Shown: positions 1 through 64,000 of the stretch, one piece after another
Layout: the number at the start of each line of letters is the position of its first letter
Position numbering within the stretch: position 1 is the first letter of the stretch
Position numbers and translations under genes: made by a program
Assembly (NCBI GenBank): GCA_016929495.1
Contig: JAFGIS010000093.1
Span: 1-64,000, forward strand
Direction of reading: 5' to 3'
Length of the DNA stretch: 64,000 nucleotides
Source of the DNA: Polyangiaceae bacterium
Lineage (GTDB): Bacteria; Myxococcota_A; Polyangia; Polyangiales; Polyangiaceae
Notes under the pieces: model-generated
The model's database searches: none
Told to the model about the DNA's origin: nothing
What the model saw: only the letters and a program-made list of their open reading frames with translations

Positions 1-50
1 GTGTCGGTTTCCGGCCCTGGCCCTGCGTTCCGAATGGCGGCGCTATCGTG

Positions 51-1811
51 TCATTCGAGGTCGAGATACTTCAGTATCTCGGCGCCGAGCACCGCTGCGC
101 GCTCCAGCGCTTGGCGCTCGCGACCGCGCAGGGTCGAGCGGGGGCCAGAAGGGGCCGGAAGGTCGACGTAGACTTTGAGTTTCGGCTCGGTGCCGCTCGG
201 ACGAACGATGATGCGCCCTCCGCACTCGAGCCCGAGCCGGATGAGCTCGCTGGCGGGACGCCAACGCGGCCGTTTCTCCGCGCCCTGGCGATAGTCCTCC
301 AGCTCGACGATGCGCTCGCCGAGTAGCATCGCGGGCGGATGGGCCGCGAGCTTGTCGATGGCGCGGACAATGCGCGCCCCTCCCCCGGCCTCGTCGCGCA
401 CTACGTTCGTGCCGTGGCTCACCCATAGGCCATGCTGCTCGTACAGACCGAACAACCGCTCGAGCAAGCTCGACCCCTCGGCGCGACAGCGCGCAGCCAA
501 ATCCGCCAGAAGCAGCCCGCTGCTGATCCCGTCCTTGTCACGCACCGCAGGCCCCGGACAGAACCCGATCGCCTCCTCGAACGCAAACGCGAATCGCTTG
601 CCCGCCCGCTCGAGCTCCAGGGCCGCGCTCCACTGCCACTTGAAACCCGTCAGCGTGCGTTCGAGAAAGGCCCCGTGCGCTTGTACGATGGCCTCCAGCA
701 GCGGCGAGGAAACCACGGTGGAGACGACGAGCGGCTCGGGGTCTCTCGGCGTGCGCGCCAACAGGTCATCGGCCAGAAGCAGGCCGATCTGATTGCCAGT
801 GAGCTGACGCCAAGAGCCGTCTGCGTCCGGAACGCAGGCGGACATGCGATCGGCATCCGGATCGTTGGCGATCACCAGGTCCGCGCGCGACTCGCGGGCA
901 AGAGCGAGCGCCTGGTCCAGGACGCCCGGCTCTTCGGGATTCGGGAACGGGAGCGTCGGGAAGTGACCGTCGGGGTCAGCTTGCGACGCGACGACGTGGA
1001 GGTGGCGGTGTCCGGCGCGGGCCATGACTTGCTTGAAAGGAGCCCCGCCGACGCCGTGGAGCGGCGTGTAGACGATGTCGAGGGTCGCGGGCGGTGAGCT
1101 GAAGGCGCGAAGCTTGGTGAGCTCGGCCCAGTAGCGCTCGAACATGTCGCCAGGCACGGGTTCGGCGAGGGGGCTCGCGGCGTGCCCCTGCAGAACGCCG
1201 GCAACAGTCGGGATGGCGGAGGCTGGGCCCACGGTGGCGGTGCGGGCGGCGATGTCGGCGTCGTCCGGCGCGACGATCTGGGCGGCGTCAGCGCCGTACA
1301 CCTTGTACCCGTTGTAGCCAGCGGGGTTATGGCTGGCTGTCACGGTGATGGCGGCAGCTGCGCCGAGCTGTTGGGCGGCGAACGCAACGAAGGGCGTGGG
1401 GGTGGATTCGATGAAGTAGCGAACCGGGATGCCGGCGGCGACGAGGACGCCCGCGGCTTCTTCGGCGAAGCGATCACTGTCGATGCGCGCGTCGAAGCCG
1501 ACGACGACCGGACGGGCTGGGGCGGCGGCTTGGTTGGCGAGAATGTGCTCGGCCAAGCCACGGGTCACGCGACGGACCACGGCGATGTTCATGCGCCCGG
1601 GTCCGGCGCCCATCAGGCCACGCAGACCGGCTGTGCCGAACTCGAGGGGGAGGAGGCGGGATCCGAGGTCCTTGTGCGCGGAGGGATCGTCGAGGAGGGA
1701 TTGGAGTTCGGCGCGGGTTCGGGGATCGGGGTCGGCTTCGATCCAGGCGCGGGCGGCGGCGTCGAGGGAGGCTGGGAAGCTCATGCGGACGCTAGGTGTA
1801 CAGCAGGGCAC
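51..1811 (-). CDS. Phosphoglucomutase/phosphomannomutase family protein (alpha-D-phosphohexomutase)
   Basis: 586-aa ORF with active-site motif ITVTASHNPAGYNGYKVYG, metal-binding-like NDPDADR and C-terminal RPSGTEPKLKVY. Confidence 0.95.
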   Translation of the reverse strand: MPCCTPSVRMSFPASLDAAARAWIEADPDPRTRAELQSLLDDPSAHKDLGSRLLPLEFGTAGLRGLMGAGPGRMNIAVVRRVTRGLAEHILANQAAAPARPVVVGFDARIDSDRFAEEAAGVLVAAGIPVRYFIESTPTPFVAFAAQQLGAAAAITVTASHNPAGYNGYKVYGADAAQIVAPDDADIAARTATVGPASAIPTVAGVLQGHAASPLAEPVPGDMFERYWAELTKLRAFSSPPATLDIVYTPLHGVGGAPFKQVMARAGHRHLHVVASQADPDGHFPTLPFPNPEEPGVLDQALALARESRADLVIANDPDADRMSACVPDADGSWRQLTGNQIGLLLADDLLARTPRDPEPLVVSTVVSSPLLEAIVQAHGAFLERTLTGFKWQWSAALELERAGKRFAFAFEEAIGFCPGPAVRDKDGISSGLLLADLAARCRAEGSSLLERLFGLYEQHGLWVSHGTNVVRDEAGGGARIVRAIDKLAAHPPAMLLGERIVELEDYRQGAEKRPRWRPASELIRLGLECGGRIIVRPSGTEPKLKVYVDLPAPSGPRSTLRGRERQALERAAVLGAEILKYLDLE

Positions 1812-2046
1812 GGGGACGAGCGAGCGCCCACCGCAGCGCGCGAACAGGCTCGTTGTGTGCCCTGTCTTGGAGACACGGCACTAGCGCGTCCCGGTCGTGC
1901 AGCCGAAGCCGAACGCGGATGCCATGAGGACCTGAGTCGTCCTTTTCGGAGGCTCGCGGCCTCGCACCCGTGGGGACACACCTGTCACCAAGCCCATCGC
2001 TGGGGAGCGCGGCCGCAGGGCAAAGCACGTCAGGCAAGGTACTGTG

Positions 2047-2109
2047 CCGATTTCCCCGCTTGCGCGGAGCTCGCCCCGGGGCGAGCGAGCACGAGCCGGC
2101 GGAAATCGG
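2047..2109. repeat. Nested inverted repeat (structured intergenic element)
   Basis: Outer arms CCGATTTCC (2047-2055)/GGAAATCGG (2101-2109) enclose the perfect 16-bp palindrome CTCGCCCCGGGGCGAG (2070-2085); lies between two minus-strand CDSs. Confidence 0.6.
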
Positions 2110-2162
2110 GCCTGCCGAGAAGCTGGCTGGTTCGCCAACCCGGCGCCACATGGCCGCAAGGC

Positions 2163-2867
2163 CTACTGTACCGGCACGTCCACCACGAGCCAGCGCTTCT
2201 CGAGCAGACAACGGTCGTCGTTGCACACCGAGAAGGCGAGCGTCCCCGAGATCCGCACCGTGCCCGTCGTCGTGGCGCTGAACGGGATCGAGAGCACACC
2301 GCGATCCCCGTCGATCATCATGCCCTTCGCGACCGACTCTCGAAAGCCGAGACTCGGGGGCGGCGGGTCGAGACGAAACCGATACGGGTAGCTCGGGCTG
2401 GGGTGATACGGAGGCTTCGCGACCAGGACCACGCGGGCGTACGCGCTCCGCCCCACGCGAACGGGCGCGGGTGCTTCGAGCCATACCGAGTAGGCATCGT
2501 GCTTCACCGCCGTGCCCTGGACGCCCCGTCCCGCAGGAGCCCGAGCTTCGGAAGGAGCCACGGTGGCGGGCGATGCTACGCCGCCTGCAGCGGGCGCGGC
2601 TGGCGGGGCGCCCGCGGAGGCTTCGGGTGCTGGCACGGCTCCCCGTACCGCTGTCGGTGCCGGTGTGGCTGCTGATGGCGGAGCCGCTGCCGGCCCCGAC
2701 ACCGCTCGGGCCACTGGAACAGGCGCGGCCGCTGGTGTTGCCTTTGGCGCTGACGCGACAGTAGCTGGTCCAGACACGGCCGCGTCACGCGCCGCACAGC
2801 TGCACAGCGCAGCAGCCATGAGCGCAGTCGCCACGGTTGGTGCTGCGCCGCGCCTCACGGAGAGCAC
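2163..2867 (-). CDS. Putative lipoprotein with DsbD N-terminal-like C-terminal domain
   Basis: Signal/lipobox-like LMAAALCSCAARD, Ala/Pro linker, C-terminal ISGTLAFSVCNDDRCLLEKRWLVVDVPVQ resembling DsbD alpha-type domains. The start is re-called inside the 295-aa ORF. Confidence 0.55.
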   Translation of the reverse strand: MLSVRRGAAPTVATALMAAALCSCAARDAAVSGPATVASAPKATPAAAPVPVARAVSGPAAAPPSAATPAPTAVRGAVPAPEASAGAPPAAPAAGGVASPATVAPSEARAPAGRGVQGTAVKHDAYSVWLEAPAPVRVGRSAYARVVLVAKPPYHPSPSYPYRFRLDPPPPSLGFRESVAKGMMIDGDRGVLSIPFSATTTGTVRISGTLAFSVCNDDRCLLEKRWLVVDVPVQ

Positions 2868-3454
2868 GGCTCGTCCAGAGTCCTTCGAGCCGCGTCCGGG
2901 AAATGGCCAGCCGCGGCCTTGCCCTCGGCCGTCCAGCGAAGATTGCCCTGCGCATCCAGAACGACCGATCCAGGCGGCCCCGCAATGCCATAGCGCCGCA
3001 TCAGCACACCGCCCAAGTCGATGAGGAAGGATTCGCCTGCGACGCCCCACGCTGCAAGCTTCGCGCCGCCTGATTCCCCAGGCTTCTGGCCTTCCTCGAA
3101 CACGCCGACCAGGAACAGATCGATACCCCTGTCGGCGAGCCCCGCGCGCTCTGCCACCGCGGCCGGCACCGTGCTCTCGCAGGGAATACAGGAAGGCGAC
3201 CAGAACTCCAGCACCGTGGCGCGCGCCCCTGGGCGCGGCACATCCGTGAGCGCTCCCTGGTCGCTCGGTGCGGAGAAGCCGCCGTCCCGCTCGCAGCGCA
3301 GCGCTACAGCGTCGCCTTCGGGAGCCCTGGTATCGGCGCTAGCTGGCGAAGTGTGTGCACAGCCGAGGGGGAAGCCGAGCAGGGGCAAGGCGACAAGGAC
3401 CGAGCCAAGGGCGAAGCGAAGCGGCCGCTGCGGGGGTGACGCGTCAGGCAACAT
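2855..3454 (-). CDS. Thioredoxin-fold (TlpA/ResA-like) lipoprotein
   Basis: Signal peptide PLRFALGSVLVALPLLGFPLGC; VLEFWSPSCIPCESTVPA (CxxC) and PPGSVVLDAQGNLRW (cis-Pro region). Start re-called at ATG 3454. Confidence 0.8.
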   Translation of the reverse strand: MLPDASPPQRPLRFALGSVLVALPLLGFPLGCAHTSPASADTRAPEGDAVALRCERDGGFSAPSDQGALTDVPRPGARATVLEFWSPSCIPCESTVPAAVAERAGLADRGIDLFLVGVFEEGQKPGESGGAKLAAWGVAGESFLIDLGGVLMRRYGIAGPPGSVVLDAQGNLRWTAEGKAAAGHFPDAARRTLDEPCSP

Positions 3455-3460
3455 GCGGGT

Positions 3461-4528
3461 ATGACGGATAGCACACCCGTGTGTCGACCGGAAGAAGTGA
3501 CCTTGGACACCCTGCGCGCCATGGCGGCGCGCGCTGCCCGCGGCAAGCGACACAGCCCGGACGTTGCCCGTTTTCTCGTGGATATCGACCAAGAACTCGT
3601 GAAACTCGGCAGAGAAATCCGCACACGCGAATACGCACCGCAGCCCGGACGGCCTCTGCGGATCCGCGATCCCAAACCCCGATGGATCACGGTGGTGCCC
3701 TTCCGCGACCGGGTGGTGCAGCATCTGCTCATTGCCGCAACGCTACCGGCCCTGGAACGGCGTTTTGCACCCCAGTCGTATGCGTGTCGGCGTGGCTTCG
3801 GAACCCACCGGGCCCTGCAGCGCGCACGGGACTGGACTCGACGGCGAGACTTCGTGCTTCGCCTCGACATCGCCAAGTTCTTTCCCAGCATCGACCACGC
3901 CTGCCTGAAGCGGATGTTGCTGCGTGTCACCGAGCCGCCGTGGCGCTGGCTCTCGGACAGGTTCGTGGACGCACCGTACTGCGGGGAACGCTTCGTCTCG
4001 TGGTTTCCCGGGGACGGTCTGCTCACGCCGCTCGAGCATCCGCACGGGCTTTCGATCGGCTCGCTCACCTCGCAGATCTGGGCCAACCTCTATCTGTCGC
4101 CCCTGGATCATCTCCTGGCCAGTCACCTCGGCATCGGCAGCTTCGTCCGCTACTGCGACGATTGGCTCATCTGGGATGATGACCCGGGACGGCTTCGTGA
4201 GGTGCTGCTCCGGTTGGAAGAGCACGCAGCGACCCTGCGGCTGAAGCTGCATCCGCGCAAGACGCGGCTCTACCGGACCACGGAGCCAGTGCCCTTCCTC
4301 GGTTTCGTGCTTCAGCGCCGCGGCTCGGCCGTTTCGGTGCGCCTCAGGCCGGAGAACCTGCGGCGCTTTCGCAAGCGCATGCGCAAAGTCCAGGCTCTGT
4401 ACGCGGCCGGCGCTCTCGAAGCGCATGAAGTTCGGTCACGAGTACAGGCCTGGCTCGCGCACGCACGTCACGGTCATACTCGCACGCTGGTTCGCCGAGT
4501 GCTCTCGGAGCTCGTGTTTCGAAGATGA
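3461..4528 (+). CDS. DGR-type reverse transcriptase
   Basis: RT motifs FVLRLDIAKFFPSIDH, DGR-characteristic GLSIGSLTSQIWANLYLSPLD and YCDDWLIW (YxDD). No maturase or endonuclease domain. Adjacent to TR/VR and Avd. Confidence 0.95.
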   Translation: MTDSTPVCRPEEVTLDTLRAMAARAARGKRHSPDVARFLVDIDQELVKLGREIRTREYAPQPGRPLRIRDPKPRWITVVPFRDRVVQHLLIAATLPALERRFAPQSYACRRGFGTHRALQRARDWTRRRDFVLRLDIAKFFPSIDHACLKRMLLRVTEPPWRWLSDRFVDAPYCGERFVSWFPGDGLLTPLEHPHGLSIGSLTSQIWANLYLSPLDHLLASHLGIGSFVRYCDDWLIWDDDPGRLREVLLRLEEHAATLRLKLHPRKTRLYRTTEPVPFLGFVLQRRGSAVSVRLRPENLRRFRKRMRKVQALYAAGALEAHEVRSRVQAWLAHARHGHTRTLVRRVLSELVFRR

Positions 4529-4770
4529 GCCCCGATCCAGGCAAGAACCCGCCCGTCGTCCGCGCGCGCCGGCCAAGGCCAGCGTGGAGGCGACTCGGCG
4601 AACGGGGGATCGGCCGCACTTGCGGACGATGCTCAGCGGGCTCCACCAGGGGCGAGGAGCCCGCGCCGGCTGCGAGTGGACCAGGTTGGGTACTCCAGGT
4701 AGAGCCGTGACCACACCTGTTCCGACCCACCTGCTGGCGCGCTGCTACCCGTTGGGGTGCAGCTGACAGA

Positions 4771-4793
4771 GGCCCTTCGTTCGAAACGAGGCC
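4771..4793. other. Hairpin abutting the 3' edge (minus sense) of the DGR template repeat
   Basis: GGCC-CT-TCGTT-CGA-AACGA-GGCC: arms 4771-4774/4790-4793 and 4777-4781/4785-4789, loop 4782-4784, 2-nt bulge. Confidence 0.6.
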
Positions 4794-4930
4794 CTGGTGC
4801 TGGCGCAACGCAGCCCGAGGTTGTTGTTCCGGTTGTCGGGCGTGTTCCTGTTGCGATTGGCGCCGCGGAGGTGCGAAGGATTGTCATTGTTCCAACTGCC
4901 GCCGCGGTTGACACGGTTCGTGCTTCTCGA
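4793..4930 (-). repeat. DGR template repeat (TR)
   Basis: 138 bp aligned without gaps to 5477-5614 (offset 684). Within 4801-4930, 24 mismatches all fall at T on + (A in the sense strand). Minus-strand translation NRVNRGGSWNNDNPSHLRGANRNRNTPDNRNNNLGLRCA is rich in AAC/AAT codons. Confidence 0.95.
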
Positions 4931-4968
4931 GCCGACGCACGTACGCATCCGCGCACGCAGCATGGACG

Positions 4969-5391
4969 CTAGCGCGAGCGCACCTGACGGGTCCAGCCCG
5001 AAAGCTTGCGGCCAATTTCATCGGTTCGCTCGGCAAAATGATTGCGCTGCTTGTCGGACACGAACCCTGCCCGATTGCAGAGGCGGACCAAGGTGCGAGC
5101 CCGGGTCAGCGAGCGCGCGGCCGCCAGCAGAAGCCCCAGCTTGTCGCGCGTGAAGGAAGCCTCCACCAGAGCATCCACGACCGCCAGGCAGCTCTCGATG
5201 AGGCGGTCGCCCAGGGTGAACCGATGGTCGCGTGGGAAGCTAGACACGCGTCCGATAACCCAGAGGGTCAAGTCCTCCATCTCGATGACCAGGGGTGGCA
5301 CGGCAGCGGAAGCTGCCCCTCGCCGCCGACCACGGGCTCCGGTCCTGACCCCCTCGTTCTTGTCCCTTGCCTCACGCTCTGACTCGGTCAC
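4969..5391 (-). CDS. avd: Accessory variability determinant-like four-helix-bundle protein (Avd)
   Basis: LTLWVIGRVSSFPRDHRFTLGDRLIESCL... (FPRxHRFTLGDR signature of the bAvd/four-helix-bundle family), position directly upstream of TR on the same strand. Confidence 0.88.
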   Translation of the reverse strand: MTESEREARDKNEGVRTGARGRRRGAASAAVPPLVIEMEDLTLWVIGRVSSFPRDHRFTLGDRLIESCLAVVDALVEASFTRDKLGLLLAAARSLTRARTLVRLCNRAGFVSDKQRNHFAERTDEIGRKLSGWTRQVRSR

Positions 5392-5473
5392 ATCGGCTCA
5401 GCCAAGGGATTGAGGATTGAAGGATCGAGGGTTAGTACGACTGAGCTCTCATTGCAAGAATCATGCCATATAC

Positions 5474-7105
5474 CTACCTGGTCCTGGCGCAACGCAGCCC
5501 GAGGCTGACGCCCCGGCCGGCGGGCGTGAGCCCGTTGCGACTGGCGCCGCGGAGGAGCGAAGGACTGTCAAAGAGCCAACTGCCGCCGCGGCGGACACGG
5601 CCCGTGCCGCTCGATGGTCCGGCATAATTCTTGCTTGCACGCTGCGGATAGGGCCCATACCAATCCGCCACCCACTCCCAGACGTTGCCTGCCATGTCCC
5701 GCAGTCCAAAGGCTCCCGCTGGATAGCTCGCGACCGGACACGTGCCCTGGCGGTTCCCTCTGCCCAGATCGTTCCCCTCGCCGTCCCAGCAAGCAAGACG
5801 ACCAGGCGCAGCGCTGCCCCAGGGATAGGTGAGCTGTTGGCTTCCTCCTCGCGCCGCGTACTCCCACTCCGCCTCGGTGGGCAAGCGCTTGCCTACCGCC
5901 GCGCAGTAGGCCTGCGCCTGGTCCCAGTCCACGCAGTTGATGGGATGCTGGTCTCTCCCAGACACGCCCCAATTGCAGGAGCGACCCGTGCTCGGCGCGC
6001 TACATGTCGAGCACGCCTTGTACGCCCGCACCGTGACCTCGGTCACGTCCAGGCAGAAGCCCGAGACCTCCTGCGTGTGCACCGGCTTCTCGTCGTCATC
6101 GCCGTTGTTCGAGCCCATCTGGAAGGTTCCGCCCCCGATCCACGCCATGCCGCCGGGGCAGCTGGTGGCCGTAGTCTGGGCAGGAGCGGGCGGAGCTGTC
6201 GCGGCGGGGCGCGGAGGTGCTGGCTGCTCCGGGGCAGGCTGGTCGGGCGCGGCTGGTCGCGGCGCCGTGGGCTGCTCCGGGGCAGCCTGAGCAGTAGCTG
6301 ACGGCGTCGCGGGAGCCTCGGTCTCCACCTCCCTTCCAGGGATGGCCCGGAGCTCGAGCCGCAGCGGCACGTTGCAGCCTGCGCTCTCCTCCTTCTTCGA
6401 CATGGCCTGTTCGCAGTCGGCGGGGTTGCCCTCGGTGCTCCACCGTAGCTCGCTCTGCCTCTGCCCCGCCCCTGCTCCGACCCCGAACACCCCAACGTCT
6501 CCCTTGACCGCATCCCGCTGCCCCGAGGCCCGCGCAAAACCGCCCACGATCACCCGCGTCGCGTAGTGCGTCGCTTGCTCGCAGTCCGTGCCTTTCCACT
6601 CGCCCACGGTGACGCCATCGGGCAGCACGTACGCTCCCACCATGCGGTAGTCCACCCGCAGCGAGCGCCCGGCCCCGAACTCCCCGCCGAGCGACGCGGC
6701 ATTCAGCGGCAGTTTCGCGTACGCCTCGCGCTGGCTGTCGGCCACCAGCGTGTCCGAACGCGGATAGGGCTTGAACTGGTACGGGCTCCCGCTAGCTGCC
6801 CCTGCCACCTGGCCCACGCAGTCCACGACCCTCGCGGTGACCATGCAGCCCTGTTGCTCCATCCGGAGCGCCACGACTCCGTCGCTCCGCTTCTCCTGCA
6901 CCTTCTGCCGCTCGGTGGCGTCCCAGGCCATCAAGTCGGGCTCCCTGAGCGGATCGCGCTCGAAGGCCGGGCACTGTTCAATCGGCGGGGGAGGAGGCGG
7001 CGGAGGAAGCGGCGTAGACGACCCACACGCCATCGCGCCGCCCACGAGCAGGGCCGCTGTCCGCCGGACCCAGATTCTGTAGCTCACCACTTCTAGTCCG
7101 CGCAT
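5474..7105 (-). CDS. DGR target: lipoprotein with C-terminal formylglycine-generating-enzyme/sulfatase-modifying (C-type-lectin-fold) domain
   Basis: N-terminal lipobox-like LLVGGAMACGSS plus poly-Pro; Pro/Ala linker; CPGGMAWIGGGTFQMGSN...VTEVTVRAYKAC...LPTEAEWEYAARGG...DMAGNVWEWVADWYG...RRGGSWLFDSPSLLRGASRNGLTPAGRGVSLGLRCARTR, ending in the VR. Confidence 0.93.
   Translation of the reverse strand: MRGLEVVSYRIWVRRTAALLVGGAMACGSSTPLPPPPPPPPIEQCPAFERDPLREPDLMAWDATERQKVQEKRSDGVVALRMEQQGCMVTARVVDCVGQVAGAASGSPYQFKPYPRSDTLVADSQREAYAKLPLNAASLGGEFGAGRSLRVDYRMVGAYVLPDGVTVGEWKGTDCEQATHYATRVIVGGFARASGQRDAVKGDVGVFGVGAGAGQRQSELRWSTEGNPADCEQAMSKKEESAGCNVPLRLELRAIPGREVETEAPATPSATAQAAPEQPTAPRPAAPDQPAPEQPAPPRPAATAPPAPAQTTATSCPGGMAWIGGGTFQMGSNNGDDDEKPVHTQEVSGFCLDVTEVTVRAYKACSTCSAPSTGRSCNWGVSGRDQHPINCVDWDQAQAYCAAVGKRLPTEAEWEYAARGGSQQLTYPWGSAAPGRLACWDGEGNDLGRGNRQGTCPVASYPAGAFGLRDMAGNVWEWVADWYGPYPQRASKNYAGPSSGTGRVRRGGSWLFDSPSLLRGASRNGLTPAGRGVSLGLRCARTR
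5477..5614 (-). repeat. DGR variable repeat (VR) at the 3' end of the target gene
   Basis: Gapless match to TR 4793-4930 with adenine-specific substitutions; lies 1 bp upstream of the stop codon (5474-5476). Confidence 0.95.
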
Positions 7106-7140
7106 CGCAGCGCAGGGTAGCAGCCCCGACCCGGCCTTGG

Positions 7141-8592
7141 CTAGGTATCACCTGGTCTCACAGCCCCTGCCCTACGGCTACGCGCTATCCCTTCCTCGAC
7201 ACACCGCTCCCCTAACACGACCCTCGCCGCTCGTCCATTGTGGACGGAACACATCAGACGGATATTCTCGACCGTTGCCGCGCCTCCGCGACAGAACGGC
7301 AGCCTGTGCTCGAACTCGACGCATCGGCGTTCGCTGCACCGCTGGCCCCTCTCGTCCACGAACGTGCAACGCCCGCCGTCGCGCTCCCAGACGGCGCGCC
7401 GCACCTCGGCGGGAATGTGGCGCGACCGAGGACGAGTTCTGACGGCTCCACTCCGACGGGTCTCCGGACCCTCACGCGCTGCACGAGAGTCAACCCCCGC
7501 CGCTCGCCCCGGAGCGAGTGGACCGCGCCCTGCGTGCTCATTACCTTCGCCCGACGACCGGACCGCCACCTCGTCGCTCCGCCCAGCGCCTGTTTCTCCG
7601 TTCGCGCCGCCCTTCGAGCGGGCGCGTCCAGCGGCCGCGCTCGAACGGGGTGCGCTCGCTTCACAAGCAAACCGCCGCTTCTGCTCCCGAGCGATGAGTG
7701 CGTCCAAGGCACGCTCGAACAGCGCCCCAAGGTCGCCTGGAGCCACGGCATGGCTGGTGAGCTCCCGCGCGCGTTCGAGCTTGTCGCAGAGCTCCTGGCT
7801 CGCGGTGAACGTCACTCGGTAGCGCCGGGATGCGAGCGGGTCTATTCGGCCAGCGGCTGCGCGCTCCGCGGCGCCGCTTGCACCGCGCGCCACCGCGCGC
7901 CACGGCAGCGCAGGCGATGCCGCAGAGTCGGCCGCGAGTCTCACCGACATTGCTGCCATCGATGCCGCGACGCCCCCCACGAGTGCCGCCTTCGTCTCGG
8001 GCACGGTCTCCGCGTTGGCCGTCTCTATCGCGGCCGCGGTCGCCCGCAGCGCCGGTTGTTGGACCACCGGCGCTGCGGGCGCGCAAATTGCTGCCGGTGT
8101 CTCCGCTTCGGGCACCAACGCTCGTCGCTCCGGCAGCTTGCGTATCGTGGCCGGGACGTCCGGCCTCGGAAACCGTTCGGCAATGAGCTTCTCCACTTCG
8201 CGCTTGGTCTTGCCGCAAGCCAACGCAAGCAACTCCGACTGACTCTCTGACGTGAGATGAGGTGCCACGACCAGAAGACCCGACAAGTGCAGCCGTCCGG
8301 TTCGCACGAGCTCGAGCACGGACGGGAAACGTCGCGCCAGTCGGGCGGCGGTGATGCGTTTGAACGCCATACCCTCGCTGAAGCCGAAGACTTCGACGCA
8401 ATAGCGAAAGAGCGATCCGCAAGCCGTCGCCTCGTGCAAGCGCCGTACGTCCATTTCCCCCAAGTGCAAGAGCAGCTCGGCCGTCAGCTGCCGATCGTTC
8501 TGAACCAGCCGCTCGAGCTCAGCGCAGAGCTCCGGGTTTGAGAGACTGGCCACCCTGTCGAATGCATCGCATTGCCCCGTATCCGTGGTCAT
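7141..8592 (-). CDS. HNH endonuclease domain protein
   Basis: C-terminal RHIPAEVRRAVWERDGGRCTFVDERGQRCSERRCVEFEHRLPFCRGGAATVENIRLMCSVHN; start re-called at MTTDTGQCDAFDR. Confidence 0.85.
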   Translation of the reverse strand: MTTDTGQCDAFDRVASLSNPELCAELERLVQNDRQLTAELLLHLGEMDVRRLHEATACGSLFRYCVEVFGFSEGMAFKRITAARLARRFPSVLELVRTGRLHLSGLLVVAPHLTSESQSELLALACGKTKREVEKLIAERFPRPDVPATIRKLPERRALVPEAETPAAICAPAAPVVQQPALRATAAAIETANAETVPETKAALVGGVAASMAAMSVRLAADSAASPALPWRAVARGASGAAERAAAGRIDPLASRRYRVTFTASQELCDKLERARELTSHAVAPGDLGALFERALDALIAREQKRRFACEASAPRSSAAAGRARSKGGANGETGAGRSDEVAVRSSGEGNEHAGRGPLAPGRAAGVDSRAAREGPETRRSGAVRTRPRSRHIPAEVRRAVWERDGGRCTFVDERGQRCSERRCVEFEHRLPFCRGGAATVENIRLMCSVHNGRAARVVLGERCVEEGIARSRRAGAVRPGDT

Positions 8593-9201
8593 GAGGCAAT
8601 CTACCACGGCGATTTTCGGGCTCGCCGGTGACACACAGACGCGCTTTCTCGGATCCGCGGGCTTGCCGAGTCCAGCGCGCCGGCGAAGCCGTTCGGCAGA
8701 CCCATGGGCGCGCGGCAATAACCCAATCCCAGGCGTTGCGCGACGACGTGAGCAGGTGAACCAGGAACGTTCGCAAGCAAAATCGACCGCGCCGATCGAA
8801 ATGTCGCTCGGTGGCGATTGGACGCGCATGTCGGCCACGGCCGGCTCTCGACCCCATTCCGCGGCCCGCGCGAGACACTTGACCTCCAACTCGCCCCGGA
8901 GCGAGCTCGAGCGCGCCCCGAGGGCCCGCGTATCAAGACGCCTCGGGCCAGACGTGCGCGCGGTGACACAGGCAGACTCGCCGGTGCCGAGTACGCTCCG
9001 GCATGCCGACCATCGCGAAGGACCAGGTTGTCAGTTGCTCGGAGCGACGGGCCAACTTGCCCCGGAGCGAGACCAACCGACACCCGCGGTACGTGCCGCG
9101 ATGCCCGGACCCGGCTCCTGCGGCGCATCGCGAAGCTCGCGGTGCCCGGCTCGGCGCGGCGCGCCGAGGTTTCGGGCCCGCCCAAGCTCGCAACGACCGG
9201 C

Positions 9202-10389
9202 CTACTCGCCCGACGTCCCTTCTCCCCTCCCCCTGAGCGCCAGCTGCCCACAAGCCGCGGCCACGTCGTCCCCGCGCGGGGTCCTGAGAAAGCAGCTGTA
9301 GCCCGCATCGGCCAGGATCTCTCGGAAGCGTTCCACGCGTTCCCGCGGCGGCGGCCCGAGCGGCGAACCCTCGACCGGGTTCATCGCGATGAGGTTGATT
9401 TTGACCGGGATCGGGCGCAAGAGCTCCGCCAACGCGCGCGCCTGGGCGGGCGAGTCATTGACCGCGTCGATGACCGTGTATTCGATGGTGATGCGACGTC
9501 TCTTGGGCAGCGGATAGTCGCGAAGGGCGCGCATGAGATCGGCGATGGGGTAGCGCGCATTGATGGGGACGAGCCGGGCGCGTGTGGCATCGTCGGGGGC
9601 GTGCAAGGACAGCGCCAAGCCAACCTTGCCGGCGAAATCCTGGCCGAGCCGGCGCATGGCGGGGACGACTCCCACGGTGCTCACGGTGATGCGACGCGGA
9701 CTCATGCCGAGGCCATCGGGGTGCATGAGCAGGCGCAGCGCGCGCGCCGTCGGGTCGTAGTTCTGCAGCGGCTCGCCCATCCCCATGAACACGAGGTTTC
9801 GCAGGCGTTCTCCGGGGTCGAGTTGGGTCCGGGCCAGCAGTACCTGCGCCTCGATTTCGTCGGCCCGAAGCCCCCGGAGCAGGCCGGAACGACCGCTCGC
9901 ACAGAACGCGCAACGAACGGCGCAGCCGTACTGCGTGGAGACGCAGAGCGTCGCTCTGCGCTCGAGCCGCAACGGGTCCGCCTCGCGGGCGCCTGCTCCA
10001 TCCTCCGAATCGTCGATCTCTTCGTCGTCGGTCATCGGTATGAGCACACCCTCGACGCGGGCGCCATCGGCCAGGCCGTAGACTATCTTTCGCGTGCCGT
10101 CGCCAGCACGGCGGACCTCGACCACCGTGGCGGGCGGTCTGACGCCTTCCTCGACCAGAAGCTCACGCAAGCCTCGGCCCAGATTCGACATCCCGAGCGG
10201 GTCGTACACGCCGCGAGCGTGGATCCACTGAAACAGCTGACGCGCACGATAGGGCGGCTCTCCGAGGCGCTCGAGCTTGTCTTGCCACTCCTCGGGTAGC
10301 CGCGCGACCGGCTCGGCAGGTTGGGGCGGACGAGCTATGTCCTCAGCCTGGGTCGCCGCGGCTCCCGTCCTGGTGCCAACCGCCTTCAT
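9202..10389 (-). CDS. rlmN: 23S rRNA (adenine(2503)-C(2))-methyltransferase RlmN
   Basis: Radical-SAM CxxxCxxC in YGCAVRCAFCASGRSGLLRGL; VFMGMGEPLQNYD; PRRITVSTVGVVP; ALSLHAP. Confidence 0.96.
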   Translation of the reverse strand: MKAVGTRTGAAATQAEDIARPPQPAEPVARLPEEWQDKLERLGEPPYRARQLFQWIHARGVYDPLGMSNLGRGLRELLVEEGVRPPATVVEVRRAGDGTRKIVYGLADGARVEGVLIPMTDDEEIDDSEDGAGAREADPLRLERRATLCVSTQYGCAVRCAFCASGRSGLLRGLRADEIEAQVLLARTQLDPGERLRNLVFMGMGEPLQNYDPTARALRLLMHPDGLGMSPRRITVSTVGVVPAMRRLGQDFAGKVGLALSLHAPDDATRARLVPINARYPIADLMRALRDYPLPKRRRITIEYTVIDAVNDSPAQARALAELLRPIPVKINLIAMNPVEGSPLGPPPRERVERFREILADAGYSCFLRTPRGDDVAAACGQLALRGRGEGTSGE

Positions 10390-11234
10390 TCGGATTTCCG
10401 CTTCGCCTCTTCCCAGTAGCCGTCCAGTACACAGAGCGGCAGCCCTGGGCCGGGCTTGCCGTCGGCGCCGCGCGGCCAGCCGCCGTGCTCGGCTTTGACG
10501 CGCCGTTCGACGTGCGCGAAGCGTTCGTGAAATCGGTCGGCGGACTTGCGCAGGCCGAGCTCGGCGTCGACACCTGCATGCCGCGCGAAATTGACGAGCG
10601 CGAAGAGCAGATCGCCGAGCTCGGACTCGACGCGCCCCGTGTCGCCGGAGGCCAGGGCCTCGTCGAGCTCGCCGAGTTCTTCGTCGACTTTGCGGCGCGA
10701 TCCAGCCGTATCCTCCCAGTCGAAGCCGACCCGGCTCACTCGCTCACTCATGGTCTGGGCACGCCTGAGCGCCGGCAGCGAACGAGGAATGCCATCGAGC
10801 AGCGCTCGCTCCTTGTGCTTCTCCTGCGCCTTGATCGTCTCCCAGTTGCGCAGGACCTCTGCGCTGCCGCCGACCTGCACGTCTCCGAACACGTGCGGAT
10901 GGCGTCGGACCAGCTTCTCGGCCAGGGTGCGGACCACGTCGTCCGGCCCGAACCGCCCAGCCTGCCGTCCGAGCTCGCTCAAGAAAATGACCTGAAGCGT
11001 CAGGTCACCGAGCTCCTCGCGCAGATGCTCGAGGTCACCGGCCTCGATGGCGTCGATGACCTCGCACGCCTCCTCGAGCACGTAGCGCCTGAGAGAAAGG
11101 AAATCCTGCTCGCGGTCCCAGGGACAGCCCCCTGGGCCAAGCAGCCGTCGCATGAGAGCAACCAGGCTCGGGAAGGTCTCGCCGCGCTGCTCGGCGAGTG
11201 GCTGAGGCGAGGGCAGTTCGAACGGTTCTTGCAT
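10386..11234 (-). CDS. mazG: Nucleoside triphosphate pyrophosphohydrolase MazG
   Basis: GGCPWDREQDFLSLRRYVLEEACEVIDAI, ELGDLTLQVIF, ELGDLLFALVNFARH; 3' end overlaps the rlmN start. Confidence 0.95.
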   Translation of the reverse strand: MQEPFELPSPQPLAEQRGETFPSLVALMRRLLGPGGCPWDREQDFLSLRRYVLEEACEVIDAIEAGDLEHLREELGDLTLQVIFLSELGRQAGRFGPDDVVRTLAEKLVRRHPHVFGDVQVGGSAEVLRNWETIKAQEKHKERALLDGIPRSLPALRRAQTMSERVSRVGFDWEDTAGSRRKVDEELGELDEALASGDTGRVESELGDLLFALVNFARHAGVDAELGLRKSADRFHERFAHVERRVKAEHGGWPRGADGKPGPGLPLCVLDGYWEEAKRKSE

Positions 11235-11294
11235 CGCCAGCACGCTTAGCACCAACGCCGCACGACGGCGAACGGCGGCTTCCCTCCGCTCCCC

Positions 11295-12266
11295 CTAGCC
11301 CAGGTATCGCTCGCCGGAGTCACAGAGCACGGTGACAACGTCTCCCGTCCCGAGCTCCGACGCCACGCTGCAAGCAGCGGCCACGTTGGCGCCCGAGGAG
11401 GGTCCGACCAGAAGGCCATGTTTTCGTGCCAATCGCAGCGCCATGCTTCTGGCGTCCGAGTCACTCACGGCGATCACGTCATCGATGAGCTCTAGCTCGA
11501 GCACGCGCGGCACGAAGCCGGCGCCGAGTCCTTGGATGGCGTGCTGTGCAGGTGTGCCGCCGCTCAGCACAGCGCTCGATGCGGGCTCCACCGCGACGAT
11601 CCTGACGGCGCTGCCCAGCCGAGCGCGCAGCACGCGGGCGACTCCGGTCAGCGTACCACCCGTACCCACGCCTGCGACGAACGCGTTCAGGCGGCCCCCT
11701 GTCTGTTCGAGGATCTCGAGACCCGTGGTCTTCTCGTGACTCGCCGGGTTGTCTGCGTTGTCGAACTGGCTGGGCATGAAGGCTCCGGGCAACTCGTCGC
11801 GCAGCGCTTGGGCACGGCCCACCGCGCCGGCCATTCCCGCAGCCGCGGGCGTCAGTTCGACTTCCGCCCCATAGGCATTCATGATCCGGCGTCGCTCGAT
11901 ACTCATGTCCTCCGGCATGACCAGTACGCAGCGGTAGCCGCGCACTGCGGCGATCATGGCCAAGCTGATGCCCATGTTCCCGCTCGTCGCCTCGATGAGG
12001 GTCGCTCCCGGCCCCAGCCTGCCCTCGGCTTCTGCTGCTTGCACCATGGAGAGGGCGGGCCGATCCTTGACGCTCCCGCCCGGGTTGGCCAGCTCGAGCT
12101 TGGCCCACACGGCCGCGGCTCTGCCCGACGCGATGCCAGCAAGACGAATGAGGGGCGTGCGGCCCACCAAGGCGAACGCATCGTCGCACACGCGCAGCCC
12201 GCCCGTGGTCACACGGGAGGATTCGGCAGATCGGGCGTTGGAAGTCGGAAGCGAGGAACCAGCCAT
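11295..12266 (-). CDS. cysK: Cysteine synthase (PLP-dependent)
   Basis: GRTPLIRL, NPGGSVKDRPAL, EATSGNMGISLAMIA, GVGTGGTLTGVARVLR, GPSSGANVAAA. Confidence 0.95.
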   Translation of the reverse strand: MAGSSLPTSNARSAESSRVTTGGLRVCDDAFALVGRTPLIRLAGIASGRAAAVWAKLELANPGGSVKDRPALSMVQAAEAEGRLGPGATLIEATSGNMGISLAMIAAVRGYRCVLVMPEDMSIERRRIMNAYGAEVELTPAAAGMAGAVGRAQALRDELPGAFMPSQFDNADNPASHEKTTGLEILEQTGGRLNAFVAGVGTGGTLTGVARVLRARLGSAVRIVAVEPASSAVLSGGTPAQHAIQGLGAGFVPRVLELELIDDVIAVSDSDARSMALRLARKHGLLVGPSSGANVAAACSVASELGTGDVVTVLCDSGERYLG

Positions 12267-12427
12267 CCCGCGCTTATTGCATCACGCTCGTCGCTCGACC
12301 ACGGCGGAAGGCCCGAGGGCCCCCCTCCGAGCTCACCCGCGCCCTGACGCTCGCTTCGCATCGGCCACCCGACCCAATGACCTGTGCCCTGTCTGAGAGC
12401 AAGTCCCCGACCGCGCCGACGCTGCTC

Positions 12428-13225
12428 TCACTCTTCGAACCGGGCGTCTGCGCCCCAGATCTCGGAGTCGTCGATGCTGAGATAGACCGGCCCCTCCTTG
12501 ACCACGACCTCTCTCGGCCCCGCCGCAGTCCTGACCGTGATGCGAAGCCCGTTGGCGGCGCCCGCATTGAACATGCTGCGCACCTGCGCCTCATCCATGC
12601 TGCGGACCCACTTCCCATCGAGCGCGATGATCTCGTCGCCGACACGCAAGCCCGCGCGGCCCGCTGGCGAATCCTCGACTATGAGCGAGACGAACACCTG
12701 ATTGATGCGCAGTTCGTAGAACAACCCCAGTCCGAACTTGGGACGGGCAGGCTGCACGAGTAGCCAAATGCGCGCTCCGTTGTCGCACACCAGCTCGACG
12801 CGCCCGAGCTCGGCCTCCGCGCGAAGGTCACCTACGTTCTTTGCACAGATCAGTCGATCGTTCATGGTGCCGTGGGCGAGCAGCTGCACAGTGGCACGGC
12901 TACGCGGCCTCAGTCGGTAGTTCGCTCGGCGCTGGTTGGGCCACGTCGGTGTCAGCGTGTCCTCTTCAACGGGTGTCTCGATCAGCGTCCTGCCGTCCAC
13001 GATCAATCGGGCGACCGGATCCGGAAGTTCATCCCCCGCTTCGCTCCACGGTCGTCCGTCTGGCGCCCTGGGCGGAACGCGCGCCCTCTCGAACTCGATG
13101 TAGGCCATCTGCCGCGGAGCGGTGCCACCAACGACATCGCCCTCGTCCACGTCTCGCACCGAGGTGCGAAGCTCCGGATACACGGCTCCACAGCTCGCCA
13201 CCGCGGTCAGCGCCAGCGCGACCAT
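12428..13225 (-). CDS. PDZ-domain lipoprotein (function unknown)
   Basis: VALALTAVASCGAVYP lipobox; C-terminal PDZ-like VSLIVEDSPAGRAGLRVGDEIIALDGKWV. Confidence 0.7.
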   Translation of the reverse strand: MVALALTAVASCGAVYPELRTSVRDVDEGDVVGGTAPRQMAYIEFERARVPPRAPDGRPWSEAGDELPDPVARLIVDGRTLIETPVEEDTLTPTWPNQRRANYRLRPRSRATVQLLAHGTMNDRLICAKNVGDLRAEAELGRVELVCDNGARIWLLVQPARPKFGLGLFYELRINQVFVSLIVEDSPAGRAGLRVGDEIIALDGKWVRSMDEAQVRSMFNAGAANGLRITVRTAAGPREVVVKEGPVYLSIDDSEIWGADARFEE

Positions 13226-13650
13226 CCATGGCGACCCGATGCTGAACCCTCTGCTCGCCCCGTGCGACGGCTCTCGCAGTCGGGGAGCTCCCTGCCGGCA
13301 TGTCCAGTGAAACACGCCTGCATTCTCGTGCAGCACATCGTGTTGCGTCACGAGAAAACGCATCTGCCGCCAATCTGCCGGCACGTCTCGCCTCCCGAGG
13401 CCGCGGATCCGTGCCCAGGAAGGCCTCTCCAATACCCAGTGGGCCGCCGCACATGCACCGCTGTCGACCGTACGCCTGGACGGCCGGGCCGCTCCCCCCC
13501 CACGCCGGGCCGCGATGGCCCCGCTCCTCCACTAGGTCACGCCGGGGTCTCGGACATGTGGCGCGCCGCTGCAGCACCCCATCCGGATCGGCGAGTGACA
13601 ACCGTGACTGAAGCCATCATGCTTCCAAGAGTAGAGAGTCGAAGTCACTC

Positions 13651-14481
13651 ATGGCTCGCATGTTCGGCTTCATCGGCAATCGCGCCGACCTCGGTCCGCG
13701 AATCATAGCCGCCCACGCGGAGCTCCTGCAGGCGCGCAGGAATGCGCGACCGGCGTGGGGTTGGGGGATCGGGTTCAACCAGTCCGGTGAGATGCTGCTG
13801 CGACGGCGTCCGCTGGACGATCGCGAGGTGGTTGATTTGAGCGTCGAGGCGCGCGGCATCAGAACGGATCTGCTGCTCTGCCACGTGCGCACTCCAAAGG
13901 TCGGCACCTTGAGCACGGAAAACACCCAGCCGTTCCGCTACCGCGGATGGCTGTTCGCCCACTCCGGAACGGTGGTCGGATTCGACCGGATCAGGCCCAA
14001 GCTGCTGGATCTGATGCCGGAGTTCCTGCGCCAGAACATCCTGGGCGACACGGACAGCGAGGTCCTGTTCTATTCCTTCCTGACGCTTTTGCATGGCGCC
14101 GGCCATCTGGCTTCCGCCGGGGTGCGGGCGGAAGGCCTGCGCACGGCTCTGCGCGAGGCCATCCAACTCGTGGACCGATTGTCCCATGAGGAGGGGCTTC
14201 CCGCGCACACGGGCAACCTGTTGCTCGCTGACGCCGAATGCCTGTTGGCGGTGCATCGAGAGGGGACCATGGCTACCCATGTCCTCGAGGGTCACCACGC
14301 GCTCGAACGACTCGCCGCCGAGGACGTGCCGAGCGCGGCACGGGCACAAAACCTGGACAGCACCAGGTTCTGCCTCGTCGCCGGAGAACCGGACGTGCTT
14401 CCTGCCGACTGGACGGCTCTGCCGCTCGGTACCATCACGACCTTGACGCGGACTCATGAGCCACGGGTGGAGCCGCTGTAG
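13651..14481 (+). CDS. Class II glutamine amidotransferase-like protein (YafJ-like) lacking the N-terminal Cys
   Basis: MARMFGFIGN...LLLCHVRTPKVGTLSTENTQPF...GWLFAHSGTV...GDTDSEVLFY; residue 2 is Ala (GCT) where the family carries the nucleophilic Cys. Confidence 0.8.
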   Translation: MARMFGFIGNRADLGPRIIAAHAELLQARRNARPAWGWGIGFNQSGEMLLRRRPLDDREVVDLSVEARGIRTDLLLCHVRTPKVGTLSTENTQPFRYRGWLFAHSGTVVGFDRIRPKLLDLMPEFLRQNILGDTDSEVLFYSFLTLLHGAGHLASAGVRAEGLRTALREAIQLVDRLSHEEGLPAHTGNLLLADAECLLAVHREGTMATHVLEGHHALERLAAEDVPSAARAQNLDSTRFCLVAGEPDVLPADWTALPLGTITTLTRTHEPRVEPL

Positions 14482-15100
14482 CTCGGCTCTGTTCTCGCTC
14501 TGCGCAGCGGCTTGCGCCGGCGCAGGCTCGTCCGGGCTCGTCACCACGACCGAGCTGCCCGTGGAGCCGTCGCGTGCGCCCGGAGTCGCCATCGAACCCA
14601 GAGGAGAGCTTCCTGCGGCAGTCTCCAGCGCCCCCACCGCTCAGAGCCTGACCGTACTGACAGCGCCGGCCTCCATGAATGCCGCGCGACAGGTCGTGCG
14701 GCGCTTCATGGAGGCCGTTGCTCTCGAGGACGAGGACGGCGTCGGCGCACTGCTGGAGCCGCAGGCTCAAATGAGGGTGGACGCGCGCGGAACGCGCTGG
14801 CGGGCCATGAGCTTCTGGCAAGCGCGTTTCGCGCGGCTGGACTACACCCAACTCAAAGGCCGGGTCGTCTATCGCGAGAGTGCGATAGAGACGTACGCGG
14901 CACCCGACGCCGAGCACGCGAACGGCTCCCGTCTACCTCCGCTCACCATCACGCCGCCGCAGGTGCTGGTGTGCGTTCCAGTGCTCACCCGCAGCGTCAA
15001 CGGACAGACGTTCTTCGGAGACGAAATCGACTTCGTCCTCGTGCCCTTCGGCGCGACCTTCCGCATCGCCGCGATGGCGGAGAACTTCCAGTTGCCGTGA
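14456..15100 (+). CDS. Putative lipoprotein with NTF2/SnoaL-like domain
   Basis: LCAAACAGAGSS lipobox; AARQVVRRFMEAVALEDEDGVGALLEPQAQM; overlaps the 3' end of the preceding gene. Confidence 0.5.
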   Translation: MSHGWSRCSSALFSLCAAACAGAGSSGLVTTTELPVEPSRAPGVAIEPRGELPAAVSSAPTAQSLTVLTAPASMNAARQVVRRFMEAVALEDEDGVGALLEPQAQMRVDARGTRWRAMSFWQARFARLDYTQLKGRVVYRESAIETYAAPDAEHANGSRLPPLTITPPQVLVCVPVLTRSVNGQTFFGDEIDFVLVPFGATFRIAAMAENFQLP

Positions 15101-15147
15101 AGTGACAAGCAGCTCGATCGCTTGTCGCGACCAGACAACTCCAGTCG

Positions 15148-15636
15148 TCACATGCCGGACAGTATTCTGTACGATTCTCCGACCGGGCGCAGCTCGAGAC
15201 GATTGTCGGCGACTGTCCTGCGCCAGATGTCGCCTTCTTCCGTCGCCAGCTTGTAGCTGGCGCTGTACGTGAAATCGACGGTGATGGTGTCTGCGCGCCC
15301 CTTGCCGACGCGGCGATAGCGCATCTCGTAGCGGATGGCGAGCGTATCCTTGAACCTGCCGTTGAGGTACTGCGCGAGCCCTGCGTAGTCCAAGTCGTCC
15401 GTGGCGTCGATGTTGCCACCGTCCTCGTAGTAGCGCGGGTCGGCCATCTTGAGCAACAGGCCGATGTTGCGCTGTTCGACCGCGTGCCGGTACTCTTCGC
15501 AGAACTCGATAACGTGCCGGTTGAGCTCCGTGTCCTCCACGTCCGTGTTGGGGATCTTCTGTGCACTGCAGTCGAGCAGGACGAAAGCGAACAGCGACGT
15601 CTTTGCGAACGACCAAATCGGGAAGCGGATCATCAC
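15148..15636 (-). CDS. Putative lipoprotein (NTF2-like), unknown function
   Basis: LFAFVLLDCSAQ lipobox; IEFCEEYRHAVEQRNIGLLLKMADPRYYEDGG. Confidence 0.55.
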   Translation of the reverse strand: MMIRFPIWSFAKTSLFAFVLLDCSAQKIPNTDVEDTELNRHVIEFCEEYRHAVEQRNIGLLLKMADPRYYEDGGNIDATDDLDYAGLAQYLNGRFKDTLAIRYEMRYRRVGKGRADTITVDFTYSASYKLATEEGDIWRRTVADNRLELRPVGESYRILSGM

Positions 15637-15864
15637 GGGTACGCGGAGCCTAAACGCTGGTGCCGCTGCGGGCTATTCCAGAAGATTGCGGCATTGTGAG
15701 CCCAGGTGCCGGTCAGGGCTTGGTGTGTGCCACACCGGGGCACTGCTGACCGTGCTCTCGGTCCGCTGGCCCGTCGTGCAGCCAGCAGCCTGAGCGCCGG
15801 TCTGGGCAGCGACCATAGCGGCTCCGGACCTCGCTGGACAGCCCGCCCAAGCCGTTCGTCCCCG

Positions 15865-15909
15865 GTGCCAGTCGGCGCAACTCCTGGCCGGAGTTGCGCC
15901 GACTGGCAC
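15865..15909. repeat. Perfect 20-bp inverted repeat with 5-nt loop
   Basis: GTGCCAGTCGGCGCAACTCC (15865-15884) - TGGCC - GGAGTTGCGCCGACTGGCAC (15890-15909), followed by CTAG. Confidence 0.85.
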
Positions 15910-15969
15910 TAGAGACCTTGAAGAGCGACATCCGTTACGTTTGAGTCACGTTGTGACAGTTTGGCAAGC

Positions 15970-16023
15970 GGGGCCCCACGCGCAGCGTGGGCGCACCCCG
16001 CCTGACGGGGTGCGATGGGCCCC
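15970..16023. repeat. Three-stem inverted-repeat element
   Basis: Outer GGGGCCC/GGGCCCC; inner CCCACGC-GCA-GCGTGGG (15975-15991) and GCACCCCG-CCTGA-CGGGGTGC (15993-16013). The outer arm overlaps the first inner stem by 2 nt. Confidence 0.55.
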
Positions 16024-16293
16024 ATGTTCGCTCGAGCGGCAGCGAGAGCGGCAACATGGGGAAGTGGGAGAGGGGGGCCCGGTCGACTGCGTCGACTGGG
16101 GGGAGGCTGCGCCAGCCCCTCCGAGGGAACTCCTCCAAAGGATGAGCGTCGGAGACCCCTTCAGAACAAAGCAGATGCTCGGCCTGACCTCCGCATGCCT
16201 CGTCGGTCTGAGGCGCAGCCTCGCTAGTTGTGCCTCCGTTCGATCAAATCGAGGCCCTGACAAGCAGGAAGCAGGAAGGTAGCCGACGAGGTG

Positions 16294-18207
16294 CTAGGCG
16301 CCCCCCTCCGCTCGGTAGCCTCCAGCTCGAAGGCCCTCGCCGAGGAGCGGCCAACCTGGCGCGGCTGCACCGAGCAGGCCGGATCTACTTTGCGCCGCTT
16401 GGTGCACGCGGGTGAGCTCTGCGCGGTCGAGCGCCGGCCCACGGGCCTCGGCTCCCAAGATCGCGGCACAGGCGCCTTGACGGGGCAAGGGCCAGCCGGC
16501 TGCATGCCAAACGTCACGCACCACGATGCCCACCTCGTCCGCAGCGACGACCACCACCGCGTCGGCGTCCGCCGAGGCAATCAGATCGTAGCCCACAAGC
16601 AGCGCTTCCAGGGCTGCCGCCGGGCTGGCACCGACCGCGAGTGACGGACCCTTGAACCCAAAGACGATCCCGCACTGGCCCACAGCGAGGTTCGGTGACG
16701 TCGGAGGGAAGCGTCGGGGCTCGGCAGACGCGGCGCCGCGTTGTCGGCGCCGTGCGTCAAAACGTTCGTTGGCCTCGAGAGTCGCCGCAGCAGTCCCGAG
16801 CACGACGCCCGTTCGGTCAGTGCTCAGCGCGATGACGTTGCGCGAGACCGCACTGCCCACGGCGGCAAGAATGAGCCCCGAGGTCGAGTCCACTCGAAGC
16901 AGGTAGCTCCGGTCCGCACCTGGGACGGCTCCGAGCACGAGCTCGGGGTCCGGCGCTTCGCACGGCTCGCCCACGGCGAGCACATGCACCGATCTCGCGG
17001 TTCGAGGCGGCCCGGCAGCGCCCTGGGTCAGAACCAGAGCCGCATTGGCGCCGCCGAACCCCGAGGAAAGCTTCAGACAGCAGCGTGACGCCCCCGACGC
17101 ATTGCGGGACAGCAGGCGCACCGGCAGGAGCGGTTCGACGTTCTCGACACAGGCGCTGGCCGGCAGCAGCGAGCGCCGCATCGCTTCGAGGGCCGCCAAG
17201 CTCTCCAGTGCGCCAGCAGCCCCCATCGTGTGTCCCGCGGCCGCCTTGAAGGGATGAAGCACGGCGGCGCGCCGCTCGTCCCCGAGGATGCTGACCAAGG
17301 CGTGCACTTCGGCGGCGTCGTTGTAGTTCGTCGCTGTACCATGGGCGCTCACCAAGTCGATCGATTGCGGCGGCGCCGCCGCGTCACTCAGCGCGAGCCG
17401 CGCTGCCGCGGCTAGGCCCTGCCCGGTTCGGTCCGGCGCCGTCACGTGCACCGCGTCCGCCGACGCTCCGAAACCCGCGATACGCCCGAGCGGCAGGATG
17501 GGATGCTCGCCCGGACGCGCCAGCGCAACCAACGCGGCTCCCTCCCCGACGGCGAGCCCGTCACGCTCCAGACAGAAGGGACGTGGCTGCGTCCCGGTCG
17601 TCGCGGCCAGCGCTTCGAATCCGGCGGCTATGAACGTGGACAGCGCGTCGTAGCCTCCGGCTATCACGATGTCGGCATGCCCGTGCTCGAGCCAACGACA
17701 CGCGAGGCCCATCGCCAAGGTCGACGACGCGCAAGCTGCAAGAACCTGCACAACTGGGCAAAGCGACAAGTCGCATCGGCTGCGCAGCGCCAGCACCGGC
17801 CCGAAGTAGGGTGAGCTGCAGGCGAGCTCCGGGCTGAGCGCGGCACCGAGGTCACGCAGTTCGAACAGGCGCGTCAGCTCGGGAAGCGCCCCTCCGGACG
17901 TGCCGAGCGCGAGGCCCACGCGTAGCGAGCGCCAGCCGCCCCAGCCTCCGTCCAGAGTCCTCGTGAGCTGGCCGAACGCCTCGTCGAGGAGGATCTGCAC
18001 GGGGTCGCCCACTCGGCTGCCACCGCGCAGATCGCGCGCGCTGAGCGCAGCCGCGCCGACCGGACGACGAAGTCCAGCCTCCCGAAGCCAGGCGAGTGGC
18101 GCGACGGCGCAGGGAGGCCTCTCGCCTACCGCACCGAGCCTGCACGCGTCGGCTCCGATCCCGAGTGCCGAGACCGCACCGGCCGCGACGACGTCGGCGC
18201 CGATCAA
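16294..18207 (-). CDS. Beta-ketoacyl synthase with second, degenerate C-terminal KS-like domain
   Basis: KS motifs LAACASSTLA, SAHGTATNYND, AAAGHTMGAAG; C-terminal half resembles a truncated KS. TTG start overlapping the upstream stop (TTGA, 18204-18207) is proposed. Confidence 0.8.
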   Translation of the reverse strand: MIGADVVAAGAVSALGIGADACRLGAVGERPPCAVAPLAWLREAGLRRPVGAAALSARDLRGGSRVGDPVQILLDEAFGQLTRTLDGGWGGWRSLRVGLALGTSGGALPELTRLFELRDLGAALSPELACSSPYFGPVLALRSRCDLSLCPVVQVLAACASSTLAMGLACRWLEHGHADIVIAGGYDALSTFIAAGFEALAATTGTQPRPFCLERDGLAVGEGAALVALARPGEHPILPLGRIAGFGASADAVHVTAPDRTGQGLAAAARLALSDAAAPPQSIDLVSAHGTATNYNDAAEVHALVSILGDERRAAVLHPFKAAAGHTMGAAGALESLAALEAMRRSLLPASACVENVEPLLPVRLLSRNASGASRCCLKLSSGFGGANAALVLTQGAAGPPRTARSVHVLAVGEPCEAPDPELVLGAVPGADRSYLLRVDSTSGLILAAVGSAVSRNVIALSTDRTGVVLGTAAATLEANERFDARRRQRGAASAEPRRFPPTSPNLAVGQCGIVFGFKGPSLAVGASPAAALEALLVGYDLIASADADAVVVVAADEVGIVVRDVWHAAGWPLPRQGACAAILGAEARGPALDRAELTRVHQAAQSRSGLLGAAAPGWPLLGEGLRAGGYRAEGGA

Positions 18208-20462
18208 CGGCCGCCTCCGCGGACCAAGGAACCCGGTTGCTCGGAACCAGGCGACCGGGCAAACCAGAACCAATGTGTCTGGTCCGTTCCGCACGAGAGC
18301 ACCAACACGTCGTCAGCAGAGCCGCCGGCGACAAGAGCCACGCCGGCCGCGAGTGCGAAGCCGCCTGCCCCCTCGTGAGTGCCCGCGTTCGACTGCACGC
18401 TGCGGCGCTCGATGGATGCCCAAGAGCAGCCACGAAGAAGCCTATCGCAGCGCAGTAGATCACCAGCCACGACCACGAGCGCACGTTCGGGCTTGTCCGG
18501 CGCACCGAGGGCGGTCACGCGCTCCTCGGCTGGTACGCATTGTCCGTAGCGGCGTACCCACGCCATGATCGGTGCGCCGCGCTCAGTAGCGAACTTCGCG
18601 GTTTCGACGAGCAGCCACGCGGCCCCTTCGGCTCGGTGAGATCGCGCTGTACGGGCGTATGGAGGCGACAGGAGCCGGTCGACGAAGTCGTCGTGGAGCT
18701 CCGCACTTCCGCCGATACCCGCTTCGGCGAGCCCCGAGCTCAGCCAGTCGCACGCCGTTGCGACAGCGGCTTCCGCGCTGGTATCGAGCTCGGGCGTGGT
18801 TGCCACGGGTCCAGTGATGCCCAAGTAGATCGAAGCATTGCCCGACGGAGCTGAGGGCAACAGGTGTGGGAATTCGGCGGGGGACGCGAAGGCGGGGCCC
18901 TTGTCCGCAATGCGGGCCAGAAAGTCGAGCGAACGCTGCGCATTTCCGAACGCCGTGCCGACGCACAGACCGACACGTGCAGGCTCGAGCCCACCAGCAT
19001 CCCGCAACAACGACTGTGCCCCCAGTACGACGAGCGCCGTGGTCCGATCGAAACGCCTTGATCGAGTCGGATCCAGCGCACCCACAGGATCGCGTTCTAT
19101 CCTATCGGGCGCGCCGTCCGGCGCGAAGAACACTGGCGCCAACGCGCGGGCTGCCATGGCTCCGCGCTGTGTCCCGTATGGCCCGAAGGTCACGACAGCG
19201 CTCACCGCCAGCGGCTGCCGAATGCGAGCTGCCCGTCGATCCCCGGCGTCCGAACGCTCGAAAGCGAGCACACATCCGGTGCCGCCAAAGCCGAATGAAC
19301 TGGACAGAGCCGCGCGGATGGATGCCCTCTGCCCGATGCCAACCACGTGGCGCATCGGCAGTGCCGGGTCAGCCCGCTCGAGCCCACCGGTCGGCGGCAC
19401 GACCCCCTGCTCCACGGACAACACCGTAATCGCTGCTTCGACGGCACCGGCCGCTCCGAGTGTGTGTCCGAGCTGCCCTTTCGAAGACGATATGTACACT
19501 CGTTCGAGCTCAGCGCCGAACACCTGCTCGAGCGCACGTGCCTCCATCGCGTCGTTGTGAACAGTACCCGTTCCGTGCGCATTCACGTAGTCGACCTGCT
19601 CGGCGCAGAGGCCGGCACTCTGCATGGCGGCACGGAGCAAGCCCGCAGCCGTCGCGCCGGATGGCTCCGGCTGCGTGATGTGATGAGCTTCCGCTGCGGC
19701 TGCCCAGCCGGTGAGCCACGCGAGTACGTTGGCATGACGTTGACGAGCCGAGCTCTCCGGTTCGAGCACGAGGAAACCCGCTCCTTCACCGAGCGTCAGT
19801 CCCGCACGCGCCACGTCGAACGGACGGCACGCTTCGAGCGCGGTCGCCGCGAGCGCGTTGAAGCCGGTCACGGTCAGCAGACACAGCCCGTCCACACCGC
19901 CCACCAGAGCGCGTTCGACGAGCCCGAGTTCGAGCCAAGCGGCACCTTGCGCGATGGCGATGGCGCCGCTCGAGCAGGCGCTGCACAGAGTCGTCGTCCG
20001 AGAGACGCCCGCCACAACTCCTGTGATACGTCGGACCGTTGCGGACAGCGGGAAAGACAGTAGGCGGCGCAGCGCGGCTTCGCTCGCGAGGCCCCGCTGC
20101 ATCGAGCCAAACGCCCCCTCGGCCTCGTACGTGCCCCCAGTCGTGGCGCCGAGCGCAACGCCGAGGTTCCCACAGCCTTCCGGGAACCCCGCTTGCTGCA
20201 TGGCCTCGCGGGCGGCCATGACGCCGAGCGCGTCGCTTCGCGACCAGGCATCGCGCTCGGCGCCGACGGCCACATCCGCCACGGTCAGCCCGGAGACCTC
20301 GGCAACGATGCTGCTCCGCTGTGTCGCCGCGTCGAACAGCGTCACCGGAGCGAAGGCGCGCTCACCGGAAACGAGTCGCGAGAAGGTGGTGTGAGCGTTC
20401 CGGCCGAGCGCCGAGACGAGACCCACGCCTGTCACCGCTATGCGCTGAGGACCGACGCTCAT
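18204..20462 (-). CDS. Beta-ketoacyl synthase with C-terminal KS-like (chain-length-factor-like) domain
   Basis: KS motifs TLCSACSSGAIAIA, VNAHGTGTVHND, SSKGQLGHTLGAAGAVEA, SSFGFGGTG; residual KS-like C-terminal half (ARVGLCVGTAFGNAQRSLDFL). Confidence 0.85.
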   Translation of the reverse strand: MSVGPQRIAVTGVGLVSALGRNAHTTFSRLVSGERAFAPVTLFDAATQRSSIVAEVSGLTVADVAVGAERDAWSRSDALGVMAAREAMQQAGFPEGCGNLGVALGATTGGTYEAEGAFGSMQRGLASEAALRRLLSFPLSATVRRITGVVAGVSRTTTLCSACSSGAIAIAQGAAWLELGLVERALVGGVDGLCLLTVTGFNALAATALEACRPFDVARAGLTLGEGAGFLVLEPESSARQRHANVLAWLTGWAAAAEAHHITQPEPSGATAAGLLRAAMQSAGLCAEQVDYVNAHGTGTVHNDAMEARALEQVFGAELERVYISSSKGQLGHTLGAAGAVEAAITVLSVEQGVVPPTGGLERADPALPMRHVVGIGQRASIRAALSSSFGFGGTGCVLAFERSDAGDRRAARIRQPLAVSAVVTFGPYGTQRGAMAARALAPVFFAPDGAPDRIERDPVGALDPTRSRRFDRTTALVVLGAQSLLRDAGGLEPARVGLCVGTAFGNAQRSLDFLARIADKGPAFASPAEFPHLLPSAPSGNASIYLGITGPVATTPELDTSAEAAVATACDWLSSGLAEAGIGGSAELHDDFVDRLLSPPYARTARSHRAEGAAWLLVETAKFATERGAPIMAWVRRYGQCVPAEERVTALGAPDKPERALVVVAGDLLRCDRLLRGCSWASIERRSVQSNAGTHEGAGGFALAAGVALVAGGSADDVLVLSCGTDQTHWFWFARSPGSEQPGSLVRGGGR

Positions 20463-20725
20463 CCGGGGGGCTGGCTCTTGGCGACGAAATCGGCGATGGC
20501 GGCGGCAGAAGCGAAGATCGCCTTGGCTTGCTCCCCTTCGGGTACTCTCACGCCAAAACGCTCCTCCACGGCCATGGCCAGTTGCAGGGCATCGAGCGAA
20601 TCGAGACCGAGCCGACCGCCGAAGAGCGGCTCGTCATCCAGGATATCGTGCTCGCTGCGGTCTCGCACGTCGAGTTCCGAGATGATGAGCCGCTTGACGC
20701 ACAGTAGTAGATCCGCTCGATCCAT
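20459..20725 (-). CDS. Acyl carrier protein
   Basis: LFGGRLGLDSLDALQLAMAVEERFGVRVPEGE with phosphopantetheine Ser in GLDSLD; ATGA-type overlap with the KS gene. Confidence 0.9.
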   Translation of the reverse strand: MDRADLLLCVKRLIISELDVRDRSEHDILDDEPLFGGRLGLDSLDALQLAMAVEERFGVRVPEGEQAKAIFASAAAIADFVAKSQPPG

Positions 20726-20791
20726 GCCGTGACCCGTATGAGGCGAGCATAGACGCTCCGTTCGGATAGTCCAGCCCAGGCGAGCCGTCCG

Positions 20792-20824
20792 GTCTCCGTG
20801 GTTCGCCGCAGAGCTCGTCGGCCT
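20792..20824 (-). repeat. Short dispersed intergenic repeat (aggccGTCGAGCTCTGCGGCGAAtCACGGAGAC family), copy 1
   Basis: Matches 52132-52168 with 2 mismatches over about 33 nt, and is related to 27481-27524. Confidence 0.6.
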
Positions 20825-20999
20825 CGGCATGGGCGACGCCTCCGGGTTCTGCGTTGAACGCGCCCGGTCTGAACCGAGTGATGTGTTCGGTGCCCTGTCT
20901 TGTAGATGGTCCTCCCGTGGCCACGCGCGGCAGATCCCGCGAAACCGCAGGCGGCCGGATGTGTTCGCGCGTCGTGTGTCGCTCGGCCGTCCGCACAAC

Positions 21000-22016
21000 T
21001 CACCGCAGCGCGGAGCGCAGGATCGCAGCGACGATATCCGAATCGGTCACGCCGTCGGCCTCCGCTCTGTAGCTGAGGACCAGCCTGTGCCGCAGCGCTG
21101 GCAGCAGCAATGACTGGACGTCGTCCACGTCGGCAGCTGGCTGCCCGCGCGCCGCCGCCTTGGCTTTCGCGGCGAGAACAAGCGCCTGGCTGCCCCGGGG
21201 GCCAGCACCGAAACGCACGTACTGGTTGACCTCCCGCGGCGCGTCGGAGCTTCTGGGGCGAGACAGCCGAGCGCAGCGAACCGCGATTTGCACCGCCTCG
21301 TCCGTGACGGGAATGCGCGGTACCAGAGCGCCGAAGGCTCTAATGTCTTCGACGCCGACCACCGGATCGATGGGGGCGGGCGGCCCGGACGTGGTTTGAC
21401 GCGCGATCTGGCACTCTTCAGCATGCGAGGGGTACTGCACGTGCACCTCGAGCAAGAACCGGTCGAGTTGAGCCTCGGGGAGGGGATACGTTCCCTCCTG
21501 CTCGATGGGGTTTCGCGTCGCGAAGACCTGAAACGGGTCAGGAAGCTCGTGAGTCGAGCCTCCGATCGTAACCTGATGCTCCTGCATGGCCTGCAGCAGC
21601 GCAGCTTGTGTCTTCGGAGGCGTGCGGTTGATCTCGTCGGCCAGTACCAGGTTCTTGAAGATCGGGCCCTGCATGAAACACAGTTCCCTCTTCACGTGGC
21701 CCTCGGACTCGGACTCGCGAAGGAAATCGGTGCCGGTGATATCGGCAGGCAACAAGTCCGGCGTGAACTGCACTCGTCCAAACGACAAGCCCAATGATCG
21801 GGCGACGCTGCCGACCAGCAGCGTCTTGGCAAGGCCTGGAACCCCGACGAGCAGCGCATTGCCCCGCGCGAGCAGCGTGATCAGCATGAACTCGACCACC
21901 CCCTCCTGACCGACCACGACGCGCGAGATCTGGCTTCTCAGCCGAACACACGCGTCACGGCACCGTTCGAGCAGTTGCATCTCTGAGTCGGCGGGGGACT
22001 CGTCCGGGTAGGTCAT
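21000..22016 (-). CDS. MoxR-family AAA+ ATPase
   Basis: ALLVGVPGLAKTLL (Walker A), LVLADEINRTPPKTQAALLQAMQEHQVTIGG, ATRNPIEQEGTYPLPEAQLDRF. Confidence 0.93.
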   Translation of the reverse strand: MTYPDESPADSEMQLLERCRDACVRLRSQISRVVVGQEGVVEFMLITLLARGNALLVGVPGLAKTLLVGSVARSLGLSFGRVQFTPDLLPADITGTDFLRESESEGHVKRELCFMQGPIFKNLVLADEINRTPPKTQAALLQAMQEHQVTIGGSTHELPDPFQVFATRNPIEQEGTYPLPEAQLDRFLLEVHVQYPSHAEECQIARQTTSGPPAPIDPVVGVEDIRAFGALVPRIPVTDEAVQIAVRCARLSRPRSSDAPREVNQYVRFGAGPRGSQALVLAAKAKAAARGQPAADVDDVQSLLLPALRHRLVLSYRAEADGVTDSDIVAAILRSALR

Positions 22017-22134
22017 CGCTCCATCCGAGGGGCCGCAGCTTAGCACTGCGTGCAGGCTGCTGGTGACCGAACAGCCGGTACACCCTCTCGCTCACATTGC
22101 ACACATCGCTCAAGACGCGTAAGCGCGGCGCAGC

Positions 22135-22335
22135 ATGAACGCGCACGATTCGGAGACCGGCGGCGCCCCGCGGGGGCTTCCAACTGCGACGGTCCTGGTC
22201 GAGCGACCTCCGCCAGGCCTGGCACGAGGCAGCTACGCATGGCCGCCCTGGGCCATCGCGCTCACCGGCGGGGCCATCGCGCTCGTGGGCGCCGCTCTGT
22301 TCTTGTGGCGGCTGACCCGACGCTGCAGACGCTAG
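22135..22335 (+). CDS. Small single-pass membrane protein (putative)
   Basis: 66-aa ORF with WAIALTGGAIALVGAALFLW hydrophobic segment followed by RLTRRCRR; free-standing between moxR and the LRR gene. Confidence 0.35.
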   Translation: MNAHDSETGGAPRGLPTATVLVERPPPGLARGSYAWPPWAIALTGGAIALVGAALFLWRLTRRCRR

Positions 22336-22378
22336 CTCGATCCGATAGTGTGCACCTCGACCGAGTGAGAAGAGTAGC

Positions 22379-23398
22379 ATGCGCAATCGATCGTCCTCCC
22401 TGGCGACGCAACCGCTCTGGAGCCGATGGGTGCAGACAGCCAGGCCGTTCCCTCTTCGTCGCGCTGGGGCGTTTGCGTGCGCCACAGCGTTGTGCGTGCT
22501 CGCTCCAGCTTGCGGCAGCTCGACGCGATCGAGCACCCGCCCATCCCACACGAGGGTCGACCCGAGCAGGCCGGCGAATGCAGAGCGAATCTTGACGTTC
22601 AGCGACGCCGAGTCGCCCGAACAGATCGCGAACCGTCTCACGGCGGACACGCTGCGCGGCGTCACCGGTCTCGACCTGCACGGTCGCGGATGGGACGCCA
22701 GGCTCGGGGAAGTGCTCGGCAAGTCCAGCGCTCTCGCCAAGCTGACGTCGCTCGACGTCAGTGACAACATGCTCGGCCCCGAAGGTCTTCGGGCCTTGCT
22801 CGAGTCAGAGTACCTCGGAGAGATCCGCCGGCTCGACCTGAGCGGCAACGACATCGAGGACGACGGCGCAGAGGCACTCGCGAACTCGACGCGATGGGTC
22901 CGTCTCGAGGTGCTGGAGCTGGGCAGCAATGGCATCACGGCCACTGGACTGGCACGCCTGACGCGCTCACCCATTGTCGCCAACGTAACGTCGCTCGATC
23001 TGACCATGAACCCCATCGGGCCCGCCGGTGCACGACTTCTCGCCGACTCAGCGGAGCTGTCCCACCTACAGAAGCTCTTCTTGCTCGGGTGCGGGATCTG
23101 CGCGCAAGGAGCGAGCGCACTCGGACAGTCGAGGCATCTGTCGGCGCTCAGGACACTGGGACTGGCCGGCAATGCCATCGGGGACGACGGCGTCGTCGCG
23201 CTGGCCGGCTCGACATCACTGCGCCGCCTTCGGACGCTCGATCTGAGCGCCAATCGGATCGGAAGTGTCGGTGCGCAGGCCTTGGCGAGGCCAGGACGGC
23301 TGGCGGCGCTCCAATCGCTCGAGATGTTCGGCAACCCCCTGGATGCGAAAGCACAAGCTGCGCTCGGCCGCCGCTTCGGCAGCCGGGTGAAGTTCTGA
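22379..23398 (+). CDS. Leucine-rich-repeat (RNI-like) lipoprotein
   Basis: Lipobox LCVLAPACGSS; repeated LTSLDVSDNMLGPEGLRAL / IRRLDLSGNDIEDDGAEAL / LEVLELGSNGITATGLARL units. Confidence 0.85.
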   Translation: MRNRSSSLATQPLWSRWVQTARPFPLRRAGAFACATALCVLAPACGSSTRSSTRPSHTRVDPSRPANAERILTFSDAESPEQIANRLTADTLRGVTGLDLHGRGWDARLGEVLGKSSALAKLTSLDVSDNMLGPEGLRALLESEYLGEIRRLDLSGNDIEDDGAEALANSTRWVRLEVLELGSNGITATGLARLTRSPIVANVTSLDLTMNPIGPAGARLLADSAELSHLQKLFLLGCGICAQGASALGQSRHLSALRTLGLAGNAIGDDGVVALAGSTSLRRLRTLDLSANRIGSVGAQALARPGRLAALQSLEMFGNPLDAKAQAALGRRFGSRVKF

Positions 23399-23400
23399 AT

Positions 23401-23625
23401 CTAGCGGGGCTCCGCCCCAGCCCGACAAGGCATGCTGCGAACTAGCTGGTGGGCTATGTCGACCTGAGGCGCCGGAGCCCCGCGTCGACAGTCGAGAGCC
23501 TTGAGTCGACAGCAGGGCATCCGGCCCAGTCCCACTCTGGACTGTCGACTCTCGACTGTGGACCAGGGGCATCAGATCCGTAACTCGACTCAAGTTGAAC
23601 GACTTTCGCGCTACGGGGAGGCTAG
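23401..23625. repeat. ~225-bp dispersed repeat, copy 1, bounded by CTAG at both ends
   Basis: Highly similar to 33808-34027; terminal CTAG 23401-23404 and 23622-23625 (the latter overlaps the rluD stop codon). Confidence 0.85.
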
Positions 23626-24578
23626 AGCTCTCCGCGCATTCGGCTCAACGCTCGCCGCATGTCCTCGGGCATGGGCGATTCGAGGCGCAGGCGCTCGGCC
23701 GTGATCGGATGCACGAAGCCGAGACGCGCCGCATGCAACGCCTGCCGGCCGAGCTCCTTCGCTATCGTGTCGATCGGCTCGCCATACGATCGGCCGCCGT
23801 ACAGCGGATCTCCGAGTACCGGCGCTCCGACCTGCTCGGCCATGTGCACCCGGATCTGGTGCGTCCGTCCCGTCTCGAGACGACACTCGACGAGGGCCGC
23901 CGAGCCGCCAGCGAGCCGCTCGCGGACGAGCACGGCTGTCCTCGCAGATCGACCCGACTGAACCCGACTCGTGAAGCGCAGCCGGGATTGAGGGTGCCGG
24001 CCATACAGCGACTCGATCATGCCGCTTTCTGGCACGCCGACGACGATGGCACAGTACACTCGTTCTACGGAGCGCGCCTGGATCTGCCGCTTGAGTGCTT
24101 CGCGCGTTGGCTCGTCCTTGGCCACGACGAGCAGGCCGCTGGTGTCGCGGTCCAGCCGATGAACCACGCCGGGACGCAGAGCCCCCACGGGATCGCGCGG
24201 GTCTGCCGGCGGGCTCGCGAATCCAGGCCTGGCCAATAGACCATTGACGAGGGTGCCGGTCCAGTGCCCACGTGCGGGGTGCACCACCAGCCCGGCAGGC
24301 TTGTCCACCACGATGAGGTGCTCGTCTTCGTAGACGACGCCGAATGCCACCGACGGGTCTGGCTCCGCGTTCGTCGACGGCCGGGGACCTGGCTCGACGT
24401 CGATTCGCATACCCGGTCCTACGACGTCACGCTGCTTGCACCGCTTTCCGTCGAGCAGCACGCGACCATCGCCGATCCAGCGCTGGACCGTCGCCCGCGA
24501 GACATCGCCGAGCAAATCCGCTACGATCCGGTCGATCCGCTCTTTCGTCTGCTCTGGCGGGAGCACGAACGTGTATGG
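23622..24578 (-). CDS. Pseudouridine synthase, RluA/RluD family
   Basis: VVHRLDRDTSGLLVVAKDEPTREALKRQIQ; S4-like N-terminus ATVQRWIGDGRVLLDGK; HQIRVHMAEQVGAPVLGDPLYGG. Confidence 0.93.
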   Translation of the reverse strand, partial: PYTFVLPPEQTKERIDRIVADLLGDVSRATVQRWIGDGRVLLDGKRCKQRDVVGPGMRIDVEPGPRPSTNAEPDPSVAFGVVYEDEHLIVVDKPAGLVVHPARGHWTGTLVNGLLARPGFASPPADPRDPVGALRPGVVHRLDRDTSGLLVVAKDEPTREALKRQIQARSVERVYCAIVVGVPESGMIESLYGRHPQSRLRFTSRVQSGRSARTAVLVRERLAGGSAALVECRLETGRTHQIRVHMAEQVGAPVLGDPLYGGRSYGEPIDTIAKELGRQALHAARLGFVHPITAERLRLESPMPEDMRRALSRMRGEL

Positions 24579-24594
24579 CATCCCGCCGAGGAAC

Positions 24595-24858
24595 CTACCA
24601 GATGCAGCTCCTGATGTGGCCCTTGGACTTGACGAGGATGTCAACGAGCGCGCGGTCGTAGTAGTTCTTCTGGTACAGGTTCGGGGCGACCCTGCTCTTG
24701 TACAGGGCCCGGCCTTCCTCGATCTCCTCGCTCATCTCCTCGAACAGGCTGTCGTTCTCGATGCCTCGGACGATCTTTTCCTCGTTGTAGAGCGAAAGGT
24801 CGCTGGCGATTGCACGGGCCAGACGGCGAGCAGCCTCTTCGGTTTGGATGAGGGGCAT
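24595..24858 (-). CDS. Small conserved hypothetical protein
   Basis: MPLIQTEEAARRLARAIASDLSLYNEEKIVRGIENDSLFEEMSEEIEEGRALYKSRVAP...; upstream of rluD on the same strand. Confidence 0.6.
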   Translation of the reverse strand: MPLIQTEEAARRLARAIASDLSLYNEEKIVRGIENDSLFEEMSEEIEEGRALYKSRVAPNLYQKNYYDRALVDILVKSKGHIRSCIW

Positions 24859-24929
24859 GAGCGTCTCCTTGGAGAACAAGAGTATCCCCCGCCGCCGCCT
24901 CGGCTGTCAAAAGCGCGTCGTGTGACTCA

Positions 24930-26636
24930 TCAAACGGACGCGAGGCCCTGTCGTCTGGGAAGCACATCAATCGCGCAGCCGGCAACGGCGGCCATCAGAG
25001 GGAAGCACACCATCGCGTACCGCGCCGCTCCGAAGAACAGGGCGTGCGTCGCGAGCGTCACGGCTACCAGCGCGGCGAGTGCCGCTGCAGCGCGGTGGGT
25101 GCGCAGCATCCGGCCCAGAAGCAACGCCTGCATGACGAGTGCCAGGTAAGCGCACCAGGCCCATGGGCCGGTCAGCACCAGTTCACCCGCGCGCCCCAGT
25201 GCATGCAGCCCTCCCTGATGGACCTGCCAGGCGAGCCAGAACGTCGCGGGAACGATGGCGACGGCAAGAATCAACAGCAGCGCCGAGATTGCGAGGGCGA
25301 CGGCGCGGGTTCGAGCGCCGGGCCGAATCGTCGACGCCGTTCGACTCAGCACGACGGTGCCCAAGAGGCCGACGGCCAGCACGACACCGGCTGCCCCCAG
25401 AGCGAGCAGCGCTCCAGTCCACCCCAGCGCGCGGCGCGCACGAATCGAGGGGCCGGGCCAACAGGCCAAGGCTATGAGGCACAGCAGCACAAGCACGCGC
25501 TGCCAGACGACCTCTGCCGCACCAAGCACCTGGCGCTCCACCTCTGTGAATTCGCGCGGGTTGGATTCGTTCAAGTACCACCCGGGTGCTCCCACCTCGT
25601 CGAAGGTAGCCCGCAGCTTGGCTGGGACGAGCGATAGCCAGCGTATGGGCTGCTGACGGATCCGGGCCAGCCCCGCGGCTGCAAAGCAGGCGTCCTTGTC
25701 CGCCTCACCGAAGACCTGCCGGCATGCTTCGGGGATCCCGAGCTTCTCCAACGCGGCCCAGGAGCCTCTGGCCCGCTCATGGGAGCCAATGAGCAGGTTC
25801 CAGCCCCCGTTGGCGCTCACGAACACGCAACGCCCCATCCTCGCGCAATTGCGCGCAGTCCACGGCAGGCATGTAACAACGGAAAGCACGGTCACCGCGA
25901 TCGACGTGGCCACGATCTTGAACGCAAGCCGCCGACCGGTCTGATTGCTCCACCAGCCGGCGAGGGCTCCGAACAGCGGAGCGACGAGGAGCAGCTGCGG
26001 TCGGACCAGGGTCGCGACTCCCATCAGCAGTCCGAAGACAGCGACGCGAACGGCCATGCGTTTGCCGGCGCCGGTACGGTGGCGCACGGCCAGCCACGCG
26101 CACACGGTCACGAGAGTCGCCGCCGCCCCCTCGGTCATCAGCGCGGCCGTGTACGCGACCAGCGTCGGGTGCAGAGCCACAAGCAGGCCCGCTGCAAGAG
26201 CCGCTCCGCGGGACTCGGTCAAGGCCACGATTCGATGAACCGCGTACACGGCAAGCGCGCCGACCGTGGCATTGAGTATGAATGCGGCCACCAAGCGCGG
26301 GCCGACCAACGCGTAGAGCGCGCCGAGCCCCGCGGGGTATCCGATCGGGTAGTGCGCCGCGTAGGTGACGGCGCCGTTCGGCCAAGCCCAAGTGTAGCCC
26401 AGTCCTCGCGCGATCCGTGCGGCCACGACCTGGTAGAATGTTCCGTCGCCAGCCGGTGGAAACCTGCCGCTGGCCCAGCCCACCACCACAAGGCGCAGAG
26501 CAAGGCCGATCCCGGTTACGACGAGCGCATCGCCTCTCCAGCGCGTCGAGGGCTCCGTCACCCCACCTGCAGAGGCTTTCCGAAGGCTGGAAGGCTCCTC
26601 ACCATCGTGTTTTGCCGGGTCGACCGTGTCGGTCAC
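24930..26636 (-). CDS. Multi-pass membrane glycosyltransferase-like protein (GT39/ArnT-like)
   Basis: Multiple TM segments, PAGDGTFYQVVAARIARGLGY...YPIGYPAGLG; GTG start overlapping the maf stop (GTGA) proposed. Confidence 0.7.
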   Translation of the reverse strand: MTDTVDPAKHDGEEPSSLRKASAGGVTEPSTRWRGDALVVTGIGLALRLVVVGWASGRFPPAGDGTFYQVVAARIARGLGYTWAWPNGAVTYAAHYPIGYPAGLGALYALVGPRLVAAFILNATVGALAVYAVHRIVALTESRGAALAAGLLVALHPTLVAYTAALMTEGAAATLVTVCAWLAVRHRTGAGKRMAVRVAVFGLLMGVATLVRPQLLLVAPLFGALAGWWSNQTGRRLAFKIVATSIAVTVLSVVTCLPWTARNCARMGRCVFVSANGGWNLLIGSHERARGSWAALEKLGIPEACRQVFGEADKDACFAAAGLARIRQQPIRWLSLVPAKLRATFDEVGAPGWYLNESNPREFTEVERQVLGAAEVVWQRVLVLLCLIALACWPGPSIRARRALGWTGALLALGAAGVVLAVGLLGTVVLSRTASTIRPGARTRAVALAISALLLILAVAIVPATFWLAWQVHQGGLHALGRAGELVLTGPWAWCAYLALVMQALLLGRMLRTHRAAAALAALVAVTLATHALFFGAARYAMVCFPLMAAVAGCAIDVLPRRQGLASV

Positions 26637-27244
26637 GGAAAGCGCTCCAGCAGTCCGCAGCCGCACAGATCGCTCACCAGCTGCATGGCGGGAAGTCCCA
26701 CGACGTTGGTGTACGAGCCGTCGATCCGCTCGATCAAGAACGCCCCGATGCCCTGCGCCGCGTACGCGCCTGCCTTGTCCCGACCTTCACCGGTTTCTGC
26801 GTATCGTCTTACCTCGTCGACCGTCGCAGCCCTCATCGTGACCAGCGTCTGGACGGTTCTCTCCATCACAGGACGCTCGGGGCAGTCCGAGCGTGCAATC
26901 GCATATCGTGTGTCGACACGATGTGTGGTTCCGACGAGTGCAGAGAGCAGCGCGCACGCATCGTCCAACGACTCGGGTTTGCCCATGATCCGCTCGGCCA
27001 GCACGACGATCGTGTCGGCGACGAGAACGGCAGCAAAAGGCGGTGTCCCAGCAAGACGACGGGCGACATCAGCGAGCTTGTCGGCGACGATCCGATGTAG
27101 ATACTCGGCCGGCGCCTCGGTCGACAATGCAGCCTCGTCGACATCCCCGACCACGACACGCACAGGGATCCCGAGGCCCGTGAGGATATCACGCCTGCGG
27201 GGCGAGGCCGAACCCAGTACCAGAGGTCTGTCTTTGCTGATCAC
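26633..27244 (-). CDS. maf: Maf-like nucleotide pyrophosphatase
   Basis: LVLGSASPRRRDILTGLGI, VLVADTIVVLAERIMGKPES, YAETGEGRDKAGAYAAQGIGAFLIERIDGSYTNVVGLP. Confidence 0.95.
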   Translation of the reverse strand: MISKDRPLVLGSASPRRRDILTGLGIPVRVVVGDVDEAALSTEAPAEYLHRIVADKLADVARRLAGTPPFAAVLVADTIVVLAERIMGKPESLDDACALLSALVGTTHRVDTRYAIARSDCPERPVMERTVQTLVTMRAATVDEVRRYAETGEGRDKAGAYAAQGIGAFLIERIDGSYTNVVGLPAMQLVSDLCGCGLLERFP

Positions 27245-27480
27245 GTTGAGAACCACGCCACGTTGGGCCCAGCGCAGGGGCCATGGCGCAGGCCCATAGC
27301 ACGACCTCTTCCCCCTTGCGATTCGGATAAGCCAAGCCCCCGCTGGTGCATCGTTTCGATTGCAGCGATGCCAGGAAACCAGGGGTGTGCGGGTCAGATC
27401 GGCGGCAAGCGGCGGGGTTTTCTGCGCCCTCGCTCGGTCGGCGGCGGAGAAGACCCATCGCCTCGATCGAAACGCGGTTC

Positions 27481-27524
27481 CAGGCCGTCGAATTCTGCAG
27501 CGAATCATGGAGACGGGACACTAT
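27481..27524 (+). repeat. Short dispersed intergenic repeat, copy 2
   Basis: aggccgtcgaattctgcagcgaatcatggagacgggacactat; 6 mismatches in 43 nt to 52134-52176. Confidence 0.6.
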
Positions 27525-27556
27525 GCTCTGAGCGCATTCCGAGGTAAGGCACGTTC

Positions 27557-28609
27557 TTGAGCTCTGCGGTGACGACTCGCTGGTTACTCTGCTCGATGAT
27601 GGCGTGCCTGACCGCGTACACGCAACGCGCCTCAAGCAAGGAGTGCGACGACGGCGCGCGGTCGCCGTGCGTCGATGCCGACGCGCTGTGGCTACCCGCT
27701 GCGCCGACACGGCTCATCAGCATTCCGAACGCACGGACACTGACCGCGCGTGGAGTGTCGTCGGGCTTGGCCTTCACCTACCTGTCTCGACCGATCGTCG
27801 CCAGGGCGAGCTCGCCGGCTCCCGAGGGGCGTGAAGTACCCGTGGTCCGTCACGCATCCGTCGCAACGTGGATGTGGGCCATCGGCGTCGGCCTTGGAAT
27901 GGAACTCATTGCACAATTGCCGCTCACTCTCCACCAAGATGGAACCGGAGCTCTAGCCTTGGTGAGCGAGCGTGCCCGGCCGTTGCCGTCCACGGCTCTT
28001 CGCGATCCAAAGCTCGGCATGGGCATCGATGTTTTCGATCTGCCGTCCCGCAGCCTCGGGGCGGGACTCGGTCCGCTGACGGGACGGTTCGATCTCGCAA
28101 TGGCACTACCGTTCGGGCAGAAGGACCGTCTTGCCGGATCCCGCTCGGCCGTCGTGGCGCCCGAGGGCACCACGACACTGCGGTTGGGGCGGACCTTCAT
28201 GGCTGCTTCCGTCGGCCTTCGCTGGCGCCAGCCGTCCAGACTCAGCGAAGCGCGATTCGGCACGGCCGCGCAAACGAGCATCGGCATCGGGGTGGACCTG
28301 CTCGAGCACGAACGCCTCAGCACGAGCATCGAGGCTTGGGCCCTCCCGGAGCTCGGCTCGCAGACTCGAACGCTTCCCAACGGTTCCACGATCGAGGCCA
28401 CGTTGGTTCCGGCAGAATGGCTGCTGTCGCTGCGATCGGCGCCGATGGGCGAACAAGGCCTCAGCCTTCAAGTCGGTGGCGGCGCTGCCCTTCCGCTCTC
28501 CTCGGAGCGCCGCCACGATGCCGCTGGCACGGCGACGGAAGAGACGTTCTCCGGCATGACTTCATGCGCGGTTCGCCTCGTGTTCGTGGCGAGATACCAG
28601 CCTCCGTGA
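27557..28609 (+). CDS. Putative outer-membrane beta-barrel/secreted protein
   Basis: N-terminal signal-like segment; alternating amphipathic strand pattern; FTYLSRPIV, GRFDLAMALPFG, TLRLGRTFMAASVGLRWRQP. Confidence 0.5.
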   Translation: MSSAVTTRWLLCSMMACLTAYTQRASSKECDDGARSPCVDADALWLPAAPTRLISIPNARTLTARGVSSGLAFTYLSRPIVARASSPAPEGREVPVVRHASVATWMWAIGVGLGMELIAQLPLTLHQDGTGALALVSERARPLPSTALRDPKLGMGIDVFDLPSRSLGAGLGPLTGRFDLAMALPFGQKDRLAGSRSAVVAPEGTTTLRLGRTFMAASVGLRWRQPSRLSEARFGTAAQTSIGIGVDLLEHERLSTSIEAWALPELGSQTRTLPNGSTIEATLVPAEWLLSLRSAPMGEQGLSLQVGGGAALPLSSERRHDAAGTATEETFSGMTSCAVRLVFVARYQPP

Positions 28610-28698
28610 TTCGGCATGGAATCCGGCGGTGCCCGTCGTCTGAGCCAACAAACAACAAACGCGTTGCTACTCGCGTACCCTGTCTTGGAGACGATGCA

Positions 28699-29397
28699 CT
28701 AGAACACGCGCTCCTCAATGTAGATGGAATCGCCTGCCTGCAGAGGGACGTTCGCGGCGCGCCCGTTGAGAATGGCGTCAAGGTCGATGATGTACGTTCT
28801 TGCAGACTGCTTCGTCCGGCGGGTCAGGCGCACTTGATCACCCTTCGCGAGGGCAGTGAGTCCGCCGGCGAGCGAAATGGCTTCGAGTAGACCCAGTCCG
28901 CGAGTCAGCGGGTACGTCCCGGGCTTCTGGACTTGGCCGAGCACGGTGATGCGTTTGCTCACGTACTCCTTGACGGTCACGACGACACTCGGATCCTGCA
29001 GTATTCCTCCGTCGATGAGCCTCTGCCGAACCAACCGAGCAACGTCCTGCGGCTCCATCCCAGCGACGCTGATCCGATGAACGTATGGGAAGTCAACCGA
29101 ACCGTCGGAGGCGACCTGATACTCCTCCGGCAGTTCCCTCTCGCCGACGATCTGCATTCGGAACACGTCGCCAGCGCCCAGCGTCGTGCTTTCCAAGGGG
29201 TCCGGCGGAGGAGGAACCGGCCTCGCCACGCGAGCGCCGCAAGCTGCAGCGGACAGCAGCAACACCAGTAGCAGCAAAAGCGCCCGAAGCGAGAATGCGT
29301 CGGCGAAACTCCTGTGAGCCGGCACCTCATGACGGCCCGGCACGATATGGCAGCCGCGCATCACATGAACCAACGCACGCCGACCCATGCTTGCCAC
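28699..29397 (-). CDS. Short outer-membrane polysaccharide export protein (OPX/Wza-like)
   Basis: Lipobox LLSAAACGAR; LGAGDVFRMQIVGERELPEEYQVASDGSVDFPYVHRISVAG, SKRITVLGQVQKPGTYPLTRGLGLLEAISLAGGLT (SLBB). Confidence 0.9.
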   Translation of the reverse strand: MASMGRRALVHVMRGCHIVPGRHEVPAHRSFADAFSLRALLLLLVLLLSAAACGARVARPVPPPPDPLESTTLGAGDVFRMQIVGERELPEEYQVASDGSVDFPYVHRISVAGMEPQDVARLVRQRLIDGGILQDPSVVVTVKEYVSKRITVLGQVQKPGTYPLTRGLGLLEAISLAGGLTALAKGDQVRLTRRTKQSARTYIIDLDAILNGRAANVPLQAGDSIYIEERVF

Positions 29398-30761
29398 CGG
29401 GTGTAGGCGAGGTTGTCGGTGAAGCCCTGGCCGGCGTTCGCATCAGGGACGCGCACGACGCTGTCTTCGAGGCTCGTGTCGGCACGCAACGTCGAGTTGA
29501 TACCCACCGTCTCGGTCAGACGGTATTCCCCAAACAGCTGCGCGTCGACGCGATGCTGGCTCGTACGTCCGATGCGTCCGCCGTTCGCCAGGAAGGACGG
29601 ATTCTTGACGTTGGTATAGCCCACCTGCAGGTCCACGATGGCCGCCTGCCCGATGAGATAGGCGAACTTCGCGTACGCCCGAGTACGAGCGAAGTAGTCC
29701 GCAAGGTAGCTGTTGCCGAAGTCGCGCACGACGCCGGCTGCTATCGTCGACAAGCCGACGGTCGCGTCCCCCGGCCGGAGCTGCGGCTGGGGGCGCAGGA
29801 AGTAGGTCAACTCCCCCTGACCCGTCATCGAATCGTAGTTGTGGACGATCGGGTTGCCGCTCGCTTCGTAGAAGCTCGACGTCCAGCCAACGAGGCCTAG
29901 AACGCCGAAGCGGGCGGTGACCAGACTATTGATGCCGAGCCGTGAGCGGATGGCCTGCCCGTCGTTCTTGTTCGTGCTTGTGCTCGTGTAGTCGATGAAC
30001 GTGTACCGTGCGTCGTAGATGAGCACGGTCCGCGGCAGGAAGCGGAAGCTTCCGCGCGTCTCGATATGATGGTGCGCGTTGTCGAGGTCCGCGAAGGCGG
30101 TCTCCTCGAAGAAGTAGTAGTCGAGCTGATAGCCAAGCCGCCAGGTGAACACGTCGGGTAGCGGGCGCCAGCTGACCCCGGCGCCGAGCCGAACGCTGTC
30201 GCGATTCCACGCGAAGACCTCGTCAGCGTTGTTCGAAGGTTCCACGGAGCGCACGTAGTCGCCGCTGAAATCGAAGCCCACCGGCCGAGAGGGGAACGCT
30301 TCCAACCGAACACCGGCCCCGGCATCCAGGCTTTGGTTGTCCGGGAGCGAGCTATCGTGGTCCCCTGCCTCCATGAGCCTGTTGTACGACAGGTACAGTT
30401 GCGAACTGAACCGCAGCTTGGGTGCTGCGCCAAGGTTGCTGGTCGGTTGCCTTCTGGGTCCGAGCGTGCAGAGGGTAAGCGACGGAGTGATGCGGAGCCG
30501 CCAGACATCGGTAATGGGACTATCGGCTCCGTCGGCGTACGTGTCGCCGGAACGCTGGAAGTAGTTGGAATCGTAGCCCGCCTCGGCTGCGATGCCCGGA
30601 TGCCACTCGAAGTCCCCCGTCCTGATGCCGATGCCCTCGCCGTAGCGCCGTTCGCTGATCCAGGGCCGCGTGTCGACCCACGGCCGCATCTGCGCCGCTG
30701 CTGCGAGCGAAGCCGTGGCAACGGTCAGCACGACCGCCGAGAAGAGGTGAAATCTCAGCAT
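29361..30761 (-). CDS. Outer-membrane beta-barrel protein, probable partner of the OPX protein
   Basis: Signal peptide, 18-kDa-plus beta-rich sequence, C-terminal aromatic WVGVRWFM; overlaps the OPX gene. Confidence 0.75.
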   Translation of the reverse strand: MLRFHLFSAVVLTVATASLAAAAQMRPWVDTRPWISERRYGEGIGIRTGDFEWHPGIAAEAGYDSNYFQRSGDTYADGADSPITDVWRLRITPSLTLCTLGPRRQPTSNLGAAPKLRFSSQLYLSYNRLMEAGDHDSSLPDNQSLDAGAGVRLEAFPSRPVGFDFSGDYVRSVEPSNNADEVFAWNRDSVRLGAGVSWRPLPDVFTWRLGYQLDYYFFEETAFADLDNAHHHIETRGSFRFLPRTVLIYDARYTFIDYTSTSTNKNDGQAIRSRLGINSLVTARFGVLGLVGWTSSFYEASGNPIVHNYDSMTGQGELTYFLRPQPQLRPGDATVGLSTIAAGVVRDFGNSYLADYFARTRAYAKFAYLIGQAAIVDLQVGYTNVKNPSFLANGGRIGRTSQHRVDAQLFGEYRLTETVGINSTLRADTSLEDSVVRVPDANAGQGFTDNLAYTRWQAWVGVRWFM

Positions 30762-30833
30762 GAGATGCGAAGGCGGCTCGCAGGAAGGTGGGGTTCCGAT
30801 GTGGACACGTGCAAGGCGAGGCTCGGCTGGCAG

Positions 30834-31412
30834 CTAGTCCGTGTTGCTGCTCAGCGTGGGAGGCGTACTGATGATGGGCTCATCTGGAAACACGGACTCA
30901 CCCTCCGTGGGCAACTCGGGATTGACCGAAACGGTCAGTCGGGCCTCGCCAGCGAAACCAATCTCTTCGCCGATGCACTGGTTGGCTTCCTTGACCAGGG
31001 TCAGCAGGCGATTGCGGAGAACCTCGATGACCGTAAACTCGTGGCGCGCACGGTCAGCGTTGTTTCGCTCTGCGGCGGAACTCAAGTTCCCTCTGCGTTC
31101 GTTTGCCGTCCGAACGGCCACGTTGATCTGGTTGAGCTTGTCGTTCAGGCACAGGACCTTGACGACATCCCGCGCCTCCCGGGCTTTCTCCAGCTGTCGC
31201 CGCACCGCGGAGGCCCCCTGCTCCATGCCCTGCAAGTAGATGTCCGCCTTCTGCAGCAGCTGCTGGGGAGTCATCGCGGCCAGCGCAGCCTGATCCGTTT
31301 CGGACTGTGTTCCGGTCGATAGCTGGTCGGACATCTGGGCGCCTGCCACACCGAGTCCAGCGGCTAAACAGGCTGCCACGGCCAGCGTCATGGTCTTGAC
31401 GTTCATCGACAT
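30834..31412 (-). CDS. Putative periplasmic protein, unknown function
   Basis: N-terminal signal AVAACLAAGLGVAGAQ; helical body QLEKAREARDVVKVLCLNDKLNQINVAVRTANERRGNL. Confidence 0.6.
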   Translation of the reverse strand: MSMNVKTMTLAVAACLAAGLGVAGAQMSDQLSTGTQSETDQAALAAMTPQQLLQKADIYLQGMEQGASAVRRQLEKAREARDVVKVLCLNDKLNQINVAVRTANERRGNLSSAAERNNADRARHEFTVIEVLRNRLLTLVKEANQCIGEEIGFAGEARLTVSVNPELPTEGESVFPDEPIISTPPTLSSNTD

Positions 31413-31448
31413 CGATCAGCGGCGCCTCCTCCGCGCTGGTGTTGTTGC

Positions 31449-31477
31449 ACTATAGAAGCGGCTCATCGGAGTGTCAA
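31449..31477 (-). promoter_or_regulatory. Predicted sigma70-type promoter upstream of 31412
   Basis: Minus strand TTGACA (31477-31472) - 17 nt - TATAGT (31454-31449); AT-rich gap 37 nt upstream of the start codon. Confidence 0.75.
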
Positions 31478-31664
31478 TGTCCCCTTTCTGGAGTAAAAAC
31501 GCTGTAGTCACGGTAGGTTAGCCATATCTTGGCCCGACGAGAGAACACGCCGCGCAGACGCAGCGAACGGTACGCTCGCAGGGACTCTCGAGGATCTCAG
31601 ATCCCGTTCCCCAAGAACGGCCCCTGACCACGCCACCGGCGCGGCCGGTTTCGCTGTTGCCCTC

Positions 31665-33071
31665 TCACTGCTTCACGAAAGTGACCGGGACCTGGATGAC
31701 GGCCATACCTCCTTCCGGTGGAGCAAAACTCGCTGCCGCCGCGCGCGCGCGCACACACGCCACGGCGGATCCTAAATTCCCGCTCGGTGATGCGCTGACG
31801 CTCTGCACCTCACCGCCCGGGCCGACCTTGATGGTCAGCTGGATCCGGCCTTGGGCGTCCGGGTTGTTTTCGAGCTCGCGCATGTAGCACGCACGGAACC
31901 CGGCCCGCATTCCAGCTACAACGGAGTTGGCGTTCGACACGGCGCCACCGCCTACGGACGGTGACGCGACGTTCGCGGAACCGCGAGGCCCCTTGACTTT
32001 CTGCTGCTTGCCTACGCTTTCGGTTCCCGCGCCCTTGCCGGTTTGGCCAATACTGCCGAGTCCGCCTCCGGCCTCACCAGGCCGGATCGTTCCCCCGCCA
32101 CCGCCGAGACGCAGTCCTCCGAGTGCGTCGCCCGAAACGCCCGCGCCGCTCGCGGCCGCCTGGTCTAGCGCACCCGTGGCGACCTCGCCGCCCTGCAACA
32201 CACCGGCCGTCGCAGGACCGGTGCTCGCCAGAGCGCCGATCGTCGCCATTTCGAGTTGCTCCAGCTCGTTGGTCAGCGCAGCCACCTGTGCCGCGGACAT
32301 CGGACCCGCGCTACCCGCAGCCTTTCCACTTCCCTTTCCCGGCGACTCTGCCTTCTTCTCTTCCTGCTGGGTCGTTCCCTCGTCCGCGATCGTCGGCTGG
32401 TTCTGCTCCACCGGCGGCGGCGCAGGCAGGCTCTTGACCGAATCGATGAGCCCCTGCACGTTGAGCGACTCGTCCACGACGGGGTCTAACCAATCGGAGT
32501 AGAGCGAGCCGATGGCCAGAAAGTGCAGTAGGAACGAGAAGGCCGCAATCATCGTCGTGGGCCAGTCGATCGACGTTGCCCCCCGAGTGACAGCTACAGG
32601 CAGCTGCGGCCTCGGCTGCACCGGCGGGGGAGCCACGAACTGGAACAAGAACGTCGTCTCACCGATGACGACTTTGCCGCGCGAGTCCTCGGTCAATCGG
32701 ATCTGGTACGCCCCGCGGGGAGTTCTGCGAGCCTGTCCCTTGAGCACGGCGAGATCCGAGATACCCGTGGGCAACGCGATCCGTCCGGTCATCCCCTCGA
32801 GAAAGGTCAGGTGGTACTCGTTGTTGATCAGCTCGAACAACCGGAAGTTCGCCGGTACGTTCTGAGAGCTGATGACGAACATGCATTTCTCACTCGGCCC
32901 CACGGTAACATCCGACCGAGTCTTGATGATTCGCTCCTCCAGCACTCGGCCTGCCTGCACCAGGCCGATGCGCAGCACCTTCGGACCGGTGGGCGCCACT
33001 GCACGCATCACCGCCGTCATCTGTCCGGGGCGTGCGGAGTGGACCGACGTTTGGGGCTGCTGCTGAGTCAT
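31665..33071 (-). CDS. GltG/PglI-like protein: N-terminal FHA-like domain, one TM segment, C-terminal TonB-like (AgmX/PglI C-terminal) domain
   Basis: RSDVTVGPSEKCMFVISS (FHA-like), WPTTMIAAFSFLLHFLAIGSLYSDW (TM), GMRAGFRACYMRELENNPDAQGRIQLTIKVGPGGEV. Confidence 0.8.
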   Translation of the reverse strand: MTQQQPQTSVHSARPGQMTAVMRAVAPTGPKVLRIGLVQAGRVLEERIIKTRSDVTVGPSEKCMFVISSQNVPANFRLFELINNEYHLTFLEGMTGRIALPTGISDLAVLKGQARRTPRGAYQIRLTEDSRGKVVIGETTFLFQFVAPPPVQPRPQLPVAVTRGATSIDWPTTMIAAFSFLLHFLAIGSLYSDWLDPVVDESLNVQGLIDSVKSLPAPPPVEQNQPTIADEGTTQQEEKKAESPGKGSGKAAGSAGPMSAAQVAALTNELEQLEMATIGALASTGPATAGVLQGGEVATGALDQAAASGAGVSGDALGGLRLGGGGGTIRPGEAGGGLGSIGQTGKGAGTESVGKQQKVKGPRGSANVASPSVGGGAVSNANSVVAGMRAGFRACYMRELENNPDAQGRIQLTIKVGPGGEVQSVSASPSGNLGSAVACVRARAAAASFAPPEGGMAVIQVPVTFVKQ

Positions 33072-33267
33072 CAGAGCTCTCCTGCGGACAACAAGCGCGA
33101 AGTGGCGGCCTCAGAAGACATCGCCCGGAGATACGGCCGATTCCCGTCGGCACAACAGCCAGGCACCCAGAGTAGCTGCCCGCGCGCTGCGGATCCAGCA
33201 TCCGTGTCGAATACGGCCCTCAAGATAGCTTCGGGCGCCGAGAAGGACAGGGCCTCGATGTGGTTCG

Positions 33268-33795
33268 CTATCGGACATGCAGTTCGTTCGTCAGTCGCTC
33301 GGCCAGCTTGTTGTAGTCGTTGCGCGATAGGCGGGCCAGGCGACTGGCCAGGCGACCAAAACACGCACAAGACACCGCCCCGCCCACGCCCGCGCACATC
33401 GACGTCAGCGTGACCACGACGCTCGCCGCGTCGGACGGCACCTGCGCGACAGCGAGCACCGCGCAGCCGAGGCCGGTGAAAAGCGCAATGCGCGCCCCTG
33501 CTCTCGGCACAACCGCCACATCATCGGTCATCCGCTCGATGTCCAATAGCCGTTCGTTGAGCGTCGCAACTCGGACCCGGCCATGTGGCGCGGCGAGCAC
33601 TGCCTCGACGAGCTCCCGGGCGCGGTCGTCGGCCCGGAGTGAGCGCCGACCGAAACGGTCCCCTCGCGCCAGCGCCAGCAGCGCTTCGCCTGGAGAGCCC
33701 AAAGCCCTGCGGGTCGTCCGACGGAACTGGACGAAACTGGCGGTCACGCAAGCGACGGTCGTCGTCCACGCCACGAGCGTGAGAACGAGACTCAT
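33268..33795 (-). CDS. Membrane protein, unknown function (TM layout reminiscent of ExbB/TolQ)
   Basis: Three hydrophobic segments: LVLTLVAWTTTVACVTASF, IALFTGLGCAVLAVAQV and SVVVTLTSMCAGVGGAVSCACF. Confidence 0.5.
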   Translation of the reverse strand: MSLVLTLVAWTTTVACVTASFVQFRRTTRRALGSPGEALLALARGDRFGRRSLRADDRARELVEAVLAAPHGRVRVATLNERLLDIERMTDDVAVVPRAGARIALFTGLGCAVLAVAQVPSDAASVVVTLTSMCAGVGGAVSCACFGRLASRLARLSRNDYNKLAERLTNELHVR

Positions 33796-33807
33796 CGTCC
33801 CCTGAGA

Positions 33808-34027
33808 CGAGCGGGGCTCCGCTCCAGCCCGACGAGGCATGCTGCGACCTGATGGGTTGCGCTGACCGATGCGCCGGAGCCCCGCGTCGACGGTCGAGAG
33901 CCTTGAGTCGACAGCATGGCCTCCGGCCCAGTCCCACTCTGGACTGTCGACTCTCGACTGTAGACCGGGGGCATCAGATCCGAAACTTGACTCAAGTTGA
34001 ACGACTTTCGCGCCACGGGGAGACTAG
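33808..34027. repeat. ~220-bp dispersed repeat, copy 2
   Basis: Shares gcggggctccg...cggagccccgcgtcgac.gtcgagagccttgagtcgacagca...actctggactgtcgactctcgactgt...gttgaacgactttcgcg.(c/t)acgggga with 23401-23625; ends in CTAG at a minus-strand stop codon. Confidence 0.85.
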
Positions 34028-34275
34028 AACGGATCCTTCTGGATCGCCTTCTCTATGCGATCCAGGAACGGCTTCCGGAGCTCGGCGAGCGTCAGTCTCG
34101 GCTGTATCCGGCTCACGTCCACGGCGGCAATGGGCTTCTGAACCCTACCCACGATGGTCACCTCGCTAATGGTCACCACTCGGCCCTTCTTGCCCGTCTG
34201 CTGGGCACGCGCGCCCGCGACGCTTGCGAATACGCACAGTGCGCCCAAGAGCGCTACGAACCTGGGTTTCATCAC
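34024..34275 (-). CDS. Small secreted protein (GltF-like position)
   Basis: Signal peptide VALLGALCVFASVAGARAQ; ISEVTIVGRVQKPIAAVDVSR; overlaps the upstream TPR gene. Confidence 0.6.
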   Translation of the reverse strand: MMKPRFVALLGALCVFASVAGARAQQTGKKGRVVTISEVTIVGRVQKPIAAVDVSRIQPRLTLAELRKPFLDRIEKAIQKDPF

Positions 34276-35816
34276 GGCTTCGCTCCCGACTGGGTCTGTC
34301 CGGAGGCCCCGCCTGACGCGGGCGGGAACGCACCGGACGCTGGCTTGGCCTCGGGTTGGGGTTTCGCGGGCGCGCCGTCGGTCGCGGCGGGGGCGCCGGA
34401 AGCGCCCACCGCGCTGGCAGCAGCCGGGGTCGCATCCGCCACGTCAACGTCCTCGGCGTTCTCCGATTCGATCAACGCCTTCTTGCTCTTTGCCCTTGTG
34501 ATGAGCTCGTCGATATCCCCTGCCGCCTCCGATCGCGACCGAATCTGCTTGAACTTCTCGAACGCGTCGATCGCTTTCTGCGCGGCATCGCGGGGCGAGA
34601 CCCCGGGAATGCTCTCCGAGAAAAGGTAGAGCAGTCCAAGGTCGTATTGCACCTGGGGCAGATCAGGTCTCTGCGCCGCGACCCACTCGAGCTGGGGACG
34701 GGCCACATCGGCTCTGCCCTGGAGCCGGTAGGCGTCTCCCAGGTTGAGACGCACGAACACGTTGTTCGGGTCGTAGCGAGCCGCCGTTTCCAGCAGCGGC
34801 ACGGCTTCATCGGCGTTGCCGGCTTCCAGCAAGGTCACGGCCAAGTGCAGCCTTGCCTCGACCAGGTCGGGCCGCAGGGACACGGCGCGCCGAAGCTGCT
34901 CGAGCTCGCCCGCTCGATTTCCTTGCTCCTTGTAGATGAGCCCGCGCAGCATGGTGGCTTCGGCGCTCTCCTTGTCGCGCGGCGGGTTCTCCGGACCAAA
35001 TCCGTCCAGGATGCCCTTGAGCGTGTAGAGAGCCAGGTCAAGTCGCCTGCTACGATAGTGGTCACGGGCGAGCGCAAGCATGGCCGGGCGATAGTCCGGG
35101 TTCTTCTTCAGGGCCTCCTGGGCCAGACGCTGAGCGCCTCCACTGTCCCCCTGGATCGATTTGACCTCGGACAAGGCCGCCGAAATCGCGGCGCTCTTTG
35201 GCATCTTGGCGAGTTGTTCGCCCAGGAACCGCTCGGCCTGGTCGGCGCGATTCGTGCTAGCGAGCAGCATCGCCTCAGCCACGATCGCAGGCTCGTAGTC
35301 AGCAACGATGCTGAGCGCCTTGAGATACGACGAACTCGCCCCGGCGTCGTCGCCCATGCGTTCGCGGATCACGCCGAGCGAGTAGTGCGCCTGGTACGCC
35401 TTCGGATCGCTCTGAATCGCGAGCAGGAATTGGGTCCGTGCCGCGCGCAGATCGCCGCGGGCGAACGCCTGCAGGCCCTGCGCGTACTCCTGCGTGGCCT
35501 TGGCGTTGATCCTCGGGCGCGGTCCGAGCTTCTGGTCTCGCCCGCTCGGCACATCCATGACCGATGCGCCCTCGATAGGACCGGCCGGCACCCCCGCCGA
35601 CGCCTCGCCCGGCAATGCCGGCGCAGGCGCGGACTCGGGCGTGCGTACCGGGGCTTGCTCCTTGCCGCCCGCGCAGGCCACCAGAAGCCCGGCCGCCAAG
35701 GCTGCTCCGCCGAGCGCCTCACGCCATGACGCGCGTCGGCACGTCGTCCGGCAGGACACGTGTCGATGCCGTCCGCATTCGTCGTTCCAGCGAGAGGTCG
35801 CCATACTCATCTCCAC
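34272..35816 (-). CDS. TPR lipoprotein (AglT/GltE-like)
   Basis: AAGLLVACAGGKE lipobox; TPR units (AYQAHYSLGVIRERMGDDAGASSSYLKAL, VFVRLNLGDAYRLQGRADVARPQLEWV). Confidence 0.75.
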   Translation of the reverse strand: MEMSMATSRWNDECGRHRHVSCRTTCRRASWREALGGAALAAGLLVACAGGKEQAPVRTPESAPAPALPGEASAGVPAGPIEGASVMDVPSGRDQKLGPRPRINAKATQEYAQGLQAFARGDLRAARTQFLLAIQSDPKAYQAHYSLGVIRERMGDDAGASSSYLKALSIVADYEPAIVAEAMLLASTNRADQAERFLGEQLAKMPKSAAISAALSEVKSIQGDSGGAQRLAQEALKKNPDYRPAMLALARDHYRSRRLDLALYTLKGILDGFGPENPPRDKESAEATMLRGLIYKEQGNRAGELEQLRRAVSLRPDLVEARLHLAVTLLEAGNADEAVPLLETAARYDPNNVFVRLNLGDAYRLQGRADVARPQLEWVAAQRPDLPQVQYDLGLLYLFSESIPGVSPRDAAQKAIDAFEKFKQIRSRSEAAGDIDELITRAKSKKALIESENAEDVDVADATPAAASAVGASGAPAATDGAPAKPQPEAKPASGAFPPASGGASGQTQSGAKP

Positions 35817-35819
35817 TCG

Positions 35820-38800
35820 TCACTGCGCGGCCGCCGGCAGTGGAGCCGGCCTGATATCGGGTTGTGGCGCTGTCGCCAAGCCTGGACGCATCTTCGCGAA
35901 CATCCCCGGCGCGTAGTCGAGCCCCTGCACGCCACCGCTGAGCTGCGCCATTTGCGCCTCTCCGACCAGGTCCGCCAGGAACGCCAGCCTGCGGATTGCT
36001 CGAGTCACCTCGGGTTTGGACAGGTTGTAGCGCCGCGCCAGAGTGATACTCGTGGCGTACCGGTCCACCATGACGCGATCGGCGCTCTGCAGCTCCTGAT
36101 CGCGCTTGTTGCGCCACGCCTGGCGCACCTTGACGCGCACGGCGTCCGCCTTCTCTTGAAGATCCAGATTGTCGCTCTGCTCCGCCTTCTTGAGCAGTGC
36201 CTCCGTCTTGGCATCGAACATCTTCAGCTCCGGAGGCCGGGTGTTGTAGAGACCGGAACGCAGCGAGTCGTAGAGCGAGCCTTGTCGCGCCACGGCCACG
36301 GTCGTCCACTCCGGTGAGAGGTACTCGTCGACGATGCGCTGCAGCTGGTCGTACCACTTCTTTGCTTCGACGGCGTCCTGGTTGTACGCGCCCACGACCT
36401 GGATCGGCGTCCCCTTGTAGCGGTGGAACCCAGACTCGTAGTCGAAACGCTTCTGCAGCTGCTCGTCGATCATCGCGTAGTCGACCTCCGCGGCCATGCC
36501 CGCCTCGAGCGAGCCGAGAGCCGTGTTGCGCCCGCCCTCTCGCGGCGCGAGTCTCTTCCACTTGGCGAATGCCTCGATGACCGTGCGCCTCCACCGGTCG
36601 GTCTCACGCGTATTGGCCGCCGCTTGGGCGAGCGCCACGGCGTACGCCGCACGCACCACGTACTGCGCCCCCGCGTCCTGATTGCGATAGCGCGTGTAGT
36701 AGGCCAGCATCACGTTCTGCGCGCGCAGGCGCGCCTGCTCGTTGGCGCCCCTGCTCGGACTCAACCTATCCCAGCGCTTGAGGTCGGCGCTGGCGACCAC
36801 GTAGTCGGCCTCGGCCGTCTCCGTCGGGCTGGCTCCCAGCTCGACGAACCGCTGCCGAGCGCGTCCCATCCCGCCGGCGTCCCCGAGGCTGGCGTAGAGC
36901 ACGAGCGCCTGGTGAGCGGCTTCGCGCCGGTCAGCGGTGGAGAAATGCGGTGTCGTGCTGATCTTGTCGAACGTCTCAGCCGCCCGCGGGTAGTTGAAGA
37001 ACAAGACGTATGAGCTTGCCAGCGCGTCGTAGGCGCTCTTCAGGTACTTGACGCGCACCTCGTACTTGTCGGACTGCGGCTCCAGCGGTGGCTGCGCCTT
37101 GGGGTCCCCGTGCCGAAGCTTCTCGAGCGTCGCCGTATCACCGTAGCGCGAGATGAACAACTCGTACATGGCGATGGCCTTGTCGTACTCGCCGACCTGC
37201 TTGTAGGCGTACGCGCCGTTCATGGCCGCCTCGGGAGCCTCGTCGCGGTCGGGTGCGGCATCCAACGCCACCTTGTAGGCGGCGGCCGCGGTGCGCCACT
37301 TCTTGTCCCGTTCGGGGCCCGGCGGCATCTTCTCCGCTTCGTCGTAGAACTTGCGCGCGTCCAGGTACGCCACACCTTGCCGCACGGGGGTTCTGATCTG
37401 CTCCTCAGCCAGCTTGGTCTCCTCGCTGTATGCGCAGCTCTTCCCCTCGACCAGCCTGCGGCTCCCGTCCACGTCGCCTTCGAAGTTGCTCATGCTGATG
37501 AGCTTCTCCCACGCCTTGTAGCCCCATTCGTTCTGACCACAGAAAGAGGCATAGAGCGGCTGGAAGCGCGCCCGAGCTTCCTTGAAGCGGCCGTAGACGA
37601 AGTAGTAGTCGGCGGCCTGGAAGGCGTACAAGAGCCCGTTGCGCTCCGGATCCCGGTCCAGCGGGATGCGGGCGTTGTACTCGTCGCGGGCATTGATCGC
37701 GGAAAGAACCTCCGACGGAAGCTCGACACTGACGATCCGGCGATCTGCGCCCTCACCGGTGAATTCCAGCTCCGACCGCTTCTCTATCCCGCGAGTCCCA
37801 TTGGACTCGGCAAACAGGCGGTACTTGTCTTCGAGCATCTTCTCGGCGAGACTCACGAGGTAGAACGCGGATGGCTGCTGGTAGCGATCGTCTTCGTTCG
37901 AGTCGCGAACGGCGGTGATAGCCTCACGCGCCGCCTCGACTTCCTGGTCGGCTGGCGAGCGGCCCATCGCCACCTGCAACACGACGGGCCAGTAGCGGGC
38001 GTCAGCCAGCCAGAACTTCGTGTCGTACGTATCGAGCGCCGTTGGGTCCTGCTCGAGATATGCGTACCAGCCTTGCTCGGCCAGGCGGTACTCGGCCACG
38101 GATTTCTCGAGCAGGCGAGTCTGCTCGCCCGGATCGTTCAGCTCGAGCGCCTTCTCGTAGTAGGCGCGGGCGTAGTTGGTGTGGTCAGCCGCCGCCCGCT
38201 TGAGCCCCCCGCGCACGAGCAGCTCCGCCTGCTGAAGGGCCTCCGGGTCGTCTCGGTTCGCGTCCGTCCAGGGCGAGGTCCCGACGTAGGCGACCAGCTG
38301 CGTGCGAGCCTCCAGCGCCTTGCCGGCGTAGTCGGCGCGCGCCGCGGACCCCTCGGGCGCCAAACGTCCGAGTTCCTCGTAGAGCTCTGCCACCCGGTAT
38401 TGCATGGTCGGCGCGTCCCGGTCGAGCGGGAACTTCTTCAAGGTCAGCTCGAGGGCCGCGACGGCGTTGTGGTTCTGCGTGATCTCGATGAATTCCTGGG
38501 CCAGAGACTTGTAGATCTCCACGGTCCATTTCTGGTCCTGCGGGACGATGGCGGGGTCCTGCACACGTTGCAGGGCAATAGTCATCTTCTGCTCGGCGAC
38601 CAGCGGATCGGGCTCGAGGTCCAGAACGTCGTTGCGAGGAACGTACGGATCCTCCGGGGGTGGACCGTCGAAGTCCACGTAGGTCAGCGACCCCGCGATG
38701 TACGTGTACGCCTCCGTTCTGAAGTCCGCCCCTGGATCTCCGGTCTCCTTCTGTTGTTCGTCGGCATAGTACAGCAGCCGCACGAACTCCTTGACGGCCG

Positions 38801-39995
38801 CGGAGTAGCGTTGCTGCTTGAAGTAGGTCCACGCCAGCTTGTACATCGACACGCCATACAGCGGCGGCTTCTTGAACCGCATGGAGGCACCGTACGCGGT
38901 CACTGAGCGGTTCAAGTTGAATGGACCGCCCTTCGTGTCGAGCTGGTCGAAATGATGGTTGCCCAGCTGCCACCAGAGCTCGGCGACGTAGCGAGGTTCC
39001 TCTCCGGGCTCGATCTTCTGAGCGAGGGGCTCGCACTCGGCGTAGGGGTTCTTGTAGACGAGCTCGTCCTCGGCAAACGTCCGACCCGTGCGCCGACCAC
39101 GACGCGGCGCGGCCTGGTCCAGAGGGATGGGGTTCTCGTTGTACCAGTGCGACCAGAAGGCGTCATCGTGGTCCTGCGCCAAGCTCTGCAGGACGATGCC
39201 GTCCTCGGTCTTCGGATCCGGCTCCACGGCGAACCGATTCGCGCAGACTACCGAGCGCCAGGCCTGCTGTCCTTCCTCGAGTCGGGCCGCGTCGGTGTAC
39301 GCATGTCCCAAGAAGTAGTGTACGGCGGCGATCTCTTCGTATTGCGGGAACTCCTGGATGAGTCGCAGATAAAGTCTGATGGCCGGCTTGAGCCCGACTG
39401 CGAGATCGGCCTCGAAGTTCGCGCGGGCCTTCTCCTCGTACAGCGCGGCGAGGCGGAACATCGCGTCAGGAGTGGCAGACGGGTCGGCGTTCTCGCCGCT
39501 GTAGCGCGCGACGAAGGTCTCCAGCCTTCGAATCGCCTCGGCACGCGCCTCGCCGAGCGACTTGTTCTCCACGGCGATCTCGTGATTGAGCACCGACAGA
39601 ATGCGGCGCCGACGCTCCTCGTAGTGGTGGCGAACCACCATCGTCAGAAGACGCCGATAGTCCTTGGCGCTGTCCTCGTAGTGGCGCGCTTCGGACTCCA
39701 GTTCCTGGAACGCCCTGATCTGTGTCGCGGAAGGCGGCGGCGGCGGCGCCGCACCCTTCTTGACCGTAATCGGCGCCCGGCGCGCGCCGGGCGCCAGCTT
39801 GGAAGCGGCCTCGGTTGGCGCAGCGCCGCTCTGGGTATTCACCGTAGCCGTCGAGCCCGGTCCGGACGGCGCGCCCGACGTACCCGCCGTCTTGGACGGA
39901 GTCGTGCTGGTCTTCCCGGCTGCGGTCGCGACCGTCGCGCCCACCGCGGCGAGGCCCATGCACAGCCACGCGCTGAGCCGTGCGAGCGATCTCAT
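35820..39995 (-). CDS. Large TPR-rich periplasmic protein (GltD/AgmU-like by position and architecture)
   Basis: 1391 aa; signal peptide; many TPR-like repeats (AAMNGAYAYKQVGEYDKAIAMYELFISRYGDTATLE). Confidence 0.7.
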   Translation of the reverse strand: MRSLARLSAWLCMGLAAVGATVATAAGKTSTTPSKTAGTSGAPSGPGSTATVNTQSGAAPTEAASKLAPGARRAPITVKKGAAPPPPPSATQIRAFQELESEARHYEDSAKDYRRLLTMVVRHHYEERRRRILSVLNHEIAVENKSLGEARAEAIRRLETFVARYSGENADPSATPDAMFRLAALYEEKARANFEADLAVGLKPAIRLYLRLIQEFPQYEEIAAVHYFLGHAYTDAARLEEGQQAWRSVVCANRFAVEPDPKTEDGIVLQSLAQDHDDAFWSHWYNENPIPLDQAAPRRGRRTGRTFAEDELVYKNPYAECEPLAQKIEPGEEPRYVAELWWQLGNHHFDQLDTKGGPFNLNRSVTAYGASMRFKKPPLYGVSMYKLAWTYFKQQRYSAAVKEFVRLLYYADEQQKETGDPGADFRTEAYTYIAGSLTYVDFDGPPPEDPYVPRNDVLDLEPDPLVAEQKMTIALQRVQDPAIVPQDQKWTVEIYKSLAQEFIEITQNHNAVAALELTLKKFPLDRDAPTMQYRVAELYEELGRLAPEGSAARADYAGKALEARTQLVAYVGTSPWTDANRDDPEALQQAELLVRGGLKRAAADHTNYARAYYEKALELNDPGEQTRLLEKSVAEYRLAEQGWYAYLEQDPTALDTYDTKFWLADARYWPVVLQVAMGRSPADQEVEAAREAITAVRDSNEDDRYQQPSAFYLVSLAEKMLEDKYRLFAESNGTRGIEKRSELEFTGEGADRRIVSVELPSEVLSAINARDEYNARIPLDRDPERNGLLYAFQAADYYFVYGRFKEARARFQPLYASFCGQNEWGYKAWEKLISMSNFEGDVDGSRRLVEGKSCAYSEETKLAEEQIRTPVRQGVAYLDARKFYDEAEKMPPGPERDKKWRTAAAAYKVALDAAPDRDEAPEAAMNGAYAYKQVGEYDKAIAMYELFISRYGDTATLEKLRHGDPKAQPPLEPQSDKYEVRVKYLKSAYDALASSYVLFFNYPRAAETFDKISTTPHFSTADRREAAHQALVLYASLGDAGGMGRARQRFVELGASPTETAEADYVVASADLKRWDRLSPSRGANEQARLRAQNVMLAYYTRYRNQDAGAQYVVRAAYAVALAQAAANTRETDRWRRTVIEAFAKWKRLAPREGGRNTALGSLEAGMAAEVDYAMIDEQLQKRFDYESGFHRYKGTPIQVVGAYNQDAVEAKKWYDQLQRIVDEYLSPEWTTVAVARQGSLYDSLRSGLYNTRPPELKMFDAKTEALLKKAEQSDNLDLQEKADAVRVKVRQAWRNKRDQELQSADRVMVDRYATSITLARRYNLSKPEVTRAIRRLAFLADLVGEAQMAQLSGGVQGLDYAPGMFAKMRPGLATAPQPDIRPAPLPAAAQ

Positions 39996-42415
39996 GGCGC
40001 GACCTCCGCGTCGTCGAGTACCTCGCGCAGCTCATCGTTCAGGTTTTGCTCCTCACGCGCGCGCTCGCGCTGCAGCGCGCGGACTCGCCCGCGTTGCTCC
40101 TCACGCACTTCCCAGGCCTGCTGCACGATCCCGACGTCGGCTCGCAGCACGATGTCTCGCAAACGTCCGCCCACCCGCGCGAAGTGCTCGACGGCCGCCT
40201 GCCCAACGAGCAGACGGGCCTCCGAGTCGAGCGCATCCAGCTCGGAAGCGTAGCCGTCCAGGGCAGCCGACTCGTGCCAGATCTTGTTGCGCAGCTTGGT
40301 GGCCATTTCGACAGCGAGCCGCTCGAGGCGTTCCCGCACGCTATTCAGTCTGCGCGTGACCGTGTCCGCCCTCACCAAGAGCGGCCGGATCGTCTCGGCA
40401 TACGCTGCCGCGGCCGGATCGCCCGGGCTCGATGCCGTCAACGCCACTTCGCGCCCGAACACCTGCAGGAAGCGCGTTCGGGTCTCTGCGTCGTCCACGT
40501 AGCGCTGGTCACCCAAACCGACCTGCGCACGCCCCAACTGAATGACGTGCCTGAGCTTGGCGATCCGGTCGCGATAGGTCCGCACATCGGCGTGGTTCGC
40601 ATCGACCTCGGCCTGCAACCGTTGACGGATCGACAGATCGAGGCTGACGCCCTGCTTGCCCGGATCCATGAGCAACTGCTTGAGCGCGTTGGTGATCGCG
40701 TTCAGGCGATCCACCTCGACCGTCAACTGCTGCAGGTGCTGGGATACCTCGTTCCACTGTTGCTCGCCTGCAGCTTCTCGGCTCAGGAAGTCACCCGGCG
40801 TCGTCGGCAGCCAATCCATGCGCTTCATGAGGGCGCGGCGCTCGCGTCGGGTCGCGCGTAGCTCCGCGCCGCCCTCCGAGGAGAGTATGTCGTCCATCCC
40901 TCGAGCCAGAGCGAGCTCGGCCTTGCCGATCTGATTCAGCAGACCGAGTGTGGTCTCGAGCGGGCGCTTCACTTCCTCGAACGCTTTGGCACGCGCGGGT
41001 GAGGACAGCAGGGCGTCCAGCTCGCGCAGGAGGGTTCGTGATTGGTCGATGAGGTCGCGCGATCGAGCCACGTCATCGACCACGCCGAACACGTGGTCGT
41101 CCTCGGCTTCCTGCCGCGCCCACTCGATGACCAGCGACGGCAACGGGGCACGTGCGCGGTCCGGCTCCAGACGGTCCGCCACGAGCTCATCGTAGTACAC
41201 GGCCGGATCCGCGGACGTCTTCAAGAAATGCTGGACTTGCTCTCGGATAGGATCGAATCGGCGGCGCACGCTCCGATAGAGGGTCAGCGCCTTGTCGAAC
41301 TGCCCGGAACGGAGCATCAGGTCGGCACGCAGCAGCGAGCCGTCCGCGAGACTGAGCGTGTCCGGGTGCGTGATACTGAGCACCTCCAGTGAACGCTGTG
41401 CTCGAGAATGGTCGCCGAGCTGTGCGTATACCCAGGCCAGCTCTTGAAGCATCGTCGGGAACTCCGGAGAACTGCGGTCGACTCTGGCGTATGCGTCGGC
41501 GGCCTCGAGATAGCTCTCTGCCTCGTAGTACAAACGCCCAATCGCCATCCACGCGAGCGCGATGACGTGTCGGTGTTCCGTCGAGTCGACAGGGAGCCGA
41601 GTCACACGCTTGAACTGCTCGATAGCGGCCGCGTACCGCGACGTTTGGCCACCGTGACCGGATCCGCGGTTCGCCTCCGCCTCGCCGGCCGGAATGGTGC
41701 GCCCCGCGACCGGGGCGGCGGCCGCAGCTTCTTTGGTGAGCAGAACGCCGAGCAGGTACTGGGCCTGGTGCGTGTACGGCGAACCGGACGCCACCAGGCC
41801 GAGCGCCTCCCTCGCGCGAGCGTAGTCGTGAGCAGCGAACCAGACCTTGCCGCGGGCGTAGGCCAGTGAGCCACTCCCATCTGACGCATTGAGGCGTGCT
41901 GCGTGGTGCACTGCCTCGGCCAGCACCTTGGGGTCCTCGGTCCGAATGGCGACGTCCACGAGCCGACTCAGAGCGCGGCCGCAGTACGCGCTGTAGGCAG
42001 GACGCGACGACGCCTCCAGCACAGCCCGCGCGTGACGTCGCGCCGAGTGCAGCTGTCTGTCCCGAAAGTAGCTCTCGGTGATCAGCATGTCGGCGTCCGC
42101 CGCTTCGTCCTCGGTGGCCTTGCCCTGACGGCGGAGCTCCAGTACCTGGCTGAAGAGCTGGATGGCCCGTTCGTAGTTGCGGGTCCGCAACATGATATCG
42201 CCGGCGGCCACCCGTTCGGGCGCCGAGACCGTTCGCGGCCGGGCGCGCGTCGCCGCCTGACTCACCTCGTCGGTGCGACGTTCCGCGTCACCGATGGCCT
42301 TCTGGGCCAGGTTCTTGGCATCGACCGGATCCATGGCGTGAGCCGGGCCGGCCACCGTGCACGCCGCCAAGACACCCCAGAAAGCCCACGGTCGGGCGCC
42401 GCCGCGAGCGGTCAC
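39992..42415 (-). CDS. TPR/coiled-coil protein with signal peptide
   Basis: 807 aa; RNYERAIQLFSQVLELRRQGKATEDEAADADMLITESYFRDRQLHSARRHARAVLE; C-terminal coiled coil; ATGA-type overlaps with both neighbours. Confidence 0.7.
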   Translation of the reverse strand: MTARGGARPWAFWGVLAACTVAGPAHAMDPVDAKNLAQKAIGDAERRTDEVSQAATRARPRTVSAPERVAAGDIMLRTRNYERAIQLFSQVLELRRQGKATEDEAADADMLITESYFRDRQLHSARRHARAVLEASSRPAYSAYCGRALSRLVDVAIRTEDPKVLAEAVHHAARLNASDGSGSLAYARGKVWFAAHDYARAREALGLVASGSPYTHQAQYLLGVLLTKEAAAAAPVAGRTIPAGEAEANRGSGHGGQTSRYAAAIEQFKRVTRLPVDSTEHRHVIALAWMAIGRLYYEAESYLEAADAYARVDRSSPEFPTMLQELAWVYAQLGDHSRAQRSLEVLSITHPDTLSLADGSLLRADLMLRSGQFDKALTLYRSVRRRFDPIREQVQHFLKTSADPAVYYDELVADRLEPDRARAPLPSLVIEWARQEAEDDHVFGVVDDVARSRDLIDQSRTLLRELDALLSSPARAKAFEEVKRPLETTLGLLNQIGKAELALARGMDDILSSEGGAELRATRRERRALMKRMDWLPTTPGDFLSREAAGEQQWNEVSQHLQQLTVEVDRLNAITNALKQLLMDPGKQGVSLDLSIRQRLQAEVDANHADVRTYRDRIAKLRHVIQLGRAQVGLGDQRYVDDAETRTRFLQVFGREVALTASSPGDPAAAAYAETIRPLLVRADTVTRRLNSVRERLERLAVEMATKLRNKIWHESAALDGYASELDALDSEARLLVGQAAVEHFARVGGRLRDIVLRADVGIVQQAWEVREEQRGRVRALQRERAREEQNLNDELREVLDDAEVAP

Positions 42416-43431
42416 TGACCACCTGCGCGTATCGAAGCCGACGTACCGGCTTTGCTCGCCGCGCCCGCTTTGCCTCGGGCGCCCTTCACGCCAGCGGTCA
42501 CCGTCTCTACGAAGCGCACGTTGGGACGCTGCTCGAGGGGCGTCGTTATGCCGCCTTTCTCGTAGGCGATCAGATTGAGCTGCACGGTCTTGCCCTCGGT
42601 AACCGTGAAGGAATGGCTGTTCTCGACCTTGAAGGAGTACCCGCGCAGATAGGAGAACACCCCATAGCCATGACCGCGGAGCTCGACCTTGACCTGCACC
42701 GTGTGGTCTCCGGGCGGGATCGAACCGCTGAAGATAGGTACCTTCGCTTGCTCTGCCAGTGCGCCGGACTCATCGGCCTTGTTGTACAGGACGGCCCCAT
42801 CGAGCACGACGAGCAGCTTGGTGAGTCGAAACGCGTCGCTCATCTCGTTCCGGAACTCGATCTCCGAACGCGCGCCGCCGACTCCACCCGAGAGAATGGT
42901 GTCGCTGAGAAGGCTGAGCCGCGTGTGGCTCCTGCGGATCTGTTCCTTCAGCTCGTCGATGCGCTGCTCGAGGTCGCGCAAACGCACGGCAAATGTTGCG
43001 CCGTCCAGCGGCCGACCGGCAGCCGCCGCCGCGCTTGCCCGAGGCGCGGTCGCGGGCGCCGCGGCCGTCGTCGCGGGCGCCGCGGGACTGGCCACTGGGG
43101 CGGCGGAGCCAGTCGTTGCGGACGCGCCGCCCGGGGCTGCGGAGGCGGCAACCGGGGCTGGACTGGAGGCACCAACGTCCGACCCGGCGGGAGCGGCCGA
43201 ACCGCTTGCTGCGGCGGATGACCTGCCCGTCGTGGCTCCCGCGGCCGCAGTCGGGGCCCCGGCCGTCGACGCCGGAGCTGGCGCTTGCCCTGCGCTGCCG
43301 GGTGTGGCGGGCTCTTGTTGCGCCAGCGCGGCGGTCGCGGACACGACGATCGAGAGCAGCACCGTCCAAAAAGCCACAGAGACTCGCATCATTCCCTCAC
43401 TCTCAGTGGGCAGCTGACAACGCCAAATCAA
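42412..43431 (-). CDS. Secreted Ala-rich protein with coiled coil and beta domain, unknown function
   Basis: Signal peptide; low-complexity Ala/Pro/Thr; LRDLEQRIDELKEQIRRSHTRL; GDHTVQVKVELRGHGYGVFSYLRGYSFKVENSHSFTV. Confidence 0.6.
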   Translation of the reverse strand: MIWRCQLPTESEGMMRVSVAFWTVLLSIVVSATAALAQQEPATPGSAGQAPAPASTAGAPTAAAGATTGRSSAAASGSAAPAGSDVGASSPAPVAASAAPGGASATTGSAAPVASPAAPATTAAAPATAPRASAAAAAGRPLDGATFAVRLRDLEQRIDELKEQIRRSHTRLSLLSDTILSGGVGGARSEIEFRNEMSDAFRLTKLLVVLDGAVLYNKADESGALAEQAKVPIFSGSIPPGDHTVQVKVELRGHGYGVFSYLRGYSFKVENSHSFTVTEGKTVQLNLIAYEKGGITTPLEQRPNVRFVETVTAGVKGARGKAGAASKAGTSASIRAGGQ

Positions 43432-43786
43432 CCACGCTCGACGTTCACTGCAATGCCGTCAACACCTTACCAGACCTGCTGGCGTTGAGTGTCGGAGTAT
43501 CGCACTGACCCACCGAACAGCCGAACCACAGACGGTGGTCGCACAAGCATTGGCCGGCTGATCGTTCCTTCTGGACAGGCGCTCTCCAGCCAATCTTGCC
43601 CTGCCGGATGATTCGGCCCCAGAGTCGCCAACTTGAGCGGTAGATCCGAACAGGCCGAGCCAATCGACAGCGAATGGCCTACTGCCCCACCCAACCGAGC
43701 CGACCTAGTTTCGCGCCCAGGCGCCGCTCGGTCTTCGCACCTGTCCCCGGGAACACGACCGCGATGGCAACCCGGAGCAAGAGCTG

Positions 43787-44362
43787 ATGAGCCGACTTCC
43801 GACAGAGGCTACCGACGAAATGCTCATGGTGCGCTATCAGCGTGGAGATCGGGAAGCCTTGGCTCACCTGGTTCGCCGTCACGCTCCGTCGGTCTACAGC
43901 TACGCGAACTGGGTGCTGGGCAACGCTTCCGATGCTCGGTTGGTCACGGAGCAGGTGTTCGTCGCGGTCGTGGGCCGCACTGCCGAGTTCAAACACGAGG
44001 TTCGCTTCACAGCCTGGCTGTACAGCATGGTGCGCGCGCTGTGCGTCCAGCATGGCCAGCAGGTCTCGGCGCCGAGCCTGCAGCCCAGCGCCCCGACTAC
44101 ACCGGAACCGACACCAACCGAACCGTCTGTCGATACCACGCGCTCGAACGCATCCGGACGCGCGGCGGACGCGCTGGCCGATCTGCCCGCTGACCAGCGT
44201 GAAGCATTGCTCTTGCGCGAGATCGCGCACCTGCCATTCGCGGAGATCGCCGCCATCACCGAGTCCGACGCAGACGCGGTGCGCAGCAGAATCCGCCACG
44301 CGCTCGAACGGATGCACGAGGCAGTCGTGGATACCGAGGAGTACGCACGCGCCCTGCGCTGA
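43787..44362 (+). CDS. ECF-type RNA polymerase sigma factor
   Basis: DEMLMVRYQRGDREALAHLVRRHAPSVYSYANWVLGN...LADLPADQREALLLREIAHLPFAEIAAITESDADAVRSRIRHALERMHE. Confidence 0.9.
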   Translation: MSRLPTEATDEMLMVRYQRGDREALAHLVRRHAPSVYSYANWVLGNASDARLVTEQVFVAVVGRTAEFKHEVRFTAWLYSMVRALCVQHGQQVSAPSLQPSAPTTPEPTPTEPSVDTTRSNASGRAADALADLPADQREALLLREIAHLPFAEIAAITESDADAVRSRIRHALERMHEAVVDTEEYARALR

Positions 44363-44388
44363 AGCACCTGCGTGCGCGAGGATGCACT

Positions 44389-45468
44389 GTGGACTGCGAG
44401 AACTTCGACCGAGTGGTGATGGACCTCTTGTACGAGGAACTCGACGAGATCGCGAGCGCAGCCATGCACCGGCACATGGCGCACTGTGGACGCTGCCGGC
44501 GCATTGGGGCCCGGCTGCGCGCCACACGCGCGGCGGCTTCACTGCCGCTGCTCGAGCCCCCGGCAGGTATGGTGGACGGCATTCTCATCGCGGAGAAGAC
44601 CGTCACCACCCGTCTTCCCGCCCGGCAACGTTTCGGGCGCGCCATCTCCGTCATGGCAGGGTTGGCCATGAGGCCACAGGCAGCGATGGCTGCCCTGCTC
44701 CTGCTGATGATTGGCGCGAGCCTGTTGCTCCTGCGCGCACACCCCGGACAACGTGAATCCGTCCAGGTGACCGAGCGCGGTGTTCCGGAGACCGAAGCGG
44801 ACCATGTTTCCACCACGCTCCTCGATACTCGCCGCACAACGCACCAGCCAGAGCGGAGCAGACCCGCGCGTGATCGTACGGCCCGTGCGGGCGGCAACGA
44901 GGCGGCTGGCCCGACTTCCGCTGGCCCTGCAGCCGATGCAGGAGACGCAGACGCGAACGACGCGGACGCCGCCAGTCCTGCAGCCGATGCAGGGCTGCCC
45001 GACGCGAACGAAGCAGGCGCCGCCAATCCTGCCGAGGCCGTTCTATTCAACGAGGCGAGAGCGGCCTACCACGCGCAGCGCTTTGAAGAAGCACGGCGCC
45101 TGTTCGACCGCGTAGCGGCGGCGGAGGGCGCACACAAGGCGGCCGCTGCGCTCCTCGCCGCGCATGCCCTGCGCAATGGTGCCGGTTGCGCCTCGGCCGT
45201 CGAGCGGTTCGCTCGGGTTGCCGCCCAGTATCCCGATTCCGATATCGGACAGGAAGCAGCGTGGGAGTCGGCGTCGTGCTACCGGTCACTCGGCGACCGA
45301 GAGCGGGCCAGGGCTCTGTATTCGAGCTTGACCGATTCGCCCAAGTACGGGCCACGTGCCCGAAAGGCCCTGGAGCGACTGCCAGGCCCCGCAGCGCCGG
45401 TCGACTCGGCGACGGAGGATGCCGCCGCCCCAGCCGAAGACTCGAATCCGGACCAGACGCCGATCTAG
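44389..45468 (+). CDS. Putative anti-sigma factor (zf-HC2-like) with TM segment and periplasmic TPR domain
   Basis: HRHMAHCGRCRR; TM AMAALLLLMIGASLLLLRAH; Asp/Ala-rich linker; EARAAYHAQRFEEARRLFDRVAAAEG... Confidence 0.8.
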   Translation: MDCENFDRVVMDLLYEELDEIASAAMHRHMAHCGRCRRIGARLRATRAAASLPLLEPPAGMVDGILIAEKTVTTRLPARQRFGRAISVMAGLAMRPQAAMAALLLLMIGASLLLLRAHPGQRESVQVTERGVPETEADHVSTTLLDTRRTTHQPERSRPARDRTARAGGNEAAGPTSAGPAADAGDADANDADAASPAADAGLPDANEAGAANPAEAVLFNEARAAYHAQRFEEARRLFDRVAAAEGAHKAAAALLAAHALRNGAGCASAVERFARVAAQYPDSDIGQEAAWESASCYRSLGDRERARALYSSLTDSPKYGPRARKALERLPGPAAPVDSATEDAAAPAEDSNPDQTPI

Positions 45469-45501
45469 TTCCAGTCGGCGTAAATCCGGCACCAAACTCG
45501 A

Positions 45502-45897
45502 TCAGTTCTGGAGTGTGTCACCCACGTAGGCGATGGTGTGGATCGCCTCGACCAGCCTTTCGCGCTGTTCGAGGGTCAAATCCACGAAGCGTACCCCCAT
45601 GCCGGGATTCGGGCTCGGTGATAGAGGCCGAACCGGATTGACCCACTGCACCACGCCCTTCAGCACGAACGGCTCTTGGTGCCCCGGTGGAGCGAAGCGC
45701 AACGTGAGACGCGTGCCCACTTCGAGGGGCTCGAACGTTTGGACGAAGATCCCCATTTCGGAGATGTTTCTGATCGACGCATAGAGGAACGTTTCGTCGG
45801 TTCCACAATCGACGGCCCACTCCACATCGACGCGTTCGGCACTGCGACGTTCCGACAACCGGTTGGAGCCCGGTCCGCCTGCTTCGTCATCCTTCAC
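45502..45897 (-). CDS. PilZ-domain protein (TIGR02266-like)
   Basis: NRLSERRSAERVDVEWAVDCGTDETFLYASIRNISEMGIFVQTFEPLEVGTRLTLRFAPPG...GMGVRFVDLTLEQRERL. Confidence 0.88.
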   Translation of the reverse strand: MKDDEAGGPGSNRLSERRSAERVDVEWAVDCGTDETFLYASIRNISEMGIFVQTFEPLEVGTRLTLRFAPPGHQEPFVLKGVVQWVNPVRPLSPSPNPGMGVRFVDLTLEQRERLVEAIHTIAYVGDTLQN

Positions 45898-46000
45898 ACG
45901 GGCGGCTTACCCCCAAACGGCGGCGGTGTCACGCACGACAACCTACGGGCGCCGACCGGCAGGTTCGGCCGGAACCTGGCCTCGTGGCAAACGAGTCGGT

Positions 46001-48586
46001 CTAGCGGACGCGAATCGGGCCGCCCAGGATGCGATCGTTGTCGTGCCGTCCGGACTCGACCCTCATACGCTGGTTCTCCCGATACAGGCCATAGTACAGC
46101 TCGTACACGCCCGGACCGAAGTTCGGTTCCACGGTGAATTCCGTGGTGTCGGCGAAGAAATCACCGGTGAGCAGCAGATGCATCGGGTACTTGCCCTCGA
46201 GCGTGTCGTGGTCGGCGTTCAGCCGGCGCTGCTGACCGTCGATGTGGACAAAGGTCCTCCACGTAGTCAGTATGGGGTTCAGAACCTGCCAGAAGAGCGT
46301 CAGCCGATAGGCCCGTCCGGCTTCGAGCGCGTCCGTGTTGCGCCCGTCCAACGTGGTCAAGTCCCAGCCGAGCGCATACAGCTGCCCCTCGAGCTGGCCA
46401 GTCACCGAGTGCTTGGGCTGGGGCCGATCGGTCAGTATCCAGGAATCGAACGGATTCTGATCGCGTTCCGACGGCCGCCGTTGGTTGGAGACGAGCAACG
46501 CGCGGCTGGAACGTGCGTCGAGCACCGGTAGGTTCACGCGCGGGGAGGCATGCTGTCGATAGGTCGAGTTGAGCGCGGACAGCTTGTCCGCACCGGCGAC
46601 CAGCCAACGGCGCCCTTCCCCCGAGAGCCAGGTGGATGCGGCTCTGTCGCTGGAGAACGTCTTCACTTTCTCGCCGACGAGGTAGGCAGCCGCCTCCGGA
46701 CTGACCCCCAACATGGCCAGGGGCTCGTTGGGCCGGGCCAGGCGTCCGAAGCTGTGCACGGCCTGGTCAGGGGAGAGCTGCGTCATGAGCCCGGGATAGT
46801 AGACGAGGCTGAGCACTCCGCCCGCGGCAGTGAACGCCAGAGCCGCGCCCAGCGCTCGCGATGGACGCCAGCGCGCCAACCAGCCAGCACCCTCTACGCC
46901 GCCGCAGCAAGGAGACTCCGACGCGAAAAGCCAACGAAACACGTCTCGCACGAAGAGCACTGCGATCGGCGTTGCGACAACGAGCGGCGGCCACACCAAC
47001 CAGGCGTATCGGACGATCGCCGCGAGGACGGACGGTATCTTGGACAGCCCGTGAACGTGCATGCCCCTGCGGCTGAGCACTTCCATCGCCGCCAGCGCGA
47101 GCAAGGCACACTCGACCAGGGTGAATACGAGCCAACGACCAAGGCCATCACGCAGAGCACGGGGCCAGGCAAGGTAGTCTCGCAGCTGGAAGCGCGGCCT
47201 GGACTCCCTCTCCATGAGCGTGAAGAACGCGGCCACACCGAGGAGCACCGTGATGTTGCGCACGATGGCCGAGGCGGTGCGCACGTAGCTCGCTGGCATC
47301 ACGGCATCTTCGACGACGAAGGCGCGCATGCCGGTGTCGGGCGTCGCGCGGAAGTCGAGGGACAAGAGCACGAGGACCGCCACGGTCGCCATGGCCAACG
47401 CCCGAGAGGTATGCGCACCGCGCTCGAGGTCGCGCAGGAAGACCCCGACGAGCGCGCAGAGCGCGAACACGGCACCGTAGGGCAATGCCCCGACGTAGGG
47501 ACCGAGCAGCGTGTAGGACACGACCGCGATCACGGCCACGGCACCGAGCGTTGTGCGCGCCGACACCTCGCGGTTCGCGTCCTTCGCCGCAGGTGGTGCA
47601 GCACTCAGGGCCGCGGCGAGACCGAAGGGGACGAGGGCACTCCACGGGAACATGGCATGCCCGACCTGGTGGATCATGAGGTCGTGCGTCGTGCCACCGG
47701 GCTCGGTCCGAAACGCGGCACCCAGCAGCATCGAGTAGGAAGAGGCTGCGTGCGAGGTCCTGACAAACGCCCAGATCCCGAGCCCCAGGGCCACGACGCC
47801 CGCTGCCGACGCGACCATTCCGCTCAGGACGGACAGCCTATCGACCCAGCGTGTCGGCGTGCGAGGGCGGACCCACCACGCCAAGGCAACCGCCAGCGCA
47901 GGCGGAGCTGCGCCGAGGAGGACGCCACGGCTCATGACGCCGGTGACGAGCCCGCCTGTCCCTACGAACAACCATGCGGCACGCTGGACGCGCCGAGGCG
48001 CATCGGCAGAGCCGTCGAAGCAGGCGATGCCGAGACCAGCGACGCCGAGCGCCATCGAGGCCATGGTGACGACGTCACCGAGGATCGTGCGCGCCTGCAG
48101 GAAGTATAGGGGGGTCGTGCTCAGGCACAGTACGGCGAATGCCGCCGCGGCCCGGTCCACGAGCCTCGCCAGCATGGCGTACGTCGCAAACAGCCCGACC
48201 AAACCCCAGAGCGCCAGCGGCAGACGTCCCGCCCAGGCGCTCAGGCCCAACACGCGCAACCCGACCGCAACCGACGTGAACGGCAACTCGCCGCGTCCGA
48301 GCTCTGCCAGAGATGGAACGGTGTTCTGTGCGTCGGCCAAGGCCAGACGCGTGCCGCCGAAGACGGTCACGGCAATGCGCCGCGCTAGCTCCGCGACGGC
48401 GAGTTCGTGCGGGTCCCAGATGCCGCCTACGCCCAGTGGGGCGAGAAGGCTGACCAACGCGACCACCGCGGCCAAGAGCACGAGCCAACGGCGTCGGTTG
48501 GCCGAATGCCCTGGAGCAGCGGAGCTGGTCTGGACCGATTCATCTGCCGGACCGCCAGCGGCCAGCTCTGGGTCTGTTGCCGTCAC
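46001..48586 (-). CDS. Multi-pass glycosyltransferase-like membrane protein (GT39/ArnT family)
   Basis: GGIWDPHELAVAELARRIAVTVFGG...LAELGRGELPFTSVAVGLRVLGLSAWAGRLPLALWGL; multiple TM segments. Start uncertain (GTG 48586 proposed). Confidence 0.7.
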   Translation of the reverse strand: MTATDPELAAGGPADESVQTSSAAPGHSANRRRWLVLLAAVVALVSLLAPLGVGGIWDPHELAVAELARRIAVTVFGGTRLALADAQNTVPSLAELGRGELPFTSVAVGLRVLGLSAWAGRLPLALWGLVGLFATYAMLARLVDRAAAAFAVLCLSTTPLYFLQARTILGDVVTMASMALGVAGLGIACFDGSADAPRRVQRAAWLFVGTGGLVTGVMSRGVLLGAAPPALAVALAWWVRPRTPTRWVDRLSVLSGMVASAAGVVALGLGIWAFVRTSHAASSYSMLLGAAFRTEPGGTTHDLMIHQVGHAMFPWSALVPFGLAAALSAAPPAAKDANREVSARTTLGAVAVIAVVSYTLLGPYVGALPYGAVFALCALVGVFLRDLERGAHTSRALAMATVAVLVLLSLDFRATPDTGMRAFVVEDAVMPASYVRTASAIVRNITVLLGVAAFFTLMERESRPRFQLRDYLAWPRALRDGLGRWLVFTLVECALLALAAMEVLSRRGMHVHGLSKIPSVLAAIVRYAWLVWPPLVVATPIAVLFVRDVFRWLFASESPCCGGVEGAGWLARWRPSRALGAALAFTAAGGVLSLVYYPGLMTQLSPDQAVHSFGRLARPNEPLAMLGVSPEAAAYLVGEKVKTFSSDRAASTWLSGEGRRWLVAGADKLSALNSTYRQHASPRVNLPVLDARSSRALLVSNQRRPSERDQNPFDSWILTDRPQPKHSVTGQLEGQLYALGWDLTTLDGRNTDALEAGRAYRLTLFWQVLNPILTTWRTFVHIDGQQRRLNADHDTLEGKYPMHLLLTGDFFADTTEFTVEPNFGPGVYELYYGLYRENQRMRVESGRHDNDRILGGPIRVR

Positions 48587-48857
48587 GTCTGGATCGCCAC
48601 GAGTCGTTCTGTCGCCGTCAGCGTGTACCGTCTCGCCGTCTCCGCCACAAGCCCCCGTCACGACCCCTCCTCCACGAGTGTCGCGCGCGCTCGGCGCTCC
48701 GCACGCGCACGCTCGCACTCGACGCCCCGGCGGATCCGCGGCACGGCCCGCCCGGCCCTGCGTTCGTCCCAGCTGCGCGGGGCTCCCGAATCAGCGCGTG
48801 AGCTTGCAGATTTCGGCTGCATCGCCACGCAGGGAGCCTATCCTTCGGCACTTGGCC

Positions 48858-49904
48858 ATGCGCTTTGGAACGGTGACCCTCGTCGGTCGACCCAACGTCG
48901 GCAAGTCTACGCTGCTCAATGCGGCGCTCGGCGAGAACCTGGCCATCGTGTCGTCCGTACCGCAGACGACCCGGGACACGCTGCTGGGCGTCGTGCAACG
49001 GCCCGCAGCCCAGATCGCTTTCATCGACACACCGGGACTGCACAGGCCGCGTTCCGAGCTCGGTCGTCGCATGAACGCAGCCGCCCTCGATGCGCTCCGG
49101 TCGGCCGAGCTCGTCGTGTTCATGACGGATGTCGCGGCTCCCGGCGCGCGTCCCGGCCCCGGCGCGGCAGCGGCCAACACCGCTGAGGCAACGGGCCCCG
49201 ACGCTACGCGAGCCGAGCGCTCCCCCTACCAGACGGCGGACCGTGCACTCATCGCGTTGCTTCCGAAGGCGGTGCACGCGCTGCTGGTGATCAACAAGGT
49301 GGACCGGCTGAAAGACAAGTCGAAGCTTCTCGGCACCATCGATGGTTACAGTAGCCTCTACCCCTTCGAGGCTATCGTCCCCGCAAGCATGCGCAGTCCC
49401 GACGACGTGGAGCGGGTATTGACCGTCATCGAGCAGGCACTACCCGAGGGCGCCCCGGCGTACGACGCCGAGACCCTGACGAATCGGCCCGTCACGTTCT
49501 TCATCCAGGAGTACATCCGCGAACAGGTACTGCGCCAGACCACGCTCGAGGTTCCGCACGCGGTCGCGGTCGGCATAGACCGCATCGAACATGGGCCGAA
49601 ACTCACGCGCATCGCCGCGACACTGCACGTGGAAAAGCCCGGGCAGAGGAAGATCCTCGTGGGACACGCCGGGGCCGTCATTCGCGAGATCGGCACTGCG
49701 GCTCGCCATCGGATCGAGGCGCTCATCGAGCGGCGTGCGCACCTCGAGCTATTCGTACGAGTGACGCCACGCTGGCGCAATGCGCCTCGGCAGCTGGCGG
49801 AGCTCGGATACACGCCACCCGACGATCCGAAGCTCACGCGTGTTCTGGCGGACGCGCCCGCTCGGCGGACCCCGAAACGCACATCGCGGCGGGGGAAAAC
49901 GTGA
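48858..49904 (+). CDS. era: GTPase Era
   Basis: [58 protein letters not shown]-terminal [36 protein letters not shown]. Confidence 0.95.
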
Positions 49905-51244
49905 CGCCGGTCGTCGCGATCGTGGGCCGGCCCAACGTGGGCAAGAGCACACTGTTCAACCGCCTCGCCGGTCGCCGGCTGGCCATTGTTCACGACGAAC
50001 CCGGCGTCACCCGTGACCTGCAATACGCGGACGCCGTCGTCGCCGGCCGCCAACTCACCCTGGTCGACACGGGCGGCTACGACCCCGGTTCCGGTGATCC
50101 GATGAGTCGGGGGATCGCGCGCAATGTCGTGACAGCGCTCTCCGAGGCCGACGCCGTCCTGTGCGTTCTCGACGCGACCGAGCCAGTGACGCCGGCGGAT
50201 CGGGAAGCCGTGACCGTGCTCAGGCGCAGCGGGAGACCCGTCGTGTATGCCGCCAACAAGGCGGACACCTCACGCCGCCAGACCGAGGCCCTCCAGCTTT
50301 TCGAGCTCGGCGTCGAGCGTTTGTTTCCAGTGTCCGCCGCCCACGGCCTCGGGATGGCGGAGCTCTCCCAAGCCCTGGTGGAGGCGCTCGGGCCTGCCGC
50401 CTCGGAGACGGAATCGACCTCGCCCGGAGAGGCGACGCACGTCGCTCTCGTCGGTCGGCCGAACGCAGGCAAGTCGTCGCTGTTCAACGTGCTGGTCGGC
50501 TCGGAGCGTTCGTTGGTCGACGCGCGCCCGGGCACCACTCGCGATCCGGTCGATTCGCGAGTCACCGTCGATGGCGCCGACTTCGTCTTCGTCGACACGG
50601 CCGGAATCCGCCGACGCTCCAGGGTCGACCGGGGCGTGGAAGCGATCAGTGTCATGCGCGCCTTGCGCGCGATCAGCCGGGCCGAGGTCGTGGTGCTGCT
50701 CTGCGATGCGACAGCAGGCATCGCCGAGCAGGACGCCCGCCTCGTGGGGTTGTGCTGCGACCGCGGGCGAGCCATCGTCGTGGCGCTCAACAAGGTGGAC
50801 CTACTCTCGACAACCGAGCGAAAGCGCGCCACTGAGGCAGCACGCGACGCGCTTCCGTTCGCACCCTGGCTCGCGATTCTGGAAGTCAGTGCGAAGGACA
50901 AGACCGGACTCTCGCGGCTCATGCGTCAGGTCGCTTTGGCCGCCGCGAACTTCCATCGCCGCGTCTCGACTTCAGAGCTGAACCGGTTCTTCGAGCAAGT
51001 CCTGGAACGCCACCCGCCACCCGCGGCAGGCCGTCAGACTCCGCGCATCTTCTACGTCACCCAAGCGCGCGCCGGTCCTCCGCAGTTCGTCGCCATGTGC
51101 AATGCAGCCGCGGCGATTCCACAGAACTACCGCCGCTTCGTGGTCAATCAGTTGCGAAGCACGTTCGGGTTCGACTCGGTGCCGCTGGCCGTCTACTACC
51201 GAGAACGTTCGCGCCGCACGCGCCGCGGCCAGAAGCCAGAGTAG
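49901..51244 (+). CDS. der: Ribosome biogenesis GTPase Der (EngA)
   Basis: Two G-domains ([17 protein letters not shown] and [17 protein letters not shown]); GTGA overlap with era. Confidence 0.96.
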
Positions 51245-51386
51245 TGCCCTGTGCGCCGCACGACTGGGGTGAGGACGGAGCACAACCACTGGCCGCGCAT
51301 CGGTTTGCCCCGCATCACCCTTCGTCTTCCGGTCGCTGCGACGAACCGCTCGACGTCTGCCGCCGCGCGCCCTACGCTGTCACCGT

Positions 51387-52115
51387 ATGGCTCGCGCCCT
51401 CATCGATCTGCACTGCCACTGGATACCCAACATCGATGATGGCGCAGGCTCCGAGGCGCAAGCTCTGGCGATGCTGCATGAGCTCGCCGCGTTGGGGTTC
51501 GAGCTCGTCATCGCCACTCCGCACATGCGTCCTGGGCTGTTCGACAACAGTCGCCAGGACTTGGAGGCGGCATTCCAGAAAGTCCTGCCCCTCGTCGAAT
51601 GCACGCCGGGACTGCCTCGGGTGGCTCTCAGCAGCGAGCACTACCTCGACGAGCTTGTCTACTCTCGGCTGCTGTCCGGTGCCGCACTTCCGTATCCCGG
51701 GGGCCGCGCCGTGCTGATCGAGTTCAATTTCGTGGAGCCTCCCCCGATGGTCGAGCATCGCTTGGGCGATCTGGCCCGGCGCGGTCTCACGGCAGTGATC
51801 GCACACCCCGAGCGTTGTGCCTACTTCAAGGACGCACCTGACCGACTGGAGCGGCTGATCGATGCCGGAGCTGGAGTCCTGCTCAGTGCCGGCTCGCTCG
51901 ACGGGGCCTACGGGCGCGCGACGCAGCGTTGCGCCGAGGCGCTTCTCGAGCGGGGCCTGTACCACGCCTGCTCGAGCGACGCGCATTGTCCCGAGGATGT
52001 AGAGCGAGTATCGGCAGCACTCGAACTCATCGAACGGCGCTACGGTGCGGACGAAGCCGATTTTCTCTTCCGCACCGGCCCCTCGGAGCTGCTGAGCGGC
52101 CATCTGCCGGGCTAG
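51387..52115 (+). CDS. CpsB/CapC-type (PHP-fold) tyrosine-protein phosphatase
   Basis: IDLHCHWIPNIDDGAGSEAQALAMLHELAALGFELVIATPHM; LIEFNFVEPP; GLTAVIAHPERC; SSDAHC. Confidence 0.88.
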   Translation: MARALIDLHCHWIPNIDDGAGSEAQALAMLHELAALGFELVIATPHMRPGLFDNSRQDLEAAFQKVLPLVECTPGLPRVALSSEHYLDELVYSRLLSGAALPYPGGRAVLIEFNFVEPPPMVEHRLGDLARRGLTAVIAHPERCAYFKDAPDRLERLIDAGAGVLLSAGSLDGAYGRATQRCAEALLERGLYHACSSDAHCPEDVERVSAALELIERRYGADEADFLFRTGPSELLSGHLPG

Positions 52116-52176
52116 TGGCGTGCACCCCGTTCGAGGCCGTCGAGCTCTGCGGCGAATCACGGAGACGGGGCACTAG
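52112..52176 (+). repeat. 65-bp CTAG-bounded intergenic repeat, copy 3 of the short dispersed family
   Basis: CTAGTG...CCCCGT at the left end mirrors ACGGGGCACTAG at the right end; the internal segment matches 20792-20824 and 27481-27524; the left CTAG overlaps the stop codon of 51387-52115. Confidence 0.65.
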
Positions 52177-52261
52177 AGCGACAAGCGCCCGAACCTGCGC
52201 AACCGGCCAATGCTCCGGAAGTTGGCCTCGTGGCGCCCCGCACGATAGTGCAGTGAGTGCC

Positions 52262-52816
52262 ATGACGTGCGTCCCCACCGAGTGCCGAGAGCCGCCTTGC
52301 GTGAAACGGAACGCTGCCGACCCAGGGGACGTCGCCGCGGCTCGATCTCGCGCCGGCAAGCACCGCTGCACGGCCCAGAAAGGCGCTCGATGCGCAGGCA
52401 TTGCCGTGCTGGTCGGCGCACTGGTGCTCTGTGGCCAGAGCGCCCACGCCAAGGTGGAGACGCTCTGTGAGTACAGCCTCGCGCAAACCTACAGCGCTGC
52501 GCTGCGCTACCTGCGGGTCGACAAGGGCTTCGAGGTAGTGGAGAAGGACCCGACCGCCGCGTACGTGCTGTTCCGATACGTCCCTCCGGGCAGCCCGCCT
52601 CGTCCGTGCGACGGGTCGATTGAGCTGGTTCAGCTCAATGGCCGGGTGAGGCTCCAGATACGCGTGCCGACGATGCCGACCTACCACGAGCAGATCTTGC
52701 GCGACGAACTGCTCAAGAAGATGCGTGACGAGTACGGCGATCCGCTCCCTGCCAAGCCACCGACCAAGAAAGCGCCAAGCACCGAGCGCGACGCCGGTGC
52801 CAACCGGAGCCAGTAG
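52262..52816 (+). CDS. Secreted hypothetical protein
   Basis: AGIAVLVGALVLCGQSAHAKVETLCEYSLAQTYSAALRYLRVDKGFEVVEKDP... Confidence 0.6.
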   Translation: MTCVPTECREPPCVKRNAADPGDVAAARSRAGKHRCTAQKGARCAGIAVLVGALVLCGQSAHAKVETLCEYSLAQTYSAALRYLRVDKGFEVVEKDPTAAYVLFRYVPPGSPPRPCDGSIELVQLNGRVRLQIRVPTMPTYHEQILRDELLKKMRDEYGDPLPAKPPTKKAPSTERDAGANRSQ

Positions 52817-52961
52817 TGCTTGGCGTTCGTCCAGGCCCTCGGTCCGGGACCTCGAGACCGGTCCCGACCTGGTCTTCCCGGGAAGGCCGGAGGACGTTGA
52901 TGACGGGTGGCACTGCGGGCCTGCCGAGGATAGAACCGGCCAAGATCCCCGGACCGGTCGT

Positions 52962-54230
52962 ATGGCAGTATCTGAGCGCGCGCTTCCAGGCCGTATCGGA
53001 AGATACCGGGTGGTGCGACTGCTCGGCCAGGGAGCCATGGGTCGCGTGCTGCTTGCGCACGACTCGGTGCTCGACAGAGACGTGGCCGTCAAGCTGCTGC
53101 GTAACGACTTGGGGCTCCCTCCGGAACAGAGCGAAGCCCTCGTCGAACGCATGCGTCAAGAGGCGCGGGCGTCGGCTCGCGTGAGCCACCCGAACATCGT
53201 GGCGCTGTACGACATGGGGGAAGACGCCGGCCACGGCCTGTTCTTGGTGTTCGAGTACGTGGAGGGCTGGTCGCTCAAGGAGAAGCTCGCGCGCGGCCCC
53301 ATCGGCCTCGATGCCGCCGTTCGTCTGGCGCTCGAGCTCGGGAGCGCGCTCGCCACCGCCCATGCCGCTGGCGTGCTGCACCGAGACATCAAGCCGGAGA
53401 ACATCATTCTGGCCCGAACTGGGGCGAAAATCGCCGACTTCGGAATCGCGCGCGTACCGGACTCCACACTGACTCGCGGAGGCAAGCTGCTGGGGACTCC
53501 AGCGTACAGCGCTCCTGAAGCCGTTGCGCACGGGACATTCTCGTCGGCGAGCGACCAGTTCTCGATGGCCGCGACGCTGTACGAGGCGATCAGTCTTCGC
53601 CGGGCGTTTCCCGGGGAGGACGCTGTCACCGTGGCGACACGCATCACCACGGAACAGCCCACACCCGTGGCGGAGCTGTGTTCGCTGGATCTGCACGTGG
53701 ACGCTGTGCTCTACCGCGCCCTGTCCAAGGATCCGGGTACGCGCTTCCCGAGCTGCGACGATTTCGGCCGTGCGTTGGCGGAGGCCCTGACGCTGACTCC
53801 GCGTACGAGGATGAATACGCTGCCCGACGTCTATCATCAACGAAGTCGGCGAGCTGGTGCCCCGTCCCGAACCGTGTGGGTCGCGCTGGGCAGCGCCGTG
53901 CTCGGCGCGCTGGTCACGGTGGGCGTTGCCGATCTCGTGGTAGACCACCCTCGCGAGACGGTCGGTTCCGCGAGCGGACGCGATGGATCGGAGCCGACAG
54001 CATCCGAGGAGGCGGTGGCCTGGTTGGCACCTCGACCGCCACCGGCAGCGGCCCCGGCTCCGGCCCCGGCTCCGGTAGAGCGCAGCAGCAAGCCGCCACC
54101 GAGTTCCCCTGCCGACTCCCCTCGAGACGCAGGCACGGTCGTCCCTCCCACTGAAGCGCCCAGTCCGCCCCCGCCGGAACCCGTCGAGGCAGGTGCGCCG
54201 GACAACGACGTTGCCGAGGCCACCGAATGA
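52962..54230 (+). CDS. Serine/threonine protein kinase with C-terminal TM segment
   Basis: GRYRVVRLLGQGAMGRVLLAHDSVLDRDVAVKLL, HRDIKPENIILA, DFGIARV, GTPAYSAPEA; TM VALGSAVLGALVTVGVADLVV. Confidence 0.93.
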   Translation: MAVSERALPGRIGRYRVVRLLGQGAMGRVLLAHDSVLDRDVAVKLLRNDLGLPPEQSEALVERMRQEARASARVSHPNIVALYDMGEDAGHGLFLVFEYVEGWSLKEKLARGPIGLDAAVRLALELGSALATAHAAGVLHRDIKPENIILARTGAKIADFGIARVPDSTLTRGGKLLGTPAYSAPEAVAHGTFSSASDQFSMAATLYEAISLRRAFPGEDAVTVATRITTEQPTPVAELCSLDLHVDAVLYRALSKDPGTRFPSCDDFGRALAEALTLTPRTRMNTLPDVYHQRSRRAGAPSRTVWVALGSAVLGALVTVGVADLVVDHPRETVGSASGRDGSEPTASEEAVAWLAPRPPPAAAPAPAPAPVERSSKPPPSSPADSPRDAGTVVPPTEAPSPPPPEPVEAGAPDNDVAEATE

Positions 54231-55183
54231 CGAGGGGTCCACGAGTCTCCAGAACGCACCCGCGCCATGAGCTGCTGATCCCCGCGCTCGTGTCAGCGAT
54301 GCTATACGCTGCACTGCCTCATTTGGCCGGGGCCGCCAGCGACAGCGACTGGCCCGGGTGGTCCGCGTCAAGCACACCGGCAGCCCAGGCTCTGGCCCGA
54401 GGGGTGATATGGCTCCGGTCGGAAGGACCCCGAATGCTCTTGGTTGCGCGCACGACCTTCCTCGCAGGCTCGAGCGACGAGGATGTGCTCGCGGCTTCTT
54501 CGAGCTGTGCGCGCGAACCGTGGGCCGAGCGCTGCAGCCCGGAGCTGTTCAGCAACGAGCGCCCCCGTCACCCGGTGACCCTGGCCCCGTACTGGCTGGA
54601 TCGGACGGAGGTCACGGTGGCGGACTACCGGAGGTGCGCGAGCCTCGGTGCATGCGCCTGGCTGCCATTGTCGCTCGCAGCCCGACGCTTCGACCAGCCG
54701 CGCCTGCCCGTGGGACGGGTTAGCTTCGCCGACGCAGAGGACTACTGTCGGTTTGCCGGAGGCCGCTTGCCAACGGAGGCCGAATGGGAGCGCGCAGCTC
54801 GCGGCGTCGAGCAGCGGCGCTATCCGTGGGGAGCTCTCTACAATTCTCGCGCGGCCAATCACGGTCGCTTCGGCGCCATCCGCACCGATGGGCAGGACGG
54901 TTTCGTGGAGCTGGCGCCCGTGGGCTCGTTCCCGGCGGGCCGTACGCCCGACGGCTTCCTCGATCTGGCGGGAAACGTCTCGGAGTGGGTCGACGAGTAC
55001 TACTCACCGAGCTACCAGGAGCCGACAGCGGCCACGCGCCGGGCATCCTCGAAGCGCGTCGTTCGCGGCGGTGACTTCTTGAGCGGGGCGCCATGGCTTC
55101 GCGGAGCCTCACGCAGCGCGCTGCCGCCGCTCACGCGACTGCCCAATGTGGGGTTCCGCTGCGCTCGCACCGCTGGGCGCTGA
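54227..55183 (+). CDS. FGE-sulfatase/C-type-lectin-fold domain protein, exported
   Basis: YWLDRTEVTVADYRRC, RLPTEAEWERAARG, DLAGNVSEWVDEYY, RVVRGGDFLSGAPWLRGASRSALPPLTRLPNVGFRCAR; ATGA overlap with the kinase. Confidence 0.9.
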   Translation: MTRGPRVSRTHPRHELLIPALVSAMLYAALPHLAGAASDSDWPGWSASSTPAAQALARGVIWLRSEGPRMLLVARTTFLAGSSDEDVLAASSSCAREPWAERCSPELFSNERPRHPVTLAPYWLDRTEVTVADYRRCASLGACAWLPLSLAARRFDQPRLPVGRVSFADAEDYCRFAGGRLPTEAEWERAARGVEQRRYPWGALYNSRAANHGRFGAIRTDGQDGFVELAPVGSFPAGRTPDGFLDLAGNVSEWVDEYYSPSYQEPTAATRRASSKRVVRGGDFLSGAPWLRGASRSALPPLTRLPNVGFRCARTAGR

Positions 55184-55197
55184 GCCACGCTTGTCCC

Positions 55198-55743
55198 ATG
55201 CTCGCTCTGCCCATCCACAACGCAACGACCTTCGTCCTCGCGCGGCCGCACTATCCAGAGAACGTCGGGGCCGCCGCGCGAGCGATCAAGACGATGGGGT
55301 TCTCACGACTGGCGCTCGTCAGGCCCGGCCGCCTCGCCGTCCCCGAGCACGAGATGGCGCTGAAAATGGCCGTCAAGTCGCGTGACGTGCTCGCCGACGC
55401 TGTCCGCTACTCATCGCTGAGAGAAGCGCTCGCATCCGCACACCACGTGGTCGCAACGACCTCACGCCGAGGCGTGGCCGGGGTGCTCACGCTGAGCGAC
55501 AGCGCGGTCCTGATCGAACAGCTGACGGCACAGGGCCACGAGGTCGCGATCGTGTTCGGCAACGAGAAGACCGGGCTCGATGCCGACGAGCTCACGTTGG
55601 CAGACACTCTGCTGCGCATACCGATGGCCGCTGACCAGCCGTCCGTCAATCTCGCCCAGGCTGTCCAGCTCGTGGCCCATGCCCTGTTTGCCCGCGCCCT
55701 GCAGGTCCGGACTGCTGGGCACGGGCCAGATACCACGATCTGA
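55198..55743 (+). CDS. SpoU/TrmH-family RNA methyltransferase (TrmJ-like)
   Basis: FVLARPHYPENVGAAARAIKTMGFSRLALV, VAIVFGNEKTGLDADEL, LRIPMAADQPSVNLAQAVQLVAHALF. Confidence 0.9.
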   Translation: MLALPIHNATTFVLARPHYPENVGAAARAIKTMGFSRLALVRPGRLAVPEHEMALKMAVKSRDVLADAVRYSSLREALASAHHVVATTSRRGVAGVLTLSDSAVLIEQLTAQGHEVAIVFGNEKTGLDADELTLADTLLRIPMAADQPSVNLAQAVQLVAHALFARALQVRTAGHGPDTTI

Positions 55744-55811
55744 CCGCTGGCATCCCTCCGAGGAGCCGGGACGAACTCGGCCGCTCAGCCGCCAGAGGGT
55801 GCCTGGCAGCC

Positions 55812-56171
55812 TCAGTCCTCGATGAGGTCCTCGTCGATGTCCTCGTCCCCGTCTTCGTCGAGGTCGACGTCCTCTTCTTCTTCCTCGTCGTTCTTGACAT
55901 CGGTCTTCAGGTCGATGCCGATTTCGCCGAGCTGGGTTTCCAGGAGTTCGAAGAGCTCCTCGACGTCGTCACCACTCCACTCGTCCAGCACATCGGTCAG
56001 AAATTCGAAGAAGTCGGCGTTGTCGAGTCGTCGCTCGATCTCCTCGACCTGTTCTTCGGTGAACGCGTCGAGGATGTCATCCCGCAGTGACTCCTTGTCG
56101 CCCTCTTCGATCACCTCCTGTGCGGAGAGTCGGATGCGACGTACGGCGCGTCTATCGAGGTAGATGTCCAT
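55812..56171 (-). CDS. Small highly acidic hypothetical protein
   Basis: MDIYLDRRAVRRIRLSAQEVIEEGDKESLRDDILDAFTEEQVEEIERRLD... with Asp/Glu-rich C-terminus. Confidence 0.6.
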   Translation of the reverse strand: MDIYLDRRAVRRIRLSAQEVIEEGDKESLRDDILDAFTEEQVEEIERRLDNADFFEFLTDVLDEWSGDDVEELFELLETQLGEIGIDLKTDVKNDEEEEEDVDLDEDGDEDIDEDLIED

Positions 56172-56283
56172 GGTGAGTCGTGCCCTTCCCGAGCCTCGCC
56201 TCGGCGTTTAGACGAAGCGTTGCCGACCCGTCAAGCGGCTGGTTACTGGTGGCGACCGCACTTCGGGCGTACAACCTTGCGCG

Positions 56284-56922
56284 ATGCAGCGCGCAGGGCT
56301 AGCGGCACTTGTTACGACCATGGCGATCTGCCCGCCGGCCAGGGCTGCAGCAGACTCAACCGGCCCGCCTCCTAGCAGTTTTCACTACCTACAGTACGGC
56401 ATCGCCTTCGCGGCCGAGACCGTGGCGTCCGGGGGTGACGTCTGTCCTTCCGTCACGGCGCCCTGCATTCTGGGCTCTGGGTTTGGGCCGGCTATTCGGA
56501 TCGGGTATCGTTCACGAGGCAATTGGTACGTGGGCGGTGCCTACGAGTTCTCGCGACAGAACCCAGCAAGCCTGCTTCGGCTCGCTATCCTGCAGCAGCT
56601 CCGAAGTGAAGCGCGTTACTACCTTCTGGTCGGTCGCCGTCTGGCACCGTACGCCACGGGCGCTGTCGGGGGGGTGCTCTACGGCAACGAATGGGGCGCG
56701 GAAACAGGTGGGATCGGATTGTCGCTCGGCGGTGGGTTCGAGTATCAACTCAGCGAGTCGACCCTGGTGGGAGCAGCGCTCGTCTACCGGGCTCTGGTCC
56801 TGCGCGGCTGGACTGACAGCGCTGGTGAACGACGGGCCGACCGTTTTCTCGGATTCGGCCTGGCCCACCTGGTGGCTCTCGAAGTGAGCTGGGAGCTTCG
56901 GAGACTGCTGCCCAGATGGTAG
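56284..56922 (+). CDS. Putative outer-membrane beta-barrel protein
   Basis: Signal peptide; NWYVGGAYEFSRQNP, RLAPYATGAVGGVLYG, GIGLSLGGGFEYQLSESTLVGAALVYRAL. Confidence 0.6.
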   Translation: MQRAGLAALVTTMAICPPARAAADSTGPPPSSFHYLQYGIAFAAETVASGGDVCPSVTAPCILGSGFGPAIRIGYRSRGNWYVGGAYEFSRQNPASLLRLAILQQLRSEARYYLLVGRRLAPYATGAVGGVLYGNEWGAETGGIGLSLGGGFEYQLSESTLVGAALVYRALVLRGWTDSAGERRADRFLGFGLAHLVALEVSWELRRLLPRW

Positions 56923-57020
56923 GGCGGGCCGAGGGCTGGGCCTGGCATTCTGCTGTCTTCGAACCTTCGGAGGCATGTCAGGGCTTGACTCCCCGACCCG
57001 GGCAGGGTTCCCCTAAGTAC

Positions 57021-58343
57021 GTGAAATGCGGGCGCTGTGGGCACGACAATCCCAGGGAGCTCAAGTTCTGCGGCGAGTGCGGCCAACGGCTGGCTTGCTC
57101 CGATAGGTCGCAAGCCGAGGAGCCGGCGAGCAGCGAGCGCCAAGAGCAGTCGTCCGCCAGAGGCGGCGTTCGACTCAGCACCGTCCCCGCGCACTCACGC
57201 CCCGCAGCCCCGGAGTTCGATTTCTCGCCGAGGCCTCCGAAAGTCGAGGGCTGGATCTGCGCGAAGTGCGCTCGCTCGAACCTCGAGGAAGCCATCGTCT
57301 GCGCGTACTGCGGTCGGACGCGTCGCACCTCTTCCGGCGCGCCCGTTGCGCCGACCGTCGACGATCCGGTGGTCACGATGCCCCCGAACGGGGGCAGGGC
57401 CGAGCTGGGCGAGCCATCCGACCCCATCGTGTGCCCGCAATGCCAGGCCCAGAACGAAGCCCACCTGCGTTTCTGCCGTGACTGCGGCGAGCGGCTCGAT
57501 GGGTCTTTGGCCCGCCTTCCGGGACGACAGACGAGCTCAAGGCCCGCGGGGGCCGCTGCGACGGGTCCGGTGGCGCGCCACGTCGGGGTCACGGTCCGCC
57601 CAGCCAGCGCAACGCAGGATTTTGCCCCTGTTGCATCCAGCGCCGTGGCGAGCGAGGCACCCCGCCGCCGCGCCGAGGCTGGGCCCAGACTCGTGCTCAT
57701 CGCCGAGGATGGCAGGCCAGGCGCCGAATACCCGCTGGAACCAGACCAGACCGACATCGGGCGGGAGCACGGAAACATCCTGCTCGCCCACGATCCCTAT
57801 GTTTCCCCGCGTCACGCCCGGATCACGCAGCGCCAGGGGCGCGTCTACATCAGGGACCTGAACTCGGTCAACGGGCTCTACTGGCGCCTGACGGGTCCGC
57901 ACCCGCTCCGTCACGGCGACTTGTTACTCCTGGGGCTTCAGGTGTTAAAGTTCGAAATCGTGAACAGCGAAGAACAAGGCCTGGGAGCCGCCCTGGAACA
58001 CGGGGTCGCTCTGTTCGGGTCGCCGGCTGCTCCTCGGTACGCTCGGCTCAGGCAGCGCACGGTGGAGGGGGTCGACCGAGGCGTCTTCTACTTGTGTGGC
58101 AACGAGACGATAGTCGGCCGGGAATCGGGCGACATCGTGTTCACGTCGGACGCCTTCATGAGCCGAAGCCACGCCAGCATCGTGCGTGACCCGACGGGCG
58201 GCGTATTCACGGTACGCGACCTCGGCTCGTCCAATGGGACCCATGTGGCCATACGGGGCGAGATACAGCTACAGCCTGGCGACCACGTCCGAATCGGTCA
58301 GCATCTTTTCCGGCTCGACGTCGACGCGAGGCGGCGGAGCTAA
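57021..58343 (+). CDS. Zinc-ribbon / double FHA-domain protein
   Basis: CGRCGHDNPRELKFCGECGQRL, CAKCARSNLEEAIVCAYCG, CPQCQAQNEAHLRFCRDCG ribbons; two FHA motifs (YVSPRHARITQ...RDLNSVNGLY; FMSRSHASIVR...RDLGSSNGTHV). Confidence 0.88.
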   Translation: MKCGRCGHDNPRELKFCGECGQRLACSDRSQAEEPASSERQEQSSARGGVRLSTVPAHSRPAAPEFDFSPRPPKVEGWICAKCARSNLEEAIVCAYCGRTRRTSSGAPVAPTVDDPVVTMPPNGGRAELGEPSDPIVCPQCQAQNEAHLRFCRDCGERLDGSLARLPGRQTSSRPAGAAATGPVARHVGVTVRPASATQDFAPVASSAVASEAPRRRAEAGPRLVLIAEDGRPGAEYPLEPDQTDIGREHGNILLAHDPYVSPRHARITQRQGRVYIRDLNSVNGLYWRLTGPHPLRHGDLLLLGLQVLKFEIVNSEEQGLGAALEHGVALFGSPAAPRYARLRQRTVEGVDRGVFYLCGNETIVGRESGDIVFTSDAFMSRSHASIVRDPTGGVFTVRDLGSSNGTHVAIRGEIQLQPGDHVRIGQHLFRLDVDARRRS

Positions 58344-58344
58344 G

Positions 58345-59565
58345 ATGCCCCAAGAAGGCAAGCCTGCCTGCGGTGAGCCCACGGGACCGATCGTGCTCCG
58401 TGTGTTCGGCCGTACCGTCGTCGGCCAGGTGCGTGAGCACAACGAGGACAACTTCCTGGTGTCCGATCTCACGCGGGGCAGCCGTGGCCCAGGGGACGCA
58501 TTGCGGGAGCTGGTGGTCGGCCCCCGCGGCATGATCGTCGGCGTGTGCGATGGGATGGGCGGTGCTGCGGCAGGGGAAGTCGCGAGCCAGCTCGCGGTGG
58601 ACATCATTCAGGACCGCTTGGCTGCGGGCGACCCACCGAGCGACCACGATGAACTCGCGCGCAGACTCGTCGCTGCCGTCGAGGAGGCTGGTATCCGGAT
58701 CTTCACCGAGGCACGTGCCGACAGGACGCGGCGAGGCATGGGCACCACGGCGACCATCGCGGCGCTCGTCGACGGCCGGCTGTTCGTTGCTCAGGTCGGC
58801 GACAGCCGCTGCTACGTTCTCAGACGCGGGAGTCTTGTCCAGATCACACGCGACCAGTCACTGGTCAACCAGTTGATCGAGGCGGGCCAGCTCACCGAGG
58901 AGGAGGCGGAGACCTTCGAGCACAACAACATCATTCTCCAGGCGCTGGGCACGGCCGAGACGGTTCAGGTCGACCTGACCTACGCCGATCTGCGGCAGGG
59001 AGACCGGCTGATCCTCTGCTCGGACGGCCTGTCGGGGATGATACGCGGCGAGGAGATACGAGAAGTCCTGCTTCAGCTCGAAGACCCCGAGCAGGCATGC
59101 AAGGTCCTGATTGATCGGGCAAACGACGCAGGCGGGCACGACAACATCACGGCCATCGTTGCACTCGTGACGGGCGATGGGCTGCCTGAGCCCAGCGACC
59201 TGGACGAGCCTCTCGGCTATCGCAAGTACGCGCTGCCGGAAGCCGGCTCACCCGAGCAGACAGTCCGCGCGCCGCCGTTGGACTCGGGCCTGGACGAGCC
59301 CACGGTCAGTGCTGGCTACGAGGCTCCCGGCCAGCTCAAGGTTGGCCATACCGTGGTCGGAGCCGTTGCCCTCGGCGAGCGGGGTGGGCTCGGGCCATCA
59401 GCAGACCCGGGCAGTGGACCGCCGTCGGACCGCACCCCCTTGTACAGCAGTGACGAGGATCCTGTGCAGATCCCCACGACGGGCCTGGCTCCTTCGTTGG
59501 TTGGGGTCATGTTGCTCGGAGCCATGCTGCTGTTCGCATTGGCCGGTTTCCTGCTGCTGCGCTAG
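58345..59565 (+). CDS. PP2C-family Ser/Thr protein phosphatase with C-terminal TM anchor
   Basis: GQVREHNEDNFLV, GVCDGMGGAAAGEVAS, VGDSRCYVLRRG, LILCSDGLSGM, GGHDNITAIV; C-terminal TM. Confidence 0.93.
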   Translation: MPQEGKPACGEPTGPIVLRVFGRTVVGQVREHNEDNFLVSDLTRGSRGPGDALRELVVGPRGMIVGVCDGMGGAAAGEVASQLAVDIIQDRLAAGDPPSDHDELARRLVAAVEEAGIRIFTEARADRTRRGMGTTATIAALVDGRLFVAQVGDSRCYVLRRGSLVQITRDQSLVNQLIEAGQLTEEEAETFEHNNIILQALGTAETVQVDLTYADLRQGDRLILCSDGLSGMIRGEEIREVLLQLEDPEQACKVLIDRANDAGGHDNITAIVALVTGDGLPEPSDLDEPLGYRKYALPEAGSPEQTVRAPPLDSGLDEPTVSAGYEAPGQLKVGHTVVGAVALGERGGLGPSADPGSGPPSDRTPLYSSDEDPVQIPTTGLAPSLVGVMLLGAMLLFALAGFLLLR

Positions 59566-59577
59566 ATACCGAGGAAC

Positions 59578-60219
59578 ATGCAGGTCGTCTCGGTCAATGA
59601 GAGTAACTTCGAACTCGAGGTCTTGCGCAGCGAGGTTCCGGTCCTGCTCGAATTCGGAGCACAGTGGTGCGGTCCCTGCAAGACAGTGGCTCCAGAGCTT
59701 GCGGCTCTTGCTTCCGAGTTGCAGGGTCAAGCCAAGGTCTGCACGATCGACATCGACAAGTCACAGATGCTGGCGCGACAGTTCGGGGTCCAGTCGGTTC
59801 CGACCTTCGTGGTCATGCACCAGGGCGCTCCGGTGGCTGCCAAGGCTGGAGCGATGCGCCGCGCGCAACTCAGGGAGATGCTCGATCCTGTTCTGCCCCG
59901 CCCGGAGGGCGCCCTGAATGCCACGGAGGTCGCGGAGTTGACCCGCCAAGGCAAAGCGACCCCGGTAGACACGCGAGATGCGTTCGCGTTCGCACGTGCG
60001 CATCTGCCTGGCGCGGTTCACGTGCCTCTCGGTGATGTACCGAAACGCCTGAACGAACTGTACCGTCGTGGCCAGTTGCCTGTTCTGTACTGCCGGGCCG
60101 GCGACCAGACCAAGGAGTTGGCAGGGCAGCTCACTGCGAAAGGGACACCCGTTGCCTTTCTCGACGGTGGGATCCTCGGTTGGGAGGCGAGCGGCTTGCC
60201 TGTCCAGAAGCCGGAGTAG
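59578..60219 (+). CDS. Thioredoxin-rhodanese fusion protein
   Basis: N-terminal VLLEFGAQWCGPCKTVAPELAAL...VQSVPTFVV; C-terminal rhodanese VDTRDAFAFARAHLPGAVHVPLGD...VLYCRAGDQTKELAGQL. Confidence 0.93.
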   Translation: MQVVSVNESNFELEVLRSEVPVLLEFGAQWCGPCKTVAPELAALASELQGQAKVCTIDIDKSQMLARQFGVQSVPTFVVMHQGAPVAAKAGAMRRAQLREMLDPVLPRPEGALNATEVAELTRQGKATPVDTRDAFAFARAHLPGAVHVPLGDVPKRLNELYRRGQLPVLYCRAGDQTKELAGQLTAKGTPVAFLDGGILGWEASGLPVQKPE

Positions 60220-60249
60220 AGCACCGGTCCGAGCGAAACGCTGCTGGCC

Positions 60250-61521
60250 CTACCCGCGGCGAAACGCCGCCCGTGCTGCGTCGAGAACCACACGGACCGG
60301 CACGCGCGCGGCCCTCGCCGCCTGCACGCATGCATCGAACTCCGGCTTCACCTGCGCCGGGCCAACCGAACCTTCACTCACTTTGAGCGGGATGCTGCCG
60401 TACTCGGTCTGAACGATCACTTGACGGCGCGGCCGTTCGGTTCGCTCGACCGAGTAGCGGCGTGCGCCGATGGTCGTCGTCTCGGACAACAGAACCGAAA
60501 GCACTCGGTCGCCCGCCTCGCTCGGAACGAGCGCGGACAGCACGAGGCCAGGTCGCCCTTTCTTGGTGGTCGTGGGCACAGCCCAGGCGTCCACCGCCCC
60601 CGCGCCGAGCAGGGCGTCGATGGCGTGGGCTGCGAGTTCCCCGGACATGTCGTCGATGTTGGCTTCGACGACCTGCATCGAAGCGGACGAGGCCGGGGAT
60701 TGCACGCGGGAGAGCGGCTCTCCCAGCACCAGCCGCAGGACGTTGGGCCGCCCGGGCAGCTCGCGTGAACCAGCTCCCCAACCCACGCGCTCGACGGTGA
60801 ACGACGGCCAGCTGACGTAGTCGGACGCCACGACCGCCACGACGGCGGCGCCTGTGGGCGTCACGAGCTCAGCTTCCAGATCTGCCGGGACGGTCGGAAC
60901 GCCCTTGAGGCAAGCGACCGTGGCCGGCGCAGGCAACGGCAAGCGTCCGTGTCGAGTGAGCACGGTGCCCCTGCCCATCGGCAGCGGCGTGCAAAGCACG
61001 CTGGCGCCGAGCCATGTCAGTCCAGCGCAGACGGCGACGATGTCCACGATGGAATCGACGGCGCCGACCTCATGGAAGTGCACCTCATCCGGCGGCACCC
61101 CATGAACCTGACCCTCGGCCTCGGCAAGGTGCCGGAACACTCGTCGCGAGAGCACCTTGCACGGCTCCGGCAGCGAGGCGTCCCGAAGCATGGCGTCGAT
61201 CGTCGCGAAGCTGCGCTCGGGCTGCGGGCCGTCGACATGAACATGGAACCGAAGCGCACCAATGGAACCTTCGGAGCAGCGCTCGAGCTCTGCCCTGTAG
61301 CCCTCCAGGGGCAGGACCGCGAGACATTCGGCCATGTGCCGATACGGTACACCCAGGTCGACGAGCGCCGCAGTCAGCATGTCCCCTGCCACGCCACTGA
61401 ACGCGTCGACGAACAGGATCTTGCCTCGACCGGATGCCTGCGCCAGCTGGTCCGCCAGCGCAAGCGGGTCGACCGCCTCGGGTTGGGCATGGGAGTGCCC
61501 GTGGTCTGCGTGCTTCGTCAC
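60250..61521 (-). CDS. larC: Nickel-pincer cofactor biosynthesis protein LarC
   Basis: FVDAFSGVAGDMLTAALVDLGV, DEVHFHEVGAVDSIVDIV, PTGAAVVAVVA, ANIDDMSGELAAHAID; GTG start overlapping the larB stop. Confidence 0.93.
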   Translation of the reverse strand: MTKHADHGHSHAQPEAVDPLALADQLAQASGRGKILFVDAFSGVAGDMLTAALVDLGVPYRHMAECLAVLPLEGYRAELERCSEGSIGALRFHVHVDGPQPERSFATIDAMLRDASLPEPCKVLSRRVFRHLAEAEGQVHGVPPDEVHFHEVGAVDSIVDIVAVCAGLTWLGASVLCTPLPMGRGTVLTRHGRLPLPAPATVACLKGVPTVPADLEAELVTPTGAAVVAVVASDYVSWPSFTVERVGWGAGSRELPGRPNVLRLVLGEPLSRVQSPASSASMQVVEANIDDMSGELAAHAIDALLGAGAVDAWAVPTTTKKGRPGLVLSALVPSEAGDRVLSVLLSETTTIGARRYSVERTERPRRQVIVQTEYGSIPLKVSEGSVGPAQVKPEFDACVQAARAARVPVRVVLDAARAAFRRG

Positions 61522-62291
61522 GTGCCGTCTCCGGATGCGCCCTTGGTGGAGACAATCCGAACCACGGCCATCGCCGCTCCGAATCCGTTGTCGATATTGA
61601 CGACCGTCACGCCCGACGCGCACGCCGTCAACATGCCAAACAGGGCGGTGAAGCCCCCCAGCGCGACCCCGTAGCCCACCGATGTGGGCACGGCGATCAC
61701 GGGAGAACCGATCAGGCCTGCCAGAACGCTGGGCAGCGCCCCCTCCATCCCAGCCACCACGATCACGGCCGGGGCGGAGGCAATCACCTCGAGTTTGCCG
61801 AAAACGCGGTGAATGCCCGCGACACCGACGTCGAACACCCGCGCTGCGGGAATACCGCACATGCGCAGCGTCTCGAGCGCCTCCTCCGCCACGCCCATGT
61901 CGCTCGTGCCCGCCGTGACGACGGCGACCGGCCGGCACTGCCGCTCCGCGATCGGCGTGGATTGGTAGCACGCAACACGGGCGACGGGGCGATAGTCGAG
62001 CTCGGGTAGCTGTTGACACACCTCGGCTGCCTTGTCCTCTGCCAGGCGGGTCACCAGAACGTTCTGTCCGGCGGCCATGAGTTGGCGAGCGATCCCGGCG
62101 ATCTGCGGGGCGGTCTTGGACTGTCCGAGCACGACTTCCGGTACGCCGAGGCGCAGCGCCCGGTGGTGATCGACGTGAGCGTAGCCGATGTCAGCACCCG
62201 GAAACCAGCGGAGCTCCTGCACGGCCGCCTCGACGCCGATCTCTCCGGTCCGCACTCGGTCGAGCAGCTCACGCAGTTTCTCCGCGTCCAT
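61518..62291 (-). CDS. larB: Nickel-pincer cofactor biosynthesis protein LarB
   Basis: HRALRLGVPEVVLGQSKTAPQI, VVTAGTSDMGVAEEALETLRMCG, VVAGMEGALPSVLAGLIGSPVIAVPTSVGYG, VNIDNGFGAAMAV. Confidence 0.95.
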   Translation of the reverse strand: MDAEKLRELLDRVRTGEIGVEAAVQELRWFPGADIGYAHVDHHRALRLGVPEVVLGQSKTAPQIAGIARQLMAAGQNVLVTRLAEDKAAEVCQQLPELDYRPVARVACYQSTPIAERQCRPVAVVTAGTSDMGVAEEALETLRMCGIPAARVFDVGVAGIHRVFGKLEVIASAPAVIVVAGMEGALPSVLAGLIGSPVIAVPTSVGYGVALGGFTALFGMLTACASGVTVVNIDNGFGAAMAVVRIVSTKGASGDGT

Positions 62292-62365
62292 GGCGGTCTG
62301 TTACCTAGTTCACGACCGGCCTCGAGTCGACCGCGAAGCGACCGGCCCCGCGAGCGCTCGCCCGA

Positions 62366-63136
62366 GTGCGAGAGTCTGGACGGGGCGGTTCTGAGCCACT
62401 GGGGCGCCTGTACGCCGGGGCCGCGAGGGCTGCCCGGCCCGCCCGGCTCGCGGTCAGGCTCTCGGTCGAGTCGAGGTGGCAGCCGCTCCCGCGCGCGGGG
62501 CCCGCCCCAGCGGCTGACCCACGCCAACGTTCGTCCCCCTTCCCCTCCATCGCACGGCGTGGTCTGCTCGGGGACGTGCTGCCGATCGTTGCACCTCTGG
62601 CTGGTTTCGCGCTCGGAGTGGCCTTTGCGTGGGTCGCCTCCGACGAGCTCGCACGGGCCGGGAGCGCCGCGGTCGGGACGCGCTCGCTGGTCATCGTGAC
62701 GTTGTTCAGCGTGCTCGTGCCCGTGCCGATCGTCGCGTATTTCCTGATACTGGCGCAGGATTGGTCCATGGCCTACCTCCTGGAGGGTGGCCGACTGGCG
62801 AGCGCACTCGGCATGGGCCTGCTGCTGTTGGCCGCAGCCAGCACGCCGCTCGGCTTTCGAGCCGCAGCACGGCCGGCTGCCGCGCGGAACGTGCGGGTCA
62901 TGGTCGGGTTGGGTGCCGTCCCGGCGTTGCTCGCGACCGCCTTGATCACGCTGCTGTTGCCTCGACTGTCGGTGTTCGGCACGTTCGCCCAGTTCCATGG
63001 GGATTTCGGCACTCGGCCCGTGGCCGGGAGTTTCGTCGGGACCGCGCTCCTGTGGATGCACGCCGTGCTCATCGGCGCCGTCGTGTGGACCTTTCGCTCG
63101 CTGAAACACCTCACGAGCCGGCACGGGCGGCGGTAA
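62366..63136 (+). CDS. Multi-pass membrane protein, unknown function (start uncertain)
   Basis: Four hydrophobic segments, e.g. VLPIVAPLAGFALGVAFAWVA and SLVIVTLFSVLVPVPIVAYFLIL. Confidence 0.55.
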   Translation: MRESGRGGSEPLGRLYAGAARAARPARLAVRLSVESRWQPLPRAGPAPAADPRQRSSPFPSIARRGLLGDVLPIVAPLAGFALGVAFAWVASDELARAGSAAVGTRSLVIVTLFSVLVPVPIVAYFLILAQDWSMAYLLEGGRLASALGMGLLLLAAASTPLGFRAAARPAAARNVRVMVGLGAVPALLATALITLLLPRLSVFGTFAQFHGDFGTRPVAGSFVGTALLWMHAVLIGAVVWTFRSLKHLTSRHGRR

Positions 63137-63350
63137 GGTCCTGTCTCGGAGGGACGCGGACAGGTCGTGGCGTTGCTCGATGCCGTCGCGTTGCGTCCGG
63201 TCGTGTTGACCGAGCTCGGACGGATCATCGCAGAGGGGGACGAGAGGCCGGGTCGGGCTCTGGCGAGGCCCCTTGGGCACCCTGAAGTGACGGTCGCACC
63301 CGCGCGCGCCACACCTCGTCCCGGGCGCCCACCCCGACGACCGAGCAGGG

Positions 63351-63447
63351 CTTACTGGTAGGGAGGTCCTCATCCGGTCACGACGAACCGCGCCTTACCG
63401 GTAAGGAGCGAGCAACACCCGCCGATGCCCCTCTCCTTACCGGTAAG
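63351..63447. repeat. Three iterated CTTACCGGTAAG palindromes
   Basis: CTTACtGGTAgG (63351-63362), CTTACCGGTAAG (63394-63405), CTTACCGGTAAG (63436-63447); spacing 43 and 42 bp. Confidence 0.75.
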
Positions 63448-64000
63448 CGGCCTCCACCCCTCGACGCGCCCCGGGTTGCTTGCCTACGCCCCCTTCAGCG
63501 ACTGGGTCATCTACGTCGACGAAAGCGGCGATCACGGGGTGACGTCCATCGATCCGACGTACCCGGTCTTCGTGGTGCTGTTCGCGCTCTTCCGCAAGAA
63601 CGCCTACATCAACCGGTTCGTACCGGCTATTGGCTCCCTGAAGTTCCGCCTCTTCGGCCACGACGGCGTGATCCTGCACGAGCGGGAGATCCGAAAGGAT
63701 CTCGGAGCATTTGCGCTGCTTCGGGATCCGGAGAAGAAGGAACAGTTCCTCGAAGAGATCAGCTTCATCGTCGAACGCACACCGTTCGAGGTGCTCGCCA
63801 CGGTGCATGACAAGCGCCAGATGCGTGGGGCGAATGACGGTGTCGAGCATCTCTACCACCAGGCTCTCCGCTGCGGCCTCGAACGCCTACGTGCCAGGCT
63901 CCAGCAGGAACCGAATCACGAGCGGCGGACCCATGTGGTCTGCGAGGCACGCGGGGCAAAGGAAGACCAGGGTCTCGCGAACGCGTTTCAGCGCGTCTGT
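63425..64000 (+). CDS. DUF3800-domain protein, truncated by the window edge
   Basis: Open frame from ATG 63425 to the window end: MPLSLPVSGLHPSTRPGLLAYAPFSDWVIYVDESGDHGVTSIDPTYPVFVVLFALF... (DESGD motif). Absent from the ORF track because no stop codon is reached. Confidence 0.75.
   Translation, partial: MPLSLPVSGLHPSTRPGLLAYAPFSDWVIYVDESGDHGVTSIDPTYPVFVVLFALFRKNAYINRFVPAIGSLKFRLFGHDGVILHEREIRKDLGAFALLRDPEKKEQFLEEISFIVERTPFEVLATVHDKRQMRGANDGVEHLYHQALRCGLERLRARLQQEPNHERRTHVVCEARGAKEDQGLANAFQRVC

Follow-up and report, generated by a model that had tools for sequence, protein, structure and literature searches.

The stretch of DNA analysed here (the window, 64,000 nucleotides from a Polyangiaceae bacterium) contains a diversity-generating retroelement (DGR) in which the reverse transcriptase (RT) reads towards the template repeat (TR) from the opposite strand. 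This raises the question how such a convergent cassette can operate, from which strand its template RNA is made, and whether the orientation of the RT carries a meaning of its own. The DGR is complete at 3461-7105, and the window itself corresponds to positions 1-64,000 of contig C255; the source genome is a fragmented bin (MAG) of 9.56 Mb in 675 contigs with 7% contamination. The RT gene (3461-4528, plus strand, 355 aa) matches RVT_1 (E 5e-19) and the PHROG RT profile (E 3e-86) and points towards the other parts of the cassette. Its translation carries the sequence IGSLTSQ, i.e. the DGR motif (I/V/L)GxxxSQ of domain 4, as well as YCDD, and on the RT tree it is placed among RTs with a TR and a variable repeat (VR), with DGR RTs as closest kin. 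The remaining parts are found on the minus strand in the order target, avd, TR, with the plus-strand RT running towards them. The target gene (5474-7105) codes for a putative lipoprotein of 543 aa, with the lipoprotein signal assigned by eye and a C-terminal FGE-sulfatase domain (PF03781, E 8e-59, residues 319-541) that bears the VR and that, judging from the family, presumably adopts a C-type-lectin-like fold. The accessory variability determinant gene avd (4969-5391) matches bAvd (PF22296, E 4e-15, over the Pfam cut-off) and PHROG Avd; the match to NCBIfam DivGenRetAVD has an E value of 2e-17, yet stays under the 80-bit cut-off of that model. The RT stop codon is separated from the TR (4793-4930) by a spacer of 264 nt (4529-4792). 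Thus, the coordinates and strands given in the preliminary description, with target, avd and TR on the minus strand and a convergent plus-strand RT 264 bp away, are all confirmed.

Comparison of the TR with the VR (5477-5614, minus strand, at the 3' end of the target gene) reveals adenine-targeted differences. While 24 of the 37 TR adenines are changed, mismatches at the remaining 102 aligned positions are confined to two edge bases. No clear GRNA-loop hairpin is seen 3' of the VR in one fold. On the other side of the cassette a thioredoxin-like putative lipoprotein (2855-3455, CxxC by eye, without Pfam match) is encoded on the strand opposite to the RT. Since this gene starts 5 bp from the RT start, any RT promoter is probably located inside it.

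The preliminary description had linked the spacer, by comparison with BPP-1, to the TR RNA, and a covarying structured RNA is indeed found there on the TR strand. A covariance model (R1), built from the TR-strand spacer alignment of 11 loci, matches the window at 4542-4732 on the minus strand with 127 bits, and this is its single match in the 9.56-Mb genome. The 11 spacers have a common order of helices, read on the TR strand: P1, a conserved linker, P2, P3 and P4. In the window, P1 (4684-4731) consists of an outer helix (columns 2-8/53-60 of alignment A1) and of an inner hairpin (columns 14-22/40-48), with compensatory changes in 14 of 16 pairs, and is followed by the linker CCTGGTCCA (4677-4685). 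The P2 hairpin, GCGGGCTCC...GGAGCCCGC (4636-4664), was read from the sequence and from individual folds; it is absent from the consensus because its length differs among loci. P3 (4609-4631) shows compensatory changes in eight of nine pairs, and after the terminal hairpin P4 (4548-4607) the RNA model stops 13 nt short of the RT stop. A U-tract 3' of P4 is strong in four loci (L010, L011, L012 and L013) and weak in the window (TTCTTG). Of the 42 pairs predicted by RNAalifold, which do not include P2, 31 show compensatory (double) changes. This is further supported by a counting test, in which 92.6% of cells are paired compared to 71.0 +/- 1.4 after shuffling and 41-51% with slid partners, and by the alifold energy of -52.6 compared to -7.3 +/- 2.9 in column shuffles. 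A search of Rfam 15 over 3400-5700 yields no family at E values up to 1. The fold and its position 3' of the TR agree with the structured spacer of DGRs that binds RT-Avd and primes cDNA, two roles that are putative in the window.

As the stems are nearly symmetrical, folding energies do not give the strand of the RNA, and we therefore compared the numbers of G.U and A.C pairs. Pairs predicted from both strands and read on the TR strand comprise 20 G.U and 4 A.C; pairs derived from the opposite strand give 23 and 29, respectively. A count of 36 vs 7 was set aside, as its pairs derive from the TR strand and are biased. Because G.U exceeds A.C in the pairs common to both strands, the minus strand is the most likely source of the TR RNA in the window. 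The placement of the spacer model points in the same direction. Outside the training clade, R1 matches eight loci in which a TR was detected (L029, L034, L036, L040, L041, L056, L062 and L166), and every one of these matches is located on the TR strand at 10-60 nt 3' of the TR, whichever direction the RT takes. No single match is strong (E 1.5e-4 to 0.6) and it is their placement that constitutes the evidence; among them is L036, which is independently inverted. A close relative with a co-directional RT (L016) has the same spacer fold on its own TR strand. Pair counts and model placement thus contradict a TR RNA made from the plus strand, the outcome that the preliminary description had held against its own reading. 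The RNA model alone also led to L179 (5491-6150 of G019:C1), an orphan remnant of avd, TR and spacer that lacks a neighbouring RT.

How cDNA synthesis might start on this RNA is suggested by the conserved linker. The last seven nucleotides of the TR, CACCAGG (4799-4793, minus strand), can pair at six positions with CCTGGTC in the linker (4685-4679). When the TR end of each of 11 loci is matched with its own linker, 74 positions are paired compared to 62.8 +/- 2.6 in permutations, with a p value of 5e-5 that is optimistic, given the relatedness of the loci and the choice of the segments by eye. We regard this helix as a strong lead, not as proof. The phage BPP-1 (NC_005357) resembles the window in that the VR-containing target is followed by avd, the TR and a spacer (144 nt in BPP-1), but in BPP-1 all parts, including the RT beyond the spacer, are co-directional; this confirms the mtd-avd-TR-brt order from which the preliminary description had set the window apart. 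The BPP-1 spacer gives no meaningful match to R1 with filters off. Just before position 56 of this spacer, which we take to be the priming adenine, AGGTGGT can pair with ATCACCT near the TR end, as is the case here. In BPP-1 the cDNA is primed from an adenine inside the spacer, at the 3' junction of the TR (PMC12875486). By analogy with BPP-1, whose spacer can likewise pair with the TR end, the linker is a likely cDNA primer site in the window.

Judged by its parts and their strands, the adenine-targeted differences, the RNA fold and the architecture found throughout the clade, all read from sequence, the window very probably harbours a DGR that is chromosomal and belongs to the known 'inverted' type, with a minus-strand TR-spacer RNA and an RT supplied in trans. 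Target, avd and TR would be read on the minus strand, and the TR RNA would run on through the folded spacer to end beside the RT stop codon. The RT would be produced from its own plus-strand mRNA and, by analogy, bind with Avd to the TR-spacer RNA and act on it in trans. The TR 3' end would pair with the linker, where the cDNA is primed; adenines would be miscopied during cDNA synthesis, and the cDNA would then replace the VR by retrohoming.

A scan of GTDB genomes with the RT gave 76 loci, and searches of related genomes added more. We detected TR/VR pairs and their strands with a script that looks for repeats whose mismatches fall at adenines. The layout is common to the clade kin from Myxococcota, whose RTs are 46-65% identical to that of the window. 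Six loci are convergent with avd on the target strand and a detected TR/VR pair (L009, L010, L011, L157, L158 and L162), and four others have the same order of RT, avd and spacer without a detectable VR (L012, L014, L015 and L161). The comparison with other inverted-RT loci, as proposed in the preliminary description, finds this layout again in independent assemblies. In a sample of 61 TR-containing loci, biased towards relatives of the window RT, RT and TR are on the same strand in 44, convergent in 12, and arranged with an opposite-strand TR upstream of the RT in five, which form one clade on the RT tree. This last type is represented in the source genome by L129 (contig C467, 13-1527), where the TR on the minus strand is located upstream of plus-strand avd and RT, and the VR, also on the minus strand, downstream.

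The convergent label requires four changes on the RT tree, also when only starred branches are counted. Convergent loci fall into the myxobacterial clade, L036 (Planctomycetota) and a group of L042, L043 and L050 (Acidobacteriota and Saprospiraceae), which indicates that the convergent RT arose at least three times among the sampled loci. L016 (Myxococcales SKS1.bin3) sits among the convergent loci on the tree, and monophyly of the convergent myxobacterial loci to its exclusion is not rejected (p-AU 0.28). Its RT is 54% identical to that of the window and its spacer has the same fold, but its VR-avd-TR-spacer unit is co-directional with the RT, which follows after a VapBC-like pair (by eye). 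Inserted toxin-antitoxin-like genes, assigned by eye as VapBC-like, ParE/RelE-like and a PIN fragment, either separate the spacer from the RT or replace TR and avd in L016 (about 4600-5350), L014 (about 2765-3345) and L013 (about 7350-7600).

The inverted architecture as such is an already described kind and not new (PMC3521204, PMC6642488). In the DiGReF collection of 2012 'inverted' DGRs are structural group 4, exemplified by Shewanella baltica, Vibrio sp. RC586 and Photobacterium angustum, and the authors argued that a single transcript for template RNA and RT mRNA is not required (PMC3521204). As in the window, the RT of group 4 is on one strand and TR, VR and target are on the other, with ordinary adenine mutagenesis; the window has this layout, and membership in group 4 is set by layout and not by RT clade. 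The three RTs of group 4 formed one clade, which was taken as a one-time inversion, whereas the window belongs to a myxobacterial clade and our sample contains at least three convergent origins. Within the DiGReF description of inverted DGRs, the position of avd and the spacer RNA are not discussed (PMC3521204). Yan et al. (2019) list a cassette with the RT inverted relative to TR and VR, as in the window, as G5, with G1 more than 20 times commoner; G5 is presented there as a pattern count, without analysis of the spacer RNA (PMC6642488). In the accessible literature we found no such spacer RNA family, position rule or repeated convergent origin.

The convergent overlap could itself be a regulator, with the RT mRNA reading through spacer and TR and, as an antisense, preventing the TR RNA from folding or being used, such that more RT transcription limits mutagenesis. 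In nine of 12 clade loci the RT stop falls in the interval from 13 nt ahead of the spacer RNA to 55 nt within it, and RT codons overlap P4 in L010 and L157. Read-through of the RT into the antisense of the TR is plausible because no plus-strand terminator-like site is found by a consensus scan of 3200-7300, a scan to which Rho-dependent termination is invisible; the consensus scan for promoters and terminators remained at chance level and identified none, and in this phylum the sigma-70 consensus offers little guidance. That the layout arose repeatedly also fits such a role. However, the RT-spacer gap is 41 nt in L013, 262 nt in L162 and 587 nt in L014, and about 0.8 kb in the co-directional L016. 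As loci tolerate such gaps, tight overlap is not essential, and compact genomes alone may explain the tight packing. We consider antisense control unlikely. More speculative still is the wider proposal that TR and spacer form an RNA gene of their own, which terminates itself and keeps its fold and primer helix whatever the RT orientation, and that a tail-to-tail overlapping RT was selected repeatedly as RT transcription antagonises the template RNA.

Alternatively, the cassette might be a decayed chance survivor that no longer diversifies its target. Erosion is seen among kin and paralogues: the RT of L131 is truncated, that of L125 contains stops, and no TR was found in L013. The evidence also comes from a single MAG, without population variation. 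The cassette in the window, however, retains an intact RT, avd, TR, VR and spacer, and random decay would have eroded a pattern in which differences fall on adenines with two edge mismatches only, which makes this explanation rather improbable. The source genome contains nine RT matches, with further relatives at L125, L126, L127, L128 and L130, several of them interrupted or truncated. A second inverted DGR (L131, contig C670, 7027-7889 and 6771-6995) retains TR, avd and VR, with an RT reduced to about residues 14-88 and no detected spacer RNA; it is probably decaying, because its differences include four non-adenine sites. An orphan TR-like stretch rich in AAC codons (L139, contig C41, 4112-4226) lies beside a further FGE-like gene, and no RT was detected within the 14 kb inspected there; as a VR of the window TR it was rejected, since the differences are not confined to adenines. 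Finally, an assembly error that flipped the RT relative to the TR, which the fragmented and contaminated MAG might invite and which the preliminary description had itself raised, has practically no likelihood and can be excluded, because the identical layout is found in independent assemblies and in remote lineages.

An inverted DGR with a minus-strand TR-spacer RNA and an RT in trans thus remains the preferred reading of the window. The repeated convergent origins extend the one-time-inversion reading of 2012. The covariation-supported fold and the candidate primer helix are testable against BPP-1, and the model of the spacer RNA family provides a means to find DGR template RNAs without an RT. 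For the biology of these elements, our data suggest that selection may keep the TR and its 3' spacer RNA as a unit, while the RT moves and flips freely.
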